A stretch of DNA of 43,180 bases from an uncultured Phycisphaerales bacterium. Lineage in GTDB: Bacteria; Planctomycetota; Phycisphaerae; Phycisphaerales; UBA1924. This document shows positions 1 through 43,180 of this stretch, in pieces. Each line of letters opens with the position of its first letter. The first letter of the stretch is position 1. A program made the translations under genes and the position numbers. The stretch lies in the NCBI GenBank assembly GCA_937858155.1, contig CALLYM010000117.1, positions 1-43,180 on the forward strand. Direction: 5' to 3'. The notes beneath the pieces were generated by a model that did no database searches, was not told the DNA's origin, and saw only the letters and a list, made by a program, of their open reading frames with translations.

Positions 1-739
1 CCGCGATCGCGTCGAACGCGTAGTTCGCGCGCCACACCGGCGTCTCCTCGCCGTTCACGTAGGCCTTCCAGCCCGGGTACCACGCCTGCGAGAGCACGAC
101 GTAGGTCGGCCACAGCCGGTTCAGCTCGAACACCTTGCGCGTCGGCGTGTCCTCGAGCGTGCGCAGCGGCTCCTGCCCCTTCACCTCGGGCACGACGACG
201 CGCAGGCCCGCGTCGAGCTGCGCCTGCATGTCCTCGAACGTGCGCGGCCAGCCGTCGAACTCGGCGGCCTTCACCGACTCACCGGGGTCGAAGCTGAAGT
301 TCAGGAATCGATAGTCTTTCCCGAGCGTGTAATCGACCTGGTCCAGCGATTGCACGAGCTTTTCACGGATGATTCCGCAGACCACGGGGCAGCGGTAGTA
401 GCCAAGGACAATTACCGCGGGGCGGTGGTCGGCTAACGCGCCGCCCGGCATGGCGCCGGATTCTGCGGCGGAACCGCTGAAGTAATCCCTCAGCGTGACG
501 GCCTTGCCGTGGCTGTCGGTGAACTGGAGCTCAAGAGGGAGGGGGTGGCCAACGCGTTCTTCCACGTCCACGCCGCGCTGCTCCATAGGCGCGACCGGCT
601 CGGGCGGCTTGGGCAGCTCGCGTGACTGCGCCGAGCCCCGGCCCACCACGCACGCGCAGAGCACCAGCGCAAGCAATGCGGCCTTGTGGCGGGCTGAACG
701 GGCTGGAGTGTGCGGTGTGTTCACGGTGCTTTGCTTCAC
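1..739 (-). CDS. SCO1/SenC-like copper chaperone running into a YfhO-like segment (3' partial, possibly chimeric)
   Basis: The frame enters at a GTG (737-739) and stays open to the window edge, so the C-terminus is missing. It opens with a signal peptide (hydrophobic AALLALVLCACVV). A thioredoxin-fold stretch follows with GYYRCPVVCG near residue 113, the CxxxC copper site of SCO proteins, then YRFLNFSFDPGES. SCO proteins deliver copper to the CuA site of cytochrome c oxidase, which fits the position downstream of the alternative complex III genes. From about position 280 to 1 the protein stops resembling SCO and instead reads SQAWYPGWKAYVNGEETPVW and RANYAF, typical of the C-terminus of YfhO-family membrane proteins. 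The late SCO histidine is therefore absent. Every codon in this last stretch ends in G or C, unlike the SCO part. I am sure of the SCO half. The join may be an assembly artefact. Confidence 0.75.
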   Translation of the reverse strand, partial: MKQSTVNTPHTPARSARHKAALLALVLCACVVGRGSAQSRELPKPPEPVAPMEQRGVDVEERVGHPLPLELQFTDSHGKAVTLRDYFSGSAAESGAMPGGALADHRPAVIVLGYYRCPVVCGIIREKLVQSLDQVDYTLGKDYRFLNFSFDPGESVKAAEFDGWPRTFEDMQAQLDAGLRVVVPEVKGQEPLRTLEDTPTRKVFELNRLWPTYVVLSQAWYPGWKAYVNGEETPVWRANYAFDAIA

Positions 740-782
740 CCCTGTGGAATCTTGCGTTCGGCGTACAACGCGGTCGGCATCA

Positions 783-1235
783 TCACTTCGAATGTCCCGG
801 CGGCAGGGAGGCGGAGAGGGAAACGCTCCCACCCTTGTACTGCTCCACCACTTTCTTCATGGCGTCGCTCACAGGACCCCGGACCTTGCCGCCCGCCAGC
901 CCTGCGTACGACGTAGGCTCGCCGTGACTTGAGAGGTGCTGGCGTGACTCCAGGCGGTACGAGAGGTACTCGCTCGACATGACGGTTTCGACGGTCTCGG
1001 CACGGAGCTTTGCGTTGTAGTGGTTGAAGTAGATCACGATGAAACCGATGGACGCGCTGACGAACACCATGATCACCACAAACCACTTCATGATGATGCC
1101 GGTGTTCACCTGGCCCGCGTGCTCTTCCTGGGGCTCGCCTTCCTGCACGCCGTGGTGGTGCCACTCGTCCACGTGCTCTTCGTGGGCGTGAGAGCGTTGG
1201 GGGCCGGGCTTCAGGTTGTTCCACTGCTCCAGCAT
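783..1235 (-). CDS. Small single-pass membrane protein of the alternative complex III operon
   Basis: 150 residues. The N-terminal 45 residues are hydrophilic and rich in His and Glu (HAHEEHVDEWHHHG). One membrane segment follows (about residues 48-70, MKWFVVIMVFVSASIGFIVI), then a roughly 80-residue domain, probably on the outer face. A GGAG sits 7 nt before the ATG. It lies 42 nt after actF and 43 nt before the SCO gene in the same direction, so it is probably co-transcribed with the respiratory operon. I do not recognise a named family. Position and topology suggest an accessory or assembly subunit of alternative complex III or of the oxidase expected further downstream. The His-rich head could bind metal, but that is inference. 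Confidence 0.8.
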   Translation of the reverse strand: MLEQWNNLKPGPQRSHAHEEHVDEWHHHGVQEGEPQEEHAGQVNTGIIMKWFVVIMVFVSASIGFIVIYFNHYNAKLRAETVETVMSSEYLSYRLESRQHLSSHGEPTSYAGLAGGKVRGPVSDAMKKVVEQYKGGSVSLSASLPPGHSK

Positions 1236-1277
1236 GATTTCACTCCGTCCGCGGCGTTCTGCCCGCCTTCTTGGGTG

Positions 1278-2576
1278 TTACACGTAGTTCCGGTGCTCCA
1301 GACCTTCTTCGATATACGGGTCATTGACCGCAACCAGTACGCCGCTGGAAACCTTCTTGACCAGGAAACCGCCGAACACCAAGAGCATCCCGCCGATGCC
1401 CAGGAGGTCCAGCCAGATGCCCGACAGGCCCGGGTCGTTGCCCTCCGCGGCGTAGGTCATGGGGCGGACGATCCAGAAGATGTCCGCGACGTGCACGATG
1501 ATGAACCAGACGCACGCGAGCGAGATCAGGTTGACGTTCTTCTTGATGACGCGGGACACCAGGTACACAAAGGGCAGGCCAAAGTGCCCGATCATGAGGA
1601 ACACTCCCAGCGCCTTCCAGCCCGGCCCGGAACGGTGGACGTAGAACGCGGTTTCCTCGGGGATGTTCGCGTACCAGTACAGGAAGTACTGGCAGAAGGA
1701 GATATAGGCCCAGAAGACCGTGAACGAGAACATGAGCTTGCCCATGTCGTGGAAGTGCTCGCTGGTGACCGCGCCCTGCACCTTGCCGGCCTTGACCAGG
1801 CGTGCGAGGACGAGCGTCACGACTGCGCTGCCGCTGAAGGCCGCGCCGGCGAAGTAGTACACACCCCACATGGTGCTGAAGAAGGAGTAGTCCAGGCTCA
1901 TGAGGTAGTCGAACGCGCAGAACGCGATGGACAGAGCGAACAACGGCAGAGCCCAGGCGCACATGAACTTGGCCTTGGCGGTGAGCGCCCGGTCGCCGGT
2001 CTGGTCCTGCTGGAGGCTCAGGCTGCGCAGGCGCGTGACGAGGAACGTCCAGAACGCGCCGTAGATCAGCGTGCGGAGGATGAAGAACAGGGGCAGGGCT
2101 CCGGGCTGCATCTTGCCGGGCCAGTAGTAGAACCCGCTCTTGGCGATAAGAACGGGGTTCTGCATGTGCTCGGTATTCAGCCACGCGAACTGCACACCGC
2201 CCTTGGCGAGTTCGATGCCCAACAACACGGCCATCCCGATCCACGCGAAGGGCAGGAACGCGGCGACGTTCTCAAACTGGCGGCGGAGCGTCGCCGTCCA
2301 GCCCGCGCCGGTGAGGTGGAACACCATGAGGAAGAACATCGCGCCGATGGATATCGCGGCGACGCTCATGACGCCCACGTGCACCGCGGCGAGAGCATGA
2401 GCGAGGGGCATATGCCCCGCGCTTGTAAAGCCGATGCCCAGCGTCGCGATGATGAGCACGAGGCCCAGGCCCATCATGCCCATGGACACGCCGCCGCCGG
2501 CGCCGGGAGCGAACGTGATATTGTCACTGCGCAGAGCGGGGTGGTGCGACATTCCCGTGTGAGAAACAGCCGTCAC
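1278..2576 (-). CDS. actF: Alternative complex III quinol-binding membrane subunit ActF (NrfD-like)
   Basis: About 432 residues with roughly ten hydrophobic helices. This matches the second NrfD/PsrC-like membrane subunit of alternative complex III, which with ActC forms the quinol-oxidising membrane part. Recognisable stretches are FLPFAWIGMAVLLG, MCAWALPLFALSIAF and YFLYWYANIPEETAFY. The start is a GTG that overlaps the actE stop (GTGA) and is preceded by GGAGGTG about 6 nt away, so translation is probably coupled to actE. An internal ATG at 2552 is a less likely start. The order after actE and the length fit the family. Confidence 0.9.
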   Translation of the reverse strand: MTAVSHTGMSHHPALRSDNITFAPGAGGGVSMGMMGLGLVLIIATLGIGFTSAGHMPLAHALAAVHVGVMSVAAISIGAMFFLMVFHLTGAGWTATLRRQFENVAAFLPFAWIGMAVLLGIELAKGGVQFAWLNTEHMQNPVLIAKSGFYYWPGKMQPGALPLFFILRTLIYGAFWTFLVTRLRSLSLQQDQTGDRALTAKAKFMCAWALPLFALSIAFCAFDYLMSLDYSFFSTMWGVYYFAGAAFSGSAVVTLVLARLVKAGKVQGAVTSEHFHDMGKLMFSFTVFWAYISFCQYFLYWYANIPEETAFYVHRSGPGWKALGVFLMIGHFGLPFVYLVSRVIKKNVNLISLACVWFIIVHVADIFWIVRPMTYAAEGNDPGLSGIWLDLLGIGGMLLVFGGFLVKKVSSGVLVAVNDPYIEEGLEHRNYV

Positions 2577-3427
2577 TTGCCACCTCCGGTCGTGGGGGTT
2601 GTTGCGGGAGTTGTGGGTGCCGCGGGCTTCGCCGCGTCGGCCGCCGCCTTCGCAGCCTCCGCGGCTGCCTTCGCATCTGCGTCGGCCTTGGTGGACTCGC
2701 CCCGCACCTTGTCGCGTTGGGCTTCGGGCACGTCGTTCAGCGAGTTATTCCGGCTCTGCTGCAACGCGCGGATGTACGCGACGATGCGCCACGTGTCCTC
2801 GACGCTCAGGGCGTGCTTGTAGCCGGGCATGAGGGACTTCACGTAGTCGGGCTGCTCGGGGGGCCCACTCGGCACGCCGTTGCGGGCCGTGAAGAAGATG
2901 TAACCGTCCAGGCCCTGCACCTGCTTGGGGTCGGTGTACTTGGGATCATGGAAGCTCGGCACGGGCTTGGACCACTGCTTGCCGACCATGCCCTGCCCGT
3001 CGCCCTCGAGGCCGTGGCAGACGCCGCAATAGATGTTGAAACGCTCCTGGCCACGCAGCAAGTCGGCGTCCGTGAAAGCCACCGGGGCCTTCTCGATGTA
3101 CTTGTCGCCGTCCTTGCCGGTGTAGTAGCCGGGGTTTTCCTTCAGCAGGTCCGCCCGCTGCTGGACCCACTCGGCCGCCCAGTCATGCCCGTCCGGTACG
3201 AACGGTTCACGGCCGAAGGCAACGGCGTGCTCGGGCGGCTGGCGCATCGTGCGACCATCACTGAAGAACTCGCTGTGTGTCTGCGGGTTCCACTTGGGAG
3301 CGTCGTCCAGGTCTGGGAAGAACTGGTGCGGGGGCTCGGGCGTGCGGTCACCGCGGCAACCGCCCATCCAGCCAAACGCCGCGCACCCGGCCAGCGCCAC
3401 GAATTGGAATTTGTGTGTGTGCTTCAT
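2573..3427 (-). CDS. actE: Alternative complex III monoheme cytochrome c subunit ActE
   Basis: Exported c-type cytochrome with one heme-binding motif, CGVCH, at about residues 135-139, followed by GLEGDGQGMVG. A methionine-bearing segment (SLMPGYKHALS) could supply the sixth heme ligand. The N-terminus is a signal peptide with lipobox-like LAGC and a second GGC, so a lipid anchor is likely. ActE takes electrons from the Fe-S/heme chain and passes them toward the oxidase. The last 50 residues are Ala/Pro/Thr rich (AAEAAKAAADAAKPAAPTTP), a flexible tail. I chose ATG 3427. An in-frame TTG at 3436 is possible but has no better ribosome site. The stop overlaps the actF start. Confidence 0.9.
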   Translation of the reverse strand: MKHTHKFQFVALAGCAAFGWMGGCRGDRTPEPPHQFFPDLDDAPKWNPQTHSEFFSDGRTMRQPPEHAVAFGREPFVPDGHDWAAEWVQQRADLLKENPGYYTGKDGDKYIEKAPVAFTDADLLRGQERFNIYCGVCHGLEGDGQGMVGKQWSKPVPSFHDPKYTDPKQVQGLDGYIFFTARNGVPSGPPEQPDYVKSLMPGYKHALSVEDTWRIVAYIRALQQSRNNSLNDVPEAQRDKVRGESTKADADAKAAAEAAKAAADAAKPAAPTTPATTPTTGGGK

Positions 3428-3483
3428 CGCGTTCAACCTGGCTCAGACCATTCCGGCTCCATGACCTTGTAAAGCTCTGATCC

Positions 3484-4056
3484 TCATTCCTCGACCAGCT
3501 CGATGCTCGTTGCCCCGGCCTTCTGCAGGAGTTCGCGGGTGCGTTCGGGGTCAAACTTGCTGTCCTTGGCCTCGATGGCCACGAAGAACTTGTCGTCGCT
3601 GCTCGCCAGGAATCGCTCCTTCTTGGTGAGCGGGTGGTACCACATCGGGAGCTTGTTCAGTGCGATCATGCCAAGCAGGGCCGTGAACGCGCTGAAGAGC
3701 ACACCCAGCTCGAACGTGATGGGCACGAACGCCTGCCACGAGAAGTAGGGCTTGCCCTGCGTGACAAGCTTGTAATCGACGCTGCTCATCCACCACTGCA
3801 TGAGCATGGCGAGACCCGCGCCGGTCATCGCGGCGGCAAACACCGCCACCGGCAGCTTGGTGCGTTGCACGCCCATCGCGTCCTCCATCCCGTGGATGGG
3901 GAAGGGTGTGTAGGTGTCCCACTCCTTGTACCCGGCGTCCCGGACCTTTTCGGCGGCGTGGTAGAGGTCCGCGGGGGTGGCGAACTCCGCCATGATCCCG
4001 TAGATCTTCTCGCCGCCTTCGGTCACGTACACGCGTCCGCCTCGAGAGTTCGCCAT
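3484..4056 (-). CDS. actD: Alternative complex III membrane subunit ActD (DUF3341)
   Basis: 190 residues. The N-terminal cytoplasmic part (GIMAEFATPADLYHAAEKVR, KEWDTYTPFPIHGM) is the hallmark of DUF3341/ActD. Two membrane helices follow (about residues 70-92 and 111-132), then a C-terminal tail. ActD packs against ActC and closes the membrane arm of the complex. It starts 3 nt after the actC stop and ends 47 nt before actE, in the usual actABCDEF order. Confidence 0.92.
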   Translation of the reverse strand: MANSRGGRVYVTEGGEKIYGIMAEFATPADLYHAAEKVRDAGYKEWDTYTPFPIHGMEDAMGVQRTKLPVAVFAAAMTGAGLAMLMQWWMSSVDYKLVTQGKPYFSWQAFVPITFELGVLFSAFTALLGMIALNKLPMWYHPLTKKERFLASSDDKFFVAIEAKDSKFDPERTRELLQKAGATSIELVEE

Positions 4057-4059
4057 GAT

Positions 4060-5630
4060 TCAATGCCCTCCCTTCGCGTGTCCGTGCCCGTGGCCATGCC
4101 CATCGGCGTGGTTGTGCGGGCTTGCCGCCGGGAGCACCGCCTTGAGCTCCGCGATTGGGAAGCTGGGCAGGAACCTCATGAACAGCAGGTAGAGCGTCAG
4201 GAACACGCCGAACGAGCCGGCGAAGATGCAGATGTCAACCAGTGTCGGGTGGAACATGTGGTATTCGCCGGGCAGGAACGAGCGGTGCAGGCTCGTCACG
4301 ATGATGACGAATCGCTCGAACCACATGCCGATAGTGACCAGCAGGGCGACGATCCAGACTACCAGCGGGTTGGTGCGCATCTTCTTGTTCCAGAAGACCT
4401 GCGGTGAAATCACGTTGCAGGAGATCATGGTGAAGTAGGCCCACCAGTAGGGTCCGAACGCGCGGTTCTGGAACGCGAACAACTCGAACTTGTTGCCGCC
4501 GTACCAGGCGATGAAGAACTCCATCGAGTACGCGAATCCGACCATCATGCCGGTGACCAGGATGATCTTCGCCATGTTCTCGATGTGGCGGAGGGTCACC
4601 AGTTCCTTCATGTTGGGGTAGAGTTCGCGGAAGGGGATCAGGAGCATCAGCACCATCGCGAAGCCGCCGAAGATTGCGCCCGCGACGAAGTAGGGCGGGA
4701 AAATGGTGGTGTGCCATCCGGGCACGATGCTTGTCGCAAAGTCGAACGACACGATGCTGTGCACGCTCAGCACCAGCGGCGTGCTGACGCCCGCAAGCAC
4801 GAGGTACGCCGCCTCATAGCGGTGCCAGTGACGGCTGCTCATCCGCCAGCCCAGGCTCAGGAACCCATAGACAAATGCCCGGATCTTGTCTGTCCGCACA
4901 GGCACGAAGGGCAGCAGCACCGCCCCGCTGCCGGGGTTGCTCCGAAGACGCCGGTCGGCGCGGTCGCGGAGCGTCGCAAAGTCCGGGATCATGCCCATGT
5001 ACCAGAACAGGAACGACACCGTCCCGTAGGTGCTGACCGCGAACACGTCCCACAGGAGCGGCGAGCGGAAGTTGGGCCAGATGCCGTTGGCATTGGGGAT
5101 GGGCGGCAGGAACCATGCCATCCACTGGCGACCGATGTGAATGCCCGGGAAGGTGGCGGCGCAGATGACCGCAAAGATGGTCATTGCTTCGGCGGAACGG
5201 TTCACCGCGGTACGCCACTTCTGCTTCAGCAGGCACAGGATGGCGCTGATGAGCGTGCCGGCGTGGCCGATACCGATCCAGAACACGAAGTTGGTGATGT
5301 CCCATGCCCAGTCCACCTGGTTGGTGAGGCCCCACGTACCGATGCCCGTGATGACCAGGTAGAGGATCATGATGCCGCCCAATTGGGCGAGGCTGAACGC
5401 CGCGATGAACGCGGGTGTCCACCAGCGCGGCGGCGGGTTCTCGCTGTAACCGCAGATGATGTCGGTGACTTCACCGAACGTCCGCCCGCCCAGCACGAGC
5501 GGGGGGCGCACGCCCGGCTCGTCGACGAGGGTGCCATCGCCGGACTTTGGATCGTGCACCGGCGGCGGCGCGGCAGGGCGGGAGAGCCCAGCGAGCCGTT
5601 GTGCGGTTGCCTGGTCAGGGTGCAACGACG

Positions 5631-5634
<4 letters not shown>
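4060..5634 (-). CDS. actC: Alternative complex III quinol-binding membrane subunit ActC (NrfD/PsrC family)
   Basis: 524 residues with about ten membrane helices. NrfD-family signatures include [19 protein letters not shown] near residue 60, [35 protein letters not shown] and [20 protein letters not shown]. ActC contacts the Fe-S subunit ActB and carries a quinol site. The C-terminus is a His/Gly-rich tail ([16 protein letters not shown]), which may bind metal but is probably just a flexible end. The ATG overlaps the actB stop (ATGA), implying coupled translation. Confidence 0.95.
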
Positions 5635-9392
<3,758 letters not shown>

Positions 9393-9475
9393 GGCGTTCT
9401 TTCAATCCCCCCGGTCCCGCGCCAGTCGTGTTGCAATCGTGACCGCGTATCTTCCAAGTCCTGCTGTCAGACGTT

Positions 9476-10183
9476 CTAGTAATGGCACGCGCCGCAGTTT
9501 TCCGGTGGCTGCTTCTGGAGGACCGTGTCCATCACTTGGCGTGCGTCGGCGCTCATCGCCGCGCCCGCCGCACGCTCCTTGAGGGTGTCCTGCACCCACT
9601 GAAGGTCTGTCACCTTGTCCTTGGGCACGATCGCCGTTGCAGGGTCACGGTGGCAGTCCAGGCAGAAACTCATGGAGAGGGGCTGCGCGTGGTACACAAT
9701 CGGCATCGTGTCGATGCGCCCATGGCACGAGTAGCACGACACTCCAGCGTTGAGGTGCACCTGATGCGGGAAGTTGTGCACGTAGTCCGGCAGCTTGTGC
9801 ACACGGGTCCAAGGAATTGATTCGTCCGCGGCGAACGCGGTGCGGATGAATTCCGTCCGCTCCTTGTGCGTGACGTTGCCCTCGGTCAGCAGCTTCAACT
9901 TGGCGTCGCCGTGGCACCCGTAGCAGGTGGCCACGTTCGGGACGTTCGCCTCGTAGCTTTTCTCTACCTTCGTGTGGCAGTAGCGGCAGTCCATACCCAG
10001 CTTGCCGGCATGGATCTGATGATTAAAACCCCCGCCGGGCTGCGTCGGCATGTAACCCACACGCCAGAACTTCGGCGTCGCGTAGTACCAGAAACCCCCA
10101 ACAGCCCCCGTCGCTGCGAGGAGCCCGCCGACGGCCAGTACCGGCGGCAACTTGTTCATCCACGAAGGGAAGAGCACAGACAA
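9476..10183 (-). CDS. actA: Alternative complex III pentaheme cytochrome c subunit ActA
   Basis: 235 residues with one N-terminal membrane helix (VLAVGGLLAATGAVGGFWYY). Five CxxCH heme sites are visible: CRYCH, CYGCH, CYSCH, CLDCH and a final CGACH three residues from the end. Five hemes is the known number for ActA. GFNHQIHAGKLGMDC and NFPHQVHLNAGVSC supply likely distal histidines. The start is best read as TTG at 10183, with AGGAG 7 nt upstream. GTG 10177 and ATG 10159 are alternatives. It is the first gene of the operon, and actB follows after 83 nt. Confidence 0.93.
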   Translation of the reverse strand: MSVLFPSWMNKLPPVLAVGGLLAATGAVGGFWYYATPKFWRVGYMPTQPGGGFNHQIHAGKLGMDCRYCHTKVEKSYEANVPNVATCYGCHGDAKLKLLTEGNVTHKERTEFIRTAFAADESIPWTRVHKLPDYVHNFPHQVHLNAGVSCYSCHGRIDTMPIVYHAQPLSMSFCLDCHRDPATAIVPKDKVTDLQWVQDTLKERAAGAAMSADARQVMDTVLQKQPPENCGACHY

Positions 10184-10385
10184 GGGGTCGCTCCTGTGTC
10201 AGAACTCAAACTGCATGGCACCGAACGCCTATCCAGGCGTCCGGAGATGGTGAATCCATCCACCGACCGTTTCGGCTGACAGATTGGTCCGCAAATATAC
10301 CCGTGTCTCCGCAACTTTGCTGCCGGACGGGAATTTCATGGCACAGATGCTACCCTGTCAACAATCAATTGCTGTTTCACAGTAA

Positions 10386-10402
10386 TTGAGACTTAGTCTC
10401 AA
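10386..10402. promoter_or_regulatory. Fur-like 7-1-7 palindrome upstream of ctaA
   Basis: TTGAGACTTAGTCTCAA is a perfect inverted repeat around the T at 10394. Read as TGAGACT-T-AGTCTCA it has the 7-1-7 layout of Fur-family boxes (classical TGATAAT-N-ATTATCA). It lies 22 nt before the ctaA ATG, in the 241-bp gap (10184-10424) between actA and ctaA. The rest of the gap is AT-richer than the genes and holds a small hairpin (ACGCCT/AGGCGT, 10225-10240). I could not place a convincing -35/-10 pair there. Identity of the regulator is inference. Confidence 0.5.
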
Positions 10403-10424
10403 CTAATCCAATCTGAGGCGACCC

Positions 10425-11954
10425 ATGCAAACAGAAGCTGCCCGCGACCACCAATCCGGCCGTAACTCTTTGTGGGGGGCGATTTTGACGGGAGGTTTCG
10501 CTACCGCCTTGGTCTTGTGGACAGCGTGGTTCGTAACCCACCTGCCGTGGACGGGATTGGCAGAATCAACATCCGTTCCAATCCTGTTGGCAATGTGGGC
10601 GCTCGCGCTCACTGCAACGGGGTGGTCCATTGGCGGCCCTGCCGGAACGCCCCGCGATGGTTGGAAAGTTGGTGGCGGAGCCGGCCTGTTGTCTGCGGTC
10701 ATCGGTTTGCTCGTCCTTGGCACGAAAATCAGTGAGTCATCCGCGGCATCGCACGTCACGCAGAGTGCGTCGCGTCTTGTGCCCGGCGCGCCGATCATCG
10801 TCGGGGGCTTCCTTGTCACGGGCGCGGTGCTGGGCGCGGTGTTCGGGTTCCTGGGAGCTCGTTTCCGCGTATGTCGGTGCAGTCCATCGCCGGACTGGCT
10901 TGCTCGATTTGCAGTGGTGTGCGTTGTGACCACTGCACCACTGCTCTTCATTGGCGGTCTTGTGACGAGCACGAATTCGGGCATGGCCGTGCCCGACTGG
11001 CCCGGCACGTATGGCTCCAACATGTTCCTGTACCCGCTGGGCCCTCGCATCGACGCGCCGGGCGGCAACGAAGTGCAGCCCGAAGCGTGGCAGAAGTTCC
11101 TGACCAAGTCACAGATCGCGGACGCGGAGAAGCTGCCCGCAGATGAGCGTGATGCGTTTGTCGCGCGTGTGGCGACGCAGAAGATTTTCCTGGAGCATTC
11201 GCACCGCCTCTTTGGCGCGCTGCTGGGCCTCTCGATGATCGTGCTCACCGCGTGGGTGTTTGTCGAGAAGCGCCCTCGGGGGCTCAGCGTTCTTGCATCG
11301 TGCGCCCTGCTGCTGGTGGTTGCGCAGGGTGTGCTGGGAGGGATGCGCGTCACGTTGGGGTCGGTGGACAGCGCGTCGGACAACAGGCTGCTCTCAATGG
11401 CCCATGGCGTGCTCGCCCAACTGACCATGGGGCTGCTCGTGGTGCTCGCGATGAAGCTGAGCCCGGCGTACCAGCAGTGCACACCTGCGCCGCGCTCTGC
11501 GATGTCGACCCGCGCCCGTATTTTCGCGACCGCCGCATTCCATGCGACCATCGTCCAGCTGATCTTCGGCGCAATCTTCCGACACTTCCGCACGTCCAGC
11601 CACTCTCTCTGGAGTCACGCCGGTTTTTCTATTGTCGTCGTGGTTACGGCGGCACTGGGCGCGATGTTCGTGATGCGTCTAGTGCAATCGCGTCGCGACG
11701 AGGGGCACGACCAGCCATTCCTCACGACTACTTCGAGGCTCGCCGGGCTGCTCCTTGCGGTGGTATCGCTGCAGTTCGTGCTGGGGTGGGTCGCGCTCAT
11801 GGGCGGCAACATCCGCGAAGCAAACCCCGCGACCGTCACGCAGGCCTTGATCAGGACGATCCATCAGGCGAACGGCGCGGCGACGCTGGCGCTGGTCGTC
11901 GCGGTGTGGTGCGCGGCACGACGCACTGCACCGAAACTCACCATCACGGTGTGA
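10425..11954 (+). CDS. ctaA: Heme A synthase (CtaA/COX15 family) with extended N-terminus
   Basis: CtaA oxidises heme O to heme A for cytochrome oxidase in the membrane. Family motifs are GGLVTSTNSGMAVPDWPGTY near residue 185, the heme-ligand helix LEHSHRLFGALLG near 256, VLGGMRVTLGS, LLSMAHGVLAQLTMG near 325, HATIVQLIFGA, and TIHQANGAATLAL near the C-terminus. The ATG has GAGG 7 nt upstream. At 509 residues it is much longer than the usual 310-400. The first roughly 165 residues add about four hydrophobic helices before the canonical first helix (LLFIGGLVTS). It is divergent from the alternative complex III operon, consistent with a shared role in an aa3/caa3-type terminal chain. Confidence 0.92.
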   Translation: MQTEAARDHQSGRNSLWGAILTGGFATALVLWTAWFVTHLPWTGLAESTSVPILLAMWALALTATGWSIGGPAGTPRDGWKVGGGAGLLSAVIGLLVLGTKISESSAASHVTQSASRLVPGAPIIVGGFLVTGAVLGAVFGFLGARFRVCRCSPSPDWLARFAVVCVVTTAPLLFIGGLVTSTNSGMAVPDWPGTYGSNMFLYPLGPRIDAPGGNEVQPEAWQKFLTKSQIADAEKLPADERDAFVARVATQKIFLEHSHRLFGALLGLSMIVLTAWVFVEKRPRGLSVLASCALLLVVAQGVLGGMRVTLGSVDSASDNRLLSMAHGVLAQLTMGLLVVLAMKLSPAYQQCTPAPRSAMSTRARIFATAAFHATIVQLIFGAIFRHFRTSSHSLWSHAGFSIVVVVTAALGAMFVMRLVQSRRDEGHDQPFLTTTSRLAGLLLAVVSLQFVLGWVALMGGNIREANPATVTQALIRTIHQANGAATLALVVAVWCAARRTAPKLTITV

Positions 11955-11957
11955 TGC

Positions 11958-12569
11958 TCAGCTGGGGAGAGACTTCATAACCGCGCGCACCTCCGCCAGC
12001 GTGTCCGGTGTGGCTGGGCCGCGGGTACTCCAGTACACCCCGCCGTCACGATCGACGACGCCAACCCAGATGCGGTCACGTCCCTCGATGCCCGCAGCGG
12101 CCCGGAACCTCTCCGTGTCGGTATACAGCGTGATCGTGCGTTCCCGGGCTCCCAGGTCCGGGATGCCCGACCGCATCGCGTCATCCAGCCACAAGCTGAC
12201 AGTCCCCATGCCCGCCGTCGCGGAGATGGTCGGCAATTCGTAGTACTCAACATCCGCGTGCCGGTGCGTCAACTCCTTCATCGTCGGCACCCATGTGTCC
12301 ACGTCCGCCTGCTGCTCCCGAAGGAACGCGACCATCAGCACGTTGTACCTCGCATCCAGCGTGCCGGGCACGTCGAACGCGCGCTTGTTCAGATTCTCGC
12401 CCTTCACGCTGGGGAAGGCAGGACGGGTGGGATCAAACGGAGCGCCCCGCACTGGCGAACCGCATGAGACCAGCGAGGGGACGCTCGCGAGCGCTGCGCC
12501 GATCGCCGCGGCAACTCCGTAGCGCCAGAACTGAGATATGCGATTGCGTGGTGGGACGGTGCTGTGCAT
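11958..12569 (-). CDS. Putative lipoprotein with thioredoxin-like fold (ATP10-like)
   Basis: From the ATG at 12569 it is 203 residues: a signal peptide with lipobox LVSC, then FPSVKGENLNKRAF, LDARYNVLMVAFLREQQADV, DVEYYELPTISATAG, RTITLYTDTERF and IWVGVVDRDGGVYWSTRG. This strand pattern and the REQQ..VDTW motif resemble ATP10-like/thioredoxin-fold proteins of bacteria. There is no CxxC, so it is not a classical thiol oxidoreductase. It is convergent with ctaA, only 3 nt apart. The start is uncertain: ATG 12596 and GTG 12653 (with AGGAG) are also in frame. I prefer 12569 because it gives a normal-length signal peptide. Confidence 0.7.
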   Translation of the reverse strand: MHSTVPPRNRISQFWRYGVAAAIGAALASVPSLVSCGSPVRGAPFDPTRPAFPSVKGENLNKRAFDVPGTLDARYNVLMVAFLREQQADVDTWVPTMKELTHRHADVEYYELPTISATAGMGTVSLWLDDAMRSGIPDLGARERTITLYTDTERFRAAAGIEGRDRIWVGVVDRDGGVYWSTRGPATPDTLAEVRAVMKSLPS

Positions 12570-12669
12570 ATGTATGGGTTCGGGGTTGCTGGGCATTCGG
12601 ACTTGATCAGTGTGCTGCGAACTGGCGGACGCTGCACCATAGGCGAGAAACACGGTACTCCTGACTTGC

Positions 12670-12675
12670 TACGCT
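12670..12675 (+). promoter_or_regulatory. -10-like TACGCT, leaderless start of the MDR gene
   Basis: TACGCT (TANNNT) ends 5 nt before the ATG at 12681, and no Shine-Dalgarno sequence is visible. A weak -35 (GAAACA) lies 17 nt upstream. A transcript from here would start at or next to the ATG. Confidence 0.45.
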
Positions 12676-12680
12676 CGCGC

Positions 12681-13718
12681 ATGCGCGCTGTCGTCCTTCT
12701 CCGCCAAGGTACTCCTGTCACGCCCAACATTGCCTTCCGCACGGATTGGCCCGACCTTCCCGCCACGCCGCCCGGGCACCTCCAGATCAAGGCCCTGGCC
12801 TCGGCGTTCAACCACATGGACCTCTGGGTCGGCATGGGGCTGCCGGGCATCACGGGCTACCCGCGCATCACGGGGTGCGATGCCTGCGGCGTGGTAGAGA
12901 ACGTCGGTCCGGGCGTGTCGGAAACATGGATTGGCAGGCGCGTCATCGTCAACGCCGCGATCCGCCTGCCCGAACGCACCACCCCGACCGATCCGCCCGG
13001 GTCCACCCTCGCGCCCAACTACGAACTGCTGGGCGAGCACCACGACGGATTCTTCCGCGAGCGGTTCCATGCGCCCGCCGCGAACTGCGCGGTCGTGGAT
13101 GGCTGCGACCCGACCGAAGCGGCGGCGTTCGGGCTGTGCGCCCTCACGGCGTATTCGATGATCGTCACGAAGGGCAATCTGCGTCCGGGGCAGTCCATGC
13201 TCGTCACCGGCATCGGCGGCGGTGTCGCGACCATGGGGCTTGCCATCGCGAAGATGCTGGGGTGCCCCACCGCCGTGACCAGCCGGCACCAGTGGAAACT
13301 CGATCGCGCCAAGCAACTGGGCGCAGACCTGTGCGTGCTCGACAAGGGCCAGGACTGGAGCAAGGAGGTCCGCGTGTGGACCGACAAGCGCGGCGTGGAC
13401 ATGGCGGTGGATTCCACCGGGAAGGCGACGCACCTGTCGTGCATCAAGAGCCTCGCGCGGGGTGGGGCGTATGTCACGCCCGGTGCCACCACCGGCGGCG
13501 ACGCGATCACCGACCTCACCCGCATCTTCTGGAATCAGTTGCGGCTGCTGGGCTCGACCATGGGCAGCAACGACGAGTTCCGCGAGGTCGTCTCGCTCTT
13601 CCGAACAGGCAAACTCAAACCCGTTATAGACATGGTGTACACGGCCGAGCAGTGCGCGGAGGCGTACGCGAGGCTTGAGGCGGGTGAGCAGTTTGGGAAG
13701 ATCGTGCTGACTTGGTGA
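12681..13718 (+). CDS. Zinc-independent medium-chain dehydrogenase/quinone reductase-like protein
   Basis: 345 residues of the MDR superfamily. The N-terminal GroES-like domain has ASAFNHMDLWVGMGLPG and ITGCDACGVVENVGPG. The NAD(P)-binding domain has VTGIGGGVATMGLAIAKMLG. The usual catalytic zinc ligands are missing: Asn-His replaces the Cys position and GCDACG replaces GHE. The four-cysteine structural zinc lobe is also absent. This fits the zinc-free 'NHxDLW' branch that reduces quinones, enoyls or aldehydes with NADPH. The substrate cannot be read from sequence. Start ATG 12681 gives the family N-terminus (MRAVVLLRQG). The upstream in-frame extension does not look coding. Confidence 0.85.
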   Translation: MRAVVLLRQGTPVTPNIAFRTDWPDLPATPPGHLQIKALASAFNHMDLWVGMGLPGITGYPRITGCDACGVVENVGPGVSETWIGRRVIVNAAIRLPERTTPTDPPGSTLAPNYELLGEHHDGFFRERFHAPAANCAVVDGCDPTEAAAFGLCALTAYSMIVTKGNLRPGQSMLVTGIGGGVATMGLAIAKMLGCPTAVTSRHQWKLDRAKQLGADLCVLDKGQDWSKEVRVWTDKRGVDMAVDSTGKATHLSCIKSLARGGAYVTPGATTGGDAITDLTRIFWNQLRLLGSTMGSNDEFREVVSLFRTGKLKPVIDMVYTAEQCAEAYARLEAGEQFGKIVLTW

Positions 13719-13728
13719 GCAGAGCGAC

Positions 13729-14595
13729 TCAGTTGCCGCCGGGCTGATCCGCGGTCGGTGATGCCTTCTCGCCTTCAGCGTACTTCCCATACGCGTACAC
13801 CACCATCACGGCGGGGACAAATGTCATCTCGCCCGCCCGGCGGGAAACCGACGCAAGGCTCGCGTGGCGTCCTTCTGCGACCTCTCTGTTGAGATCGATC
13901 GTCATCTTGTCGAGCGTCACGACGAGTTTGCCCAAGATCTCCCACTGTTCTTTGTCCTTGGGCATGAACTTGTCCGCGCCGGGTACGTTGGTGGGCAGCA
14001 CGATGTACCAGCGCTCGTCCGTTTCCTTGCGCATCACCATGCCCACGGGCGGCAGCACGGGTTTTTCATCCCAGAGGATCGCCGCGGTCTCGTCGTCAAC
14101 CTCCAGGACCGTGAGGCGTCCTTGTGTGTCGCTCAGGAACGCGTACGGGTCTGTAAAGAGACGGGTGAGGGCGTCGTTGAAGTCGTCGCGTGTCTGCGAG
14201 CGGTCTTTGGCTTGGCCACCGCGCGAGCGCCCCGCTCTGCTGCCCGCCACGCCACGCGACTGCAGCACGAGTTGTCCAACCAGGCTTGTGGCCCTGCCTT
14301 CTTTCGCTGCCTCTTCCGCCTTGCGGCGCAGCTCGGCAACCTCGCCCGGGTACTTGTCATTGATGGTCTTTGCGAGCGCTTCTACATCTCCCAGCAATCG
14401 CCCCACCGTGTTCAACCAGCGCCGCATGTCCGGGTTGTCGGCATGGATCAATCGCGGCAGCTTCTCCGCTTCGCCGTTCTTGACCATCAGTTGCGCAGAA
14501 GCAAGGGTTTCCTCCGGCGTGCCCTGGGGGTAGGGGTCGCGTGAGCATGCCCCAATCGCCACGGCTGCCGCGAGCATGATCCACCACGCCTTCAT
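13729..14595 (-). CDS. Lipoprotein of unknown function
   Basis: 288 residues. The signal peptide ends at lipobox IGAC (MLAAAVAIGACSRD). The mature part is mostly helical and charged (PEETLASAQLMVKNGEAEKL, AELRRKAEEAAKEG). A strand-rich section follows (LTVLEVDDETAAILWDEK, WYIVLPTNVPGAD), resembling proteins with a conserved 'number of days/deaths' SBP-like helper fold, but I cannot name a family. It is convergent with the MDR gene (10 nt gap) and divergent from the TolB-like gene. The start is set by the signal peptide and by a -10-like element 6 nt upstream. Confidence 0.7.
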   Translation of the reverse strand: MKAWWIMLAAAVAIGACSRDPYPQGTPEETLASAQLMVKNGEAEKLPRLIHADNPDMRRWLNTVGRLLGDVEALAKTINDKYPGEVAELRRKAEEAAKEGRATSLVGQLVLQSRGVAGSRAGRSRGGQAKDRSQTRDDFNDALTRLFTDPYAFLSDTQGRLTVLEVDDETAAILWDEKPVLPPVGMVMRKETDERWYIVLPTNVPGADKFMPKDKEQWEILGKLVVTLDKMTIDLNREVAEGRHASLASVSRRAGEMTFVPAVMVVYAYGKYAEGEKASPTADQPGGN

Positions 14596-14601
14596 GCGCG
14601 G

Positions 14602-14607
14602 ACTGTA
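14602..14607 (-). promoter_or_regulatory. -10-like TACAGT, leaderless start of the lipoprotein gene
   Basis: On the minus strand TACAGT lies 6 nt before the ATG at 14595, and no ribosome site is visible. The remaining gap to 14821 (226 bp in all, between divergent genes) holds a small GACGCC/GGCGT hairpin and no gene that I can see. Confidence 0.4.
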
Positions 14608-14821
14608 CGTGACAGGTTCATCCTGGTTACTGCGCCCGCCTTGCCGCCTGGAATCTGGCGTGTTTGCACATTGTTTCGCCCAACCCGCATATCCCGCACG
14701 CGCACCCCTCAATCTCGATCCATTGCGCTTACCGGACGCCCATCCGGCGTGTGCCCAGCCGATGCCATATCCACGCGTCGCCGCCGCGCGCCGCCCTGTG
14801 ATTGCCCCAGAGGAGCCAAGC

Positions 14822-16315
14822 ATGACTTGCCGCACCGCCGCCGTCGTCTCCACCCTCGCTGCCACCGTGCTCCTCGCCGCTTGTGGCACGTCTCGCACCA
14901 TTTATGTCAACCGCTGGCCTGCGGACGGGCAGTCCACCGGCGCGTTTGTCACAACGCCCGGCGTCACGGTGAAGGCTTCCAGTGCGAAGCCCACGGCGCC
15001 CGCTATCGCCGTTGCGAAGCCCACGAACCAGAAGGCGGGCCCTGCGGCACCAGCGGTCGCCATGGCAGCCCACGCGAGGACCGAAACACAGACCGCGCCC
15101 GCAGCGGACACGACGCCTACGGGGACGGCTTCCGTGCCCACCACCAGCCTGAACTCAGGCTTTGAAATCACGTCCAACGCGCCCGCGCTGCCTGTTCATC
15201 GGCAGGCGCCGCAGCTGGGCACCATCCCGAACAACCCGTCCGAGGACGTTGACACCTCGGCGGTGTTCCGCCCCACCACCGCGAATTCGGAGACCATGGA
15301 GCCCAGCACTCAGAACGTCTCACGCATCACGTACGCGGAAGAGGGCGCGGACTTTGACCCAAGCCTTTCCAAGGACGGTGAGCTTCTCGCCTTTGCCAGC
15401 ACATCACACCGTTCCACGGCAGACATCTACGTCAAGCGAGTCAACTCCCGGGTGGTGACGCAGCTCACCAACGACCCCGCCCACGACATGTGCCCGCGCA
15501 TCAGCCCGGATGGCAAGCAGATCGCGTTCTGCTCCGACCGGTCGGGCAACTGGGACGTCTACGTCATGCCCACGGATGGCGGCCGCCCCGTGCAGGTAAC
15601 TTTCGACCCCGCCGACGAGATCGCCCCCTCCTGGTCCCCCGACGGCACCCAGGTTGTCTACTCCCGCATGGGCGACAACTCGGGCCGGTGGGAGATGTGG
15701 ATCGCACAGGTGAACCGTCCCGAGGTCGCCAACTTCATCGGGTATGGCCTCTTCCCTCAGTGGAACCCCGTGAGCGGCACGGGCAAGGAAGGCGCGGACC
15801 AGATTCTCTTCCAGGTCGGCCGTGAACGCGGCCGTCGCACGTTCGGCGTCTGGACCATTGACGTGACCGATGGGCAGGCCGGCAACGCGACCGAGATCCG
15901 CTCCAGCAGCACGAACGCCCTGATCAATCCCTCCTGGTCCCCCGACGGCAAGTGGGTTGTATTCGCGGAGGTCCCTGTCAATGTGGGCGAGGCAAAGAAC
16001 GCACCCCTGGCCGATTCGGCCAACTCTCAGCCGCGCCAAATAACCAGCACGCTCTGGTTGGTGAGCGTTGAGAATGAGGCCCCGGTCCGCCTGACGTTTG
16101 GCAACCGCCTGGCCCTGTCGCCCGTGTGGAGCCGCAGCAACCGCCTTTTCTTCGTGTCCAACAACACGGGCGTCGAGAACATCTGGTCCCTGGACATGAC
16201 CAAGCCTCTCACGACCGCTTCAGCGATGGTCCGGTCAGATTCGCACTCCACGTACGCCACCCAGCCCGAAGAGGGGGCGCAGGAACTGCAGACCGAGCAC
16301 GGCGGTAACCGATGA
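14822..16315 (+). CDS. TolB-like beta-propeller lipoprotein
   Basis: 497 residues with a clear ribosome site (AGAGGAG, 7 nt before ATG). The signal peptide ends at LLAAC. A roughly 130-residue Ala/Thr/Pro-rich linker follows. From about residue 165 come TolB-type PD40 blades: DFDPSLSKDGELLAFAS, CPRISPDGKQIAFCSDRSG, APSWSPDGTQVVYSRMGD, NPSWSPDGKWVVFAE and LSPVWSRSNRLFFVSNN. TolB works at the outer membrane with Tol-Pal, but isolated planctomycete members have unknown partners, and no tol/pal gene is present here. The next lipoprotein gene (16386) follows after 70 nt and may be co-transcribed. Confidence 0.82.
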   Translation: MTCRTAAVVSTLAATVLLAACGTSRTIYVNRWPADGQSTGAFVTTPGVTVKASSAKPTAPAIAVAKPTNQKAGPAAPAVAMAAHARTETQTAPAADTTPTGTASVPTTSLNSGFEITSNAPALPVHRQAPQLGTIPNNPSEDVDTSAVFRPTTANSETMEPSTQNVSRITYAEEGADFDPSLSKDGELLAFASTSHRSTADIYVKRVNSRVVTQLTNDPAHDMCPRISPDGKQIAFCSDRSGNWDVYVMPTDGGRPVQVTFDPADEIAPSWSPDGTQVVYSRMGDNSGRWEMWIAQVNRPEVANFIGYGLFPQWNPVSGTGKEGADQILFQVGRERGRRTFGVWTIDVTDGQAGNATEIRSSSTNALINPSWSPDGKWVVFAEVPVNVGEAKNAPLADSANSQPRQITSTLWLVSVENEAPVRLTFGNRLALSPVWSRSNRLFFVSNNTGVENIWSLDMTKPLTTASAMVRSDSHSTYATQPEEGAQELQTEHGGNR

Positions 16316-16392
16316 TGCATGGCCCCCTCCCGGCAGGAGGGGCCAGGAGTCGGCCTGGCAGCATGCTTGCTGCCGGCCACTTGCCATGCATC
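16314..16392 (+). repeat. Nested inverted repeats between two lipoprotein genes
   Basis: Outer arms GATGCATGGC (16314-16323) and GCCATGCATC (16383-16392) enclose two inner hairpins: GGCCCCCTCC/GGAGGGGCC (16321-16344, one bulge) and GGCCTGGCAGCA/TGCTGCCGGCC (16352-16378). The right outer arm contains the ATG of the next gene at 16386, so its start could be masked when folded. There is no T-tract, so a simple intrinsic terminator is unlikely. Confidence 0.55.
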
Positions 16393-17177
16393 GATCTCTC
16401 ATCCCTGTCATCCTTGCTGTTTCTGGCCTGATCCTTGGCTGCGCTTCGCGCCCGCGGGACGTGCTGGTCGCCCCGCGCACACTGACTGCGCCATACGACA
16501 CTGCCAAGGGAGAGGTCCTATGGGCCGTTGCCCCACTGCGCAATGAGTCGGGCGCTTCGATCGCTGACGAAAACCTCCTGACTGATCGCGTCATCGGCGC
16601 GGTAGAGGAGGCTCAGGGCATCCGATGCCTGCCGCTTTCCCGCACCCTTGCGGCGATGGAAGCCCTGAAGGTGCGATCCATCCGTACGCCTGGTGAAGCC
16701 AGGGCACTCGCGCAGGCGATGGGGGTGGAGGCAATCATCGTCGGATCGGTCACGTCCTACGACCCCTACACGCCTTCCCTGGGACTTTCGCTCGGGTTGT
16801 TCCCGCGTTCTGGAGCACCAGGGGCAACCACCGGCCTGAACCCCAAGGACCTCACCCGCGCAACGACCGAGGGACCGGCGTCCACGCCCGCGTTCCCGCT
16901 CGACCGGCCGGTGGCCGTGGTCTCCGAACGCTGGGACGCCAAGAACCACCAGGTGCTGGCCGACGTCAAGGCATTCGCGGAAGGACGTATGAAGCAGCCT
17001 TCGGCGATGGGCTGGCGTCGGTACCTCGCCTCGATGGACCTCTTCAGCGAGTTTGCGTCCTACCGCGCCGTCGATTCGCTCCTGCAGCAGGAATGGACCC
17101 GTACCGCTCGCGCCGACATGCCTCCGGCTCAATCTCGGCCGTTGGCAACTCAGTCGCCCGGCAGCAATAACGAGTAA
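16386..17177 (+). CDS. Lipoprotein with a CsgG/LPP20-like N-terminal domain
   Basis: 263 residues. The signal peptide ends at lipobox ILGC (LIPVILAVSGLILGCASRP). Residues about 35-120 read VLWAVAPLRNESG, LLTDRVIGAVEEAQGIRCLP and ALAQAMGVEAIIVGSVTSYD. This is the alternating alpha/beta pattern of the GNA1162, CsgG and TolB-N superfamily, in which periplasmic lipoproteins handle outer-membrane assembly. The C-terminal half is less conserved. It sits downstream of the TolB-like gene, which makes a joint envelope role plausible. No Shine-Dalgarno is seen, and the start lies inside an inverted repeat. Confidence 0.72.
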   Translation: MHRSLIPVILAVSGLILGCASRPRDVLVAPRTLTAPYDTAKGEVLWAVAPLRNESGASIADENLLTDRVIGAVEEAQGIRCLPLSRTLAAMEALKVRSIRTPGEARALAQAMGVEAIIVGSVTSYDPYTPSLGLSLGLFPRSGAPGATTGLNPKDLTRATTEGPASTPAFPLDRPVAVVSERWDAKNHQVLADVKAFAEGRMKQPSAMGWRRYLASMDLFSEFASYRAVDSLLQQEWTRTARADMPPAQSRPLATQSPGSNNE

Positions 17178-17229
17178 GCCAATCGTTGAGCTCCTTAAAC
17201 GGGGTGCCCTCGCCCGCGTCCAGATCCGC

Positions 17230-18957
17230 TCAGGCAAGCGTCCCGCTCAAACCCACGCCGTCTGCCCCCTCGATACGCACTCGCTGCAGCGTCCCGATCA
17301 GGGAGTGTGCCTGTTCGCGCGGGGCGTCAAAGAACACGATCAGGTCCGTGTCGGTGCGGCTCACGAGCTGCATGGTCGGACTGTCATGATCGCCGGTCAA
17401 GGGTTCTCTCGCTGCCGCGCATCCGCAGCCGCCCCCGCATCCATCATCCTGAGTTCCTCGTCCGCCGATGGTGATGGCAACCAAGCCCCGCTGGCGGATG
17501 TCGCCCTGGGTCATGCCCGACTTCTTCAGTTCACGCTGACTCGGCCCTTCGACCAGAACCTCCGCAATCGTGCCGACCTGCTCGCGTCCAATCGACTGCG
17601 TCACTTCGTTCTGCAGTGCGAGCAGCGCGTTGTTCCGGCGACGCTTGTCCGCTTCGGGGACGTCGTCCTCCAACTTCTCATACGCCACCGTGCCGGGCCG
17701 CGCCGAGTACTTGAATATGAACGAGTTCTTGAAGCGGCAGTGCTGGACGAGGCGGCCGGTCGCCTCGAAGTCGTCTTCCGTCTCCGTCGGGAAGCCCACG
17801 ATGAAGTCGCTGGAGATCATCACCGGACGCCCGATTTCCGGCTGGTGCAGGTAGGTGCGCACCCGGTCGACGAACTCAACATATTCCGCGACCGAGTACC
17901 CCCGGTTCATCATCTTCAGCATGCGGTCGCTGCCGCTCTGCGCCGGGGCGTGGATGTAGCGGCAGATGCGCGGATGGTGCCGCATCACCTCCAGCACGTC
18001 CTCGCCGAAGTCACGCGGGTAACTCGTTACGAATCGCAGCCGCAGGATACCGGGCACTTCATCATGGATGCGCCGCAGGAGGTCTGCGAAGGTCGTGACG
18101 TTCGCGCCGGCGAACGGGTCGCGGCTGTGCCCGCCCGCGTAGCTGCGTCCCTTCTGAGGCTGGGTGACACCGTCCACCTTGACGGCGGCCCCGTGCTCGA
18201 ATCGGTAGTGGTTGACGGTCTGTCCGAGCAGTGTGACTTCTATGACGCCTGCGTCCGCGAGGCGTTTGCACTCGTCGATGATGTGCTGGGGCGGCCGGTG
18301 CACCTCCGCGCCGCGTGTGAAGGGCACCACGCAGTACGTGCAGAACTTGTTGCATCCCCTTGTAATACGCACGTACGCAGTACGGGCAGTCCCGGCAACT
18401 GCATTGGCACTCGCCTGATCCACGGGCGAGATGCTCCTCGAAAGGTCCAGCATCTCCAGCGTGTCCGCCGCCGCAGCGAGCGTCGCGCTTCGACGGGAAG
18501 AAGAGCCTTGGAGCGCGACCTGTCCGGCAGAAACTCTCGCGATCTGCGCCGCGGCAGGGTCCTGACGATGCTCATCCTCCAGGAGGCTGAGCCGCGTCCG
18601 CACAGCGTTGTCGAGCAGCCCGGGAAGCTTATCGAGTTCTCCCGGGCCGCACAGGACATCCACCACCGGCATGCGTTTGATGAGGTCCGGTCCGTCACGC
18701 TCTGCCATGCACCCCAGCACGCCGACAACGAGGCTGGGCTCTTGCCCCTTGCGTGCCCTGAGCTCCCCCAGCCTGCTCCACACCTTCTGTTCCGCATGCT
18801 CCCGCACGGAACATGTGTTATAGAGCACGACCCCGGCATCTTCCGCGTCGCCGACGAACTGGTACCCCAGGGCGCGCAGCTGGCCCGCCACAAGCTCGCT
18901 GTCGAGCTCGTTCATTTGGCAGCCGAAAGTCTCGAGGTACACCTTCCGTGCGGACAT
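17230..18957 (-). CDS. miaB: tRNA-2-methylthio-N6-isopentenyladenosine-37 synthase MiaB, enlarged
   Basis: Radical-SAM methylthiotransferase acting on A37 of tRNAs reading UNN codons. The N-terminal UPF0004 domain has VYLETFGCQMNELDSE, NTCSVREHAEQK and GVLGCMAERDG, giving the three cysteines of the auxiliary cluster. The radical-SAM site is RGCNKFCTYCVVPFTRG. QPEIGRPVMISSDFIVGFPT and the C-terminal TRAM domain (VLVEGPSQRE) follow. At 575 residues it is about 100 longer than usual. Extra sequence lies between the first two domains, and a Cys/Gly-rich insert (CGGGCGC, near residue 510) sits inside the TRAM region. It is convergent with the upstream lipoprotein gene and divergent from the histidine kinase. 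Confidence 0.92.
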   Translation of the reverse strand: MSARKVYLETFGCQMNELDSELVAGQLRALGYQFVGDAEDAGVVLYNTCSVREHAEQKVWSRLGELRARKGQEPSLVVGVLGCMAERDGPDLIKRMPVVDVLCGPGELDKLPGLLDNAVRTRLSLLEDEHRQDPAAAQIARVSAGQVALQGSSSRRSATLAAAADTLEMLDLSRSISPVDQASANAVAGTARTAYVRITRGCNKFCTYCVVPFTRGAEVHRPPQHIIDECKRLADAGVIEVTLLGQTVNHYRFEHGAAVKVDGVTQPQKGRSYAGGHSRDPFAGANVTTFADLLRRIHDEVPGILRLRFVTSYPRDFGEDVLEVMRHHPRICRYIHAPAQSGSDRMLKMMNRGYSVAEYVEFVDRVRTYLHQPEIGRPVMISSDFIVGFPTETEDDFEATGRLVQHCRFKNSFIFKYSARPGTVAYEKLEDDVPEADKRRRNNALLALQNEVTQSIGREQVGTIAEVLVEGPSQRELKKSGMTQGDIRQRGLVAITIGGRGTQDDGCGGGCGCAAAREPLTGDHDSPTMQLVSRTDTDLIVFFDAPREQAHSLIGTLQRVRIEGADGVGLSGTLA

Positions 18958-18965
18958 GACAGCCC

Positions 18966-18971
18966 ATGGTA
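18966..18971 (-). promoter_or_regulatory. -10-like TACCAT before miaB
   Basis: TACCAT on the minus strand lies 8 nt before the miaB ATG (18957), with no ribosome site between. It fits the leaderless pattern seen at other genes in this window. Confidence 0.4.
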
Positions 18972-19137
18972 CGCTGAAACCCCAGCAGTCACACTCTGAT
19001 TCCCGTGATGCGCGGCGGCGTCTGAGAATTACTGAATCGGCAGTAGCGGCGCCCGGATAGGTCCGCGCACCACCGACTTGTTCAATACCCGCGCCGCGAT
19101 TCTTGGGCGTCCCCGCGCCTTGGCGGGGTCATGTCTC

Positions 19138-19143
19138 TACCCT
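19138..19143 (+). promoter_or_regulatory. -10-like TACCCT before the histidine kinase
   Basis: TACCCT lies 6 nt before ATG 19150 and no Shine-Dalgarno is visible. A hairpin (CCCCGC/GCGGGG, 19111-19128) sits just upstream, where a -35 would be expected. The miaB-kinase gap (18958-19149) holds no gene. Confidence 0.4.
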
Positions 19144-19149
19144 GCCCGC

Positions 19150-20751
19150 ATGTTCCGCGGTCTTTCGCTCGCGATGAAGTGCATGCTGCTCTTCGGCGGC
19201 GCGATTGTGCTCATCATTCTCGCAGCGCTCGTCGGCCCGTGGATCCGCATGAACATGCTGATCGACGAGGGCCAGCTGGAGCTCTCGCGGCAGATGGTCA
19301 CGATCTGGGAGGCCGCGCGCGAGGAGCAGCGTGGTCAGGGCGTTGATAATGGACCGTGGCTCCTGCCCAGACTTACGCCAGCGCCAGACCAGAAGTACGC
19401 GGGCATTGATGCGCGCGAGCTCACGATCTCGCAGGCACGGCGCATGGGCTCTGTGTTTCTGGACCATGCCATAGGGCAGTTCGCAGGAAACCCGACCCGC
19501 TCTGACTATCAGGAAGCATCGTGGGTGGGCACGACGCGTGAATTCCGCTACGCCCGCGCGGTGCGTCGTGAGGTCCAGAACGAAGTGAGGCTTGTGGGCG
19601 TCATCGAGCTCAGCCGGCGTGAGTACGACCCTTTGCGGCTCATCGTGTTCAACTCGATCTACCTGCTTGTGGCGGGGTTCTTCGTGCTCGCCCTGGCGAT
19701 GGTCGTGTTCTGGCTGCTGACAAACAAGATCTTTCTGGCCCCGGTGCGCGTGTTGCGGGACACGGCAGAGCGTGTGCGCCAGGGCAACCTTGCCATCCGC
19801 TCCGATATCAAGACGGGCGACGAGTTTGAGGAATTGTCGGACACGTTTAACTCAATGCTGACCGACCTTCAGGCCAGCCAGGACCGCCTGCGCAATATCA
19901 ACGCCGCGCTGGACATGAAGCTTCACGAACTCAGCGCCACCAACTCCACGCTGCACCAGGCGGCCAAGCTCAAGGGCGAGTTCCTTGCGTCGGTCAGCCA
20001 TGAGCTGCGTACCCCGCTCAATTCCATCATCGGCTTTACCGAGCTGCTGCAGGAAATGGCTCGCACGGACGCCGAGAGCGAAACATCGCTCGCCAACGCT
20101 CCACGGCGCCTGAGGTACACGGAGAACATCCTGACCGCCGGGCGCAGCCTCCTGACGCTGATCAACTCCCTGCTGGAGATGGCCCGCATCGAGGCGGGCA
20201 AGGTGGACCTCCGCATCGAACGCACCAACCTCCGAGACGCGTGCGAAGGACTCATCGGTCTCATCACGCCGCAGGCCGATAAGAAAGGCGTCATGCTGAA
20301 GCTGGAGGTCGCAGAGGATCTGCCCTTTATCCGCACCGACCCACGGAAGTTCCAGCAGATCATCTTTAACTTCCTGAGCAACGCGGTGAAGTTCACCCCG
20401 ACCGCCGCGAGCGAGAAGACGGGCATCGTCCGGGTTCCCGAGGTCACGCTCCGCGCCGAACGCCTGCCCCCCGCCGGTGCCGACGACGAGGAACGCGTCC
20501 GCGTGAGCGTCATCGATAACGGCCCGGGCATCCCCAAGGAGGAGCAGGAACGCATCTTCGAGAAGTTCTACCAGCTGGAAGGCGGGCACACCCGCGAAGC
20601 CAGCGGCACGGGGCTGGGGCTTGCGATCAGCAAAGAGTTGGCGCAGGTGCTTGGCGGCCAGATTCAACTGGTGAGCAACCAGGGGCAGGGGTCGATGTTC
20701 AGCCTGATTCTGCCGGTCGAACCAGCACCAGAACCTGTTTCGACTCCTTGA
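19150..20751 (+). CDS. Membrane sensor histidine kinase (orphan)
   Basis: 533 residues. TM1 is at about 9-32 and TM2 at about 165-190, bracketing a roughly 130-residue external sensor domain. HAMP follows (FLAPVRVLRDTAERVRQGNL), then a short coiled coil. The HisKA box is ASVSHELRTPLNSIIGF with His near residue 287. The HATPase has the N box (NFLSNAVKFTP) and G boxes (DNGPGIPKEEQERIFEKFYQ, SGTGLGLAISKELAQVLGG). There is no receiver domain, and no response regulator gene lies nearby, so the partner is elsewhere. The stimulus is unknown. ATG 19150 gives a proper N-terminus. The upstream in-frame extension to 19078 looks non-coding. Confidence 0.93.
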   Translation: MFRGLSLAMKCMLLFGGAIVLIILAALVGPWIRMNMLIDEGQLELSRQMVTIWEAAREEQRGQGVDNGPWLLPRLTPAPDQKYAGIDARELTISQARRMGSVFLDHAIGQFAGNPTRSDYQEASWVGTTREFRYARAVRREVQNEVRLVGVIELSRREYDPLRLIVFNSIYLLVAGFFVLALAMVVFWLLTNKIFLAPVRVLRDTAERVRQGNLAIRSDIKTGDEFEELSDTFNSMLTDLQASQDRLRNINAALDMKLHELSATNSTLHQAAKLKGEFLASVSHELRTPLNSIIGFTELLQEMARTDAESETSLANAPRRLRYTENILTAGRSLLTLINSLLEMARIEAGKVDLRIERTNLRDACEGLIGLITPQADKKGVMLKLEVAEDLPFIRTDPRKFQQIIFNFLSNAVKFTPTAASEKTGIVRVPEVTLRAERLPPAGADDEERVRVSVIDNGPGIPKEEQERIFEKFYQLEGGHTREASGTGLGLAISKELAQVLGGQIQLVSNQGQGSMFSLILPVEPAPEPVSTP

Positions 20752-20824
20752 TGCCTGCGCTCCCACTCCACTGCTCTGAGCGGAGGGGGTGCCGAGTCTT
20801 CGAGGCGGGAGAGGCTCTGCGTGC

Positions 20825-20856
20825 CACGACTTTGCCCGCTTTGGGGCAAAGTCGTG
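20825..20856 (+). terminator. Strong hairpin after the histidine kinase gene
   Basis: CACGACTTTGCCC (20825-20837) and GGGCAAAGTCGTG (20844-20856) form a perfect 13-bp stem with a 6-nt loop, 73 nt after the kinase stop and just before the next promoter-like site. It has no T-run after it, so it may act as a transcription end by another mechanism or protect the 3' end. Confidence 0.5.
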
Positions 20857-20864
20857 CTCTTCAC

Positions 20865-20870
20865 TACGAT
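20865..20870 (+). promoter_or_regulatory. -10-like TACGAT, leaderless start of the zinc-ribbon gene
   Basis: TACGAT lies 5 nt before GTG 20876. This supports that GTG as start of the zinc-ribbon protein, because its first residues are then the ribbon itself (MRCEHCKYDL). Confidence 0.45.
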
Positions 20871-20875
20871 TCGCC

Positions 20876-21301
20876 GTGCGATGTGAACACTGCAAGTATG
20901 ACCTCACAGGGCTTGTTCCGCACGAAGGTAGCGTGCAGTGCCCGGAGTGCGGATACCGCAGTGTTTGGACGCTGTCGGAGCGCCGCTCGCCCGAAGTGCT
21001 CGCAAAGCGGCTGGCGTATGTGACGGGTGTGCTTCCCGCGCTGTGTGTATCCGTACTGGTTTGGCGTGAAACAGACTTCTCCTTTCGGTGGAGCATTGCG
21101 ATGGTCGGATTGCCGGCTTCGATCATTGCAGGTGCCGTGCTTGGAGCAAGCCTCGCTGTCGCAGCTGGCAGCAGGCTGGGCCGTTCGCGGTCAGAGACTG
21201 CCACCATCTGGTTCCCGATTGTGCTGGGGATCGGCGCGGCAACGAGCGCGATAGGAGTAATCGCAGTAATGCTCTTCGCGCCACCAGCAATCAGTCGCTA
21301 G
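20876..21301 (+). CDS. Zinc-ribbon membrane protein
   Basis: 141 residues. The N-terminus is a treble-clef-like ribbon with two CxxC pairs, RCEHCKYDLTGL and VQCPECGYRS. Several hydrophobic helices follow (VLPALCVSVLVW, MVGLPASIIAGAVLGASLAV, FPIVLGIGAATSAIGVIAVM). Small membrane proteins with this 'C..C.YDL.G' ribbon are common in planctomycetes and have no known function. I start at GTG 20876, since the preceding in-frame sequence overlaps the hairpin and looks non-coding. It is convergent with yraN. Confidence 0.72.
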   Translation: MRCEHCKYDLTGLVPHEGSVQCPECGYRSVWTLSERRSPEVLAKRLAYVTGVLPALCVSVLVWRETDFSFRWSIAMVGLPASIIAGAVLGASLAVAAGSRLGRSRSETATIWFPIVLGIGAATSAIGVIAVMLFAPPAISR

Positions 21302-21368
21302 ATCGTTACCCCCAACCACAACACGTTCCGCTCCTGGAATACGTCGCGTCTTTCGCGGCTTTCCCCTT

Positions 21369-21848
21369 TCACCTCACCTCCCTCAACCACCGCACACTCT
21401 CCACCTTCAACTCCTTCCCCTCCCGCCTCACCTCCACCGCCACCACGTCGATCCGCCACGCATTCCACCCGTTGCGCTTCGCCAGCCACGCCCCGATCCG
21501 ACGCAACTTCCCCATCTTCGCCCGCGTCACGCTTGCCTCCGGCGCCACAGCGTTGCTCATGTCCGGCGCGGCGGCGTCGCGAAGGCGGGTCTTCACTTCC
21601 ACCACCACAAACACCTCACCTTCGCGGGCCACGATGTCCGCCTCGCCGATCATTACCCGCGCGTTGCGCGCCACAATCTCAAGTCCCTCGCCACGCAGGT
21701 GCGCCGCCGCCGCGTCCTCGCCCGTGCGCCCCACGCGCAGATACTCCGCGTCGTTCGCGCTCCTCGCCAGGCCCAACTGGCGTCGTGCCCCCGCCGCCGC
21801 GTGTTGCACCGCGTCCGCCAGCCGCTTCAGCACGCCGCGCTTCGCCAT
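21369..21848 (-). CDS. yraN: UPF0102 (YraN) family endonuclease-like protein
   Basis: 159 residues. The UPF0102 core is present: GRTGEDAAAAHLRGEGLEIV, then NARVMIGEADIVAREGEVFV and VVEVKTRLRD, the E-x-D and E-V-K acidic residues of a restriction-endonuclease-like fold. A later section WRIDVVAVEVRR carries the last conserved strand. The biochemical role is unsettled; DNA processing or repair has been proposed. An N-terminal 30-residue extension is basic. The gene starts 8 nt after the foldase gene ends, so the two are probably one operon. Confidence 0.85.
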   Translation of the reverse strand: MAKRGVLKRLADAVQHAAAGARRQLGLARSANDAEYLRVGRTGEDAAAAHLRGEGLEIVARNARVMIGEADIVAREGEVFVVVEVKTRLRDAAAPDMSNAVAPEASVTRAKMGKLRRIGAWLAKRNGWNAWRIDVVAVEVRREGKELKVESVRWLREVR

Positions 21849-21856
21849 GACACCCT

Positions 21857-23188
21857 CTACTGCCCTACCCCCGTCTCTCCCCCCGCGCCCGTCCGCGCCT
21901 GTGGAACGTAGTACCTGGCTTCCGCAATCTTCGCGAGCCGTTCCACCATCTGCTCGGCGTCCGTGATGCTCGCCTTGCCCTGCAGCGCGTTGACGTACCT
22001 GTTCAACTCCCTTTTCGAACGGTCGGACCGCACCTCGTCCTCCAGAGTGATCTGCGCGTCGTACAGGCTGACCCGCTTCGCTCCCTCGCTGTCCAGGTGA
22101 AGCCACGCGATAGTCGTCGAGAGTTCGATCGGGCCCGCCGTATCTCCAACCTTCATCGTTCGGGCAGCCTCGTTGAGCGCCGGCGCCGGGAAAAAGTCCC
22201 CCTGCGCACGGGTCTTCCCGTTCAGTTCTCTTGCTTCCAGACCACCCTTCTCGTGCTGATTGATGTTCAATGTACTCTTCGCGGCCTCTTCAAAGGAGGA
22301 CGCGGACGACAGGAGCTTTGTAAACGCATCCACATCCTCCGGACGACTCTTGCTCACCTGCGCCAGGCGGAACATCGCCCGCGGCGGCGGGTCAAACCGG
22401 TCCTTCTCACTGTCGTACCGCTGCTCAATATCCCGGTACGAAACACTGACGCGACCGAGGATGCGCTCCCGAAGCTGGAACTTCACAAGCTCGTCGTCTT
22501 CCTGACGCCGACGCCATTCATCAATCGAAATCCCTTCCGTTTCGCGAAGGCTGCGCTCCGCGAGAGCGCGCGACCCGCCCCGCGACCGCTGGAAGTCCTG
22601 CTGCAACTTCTCCATGAAACCCAGGAATCCCAGCTTCTGCTCCGGCGTAAACCGCTGAAGTGCCTCGGCGCGGAGGAGCTCTTCGCGAATCAGGTCACCG
22701 AGCGTCGATGCAATCTTCTGACGAGCAAAGAACCGCCAATTGTCCAGAGGACGCAGCTTCGCTTCCGCCGCAAGTTCCGCGCCGATGGGGGAGATCCCCG
22801 CAAGGCCGTAGTCGAAGATCGCCGAGGCATACACGGCGCGACCGTTGATATCGCCCACCTTGGCGTCCACCAAAACCGGCGGACCTTCGGGGGACGACGC
22901 TGCTCCGGTCCCCGGGCCAAGCCGTGCCGGCCCGGCGGAAACAACGAGATCGCTGACGGACGCTGCCGCGTCAGGGATTACCTTTAGCTGCTGCGGCACC
23001 GCCCCCGACTCCGGCGCGGCAACGATGAACTGCGCCTCCTGCCCGCGGGGAGCTGTGGACCCAAACTCGGCAAGCGAAAGCGACTTGCCGGAATGAACAC
23101 CGACGCCCTGACCTGAACACGCCCCCATACCCAGGAGGACGCTGACCACGCCAATCTTCCGCAAGACGTTCACGCCAGGTGCATCCAT
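21857..23188 (-). CDS. Lipoprotein foldase, SurA/PpiC-like peptidyl-prolyl isomerase
   Basis: 443 residues. The signal peptide ends at lipobox MGAC (VVSVLLGMGACSG). A long linker with GGPPVLVD-like sequence leads to the SurA-like helical N-domain (INGRAVYASAIF, LIREELLRAEALQRF). Then come DIEQRYDSEKDRFDPPPRAM and a parvulin-like domain (EEAAKSTLNINQHEKGGLEA, ALNEAARTMKVGDTAGPIEL). These proteins assist folding of exported proteins. The parvulin part is divergent, so catalytic activity is not certain. ATG 23188 has GGAG 9 nt upstream. It is divergent from the DUF1844 gene. Confidence 0.78.
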   Translation of the reverse strand: MDAPGVNVLRKIGVVSVLLGMGACSGQGVGVHSGKSLSLAEFGSTAPRGQEAQFIVAAPESGAVPQQLKVIPDAAASVSDLVVSAGPARLGPGTGAASSPEGPPVLVDAKVGDINGRAVYASAIFDYGLAGISPIGAELAAEAKLRPLDNWRFFARQKIASTLGDLIREELLRAEALQRFTPEQKLGFLGFMEKLQQDFQRSRGGSRALAERSLRETEGISIDEWRRRQEDDELVKFQLRERILGRVSVSYRDIEQRYDSEKDRFDPPPRAMFRLAQVSKSRPEDVDAFTKLLSSASSFEEAAKSTLNINQHEKGGLEARELNGKTRAQGDFFPAPALNEAARTMKVGDTAGPIELSTTIAWLHLDSEGAKRVSLYDAQITLEDEVRSDRSKRELNRYVNALQGKASITDAEQMVERLAKIAEARYYVPQARTGAGGETGVGQ

Positions 23189-23224
23189 GCCGGTGGCTCC
23201 GTTCCGTGTCCGCTGTCGCTCCGC

Positions 23225-23230
23225 TACAAT
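23225..23230 (+). promoter_or_regulatory. Possible -10 box (TACAAT) for the DUF1844-sdh region
   Basis: TACAAT matches the -10 consensus well. The -35 at 17-nt spacing (TTCCGT) is weak. It lies in the 106-bp divergent gap between the foldase and DUF1844 genes. Confidence 0.3.
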
Positions 23231-23294
23231 CACCACGCAAGATCCTCGTTCGCCGACCCACAAGCCGGAAACCCGATCTTGAAGGAGCTTTCCT

Positions 23295-23780
23295 TTGCCC
23301 GACGAACCCAAACTGATTATTGACACGGATTGGAAGAGCCAAGCTCAGGCGGAAAAAGATCGCCTGGATCAGGCCGCCGCGGCCAAGAAGCCTAAGCCGT
23401 CGGTTGCTGGGGAGGTCCCGGCCGCTGGGGAAGACGAAAAGGTCCGGTTTGAGGACGTGGTGGCCTTACTTGCGTCCCAATCACTGTCTTACTTGGGCTA
23501 CTTCCCGGATCCCAGAACGGGCCAGGCTGTGGTCAGTCTGGAATACGCCAAACTGCACATCGACATGCTTGGAGTGATGGAAGAAAAGACCAAAGGAAAC
23601 CTCACTGAAACGGAGTCTGCAGCACTCACCCGCACGCTGTCGGAACTCCGTATGGCGTTTGTCGAGGTTCAGGCGGCGGTTTCCAAGGCTGTCCAGGAGG
23701 GCAGAATCAAGCCGCGGACCATGGGTGGCCCGGGTGCAGGCGGGATCGGCTCCGCGGGGCCAGGACTTTCGACGCCCTAG
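23295..23780 (+). CDS. DUF1844 family protein
   Basis: 161 residues. The conserved core is VRFEDVVALLASQSLSYLGY, EYAKLHIDMLGVMEEKTKGN and LSELRMAFVEVQ. Both ends are low complexity (Lys/Ala-rich and Gly/Pro-rich). The start is TTG, chosen because GAAGGAG (23281-23287) is 7 nt upstream and no ATG occurs in the conserved N-terminus. Function is unknown. Homologues are widespread in planctomycetes and other phyla. It precedes sdhC by 94 nt in the same direction and may share a transcript. Confidence 0.85.
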   Translation: MPDEPKLIIDTDWKSQAQAEKDRLDQAAAAKKPKPSVAGEVPAAGEDEKVRFEDVVALLASQSLSYLGYFPDPRTGQAVVSLEYAKLHIDMLGVMEEKTKGNLTETESAALTRTLSELRMAFVEVQAAVSKAVQEGRIKPRTMGGPGAGGIGSAGPGLSTP

Positions 23781-23874
23781 ACGCGAGACAGCCGACGAAA
23801 GATGGCGTGACACGCACCAACCCCAGCCGATACACCAGTGCTGATCGGCGGGCCATCACGAAGGGACGCTCGCA

Positions 23875-24723
23875 GTGTCCAACCCCGAACACGCTCCAGG
23901 CCAGGGTTCATCTCAGGGATTCTTTCAGAAAAACCACTTTCTGCTGCGCCGCCTGCACAGCCTCACGGGCATTCTCCCGATTGGCGTCTTTCTCGTTATC
24001 CACTTGACGACCAACTCGAGTATCGCGTGGGGCAAACTCGGGTTGCGCGGCGAGCATGCAGACCTTTCGTTCCGGGAAGGCGGTGTCGCCTACTTCTGGA
24101 AAGAGGTCACATGGATCAATAATCAGGTCCCTCACCTATTGCTCACGGAGATCGTGCTGTGGGGCGCTATCGCGTTCCACTCGATCCTGGGCGTCATGTA
24201 TGCCATGAGCGGCAGCAACAATGCATCCCAGTACCGCTACGGGGGGAACGTCCGGTACGCACTGCAGCGTCTGAGTGGATACCTGGGCATCCTGTTCATC
24301 TTCTACCACGTCGCAACGCTGCGCTGGGGCTGGAGCTTCCTCGTCCCCGGCGGCACCCAGTGGTCCAGCCAGTTCTCCGCAAGCACGCTCGCGGCATGCC
24401 TGCGGGGCAGCGCCACCACAGTGACGCCCATGGGTGTGCTCATCTCCCTCTTCTACTTTCTGGGCGTCAGCATGCTGGTGTTCCACTTTGCCAACGGCCT
24501 GTGGACCAGCGCCATCACATGGGGCCTGACAGTGACCGAGCGTGCGCAGAAGCGTTGGGGCTTTGCGTGCGCCGGGGTCGGCGCGGTGATGATGCTGCTG
24601 GCCTGGTCGTCCATCCTCGGCTTCGTACTCCTGCACCCGAAGGACGCGCAGCGCGTGGAGCGCGCCGTCAGTGAATCTCACCTGACCCCGGCGGATTCTG
24701 TCGCGACGGGCAACGGCCGTTAG
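23875..24723 (+). CDS. sdhC: Succinate dehydrogenase cytochrome b558 subunit
   Basis: 282 residues, five membrane helices, of the single-subunit b558 type found with Bacillus-like enzymes. Likely heme-ligand histidines lie in LRRLHSLTGILPIGVFLVIH, LWGAIAFHSILGVMYAM, YLGILFIFYHVATL and SMLVFHFANGLWTSA. It anchors SdhA/SdhB and passes electrons to quinone. The start is GTG 23875 (no ATG gives the conserved N-terminus), with AAGGGA upstream. A roughly 45-residue loop after the first helix is longer than in Bacillus. It is first in the sdh operon, and sdhA follows after 59 nt. Confidence 0.92.
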   Translation: MSNPEHAPGQGSSQGFFQKNHFLLRRLHSLTGILPIGVFLVIHLTTNSSIAWGKLGLRGEHADLSFREGGVAYFWKEVTWINNQVPHLLLTEIVLWGAIAFHSILGVMYAMSGSNNASQYRYGGNVRYALQRLSGYLGILFIFYHVATLRWGWSFLVPGGTQWSSQFSASTLAACLRGSATTVTPMGVLISLFYFLGVSMLVFHFANGLWTSAITWGLTVTERAQKRWGFACAGVGAVMMLLAWSSILGFVLLHPKDAQRVERAVSESHLTPADSVATGNGR

Positions 24724-24782
24724 CTCGACCTGTCAAACACCCGGCGGCGCGATGTATCCACGCTGCCCTGATGGACTGATCT

Positions 24783-26708
24783 ATGTCTCAACAGCGCGTC
24801 ATTGTCGTCGGGGGAGGATTGGCCGGGCTTGCCGCGAGCGTCCGCGTCGCCGAAGCGGGGCTGGACGTGGACCTCTTCAGCCTCGTCCCGGTCAAGCGTT
24901 CCCATAGCGTGTGTGCACAAGGCGGCATCAACGCATGCAATGAGGTCGCCCGCCAGCAGGGCTATTCGGAGTATGAACACTTCGACGAGACCATTTATGG
25001 CGGCGACTTCCTGGCCGATCAGCACCCGGTGCTGGAAATGGCCAACTGGGCTCCCCGCATCATCGACTTGCTTGATCGCATGGGTGTGCCGTTCAACCGC
25101 ACCAACGAAGGCAACCGGGATCTGCGCCTGTTCGGCGGCTCGCTCTTCAAACGCACGCACTTCGCGGGCGCCACGACAGGGCAGCAGTTGCTGTACGCGC
25201 TGGACGAGCAGACCCGCCGGTATGAGAGCGAAGGCAAAGTCACCAAGTACGAATTCTGGGAGTTCCTCTGGCCCATTATCGAGGGCGGCCGGTGCGTCGG
25301 CATCGTCGCCCAAGACCTGCGGACCATGCAGATCCGCGCGTTCCGCGCGGACGCGGTCATCATGGCCACCGGCGGCAACGGCCTCATCTTCGGCAAGTCA
25401 ACCAATTCGGTGATCTGCACCGGAGCCGCGGCGGCGCGGTGCTACCAGGCCGGCGCGTGGTACGGCAACCCGGAAATGATCCAGGTCCACCCCACTGCAA
25501 TCCCGGGCGCGGACAAACTGCGCCTCATGAGCGAATCCGCGCGTGGCGAGGGCGGACGTGTCTGGGTTCCCCGCAGGAAGGGCGATCATCGGCCGGCACG
25601 CGACATCCCCGATGCGGAACGGTACTACTTCCTGGAGGAGCGGTACCCCGCGTACGGCAACATCGTGCCTCGTGATATCGCTACCAGGGAGATCTTCTCG
25701 GTCTGCGTCACTGACGGCCTGGGCGTCAACGGCGAGAACTCCGTGTACCTCGACCTGACCCACAAGGACCCTGAGTACCTCACCAAGAAGCTCGGCGGAA
25801 TCCTCGACATCTACGAGAAGTTTGTGGGCGTGGACCCGCGCGTTGAGCCCATGAAGATTTTCCCGGCGGTCCATTACACCATGGGCGGCCTTTACACAAC
25901 GTTTACCAAGGGCTCGTACAACCCTACGACGCCCCTGGCGAAGCACAAGTCTGGCACACGCCCACCCATCCCCTTCGACATCGGCCTGGGCATGCAGCCG
26001 GGCGCACCCAACAACAGCATGACAAACGTGACCGGCCTCTACGCCTTTGGAGAGGTCAACTTCGGCTACCACGGCGCAAACCGCCTCGGCGCCAACGCGC
26101 TGCTGTCCTGCATCTTTGACGGCCTGTTCTGCGGCGTCAGCGTGGCAAACTACGTGCGGAGCGAGGCCGTGAGCAAGAGCCCAGCGTCTGGCGTCGCCCA
26201 GAGCGCGTTCGACAGCGCGGTGCAATCCGAGCAGGCAAAGGCCAAACGCCTGCTCGACGCGGTGGACCCTGCGGCCAACCGCGGCGCGGAAGTGAACCCG
26301 TACATCATCGGCAAGGAACTGGGCGAGGAGATGACCGCCGCCTGCACTGTCGTGCGGACCGAAGCACGCCTCAAACAGTGCCAGAGCAAGCTGGCAGAGC
26401 TCAAGGATCGGTATTCCCGCCTGCGCCTCGCGGACGCGGCGACGTGGACCAACCAATCGCTTTCCTACACCCGCGCACTGGGCGACATGCTGACCCTCGC
26501 CGACGCCATCGCCCTCGGCGCACTCACGCGGAAAGAGAGCCGGGGAGCCCACTACCGCACGGACTACCCCGAGCGCGATGACGCAAACTTCATGAAGACC
26601 ACGCTCGCGAAGTACAACCCTGCCGACCGCTCCACCACGATCGAGCTCGCCCCCATCGACGCATCACTCATACTCCCGACCGCCCGCACGTACGGCAAGA
26701 AGAGTTGA
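24783..26708 (+). CDS. sdhA: Succinate dehydrogenase flavoprotein subunit
   Basis: 641 residues. The FAD-binding N-terminus is VIVVGGGLAGLAASVRVAEA. SHSVCAQGGINACN contains the histidine that carries covalent FAD. Active-site motifs are MSESARGEGGRVWVPR, AVHYTMGGLYTTF and FGEVNFGYHGANRLGANALL. It oxidises succinate to fumarate at the membrane surface. The length and helical C-terminal domain fit the Bacillus-type SdhA/FrdA. The operon context (sdhC upstream, sdhB downstream) confirms the call. Confidence 0.96.
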   Translation: MSQQRVIVVGGGLAGLAASVRVAEAGLDVDLFSLVPVKRSHSVCAQGGINACNEVARQQGYSEYEHFDETIYGGDFLADQHPVLEMANWAPRIIDLLDRMGVPFNRTNEGNRDLRLFGGSLFKRTHFAGATTGQQLLYALDEQTRRYESEGKVTKYEFWEFLWPIIEGGRCVGIVAQDLRTMQIRAFRADAVIMATGGNGLIFGKSTNSVICTGAAAARCYQAGAWYGNPEMIQVHPTAIPGADKLRLMSESARGEGGRVWVPRRKGDHRPARDIPDAERYYFLEERYPAYGNIVPRDIATREIFSVCVTDGLGVNGENSVYLDLTHKDPEYLTKKLGGILDIYEKFVGVDPRVEPMKIFPAVHYTMGGLYTTFTKGSYNPTTPLAKHKSGTRPPIPFDIGLGMQPGAPNNSMTNVTGLYAFGEVNFGYHGANRLGANALLSCIFDGLFCGVSVANYVRSEAVSKSPASGVAQSAFDSAVQSEQAKAKRLLDAVDPAANRGAEVNPYIIGKELGEEMTAACTVVRTEARLKQCQSKLAELKDRYSRLRLADAATWTNQSLSYTRALGDMLTLADAIALGALTRKESRGAHYRTDYPERDDANFMKTTLAKYNPADRSTTIELAPIDASLILPTARTYGKKS

Positions 26709-26715
26709 CACCAAC

Positions 26716-27555
26716 GTGATCGTCGCGACCGGCCCAACCCCGCCCCTCCTGCACCGCCACCGCGCGATCCACGCGGATACGGACGCTTCGTTCAAGTTCT
26801 TTGTGGACTGCATCAAGGGCGACCCACGCCTCAGGGGCAGGGTACTCGACGTCGGGTGCGGGGAACGCCCCAGCATCATCACCGTCGGAGCATTGTTCCC
26901 GCTCTACCAACTTGCGGCATCACTTGACGGTCTGGACCCCTTCCCGGGCGTCGCTTCCCACCCATGGATGGAACACGCCTGGGTGGGCGAGGTGGAAAAG
27001 GTACAGCTGCCGACCGAAGCGTACGACGCAGTGCTCGCGATCAATGTGCCCGAACACATCGCAGAGCCCGTGCCTTTCCTGAGGGCGATCTCTCGCACGC
27101 TCAAGCCAGGTGGAGTTATCTACGCCATCACGCCTCACGCACACCATCCCTTCGCGTGGTCTGTTCGCCTTATTCAGGCGATCAACCTCAAACGCAGCAT
27201 GGCCGCTGGCAACGCAGAATTCAACGACTACCCCGCGTACTACCGGCTCAACTCCCGTTCTGCAGTCGAGCACGCAGGCCGAGCCGCGGGGTACGCCACC
27301 GCCCGTGTTTTCTATCATCCTCACACTCACTGGCGAACGTACCTGCCCCGGCTGATGCGCCCCGCGGGGTGGCTGTATGACGCCACGCTGGGCGTGCATG
27401 TGCTCAGCGCCGGCCAGCAGTTCATGTTCATGCTTGAGAAGCCGGGGACGGGGGCCGGCACCGTCCTTCCACCGCGCACGTCAAAGGTCTTCCACACCGC
27501 TCCGGTCGCGCCTGCCCGCGCACACGTGCCGGCGCCGTCTGCTCCACCATCCTGA
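26716..27555 (+). CDS. SAM-dependent methyltransferase inserted in the sdh operon
   Basis: 279 residues, class I methyltransferase fold. Motif I is RVLDVGCGERPSI (residues about 42-54). The segment VQLPTEAYDAVLAINVPEHI is the motif II/III region and FLRAISRTLKPGGVIYAITP is the post-motif. The C-terminal third includes HTHWRTYLPRLMRPAGWLYD, then a Pro/Ala-rich tail. Start GTG 26716 lies 7 nt after the sdhA stop, and the gene ends 11 nt before sdhB, so all are probably one transcript. The substrate is unknown. A link to quinone or lipid methylation would fit a respiratory operon but is only inference. Confidence 0.8.
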   Translation: MIVATGPTPPLLHRHRAIHADTDASFKFFVDCIKGDPRLRGRVLDVGCGERPSIITVGALFPLYQLAASLDGLDPFPGVASHPWMEHAWVGEVEKVQLPTEAYDAVLAINVPEHIAEPVPFLRAISRTLKPGGVIYAITPHAHHPFAWSVRLIQAINLKRSMAAGNAEFNDYPAYYRLNSRSAVEHAGRAAGYATARVFYHPHTHWRTYLPRLMRPAGWLYDATLGVHVLSAGQQFMFMLEKPGTGAGTVLPPRTSKVFHTAPVAPARAHVPAPSAPPS

Positions 27556-27566
27556 ACGGAACCCCC

Positions 27567-28430
27567 ATGAGCGAGCACGCACCAAGCCACATCCCCTTCG
27601 CGCACGCCCAGGACAAGTCGCTCCGCGAAGCAAACCGCCGCGCCGCCAAACCCGGCCGTTCGGTTATCTTCCGTATCAAGCGCTGCGACGGTCCCGGAAA
27701 ACCCACCCGGTGGGAAGACTTCAAGGTCCCGGTCGCGCCGAACGCGAACGTCATATCGTGCCTTCAGTGGATTGCGGCGAATCCCGTCACGGCGGACGGG
27801 CGCCAGACCACCCCCGTGGTCTGGGATTCCGGGTGCCTTGAGGAAGTCTGCGGCGCGTGCACAATGGTGATCAACGCACGGGTGCGTCAGTCGTGCTCCT
27901 GCCTTATCGATGAGTACGCGCCCGGGGAGGGTGACGTCCTCACACTCGAGCCGATGTCCAAGTTTCCGGTGGTTCGAGACCTGTGGGTCGACCGCGAGCG
28001 CATGTTCGGCGCGCTGAAGCGCGTCCGCGCTTGGGTGCCAATTGATGGCACCTACTACCTTGGCGCTGGTCCCAAGGAACGCCCGCAGAAGCAGGAAACA
28101 CGCTACAAGCTCTCCGAGTGCATGACCTGCGGATGCTGCCTTGAGGCATGCCCGCAGTACACACTCGAGGCCGCACCGACCGCATGGTCGTCGGCGTTCA
28201 TCGGAGCTCAGGCCATTAGCCAGGCCCGGCTCTTCAACGAGCACGAAACCGGTAACCAGCTGAAGCAGGAGCGCCTCGACAGCCTTGCCGGGCCTGGAGG
28301 CGTGGACGACTGCGGCAACGCTCAGAATTGCGTCAAGGTGTGCCCCAAAGGCATTCCGCTGACTGAATCCATCGCCGCGGTCGGGAGGGACGAGACCCTC
28401 CATGCGGTGACCAGGTTCTTCCGCGGGTAG
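27567..28430 (+). CDS. sdhB: Succinate dehydrogenase iron-sulfur subunit
   Basis: 287 residues. The [2Fe-2S] site is SGCLEEVCGACTMVINARV plus a later cysteine. The [4Fe-4S] and [3Fe-4S] sites are CMTCGCCLEACPQ and CGNAQNCVKVCPKGIPL. The protein relays electrons from FAD in SdhA to heme/quinone in SdhC. About 30 extra N-terminal residues precede the ferredoxin domain (VIFRIKRCDG), with no signal peptide. It is last in the operon and convergent with the large exported protein. Confidence 0.95.
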   Translation: MSEHAPSHIPFAHAQDKSLREANRRAAKPGRSVIFRIKRCDGPGKPTRWEDFKVPVAPNANVISCLQWIAANPVTADGRQTTPVVWDSGCLEEVCGACTMVINARVRQSCSCLIDEYAPGEGDVLTLEPMSKFPVVRDLWVDRERMFGALKRVRAWVPIDGTYYLGAGPKERPQKQETRYKLSECMTCGCCLEACPQYTLEAAPTAWSSAFIGAQAISQARLFNEHETGNQLKQERLDSLAGPGGVDDCGNAQNCVKVCPKGIPLTESIAAVGRDETLHAVTRFFRG

Positions 28431-28458
28431 GCCCTGCGGGGTGATTGCGTGCCCTCCC

Positions 28459-28487
28459 CGTGGCGCACGGCCACGCTGCGGAGCAGC
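28459..28487. terminator. Tandem short hairpins between convergent genes
   Basis: CGTGGC/GCCACG (28459-28475) is followed at once by GCTGC/GCAGC (28475-28487), in the 61-bp gap between sdhB and the convergent exported-protein gene. They could end transcription from both sides, but the stems are short and lack a T-run. Confidence 0.3.
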
Positions 28488-28491
28488 CCGG

Positions 28492-31071
28492 TCAGTTTTG
28501 GTGGGCTACCAACGCCCTGGGCGACGCCTTACCGGAGGCCGTTCTCGCACGAGCTTCGAACGCCTCTTCCGTGTTCAATCCCTCTCTTGCGGACTTACCA
28601 AATGCTTCTGGAGACAGGTACTTGCCCTTGTCTGAACCCACCTTCGCTTCCTCAGCCGTGAACGGGTTCGTCCTAGCCCACGCGTCCTTCCGCGTGCCGG
28701 TAATCTGCCAGGACACTTCCATTCCGCCGCTGCTCGTGCGGATGGAAAAGGTGTTGCTCGCGTCTACTTTCCGCACGACCCTCGCCCACATGAGCGGGTC
28801 GCCGCTATCACTCTCGTCGATCACTGTCAGCTGATACCGGAACTTCTCGTTCAGGTCAGTCATCCAGATGGGCAGCGTGACCGTGGCGTAACCATCGCTG
28901 CCTGTCGTCACGATACCGTCGTAAATATTCTTGTACTCATCGCTCTCCACGCACGCATGCCGAAGCGTCTTGTTCGCCGGGTCGCTGGGGTGGTCGATGT
29001 AAAAGAACTTCGCGGGCGCTGAAATACTCCCCGAGGCAGTGAATACCCCTGTCTCTGTCAGCGAAGCGCACAGCACTTCCGGCGCTAGGTTTGGATTGCG
29101 GGACCAGAACTGGAACAACTGCACACCGCTCGGACGGCCATCGATGCGCACCGCCCCCGAGTCCGCGTCGGTTGCTCGCCCCTCCAAGCGGAAGTTATTG
29201 TCGAGGTTCACAATCGCGTAGGACCCTCCCAACTCTGCGCTCACGCCGGTCTTGTCGGAGAATCCCGGGTTTGTCATACGCACTTCGGGCCTTCCGGTGT
29301 TAGCGCCGCTCTGATCGAGCGTGACGACGGTGCCCGCGAACACGTTCCCATTGATCGCCTGCACGCTCCCGGTCGCGAAGACCGCGCCGCCTGAGTACAA
29401 GTCACGACCGGCGAAGATATCTCGCGAGGCGGAGGCATCGCCGCTGGAAGCGACCGAAAACCGTTGCCCCCCGTCAACACCCAGCCAGATCAGCGAGTTG
29501 TTCCCGATACCCGCGGCCGAGAAGTTGGCCTCGTAACCCGCAGAACCAAAGGGTGCGAGGTCGCCGCTGAACACATTCACTCCAGGGGCGGCCGCCCCGC
29601 GGACGTCGAGCCGTGCGCCGGGCGCCCCGGTATTGATCCCCACGCCCCCGCCCGCGCGGATCAGAAACTGATGCACACCCGTAGAGGCAAAGTCCCCTGT
29701 GCCGTCGCTCCACACAAACGCCCCGTCGTGCAATGCCTGTGCCCGGCTGCCCATCGCGACACTCGAGGCACCCTGTGCTACGTTCAGGTAACCACCGGGC
29801 ACAGTCGCGGCCGCGCCAGACGCCACGTTGTACGCGCCGCCGCCAATGCTGGCATCATAGACGGACACAATATTGTTCCGACCGCCCGCGATGGTGGATT
29901 GATCTGCGGACGCGACGTTATTCATCCCCCCACCGATAAAGGACTTCAGGCCGGAGGCTGTGTTCGTACTTCCCCCCACCACCGCGCTGAGAACGCCCGA
30001 AGTCGAGTTGTACTCGCCGCCACCGATGAACGACGTGATGGCGGTTGCTTCAACGTGATTGCCAAACCCTCCGCCGACGGTTCCCATGTTCGCCAGGACC
30101 ATGTTCCGCGCCACGTCGGCCAATGCAGGGTTGTTGATCGGGTTAAGCCCTCCGCCGCAGATCGTTGCCCCCGCGACGCCGGCGCCGACAAAGTTGTTGT
30201 CCGCCCCGAAGCTCACGCTGGACGTCACCGCCGGCTCCGGTCCGTAATTCACGCTTGCCGGCGAGATGGTCCCCGCCCGCCGGTTGTTCACGCGCACGGT
30301 TATCGCTTGATTGTCCGAAGTCCCGATGAACTGTGTCGCCGGGTTTGTGCCGATGTTCCCACCCAGCCTCCATAGCCCGCCCAGCCCCGCCCCATCCCCC
30401 ACGTAGACGCTCGCGGGGTTCGTGCTCTGGATCGCGCCGCTGAATGTCGTGAACCCCGTGAATACGTTCGTACCGGTAAACGAATTGCTGAAGTTTGTCC
30501 GTACGACGTTGCTCGCCATCCGGCCTTCGGGGATCGTTCCGCTCGTCAGGTTTCCCGCGTCCTGGTAGAACCCGGCCACTTGGCCATTCAGTTGGGTCGC
30601 GTTCGTCGCTGTCACAGCCGCGCCCGCCGCGGGTGCAAACGACGCGTAGGGCGTCGCCGTCAGCGACTGTCGGGGAGTCAGCAGGGTGTACCCAGTCGTG
30701 TTGGCGCAGTTGAGCCCTGTATCTGCGCGTACCTGGATGTCCAGGAACCGCTGCTGGCCGGCAAACTGGCTTCCGAAGTCTAACTGCACATTGAACCGGC
30801 CCCCCACGACCTGCACATTGTCCACGCACTGCGTCGTTCCCCACTGGGTTCCACCGCTCGCCGCGTCATAAAGCCTGAACCGCAGGTCATACTGCCCGTC
30901 GACCGCAACGCCACCATTTTGCAGTTCTCCCTGGTACGTGAATGCCGTCGTCAGAACCTGACCGAGCGCCGCTGGTGCCAGCGCAAGCCCCGCCGCTCCG
31001 ACCACCATCGCAGCGACTGAAGGACGCGAGTTACGGGACGTGCGCGAGCGATCACAGTGGCGGCTATCCAT
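28492..31071 (-). CDS. Large exported protein with YadA-head-like repeats
   Basis: 859 residues. A signal peptide (MVVGAAGLALAPAALGQ) is followed by a domain shared with the next gene (TTAFTYQGELQNGGVAVDGQ, RFLDIQVRADTGLNC, LTPRQSLTATPYASFAP). Residues about 327-442 are seven or so repeats of the type SFIGGGxxNxASG and STIAGGRNNIVS. This resembles the left-handed beta-roll of trimeric autotransporter heads. Residues about 594-680 hold one copy of the VNLDNNFRLEG/GAVRIDGR module. The C-terminal module (FFYIDHPSDPANKTLRHAC, ending DKGKYLSPEAFG) is found in many exported bacterial proteins of unknown role. There is no YadA membrane anchor. AAGGAG lies 9 nt before the ATG. It is probably a surface or matrix protein. 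Confidence 0.82.
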   Translation of the reverse strand: MDSRHCDRSRTSRNSRPSVAAMVVGAAGLALAPAALGQVLTTAFTYQGELQNGGVAVDGQYDLRFRLYDAASGGTQWGTTQCVDNVQVVGGRFNVQLDFGSQFAGQQRFLDIQVRADTGLNCANTTGYTLLTPRQSLTATPYASFAPAAGAAVTATNATQLNGQVAGFYQDAGNLTSGTIPEGRMASNVVRTNFSNSFTGTNVFTGFTTFSGAIQSTNPASVYVGDGAGLGGLWRLGGNIGTNPATQFIGTSDNQAITVRVNNRRAGTISPASVNYGPEPAVTSSVSFGADNNFVGAGVAGATICGGGLNPINNPALADVARNMVLANMGTVGGGFGNHVEATAITSFIGGGEYNSTSGVLSAVVGGSTNTASGLKSFIGGGMNNVASADQSTIAGGRNNIVSVYDASIGGGAYNVASGAAATVPGGYLNVAQGASSVAMGSRAQALHDGAFVWSDGTGDFASTGVHQFLIRAGGGVGINTGAPGARLDVRGAAAPGVNVFSGDLAPFGSAGYEANFSAAGIGNNSLIWLGVDGGQRFSVASSGDASASRDIFAGRDLYSGGAVFATGSVQAINGNVFAGTVVTLDQSGANTGRPEVRMTNPGFSDKTGVSAELGGSYAIVNLDNNFRLEGRATDADSGAVRIDGRPSGVQLFQFWSRNPNLAPEVLCASLTETGVFTASGSISAPAKFFYIDHPSDPANKTLRHACVESDEYKNIYDGIVTTGSDGYATVTLPIWMTDLNEKFRYQLTVIDESDSGDPLMWARVVRKVDASNTFSIRTSSGGMEVSWQITGTRKDAWARTNPFTAEEAKVGSDKGKYLSPEAFGKSAREGLNTEEAFEARARTASGKASPRALVAHQN

Positions 31072-31248
31072 ACGAGGGCTCCTTGAGTCGGCGCCTGCGC
31101 GCCGCTGCCCGCGAAAGCGAGGCCGCCCACGCAAGTGCGACACGATTTTGAGAATCTCCCGCACGCGAAGCAACCGCTCGTAATCTGGGCCCGCTCCAAA
31201 CCACCGACCGGTGCTGCCGCGCCGGCTCAGGACCACGCAAGCACGAAG

Positions 31249-33771
31249 TTAGTTGGCAGGTTGGATCACCGTACCCTCGCCATCATCCTTCATTTTGTCC
31301 CACCGCACGCCCTTGGAGCGAGGCTGCCCATATAGCGCCGGGTGCTGGTAGGTCCCCTTTTCGCGCTCTTGCTTATCAATCTCCACAGCGACTCCCCGGT
31401 GACGCACCCACAGATCGTTGCGGACCGCCTCGACACGCCAGCAGACCCTGCCGCCGGGCATCCCACCAGCGATTGTGAACGAGCACGCTGGCATGGAGCC
31501 CCCCGGCTTGAAAGCTTCGCCCGCGCGAAGTGCTTCTTCGCTGATCTCAGAAGCAACGTAAAGGGTGGGCATCGGTGAACCGACGGCTGTCAATGTGTAG
31601 CTAGGGTCTTTGTTGATCGTGGCGAAGTAAGAGGGAAGATCGATAGTCGCGGTGCCGTCACCGTCCAGCACGACAGTTCCTCGGTAAAAGTTCACCGGTT
31701 CGGGCGCCTCGGAGCAGTAGTGCATGAGATACTTATTTTCCGGGTCCGCGGGGTGATCGATCCGGAACGTCTTGAGTCCTGAGGCACCAAGGTCGCCCTG
31801 CGAGTAGACGCCGTAATCGCCAAGAGTGGCGCTGCTGTTGGACTCGCCGAGCACGCCCATGACTCCTCCCGACGTCGCGCTCGCAAGGCCGTAGACACCG
31901 ATGCCAGCGATGCTAGAGCTCTGACCGAACACACCCCATGCCGGGCCTGTACCAGACGTCGCACGACCGTCTACCGCCGTACCACTCGGGCTGGTCGTTC
32001 GCCCCTGCACCACGCCGAACGCATCGCCGGCAGTCGCCGTCGAAACACCGGCCACACTCCGCGCGACGAAGTCACCGGTGTGGGTGAGCGACGCACACTG
32101 GGACTCGATCGTCGAGCCCGCACCGCGAAAAAGGAACTGGAAGAGTGGCTCACCGGATCCGCGCCCATCGATCCGCACCGCGCCGCCTCGGTTGCTTGTC
32201 GTCCTGCCCTCAAGACGGAAGTTGTTGTCGAGGTTCACCAGCGAGTTCCCCCCCCCGGTCTCGACACTCACCCCAACCCTGTCTGTGCCCGAGTTGCCGC
32301 TCGTGATCCGTACCTCGCCGTTGCCGGTCGTCGCGCCCGACGCGTCAAGGGCCACAGACACACTGCTGTTCTTCGATTCCACCGTGCCGGAAGCGGAAAG
32401 ATTGCCAACGTGGTCGACCGCCAGGCACTGCGACTCGGTACCTCCCACCGCACGATAAATGAACTGGAATAGCGGAAGACCGTCCCGGCCATCAATCCGG
32501 ACGGCGCCGCCGCGACTGGTGGTGGCACTGCCGTTGAGCCGGAAGTTGTTGTCCAGGTTGACGATAGAGTTAAACCCCGTGTTCTCGACGCTGACGCCGA
32601 GTTTGTCCGTCTCTGCCAGCAGGTGCGGACTCTCGATCCTTAGCTCGCCTTCGCCCGTCACGGAACCGATCGGATCGAGGAAGACAGTGCCCGGAGGCGA
32701 AAACAAGCTTCCATGGCGACGCGCAACGACCTGCCCAGCGGACGTGACAAAGAACCGTTGTTCGCCATCCACGGCGCAGTACACCAACGCATTGTCCGCG
32801 ATGCCCCCGCTCGAGAAGTTCATCTCGAGCCCCGCGCTCCCGAACGGCGCCAGATCGCCCGTGAAAATATTAACCCCCGGAGTCGCGCCCGCCACGTTGA
32901 GTCGCGCGCCAGGCGTCTGCGTGTTGATGCCCACCCCGGAGGACGTCAGCCGGAGCACCTCCTGGTTATTCACGCGCATCGCCAGCGGCTGATTGTCCAC
33001 AGTGCCCACGAAGTACGACGCAGGGTCCGCCCCCATATTGCCACCGAGCCGCCAAAGGCCCGTCAGCGACGCACCGTCACCCAGGTAAGTATTCCCGGTG
33101 TTTGTCAAGTGCGTGACGCCGGTAAACGTGTTGGCACCACTGAACGTGTTGTTGTTGATAGTCAGCGGCACCACTGAACTTAACCGCCCGTCCGGGATCG
33201 TTCCGGCGACAAGGTTTCCGGCATTCTGATAAAACGCTGCGCTCTGGCCGTTGAGTTGTGCTGCGTTCGCCGCCGTCGTCGCATTGGTCGCATTCACCGC
33301 GGTGGTCGCGGTCGCAGCGGTCCCGGCCGTGGGTGCGTACGTCGCGTAAGGAGTTGCAGTCATCGCCTGCCTCGGGGTCAGCACCGTGAACCCAGTCGTG
33401 TTGGAACAGTTCAGGCCGGTGTCCGCACGGACCTGAATATCCAAGAAACGCTGCTGCCCTGCGAACTGGCCGCCAAAGTCCAGCTGAACCGTGAACTTGC
33501 CCCCCACGACCTGCACGTTGTCCACGCACTGCGTTGTGCCCAATTGGGCACCGCCGGACATCGCATCGTACAACCGGAATCGAAGGTCATAGGCCCCGTC
33601 GACGACCGTCCCGCCGTTCTTGAGCTCTCCCTGATAGGTGAACGCTGGTGTCAGAGCCTGACCGAATGCGCAGGGGACCAGCGCAAGGCCCGCCGCAGCG
33701 GCGAGAAGACCGACGAGCGGCTTCTGAACGGGATGCTTGGACGATTGGAGGGTGGCAGTCCTGGTATCCAT
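31249..33771 (-). CDS. Large exported protein, paralogue of the neighbouring gene, with duplicated module
   Basis: 840 residues. The signal peptide is LLAAAAGLALVPCAFGQ. Residues about 35-150 are closely similar to the neighbouring protein (TPAFTYQGELKNGGTVVDGA, RFLDIQVRADTGLNC). There is a shared stretch GLWRLGGNMG and LAPFGSAGLEMNFS. In place of the YadA-like repeats it carries two copies of the VNLDNNFRL/GAVRIDGR module (residues about 374-562). It ends with the same C-terminal module (FRIDHPADPENKYLMHYCSE to YQHPALYG). CAGGAG lies 9 nt before the ATG. The two genes are in tandem, 177 bp apart, and look like a duplication followed by exchange of the middle part. The gap 31072-31248 contains no gene. 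Confidence 0.82.
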   Translation of the reverse strand: MDTRTATLQSSKHPVQKPLVGLLAAAAGLALVPCAFGQALTPAFTYQGELKNGGTVVDGAYDLRFRLYDAMSGGAQLGTTQCVDNVQVVGGKFTVQLDFGGQFAGQQRFLDIQVRADTGLNCSNTTGFTVLTPRQAMTATPYATYAPTAGTAATATTAVNATNATTAANAAQLNGQSAAFYQNAGNLVAGTIPDGRLSSVVPLTINNNTFSGANTFTGVTHLTNTGNTYLGDGASLTGLWRLGGNMGADPASYFVGTVDNQPLAMRVNNQEVLRLTSSGVGINTQTPGARLNVAGATPGVNIFTGDLAPFGSAGLEMNFSSGGIADNALVYCAVDGEQRFFVTSAGQVVARRHGSLFSPPGTVFLDPIGSVTGEGELRIESPHLLAETDKLGVSVENTGFNSIVNLDNNFRLNGSATTSRGGAVRIDGRDGLPLFQFIYRAVGGTESQCLAVDHVGNLSASGTVESKNSSVSVALDASGATTGNGEVRITSGNSGTDRVGVSVETGGGNSLVNLDNNFRLEGRTTSNRGGAVRIDGRGSGEPLFQFLFRGAGSTIESQCASLTHTGDFVARSVAGVSTATAGDAFGVVQGRTTSPSGTAVDGRATSGTGPAWGVFGQSSSIAGIGVYGLASATSGGVMGVLGESNSSATLGDYGVYSQGDLGASGLKTFRIDHPADPENKYLMHYCSEAPEPVNFYRGTVVLDGDGTATIDLPSYFATINKDPSYTLTAVGSPMPTLYVASEISEEALRAGEAFKPGGSMPACSFTIAGGMPGGRVCWRVEAVRNDLWVRHRGVAVEIDKQEREKGTYQHPALYGQPRSKGVRWDKMKDDGEGTVIQPAN
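32085..32650 (-). repeat. Tandem duplicated module inside the second exported protein
   Basis: Two copies of a roughly 95-residue module. Each runs GELRI or GEVRI, then LGVSVE or VGVSVE, VNLDNNFRL, GGAVRIDGR, LFQF and ESQC. A third copy occurs in the neighbouring paralogue (about 29030-29290). Confidence 0.7.
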
Positions 33772-33896
33772 ACGATTACTCCTGGAACGGCGCAAACAAG
33801 CGCTGCTGTTTCCGCAAGCGATTCGTCCGGCGCGACGACGACATGAATTTCGCGTTTGTTCCTGCAAGGTTGGTCTACCCACTCACTTTCACCAGC

Positions 33897-34532
33897 ATGG
33901 AGCGCAGCGAGCCAACCCCGCCCCCCGCCCCGCGTGTCGGCGTCGATCCGCACTTCTCCACGCTTCTCGCCCGCGCCGCCCAGGGCGAACCCGCTGCCTC
34001 CGCGGAATTGCTGCCGCTCGTCTATGACCACCTCCGCGCCCTCGCACGCGCCAAACTCGCGAAAGAACCTGCCGGTCAGACACTGCAGCCCACGGCACTC
34101 GTCCACGAGGCGTACCTCAGGCTTATCGGGAGCGAAAGGCCCTGGAACGACAAACGCCACTTCTTCGCCGCCGCTGCGCTGGCCATGAGGCGCATCCTGG
34201 TTGACCGCGCCCGCGCCAAGCGTGGGGAAAAACGTGGCGGGGACCTGCGCCGAATCTCGCTGGAGGTGGTGGAAGGAGGAAACGACGGCAACCCCCATCA
34301 GCGTCACCACCCCGACGACAGCTTCGACTGGCTCGCCTTGGAGCACGCCATGGCTGCTTTGGAAGCCCACGATTCTGGTCTCGCGGAGATCGTCCACCTG
34401 AGGTACTTTGCAGGTCTATCCGTGGAGGAAGTGGCAAACGCAACAGGGGTTTCGTCGCGCACCATTAACAGGGACTGGCTGGTCGCCCGTGCCTGGCTCC
34501 TCCGCCGGATGCAGGAAAGTGATACGGCCTGA
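33897..34532 (+). CDS. ECF-like RNA polymerase sigma factor (planctomycete Sigma70-ECF, PF07638 type)
   Basis: 211 residues. Sigma region 2 contains LLPLVYDHLRALARAKLAKE, LQPTALVHEAYLRLIG and HFFAAAALAMRRILVDRARA. Region 4 has IVHLRYFAGLSVEEVANATG and SSRTINRDWLVARAWLLRRM, a helix-turn-helix for -35 recognition. This layout is the planctomycete family usually encoded beside a Ser/Thr kinase, as here (kinase starts 25 nt downstream). No anti-sigma factor is visible, so the kinase may control it. It is divergent from the large exported-protein genes. Start ATG 33897 is preferred; ATG 33843 is in frame. The 125-bp gap before it shows no clear promoter. Confidence 0.9.
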   Translation: MERSEPTPPPAPRVGVDPHFSTLLARAAQGEPAASAELLPLVYDHLRALARAKLAKEPAGQTLQPTALVHEAYLRLIGSERPWNDKRHFFAAAALAMRRILVDRARAKRGEKRGGDLRRISLEVVEGGNDGNPHQRHHPDDSFDWLALEHAMAALEAHDSGLAEIVHLRYFAGLSVEEVANATGVSSRTINRDWLVARAWLLRRMQESDTA

Positions 34533-34557
34533 TACACACCGGCAGGGGCGCGATCCG

Positions 34558-37308
34558 ATGACACCAGGTACGCATTCCAATGCTGACGCGGATCACCAGG
34601 GGTTGTGGCACCGCACGAAAGCCGTCGCCGGCCAAGCGCTGGAACTGCCCGCGCTGGAACGTCACGCGTTCGTCGAAGCAGCCTGCGCACACGACCCTGA
34701 ACTGCTCTCCGAAGTCCGTGCCTTGCTCAAGGCGTCTCTTGATGCGGGTGAAGCGCTGACCGACGCGGGGCTCCCCGCGAGCGCACTCGCTGATGTATTG
34801 GAGACACCGGTCGTCGCGCCGGGGACCATGATCGGCAGATACCGGGTGGCACGCCCCATCGGCGCGGGGGGCATGGGAGCGGTGTTCGAGGCCAACGACA
34901 CAAGCCTCAACCGCAAGGTCGCATTGAAGCTGCTGACGCTCGGCCTCGCCTCCACCGGCGCCCGCAAACGCTTTGAAGGCGAAGCCATGGCCCTGGCCCG
35001 GCTGGACCACCCCTGCCTCGCACGCATCTACGAAGCGGGCGTGCACACCGCAGCCGGGCTGAGCGTGCCCTACTTCGCGATGGCGTTTGTCGAAGACTCC
35101 CGCACACTCGACACGTTCTTCCGCGATACACGCCCGGACGCCCGGACGGCGATGGCACTCTTCGCACGAATCTGCGACGCCGTTCACCACGGCCACCAGA
35201 AGGGCGTGCTCCACCGGGACCTCAAGCCCTCGAACATTCTCATCGACCGTGAAGGCTGCCCGCAGATTGTGGACTTTGGAGTTTCCCGGCTCCTTGATAC
35301 CGGCGGTACGACCCAGTCAACTCGCGCAGGCGAAATCGTCGGCACCCCGGCATACCTCCCGCCAGAGGCATTCGAACAAGGCGCGCAATCGCTCGACACA
35401 CGCGCAGATGTGTACGCCCTGGGCGTTGTCTTATACGAAGTGCTCTGCGGCAGCAATCCCTTTACCGGCCCGACGCTGACACCGGTGCAGATTGGCAAGC
35501 GTGTCTGCTCCAAGCCCCCGCCGCTCCTGGGCTCCTTGCGTGAGGACTGTATGGGCGATGTCGAGACGATCATCGCCAAAGCGATGGCACGTGATCCCCG
35601 CGACCGCTACCCGTCGGTCGAACAGCTGGGGGCGGACCTCCGGCGGGTACTCTCCTATGAGCCCATCCTTGCGCGGCCCGCTCCGGTGCTCCGCCAGGCA
35701 CGCCTGTTCGCACGGCGTAACCGCGTCCTTGTCGCCGCGTGCGGCGCTGTAGCGCTGGCCCTCGTACTTGGTATTGCCGGGCTTGGTGTGGGCTTTGCAC
35801 GCGCGCGCGCGAGCGAACGCCGTGCGCGGGAGGAGGCCGATCGCGCGACGAAGGTTTCCGCATTCATTATGCGTATGTTCAGGTCGGCAAGCCCGTTCCA
35901 CGGGGCCCAGTTCAGGAACCGTGGTCCTCAGGCGCCGAGGCTATTCGACGAGAGCGAAGCCTGGCCAAACGCGGCGATCCCTGGGAGGGCCCCCACGGTC
36001 GGCGACCTCCTGTTCGCCGCTTCCGGCCACCTCGAAGAATCGTTTCCCAACGACCCGGCTCTCCAAGCGGATATGGCGAGCGCTCTCGCGCGGACCGCGA
36101 GTGACATCTCAGACTACAGGATCGGCGTATTTACCAGCAGGGCGGCGTCGCTGCTATCCACGGCTTACGGCCGCGACGACCCGCGCACACTGGCGGCTCG
36201 CCAGGGAACATACTCCTCCGAACTTGTCAACGGCTCTGCCGTCAACATCGCGGACATGGAGCGTGATCTCAACATCATCCGCCACCTCCCGATATCCGAG
36301 AACGAGCTGCTGTTGCAGTGGGCATGGAGCCACTACACCCAGGGCCTGCGCATGCAGAACCGCGGGAAGGAAGCGCTCGACGTCCTGCGCTCACTCCGGG
36401 CTGATATCGGCCAGTCAATGCCCGGCGACTCTCCCACCAAGATCGCGCTCGACCTCGCGATCATCCGCTTGCAGACACCGGAAGGGGATTCGCGCGCTGC
36501 ATTGGACGCTATGCCCGCGCTGCTCGCGCGCGCCCGAGCGCTTCCGGATACCGATTCGCAGTGGGCTGTCCTCTCGGTGCTCTTCGACACCCAGTTCCAC
36601 CAGTCAAACATGCGTGAGTTCGACGCCGCCATGCACACACTGTCACAGGGTGCTTCGCTGTCGTCCCAGCTTTACGGCGGCATGGACCAGGGCACGTACG
36701 AATGGTGGAACAACCTTTACTTTGTCGCGCTCATGACGCAGAACTTCGATATTGCTGAGTATGCGGCTCGCGAGCAACTCCGTGGTGCGGACGCCATGCT
36801 GGGGCCTCACTCCTTTTACACAACAAAGGCGCAGGGACGCCTCGCCCGTTCCCTTCTCTCGCAGCACAAAAACCTGGAGGAGGCGGAGCGCGCCGCGCGA
36901 AGAGCCATCGACGGCGCGCCGGAAATGCTCCCCATCGGCGAGGGCTGGGCGCTCTACCACGAACTCCTATGGGCTTGGTGCATCCGCTTGCAGGGAGACC
37001 CTCAGCGCGCAGATCGCATCATTCGGGACCGCATGGGGAATGAGGTTCGGGCCGGCAGGCCAGTCGCGGTCAACTGGGTCGAGCTCCTCCGCGCCACCGA
37101 ACTCGCCCAGTGCGAAATGGACATGGGCGAACGCGCGGGGGACCTTCCCTCACGCCTCCCGGCGATCGATGCGCTCCTCTCGGATGCGGAGTGCTGGGCG
37201 GAAGAACTCGGGCGGGACTGGCCATCCGTCCACCTTACGGAGGAAGCCCGCCAACGCTATGACATGCTGACCGGACGCACCCAGCCGACGCCTTCGCACT
37301 CTCCCTAA
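34558..37308 (+). CDS. Membrane Ser/Thr protein kinase with TPR-like extracytoplasmic domain
   Basis: 916 residues. An N-terminal helical segment typical of this planctomycete family comes first (ELPALERHAFVEAACAHDPE). The kinase domain (about 95-370) has the glycine loop PIGAGGMGAVFEAND, VALKLL lysine, catalytic HRDLKPSNILID, DFGVSRLL, and GTPAYLPPEAF. One membrane helix lies at about 390-414 (VLVAACGAVALALVLGIAGL). The remaining 500 residues are helical with TPR-like spacing, probably outside the membrane, and may sense a ligand. It pairs with the upstream sigma factor, and together they may couple an envelope signal to transcription, possibly of the adjacent surface proteins. That link is inference. 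Confidence 0.9.
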   Translation: MTPGTHSNADADHQGLWHRTKAVAGQALELPALERHAFVEAACAHDPELLSEVRALLKASLDAGEALTDAGLPASALADVLETPVVAPGTMIGRYRVARPIGAGGMGAVFEANDTSLNRKVALKLLTLGLASTGARKRFEGEAMALARLDHPCLARIYEAGVHTAAGLSVPYFAMAFVEDSRTLDTFFRDTRPDARTAMALFARICDAVHHGHQKGVLHRDLKPSNILIDREGCPQIVDFGVSRLLDTGGTTQSTRAGEIVGTPAYLPPEAFEQGAQSLDTRADVYALGVVLYEVLCGSNPFTGPTLTPVQIGKRVCSKPPPLLGSLREDCMGDVETIIAKAMARDPRDRYPSVEQLGADLRRVLSYEPILARPAPVLRQARLFARRNRVLVAACGAVALALVLGIAGLGVGFARARASERRAREEADRATKVSAFIMRMFRSASPFHGAQFRNRGPQAPRLFDESEAWPNAAIPGRAPTVGDLLFAASGHLEESFPNDPALQADMASALARTASDISDYRIGVFTSRAASLLSTAYGRDDPRTLAARQGTYSSELVNGSAVNIADMERDLNIIRHLPISENELLLQWAWSHYTQGLRMQNRGKEALDVLRSLRADIGQSMPGDSPTKIALDLAIIRLQTPEGDSRAALDAMPALLARARALPDTDSQWAVLSVLFDTQFHQSNMREFDAAMHTLSQGASLSSQLYGGMDQGTYEWWNNLYFVALMTQNFDIAEYAAREQLRGADAMLGPHSFYTTKAQGRLARSLLSQHKNLEEAERAARRAIDGAPEMLPIGEGWALYHELLWAWCIRLQGDPQRADRIIRDRMGNEVRAGRPVAVNWVELLRATELAQCEMDMGERAGDLPSRLPAIDALLSDAECWAEELGRDWPSVHLTEEARQRYDMLTGRTQPTPSHSP

Positions 37309-37316
37309 CCTCCACC

Positions 37317-38360
37317 ATCACGCACGAATCACCGCAATCTAAGCCTCTCCGAGTTGCCATTCTCGGGTTAGGATTCATGGGACGCACCCACGCTGGGGCG
37401 TACACGCGCGCCGCGAGCACGGGGCTGCCGGTTCAAATCATCGGCGTTGCCGACCCCAAGGCCCACGACATCCTCCTCGCTGAACCGTCCACGCTTGGCA
37501 ATATCTCGTCGGGTGCCGTCCCGCTGAGCACAGCCTCGCTGCGCACTTACAAGTCCTCCGAGGAAGCACTTGCCGACCATGACGTGGACGCAGTGTCGAT
37601 CTGCACGTACACCGACAGCCACGCAAGCACGGCGGTACAAGCTCTGGCCGCGGGCAAGCACGTGCTGATAGAGAAGCCCGTGGCTCTCCGCGCACCCGAC
37701 GTGGAGCGTGTGCGCGATGCAGCAACAGGTTCCCCGCATCTGGTCGCGATGCCCGCCATGTGCATGAGATTCTGGCCCGCCTGGGACTGGCTGCGCGACC
37801 GTATCGCTGACCGCTCCTTTGGTACGCTCCGCTCCCTCACGCTCACCCGCCTGGGCGCCGGCCCCACATGGGCAGCGGACTTCTACCGCGATATTTCACG
37901 ATCGGGCGGCGCGATCTTCGATCTCCACGTGCACGACACCGACTTCATCTGCCATTGCCTGGGCCCCCCCAGCCGCGTCAAGACCAGCGGAAGCGCCAAC
38001 CACCTCACCACGCTGTATGAGTACGACTCTTTCCTAGGAGTGCACATCGCGGCGGAAGGCGCCTGGGACCTGCAGCCCGGCGCGGGCTTTCGCATGCGTT
38101 ACTTCGCTCACTTTGAACATGCGAGCGCCGAGTGGGACCTCGCGCATGCACCCAGAATTTCCGTCCACCAAGGCTCCACAACCCGCGCCGTGATACCCGA
38201 CTCTGCCCACCTTTCCACCGGCTACGACGCCGAAGTGCGTCACTTCGTGAACGCCTGCATCGCAGCACGCGAGCAGAGGACGTTCACACTCAGGGCCACG
38301 ATGGAGGACGCGGTGATGGTCGCGCACGTGCTCGATGCAGAACGTGCCCAACTCCGCTAG
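37317..38360 (+). CDS. GFO/IDH/MocA family oxidoreductase with non-canonical start
   Basis: The Rossmann N-terminus reads VAILGLGFMGRTHAGAY, giving the GxGxxG dinucleotide site. The sugar-dehydrogenase dyad region is AGKHVLIEKPVALRAPD, followed by MPAMCMRFWPAW and GGAIFDLHVHDTDFICHCLG. It oxidises or reduces a sugar-like substrate with NAD(P). The first ATG in frame (37377) falls inside the GxGxxG motif. Back to the stop at 37260 there is no ATG, GTG, TTG or CTG. The best candidate is ATC at 37317, 8 nt after the kinase stop, with TAACCT (37306-37311) 5 nt before it, which matches the leaderless pattern of this window. A sequencing error or a shifted start is also possible. I place the start at ATC, giving 347 residues. 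Confidence 0.75.
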   Translation: MTHESPQSKPLRVAILGLGFMGRTHAGAYTRAASTGLPVQIIGVADPKAHDILLAEPSTLGNISSGAVPLSTASLRTYKSSEEALADHDVDAVSICTYTDSHASTAVQALAAGKHVLIEKPVALRAPDVERVRDAATGSPHLVAMPAMCMRFWPAWDWLRDRIADRSFGTLRSLTLTRLGAGPTWAADFYRDISRSGGAIFDLHVHDTDFICHCLGPPSRVKTSGSANHLTTLYEYDSFLGVHIAAEGAWDLQPGAGFRMRYFAHFEHASAEWDLAHAPRISVHQGSTTRAVIPDSAHLSTGYDAEVRHFVNACIAAREQRTFTLRATMEDAVMVAHVLDAERAQLR

Positions 38361-38391
38361 GCTTGATTGGACGACACGACTTTGACGCCTC

Positions 38392-38784
38392 TTACTCTCG
38401 CCGCTCGATCAAGTCGAACAAGTTCCCGTAGAGGTCCTCGAATACCACCACTGTTCCGTAAGGCTCATCCCGGGGCTCGCCCCGGAACTTCACCCCGGAG
38501 GCACGCATCCGTTCGTAGTCCCCGCGGCAGTCGCTGCTCTCCACGAAAATGAACACGCGTCCGCCTGTCTGATTCCCCACACGCGACAGCTGGGTCTCGT
38601 TCGCCCCGCGCGCCAGCAGGATCACCGCGCCGCGGCCGCACGCGGCACCCACGCGCACCCACCGCTTCCCCCCGCCCATATCCGTGTCTTCGAGCAATGA
38701 GAACCCAAGCACATCCCGGTAGTATGCGATCGCCTCGTCGTACTCCCGCACCACAACCGCGAACTGGAAGACGCCCGTAATCAT
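38392..38784 (-). CDS. VOC (glyoxalase/bleomycin resistance) family protein
   Basis: 130 residues with the two-module VOC fold: FQFAVVVREYDEAIAYYRDV and LGFSLLEDTD, then GRVFIFVESSDCRGDYERMR and VVVFEDLYGNLFDLIERRE. The C-terminal Glu ligand is in place, but the first metal His of the usual 'xHVxLxV' is Gln, so metal binding may differ. The reaction is unknown. It is divergent from trpF with only 25 bp between start codons and convergent with the oxidoreductase. Confidence 0.85.
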   Translation of the reverse strand: MITGVFQFAVVVREYDEAIAYYRDVLGFSLLEDTDMGGGKRWVRVGAACGRGAVILLARGANETQLSRVGNQTGGRVFIFVESSDCRGDYERMRASGVKFRGEPRDEPYGTVVVFEDLYGNLFDLIERRE

Positions 38785-38790
38785 GCCGGG

Positions 38791-38800
38791 AGCGTACCCT
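38791..38800. promoter_or_regulatory. Overlapping head-to-head -10-like elements for VOC and trpF
   Basis: AGCGTACCCT reads TACCCT on the plus strand (9 nt before the trpF ATG) and TACGCT on the minus strand (6 nt before the VOC ATG). The two share the TA step at 38795-38796. Neither gene has a ribosome site in the 25-bp gap. Confidence 0.5.
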
Positions 38801-38809
38801 CGCCCGCGC

Positions 38810-39463
38810 ATGCGCACCCGCCTCAAAGTCTGCTGCATCACCTCAGTGGAAGAGGCTCGCATTGCTATAGACGCAGGGGCAGACGCCCTGGGGCTCGTCG
38901 CCCGCATGCCGAGCGGCCCCGGCCCCATCGAAGACGACCTGATCGCAGCCATCGCTGACTCCATCCCCGCGCCCATCGCCACGTTCCTGCTCACCAGCGA
39001 GGTGGACCCGGACGCGGTTGTCGAGCATGTGCTCCGCACCCGCGTCAACACCGTGCAGCTTGTCGACGATTCCGTGACAACCGATGTGTACGCCGCCCTG
39101 CGCGACGCCTGCCCCGCCGTCCGGATCGTTCAGGTGGTTCACGTTCGCGACAAAGATTCCGTGAGCCTCGCGCTCCGCGCGGCCAAGTATGTAGACACTC
39201 TGCTCCTGGATTCGGGCAATCCCTTCGCCCGGGTGCGGGAGCTTGGAGGCACCGGCCGAACCCACGACTGGGCTCTCAGCCGAGAGGTCGTGCAGAATTC
39301 TCCCAAGCCCACTTTCCTTGCGGGGGGTATAAACCCCTCGAACGTTGCGGACGCGATCGCGCAGGTCCGTCCCTTCGGCATCGATCTCTGCTCCGGCGTG
39401 CGGACAGCCGGCCACCTCGACGCAGCAAAGCTCCGCTCGCTGGTCCGCGCCATGCCGACCTGA
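38810..39463 (+). CDS. trpF: Phosphoribosylanthranilate isomerase (TrpF)
   Basis: 217 residues. TrpF converts phosphoribosylanthranilate to CdRP in tryptophan synthesis. Family motifs are the N-terminal LKVCCITSVEEARIAIDAGA (usual K-I/F-C-G-I; the general-base Cys is kept and the Gly is Cys), VDTLLLDSGN with the catalytic Asp, and PTFLAGGINPSNVADAI plus FGIDLCSGVR for phosphate binding. No other trp gene lies nearby. ATG 38810 matches family N-termini. ATG 38783 is in frame but overlaps the VOC start. Confidence 0.9.
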   Translation: MRTRLKVCCITSVEEARIAIDAGADALGLVARMPSGPGPIEDDLIAAIADSIPAPIATFLLTSEVDPDAVVEHVLRTRVNTVQLVDDSVTTDVYAALRDACPAVRIVQVVHVRDKDSVSLALRAAKYVDTLLLDSGNPFARVRELGGTGRTHDWALSREVVQNSPKPTFLAGGINPSNVADAIAQVRPFGIDLCSGVRTAGHLDAAKLRSLVRAMPT

Positions 39464-39475
39464 CGCCACACGCCC

Positions 39476-40252
39476 ATGCCCCACACCTTCAACGACTGGC
39501 TCACGCTCCTCAGGAACACCGCACACCCTGCCGTGCCGCGGGAGTTCTTCGAACGACAGGCCGCCCAGAACTACGAGCCACAGGGAGACGAGCCGGACCA
39601 GCCCGACCCCACCCCCGAGTCCCTTCGCTGGATAAGTTCCTTCACCGACGACGCGGGCCACCGGCGAGACTGCGACAGCCCCTTTCTCTCCTCGATGCTG
39701 TTCATCAACCCGATCAGCCCCATGCCGCCAACCGCTTCGCACCTGTCCCGCGCCTGGTGGGGCTGGTTTGACTACACCATCCGAGATTCGCTCGCGATTG
39801 ATTGGGACGCCGATGGCGCGCTCATGCCAAGCCTCCAAGAAGCGGGTATCGAAGTCTGGACCGAAACCGAGCTGGGCGCGATGCACGCCCTTGTTTCCGC
39901 CGCGAAGGGCGCCCGCAACAGGGCGGTCCTTGAGCGGGTATTCCGCGCCGCCGCGTGGATTCTGGACAATCTTCAGCCGGACAACGCGACCAACCACCCA
40001 TGGGCCATCCATCTCTTTGTGATCATGGCGCTCGATCCCGCTCGGGCGGAGCCGCAGCGTGCCGCCGCCGATCTCTATGCCCAGTCCCTGCTCCACAACG
40101 CGGTCGTGCACCAGGGACGGCCCGACCGTTTTTCGGCGCTGATCCTGTGGGATGCGATGGAATGCCTTGATGCGCTCAGCGGCATCCCCTGGCAACGCGC
40201 GCCACTGAGCCTGAAGCACATCAGTTTCGCTGCGCGAGACTACAACCGCTGA
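39476..40252 (+). CDS. Conserved-looking protein of unknown function
   Basis: 258 residues, no signal peptide and no membrane helix. It has a Trp-rich middle (SRAWWGWFDYTIRDSLAIDW) and a helical C-terminal half (AVLERVFRAAAWILDNLQP, HPWAIHLFVIMALDPARAEP, LYAQSLLHNAVVHQGRPDRF). I do not recognise a family. It starts 12 nt after trpF and is probably co-transcribed with it. The codon choice matches neighbours. Confidence 0.7.
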   Translation: MPHTFNDWLTLLRNTAHPAVPREFFERQAAQNYEPQGDEPDQPDPTPESLRWISSFTDDAGHRRDCDSPFLSSMLFINPISPMPPTASHLSRAWWGWFDYTIRDSLAIDWDADGALMPSLQEAGIEVWTETELGAMHALVSAAKGARNRAVLERVFRAAAWILDNLQPDNATNHPWAIHLFVIMALDPARAEPQRAAADLYAQSLLHNAVVHQGRPDRFSALILWDAMECLDALSGIPWQRAPLSLKHISFAARDYNR

Positions 40253-40274
40253 TACAGAATCAGGGACCACCGCG

Positions 40275-41696
40275 TCAGACCTCAATGATCTCTCCGAAGC
40301 CTGGGCACAACGCGCTCCACCCAAGCTCCGCCTGCAGCTTCTCCCGCAATCTCCCGCGCTGCATGTTCTCGCCGTGCGTCAGCACGAGCCTTGGCCACGC
40401 CTTGCCGGTCGGGGGCCGATACGCCCGCGCCCACTCCACCAGCCCGCTCTGACCGGTATGCGCAGAAAACCCACCCAGCGTGTGAACCTGCGCCCGCACG
40501 GGCACATCATCGCCGAAAATCCGTACATGGTCCGCCTTCTCCACCAGGCGGCGGCCGAGCCCACCTTCCGGCTGGAACCCCGCGATGATGACCCGCACAT
40601 CACGCTTGTACAAGTTGTGGGCAAAGTGGTGCAGGATCCGTCCCCCGTTGCACATGCCGGAACCCGCGATCACCACCATCCCGCCCCTCATGTCGTTCAG
40701 CTTCCGCGACTCGTCGGCGGACGGTGTGGGCACGACCCTGGGCGAAGCAAGCGGGTTGATCCCGTCCCGCAACAGCCCCCGAGTTTCGTCGTCCATAAGA
40801 CAGAAGTACTTCTCGTACAGCTTCGTCGCCTCGACGGCAAGCGGGCTGTCCAGGTACGTCTGGAAAGACGGCACGCGCCCACTACGCATCAGTTCGCCGA
40901 TGTGGTAGATCAATGTCTGAGACCGCCCGACCGCGAACGACGGGATCAGCACCTTTTCCTTGTCCCAGATTGCCTGCTGAAGAATCCCAGCGAATTCCTC
41001 GATCGTCTCGTGAACACCCCTGTGGTCACGGTCGCCGTAGGTGGATTCCAAGAAAACAACATCCGGCGTTACGCCCTCTGTTTGCGGGGGCTGGGGGTCT
41101 TTGAGCAGGGCCGAATCGCTCTGACCAAGGTCCGCCGAGAACACCGCAACTTTCCTGACGCCCCCCTTGTCCACGCACGTCAACTCAATGCTGGCGGAAC
41201 CCACGATGTGCCCCGCGTCCGTGAAACGGAGCGTCATGCCGGGCGCGATCTCCCTCGACTTCGCGTACCCGACACCTTCAAACATCGCGAGGATCGGCGG
41301 TATGTCCCTCAATCGGTAAAGGGGCTGCACCTCGCTGTGGATTCCCCTCGCCGCGTTTTTCCGGTTAGTCCGCGCGGCGTCATTCTCTTGAAGCTCCGCC
41401 GTATCTTCCAGCAACAGCTTCGCCACCTCGCACGTCGCGGGTGTCGCAAAGATCCTTCCCCGGTAGCCCATCATGGGCAGCAAGGGCATCCGCCCCACGT
41501 GATCGATGTGCGCATGACTCAGCACGACCGCATGCAGACTTGGGGCGTCGACGGACGGGCGATTCTCGTTCTTCTGCTGAGCATCGTGGTTGCCCTGGAA
41601 CATGCCGAAGTCGATCAGCACGCGGGCACGGTCAGTCTCCACCAGGTAGCACGAACCCGTGACCTCCCCCGCCGCTCCAAACAACGTGATACGCAT
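40275..41696 (-). CDS. MBL-fold hydrolase of the beta-CASP/RNA-metabolising type
   Basis: 473 residues. The metallo-beta-lactamase domain starts MRITLFGAAGEVTGSCYLVE with zinc site VLSHAHIDHVGRMP and later AGHIVGSASIELTC. The beta-CASP part has IPSFAVGRSQTLIYHI and AGSGMCNGGRILHHFAHNLY. The C-terminal RMMBL part has HTLGGFSAHTGQSGLVEWAR. This matches the YpsC/CPSF-100-like bacterial family that cleaves RNA. The cellular target is unknown. ATG 41696 starts the fold; the further in-frame sequence to 41744 is not family-like. It is convergent with the unknown gene 39476-40252. Confidence 0.88.
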   Translation of the reverse strand: MRITLFGAAGEVTGSCYLVETDRARVLIDFGMFQGNHDAQQKNENRPSVDAPSLHAVVLSHAHIDHVGRMPLLPMMGYRGRIFATPATCEVAKLLLEDTAELQENDAARTNRKNAARGIHSEVQPLYRLRDIPPILAMFEGVGYAKSREIAPGMTLRFTDAGHIVGSASIELTCVDKGGVRKVAVFSADLGQSDSALLKDPQPPQTEGVTPDVVFLESTYGDRDHRGVHETIEEFAGILQQAIWDKEKVLIPSFAVGRSQTLIYHIGELMRSGRVPSFQTYLDSPLAVEATKLYEKYFCLMDDETRGLLRDGINPLASPRVVPTPSADESRKLNDMRGGMVVIAGSGMCNGGRILHHFAHNLYKRDVRVIIAGFQPEGGLGRRLVEKADHVRIFGDDVPVRAQVHTLGGFSAHTGQSGLVEWARAYRPPTGKAWPRLVLTHGENMQRGRLREKLQAELGWSALCPGFGEIIEV

Positions 41697-41701
41697 GCGT
41701 G

Positions 41702-41707
41702 AGAGTA
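41702..41707 (-). promoter_or_regulatory. -10-like TACTCT, leaderless start of the MBL gene
   Basis: TACTCT on the minus strand lies 5 nt before the ATG at 41696, with no ribosome site. It is just downstream of the terminator at 41741-41766, so the gene needs its own promoter. Confidence 0.45.
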
Positions 41708-41740
41708 CTCCACGCCCGAACGGACCGCGCCCGAATGAAA

Positions 41741-41766
41741 ACACCCGCGCGAGGACGCGCGGGTGT
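41741..41766 (-). terminator. Intrinsic terminator of the repeat-protein gene
   Basis: On the minus strand ACACCCGCGCG and CGCGCGGGTGT form an 11-bp stem with a TCCT loop, followed by TTTTC. It starts 25 nt after the stop at 41792. This is the clearest intrinsic terminator in the window. Confidence 0.8.
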
Positions 41767-41791
41767 CGAGGAATCTCAGCTGTTTGATGGC

Positions 41792-43180
41792 TTACCGCAC
41801 GCAGTCGGGGTCAAACCGGAAGCACTGCAGGAAGTAGCCCACGTCCTGAGGGTTGGTCGAACCATCACCGTTGATGTCCGCCTCACCCGCCTGGTACGAC
41901 GCGAGGAACGCCGCGAGGTCCTGCTGGTTCAGGACATTGTCGTGGTTCCAATCGCACGGGCAGCCGGGCGTGCAGGCACCCGCGGTGCACGGGACGCCGT
42001 TGCCGCGATACGTGCCTCCGGCCGCGGTGCAGGCCGCCTGCGTCTGCAGCTGGCAGGTCGTGTTGCCTGCGGGGTCAGTCACGCAGCACGCACCGCGCGG
42101 GGCCGGGGGCTGGCAGATGGTGCTGTTGCACGCGGTGCCGTTGCCGCGGAAGGCGCCCTGCGCCTGCCGGCAGGCGAACAGCGTGAGTTGCTGGCAAGTG
42201 ATGACCCCGTTGGTTGCGATGCAGCACGCACCCGTCTGAGGCGTGCAGGTGGTGGCCTCACAGGTGGTGCCATTCCCACGATACACGCCCTGCGCCTGGG
42301 CGCACGCCTGGGCTGTAGTCACAGCGCAGGAGAACGTTCCGTCGGCATTGTGCGTGCAGCACGCCCCCGTGGGGGGTGTGCAGATCGTGTTGGAGCAAGT
42401 GGTGCCGTTCCCACGGAACACGCCCTGAGCCTGGAAGCACGCCTGAGCAGTCGTAACCGAGCACGTGATGTTGCCCGCCGCGTCGTGCGTGCAGCAAGCA
42501 CCTGTGGGAAGATTGATAACGCACGATGTGGTGCTGCACTGGGTGTTATTCCCGCGGAACGAACCGCCCGCCGCCTGGCAGGCCGCGAACGTCATCTGCT
42601 CACAGGTCATGACGCCATCGCCCTGGATGCAGCACGCTCCGGTGGGGGCAGGCTGCGGGCAGATGTTCGGCATGGAGCAGTTCGTGCCGTTGCCGCGGTA
42701 GATACCACCAGCCGCGGCGCAGCTCGCCTCGGAAACAACTTCACAGTGAGCAGGCGCTGCCGGGCTTGCAGGTATGCAGCATGCACCATTCGGTGTGGGT
42801 GTGGGACAGATGCCCGCGGTGCTGCACTGTGTGCCATTACCGCGGTACACGCCATTCATGGCGCTGCACTGAGCCTCAGGCACCATCTGGCAGACAGGTA
42901 TGCCGGAGTTGGTGGTGATGCAGCACGCGCCGACCTGCGGGGGAGTGCAGATGTTCGTCGAATTGCAGTTCGTGCCATTGCCCCGGAACACACCGCCCGC
43001 CGCTTGGCAAGCCGCGCCGGTCAACTGCTGGCACGTGGTGCCCGTCGGGCTCGTCAGGCAGCACGCGCCCGTGGGCGTGCTTGTCACACAGATGTTGGGC
43101 ATTGTGCACGAAGTGCCATTCCCGCGGAAAATACCGCCCGCTGTGACGCACGCCTGCTGCGTGAGCTGCTGGCACGTGAT
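41792..43180 (-). CDS. Cys-rich tandem-repeat exported protein with C-terminal GC-type dockerin (5' partial)
   Basis: The frame is open through the window's right edge, so the signal peptide and first repeats are missing. It has about eight full repeats of 40-49 residues beginning with GACC, each with six cysteines and the core AxGxFRGNGTxC (TGACCLTSPTGTTCQ, RGNGTNCNSTNIC). The even cysteine count suggests disulfides and an exported protein. The last 55 residues (CDWNHDNVLNQQDLAAFLAS, ADINGDGSTNPQDVGYFLQC) are two calcium-binding EF-like loops, the dockerin-type ending common on planctomycete exported proteins. Function is unknown; a cell-surface or matrix role is likely. An internal Met at 43102 is not the real start. 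Confidence 0.88.
   Translation of the reverse strand: MTCQQLTQQACVTAGGIFRGNGTSCTMPNICVTSTPTGACCLTSPTGTTCQQLTGAACQAAGGVFRGNGTNCNSTNICTPPQVGACCITTNSGIPVCQMVPEAQCSAMNGVYRGNGTQCSTAGICPTPTPNGACCIPASPAAPAHCEVVSEASCAAAGGIYRGNGTNCSMPNICPQPAPTGACCIQGDGVMTCEQMTFAACQAAGGSFRGNNTQCSTTSCVINLPTGACCTHDAAGNITCSVTTAQACFQAQGVFRGNGTTCSNTICTPPTGACCTHNADGTFSCAVTTAQACAQAQGVYRGNGTTCEATTCTPQTGACCIATNGVITCQQLTLFACRQAQGAFRGNGTACNSTICQPPAPRGACCVTDPAGNTTCQLQTQAACTAAGGTYRGNGVPCTAGACTPGCPCDWNHDNVLNQQDLAAFLASYQAGEADINGDGSTNPQDVGYFLQCFRFDPDCVR
41990..43180 (-). repeat. GACC tandem repeats (about 120-150 bp units)
   Basis: Around eight and a half imperfect units, each encoding GACC, then C..., AC, FRGNGTxC and a last C. Spacing is regular, but the units differ in sequence, so they are old copies and not a recent expansion. 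Confidence 0.75.

Follow-up and report, generated by a model that had tools for sequence, protein, structure and literature searches.

A Phycisphaerales dehydrogenase frame reads ATC where homologues and a leaderless layout place the start codon

How can translation of an enzyme begin when its reading frame offers no standard start codon ahead of its first conserved motif? This question is raised by an oxidoreductase frame on a contig of an uncultured Phycisphaerales bacterium, the whole of which (43,180 nucleotides; the window) was analysed. In the plus-strand frame that runs to position 38360, direct reading and a scan found no ATG, GTG, TTG or CTG from the stop codon TGA at 37260-37262 to an ATG at 37377. 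This confirms what an earlier sequence-only reading had reported, namely that no standard start precedes the NAD-binding motif back to the stop at 37260 and that the first in-frame ATG lies inside VAILGLGFMG; the coordinates of this motif are corrected here to 37353-37382. The near-cognate codons found in frame within the gap are ACG 37275, ATC 37317, ACG 37320, AAG 37341 and ATT 37359. Across all three forward frames, the only start-like triplets between 37260 and 37360 are ATG 37264, CTG 37267 and TTG 37354, and each of them belongs to the frame of the kinase gene upstream. The features on which our analysis relied are the following.

34408..37308, plus strand: Ser/Thr protein kinase with a long C-terminal part (PF00069, E 1.2e-38; stop codon TAA at 37306-37308)
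37306..37311, plus strand: TAACCT, a -10-like hexamer that overlaps the kinase stop codon (the 11-mer TAACCTCCACC scores 9.2 bits)
37317..37319, plus strand: ATC codon, putative initiation position, 5 nt after TAACCT and 12 codons ahead of the motif's first residue
37317..38360, plus strand: reading frame of a Gfo/Idh/MocA-family dehydrogenase (stop codon TAG at 38358-38360; PF01408, E 7.8e-20; PF22725, E 5.6e-9)
37353..37382, plus strand: VAILGLGFMG in translation, Rossmann-fold NAD-binding motif, whose ninth codon is the first in-frame ATG (37377)

By its sequence, the frame is assigned to the Gfo/Idh/MocA oxidoreductases, since the domains, the EKP motif and the conserved histidine motif are all present. 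The NAD-binding domain PF01408 exceeds its gathering score (72.2 bits versus a cut-off of 24), the C-terminal family domain PF22725 reaches 36.5 bits versus a cut-off of 27, and the translation carries the motifs IEKP and HVHDTDF. The protein consequently shares with this family the Rossmann domain with GLGFMG, the IEKP and HDTDF motifs and the C-terminal family domain, but differs from it in lacking a canonical start codon. Its nearest solved relatives are inositol dehydrogenases (e.g., 4hkt and 5ya8); every NCBIfam equivalog score for the dehydrogenase lay far under its cut-off. Counted from ATC 37317, position 1 of the PF01408 profile aligns to residue 11. The ATG at 37377 would be no substitute for the missing start and was rejected, since translation from it would leave out the first strand together with the greater part of the NAD-binding motif. 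Of 62 near-invariant residues, 59 are retained (95%; the homologue median is 97%), and a search of the dehydrogenase for further decay, that is, for stops, frameshifts and loss of conserved residues, found none. An enzyme as intact as this implies either that the start was lost very recently (or that a base is wrong), or that the gene is still working. The first 80 nt are not predicted to fold into any unusual RNA structure (z 0.83).

The mere length of the start-free stretch is not what sets this gene apart. In 612 closed (stop-to-stop) gene frames taken from 960 kb of stretches, about a quarter of the genome, the first ATG, GTG or TTG comes only after at least about 38 codons in roughly 15% of cases; 38 start-free codons are, by themselves, nothing out of the ordinary in this genome. 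The missing start is remarkable because a conserved N-terminus lies within the start-free stretch. When the 612 frames were set against the homologue loci and against stretches from two genomes of the same genus, 217 of them had a homologue, and the dehydrogenase was the only one of these 217 genes in which a clearly homologous N-terminus extends upstream of the first canonical start. The remaining candidates, as listed, showed low upstream identity or, at first sight, overlapping or wrong frames. An ACG at position 9804 of locus L136 was considered as a second case and dismissed, as a normal ATG follows 9 codons further on. A single clear case among 217 genes fits one accident better than a rule.

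Comparison with homologous N-termini, which the sequence-only reading had proposed as a check, was carried out on 119 loci (106 distinct aligned sequences; N-terminus aligned in 113 loci). In the 113 aligned loci the nearest canonical start upstream of the motif is ATG in 78, GTG in 30 and TTG in 5; none is without one. The distance from start to motif is 2-15 codons in nearly all homologues, a range that includes the 12 codons of ATC 37317, and the N-terminus of the dehydrogenase aligns to the homologues through KPLRVAILG, with 10 of 13 residues identical to those of one homologue (L224). The comparison thus places the N-terminus near ATC 37317. The best homologue across 163 genomes of the family shares only about 52-53% identity, so that no close relative displays the ancestral codon directly; the non-canonical codon is not conserved, every aligned locus having ATG, GTG or TTG, with the closest only about 52% identical. 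Several homologues combine a leaderless layout with ATG: TACGCT-6-ATG in L222 (about 50% identical to the dehydrogenase), TATCCT-6-ATG in L064, TAGTGT-6-ATG in L017 and TACGGT-7-ATG in L058. The closest named homologues of the window come from Phycisphaerales/Planctomycetota metagenome assemblies. One genome of the same genus (G003) has an in-frame fusion (L026, 607-2577) in which a Gfo/Idh/MocA dehydrogenase follows a domain that by eye resembles a TIM-barrel sugar isomerase.

The leaderless layout that the earlier reading ascribed to the window does exist, with strong enrichment. In the 960 kb of genome, TANNNT stands 5 nt before ATG in 38 of 993 candidate ATGs versus about 1.2 expected, the count is likewise raised at spacings of 6 and 7 nt, and a weaker excess is found before GTG (14 of 1171 versus 1.4 expected). 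Before ATC there is no excess in the same sample (2 of 928 versus 1.1 expected, one of the two being the dehydrogenase itself), and no other ATC with a convincing leaderless layout was found in it. The signature in this planctomycete, a strong one, consists of TANNNT, mostly TACNCT or TACNAT, a C-rich spacer of 5-7 nt and then ATG or GTG; within the window it occurs at the starts 12681, 14595 (minus strand), 19150 and 41696 (minus strand). No clear -35 element was seen at a fixed spacing to the leaderless TANNNT sites. A scoring matrix built from the 38 TANNNT-5nt-ATG sites gives TAACCTCCACC, the 11-mer before ATC 37317, a value around the median of these sites, and a score as high is reached by 1e-4 of background positions and by 2 of 669 gene stops (about 0.3%). 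The dehydrogenase therefore shares with the other leaderless genes of this genome the hexamer, its spacing (a gap of 5 nt, within the usual 5-7) and the C-rich spacer, but it differs from them in its 5' codon, which is ATC rather than ATG or GTG, and in a hexamer that overlaps the upstream stop codon, an overlap absent from all 104 other layout sites. The kinase's TAA stop supplies the first three bases of TAACCT, which partly dictates the 'TA' of the hexamer, and 34 of 669 gene stops form TANNNT unaided; owing to this overlap, the score overstates how safely the hexamer can be read as a promoter. Layout and homologous start positions taken together support the earlier proposal that the ATC lying 5 nt after TAACCT sits at the right place for a start, and 37317 is, on both counts, very probably the start position.

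What, then, became of the start codon? That it was recently lost to a mutation, or that the draft metagenome assembly carries an erroneous base here, is in our view the probable explanation and likelier than a working AUC. The gene would be a leaderless Gfo/Idh/MocA dehydrogenase with TAACCT as the -10 box of its promoter, and its former start codon, presumably an ATG at 37317-37319, would now read ATC, one base off, through either a point mutation in the strain or a wrong consensus base in a fragmented assembly (3.79 Mb in 296 contigs, 83% complete; the window is contig 117), the remainder of the gene being still intact. Should the base prove real, the mRNA would begin at or near the AUC, with transcription starting at 37317, and translation would be poor or absent, so that little enzyme would be expected. 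As in a pseudogene that arose by start loss, the start is missing where the homologues have one; further decay is not seen, and if this is a pseudogene, only a very recent loss is possible. The dehydrogenase locus occurs once in its own assembly, with no second copy there, and an exact scan of viral contigs for it gave no match. Point changes that destroy a start, and consensus errors in draft metagenomes, are, as a matter of general judgement, commoner than genuine AUC starts outside infC. The oddity is real and well located; its cause is probably ordinary.

An alternative explanation holds that ATC 37317 is a working start, its AUC pairing with the initiator tRNA either at the very 5' end of a leaderless mRNA or on a slightly longer one. 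An intact enzyme that looks constrained, and an ATC for which both position and layout are right, speak for it. Precedents exist as well: proven non-canonical starts are known from infC (ATT in E. coli, ATC in Streptomyces) and from Streptomyces sigR, whose GTC is an experimentally proven case outside infC (PMC5472188), infC of same-family relatives appears to start with ATC, ATA or ATT at a conserved position, and, according to a review, leaderless mRNAs led by GUG are efficient in some bacteria, whereas codons other than AUG work far less well in E. coli (PMC9031893). With infC and sigR the dehydrogenase shares a rare codon at the start position and the absence of ATG, GTG and TTG ahead of its conserved N-terminus. 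In those genes, however, the codon has been examined by experiment and forms part of the control by IF3, and in sigR it is accompanied by a strong ribosome-binding site (PMC5472188); the ATC of the dehydrogenase is confined to one genome, is known from sequence alone and has no Shine-Dalgarno sequence upstream, and the orthologues do not conserve it. In E. coli, moreover, changing the 5'-terminal AUG to AUC has served to knock out initiation on leaderless open reading frames (PMC4965119); these constructs match the dehydrogenase both in the codon and in its place on a leaderless message, although they were engineered and the ATC studied here is either natural or an assembly artefact. Canonical starts in all homologues tested, the lack of an ATC excess after TANNNT, and an ATG at infC of this very species tell against it too. 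We consequently regard a working AUC as unlikely; such a start would supply little enzyme but enough, perhaps as an intended means of low expression or an IF3-sensitive switch like those of infC and sigR. The more specific proposition, that AUC initiates a natural leaderless bacterial mRNA and thereby holds a metabolic enzyme at a low level, is more doubtful still. The suggestion of the first reading that AUC truly initiates translation here thus found no support, start loss or a consensus error being the cheaper account. Our preference for that account reflects the absence of such use in the homologues and in the genome sample and the E. coli knock-out, set against the intact enzyme and the precedents, together with general judgement.

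Two other explanations involve the kinase gene. Its coordinate 34408 is merely the first TTG of the frame, the true start being probably further in; related Ser/Thr kinase genes number about 25-31 per genome in the whole genomes G000 (the window's own) and G003. The kinase and dehydrogenase frames overlap from 37263 to 37308, and the kinase stop lies 8 nt before the ATC. Reinitiation after termination of the kinase, or a -1 ribosomal frameshift, which would join the two frames, could make a start codon of the dehydrogenase's own unnecessary, and the fused dehydrogenase of L026 offers a parallel from the same genus. Yet reinitiation would still require a start codon, and none is canonical; the overlap ends in TCT CCC TAA and by eye holds no X XXY YYZ slippery heptamer; and in G003 the gene that comes after the orthologous kinase (50% identity) is a different one, so that kinase and dehydrogenase do not form a conserved unit. 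We hold this mechanism to be highly unlikely. Rescue by a one-base indel was also examined and rejected: since the kinase frame holds all the nearby start-like codons (ATG 37264, the CTG after it, and TTG 37354), such an indel would only fuse kinase and dehydrogenase and not supply the latter with a start of its own, which largely closes the route by which a frameshift joining the motif to another start might have explained the anomaly away. Less probable again is that the start region was scrambled, by rearrangement or misassembly, when the gene landed behind the kinase, so that the true N-terminus lies elsewhere and the ATC and its layout are coincidental. Gene neighbourhoods vary between species, and the junction is therefore not ancestral, as this proposal would have it; but the alignment through KPLRVAILG, with its 10 of 13 residues identical to L224, argues against scrambling, as does the rarity of so good a -10-like 11-mer (about 1e-4 per position, about 0.3% per gene stop).

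If the AUC start were true, nature would offer an exception to the generally held rule that leaderless mRNAs must open with a 5' AUG (or GUG), and gene callers restricted to ATG, GTG and TTG would trim the NAD-binding motif from such proteins. If the start was lost or miscalled, as is likelier, the event is an ordinary one. The leaderless layout, combined with homology, can pinpoint a missing start codon to a single base.

A minor observation concerns infC itself. In many genera of the family this gene has ATC, ATA or ATT 15-17 codons before the R-V/I-N motif, as for IF3 self-regulation, but ATG stands at the infC start position in three genomes of the genus to which the window belongs (loci compared: L212 of G000, L219 and L208 versus L194, L196, L200, L205, L216 and L217). 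To judge from these sequences, the window's genus may have lost the control of infC by IF3.
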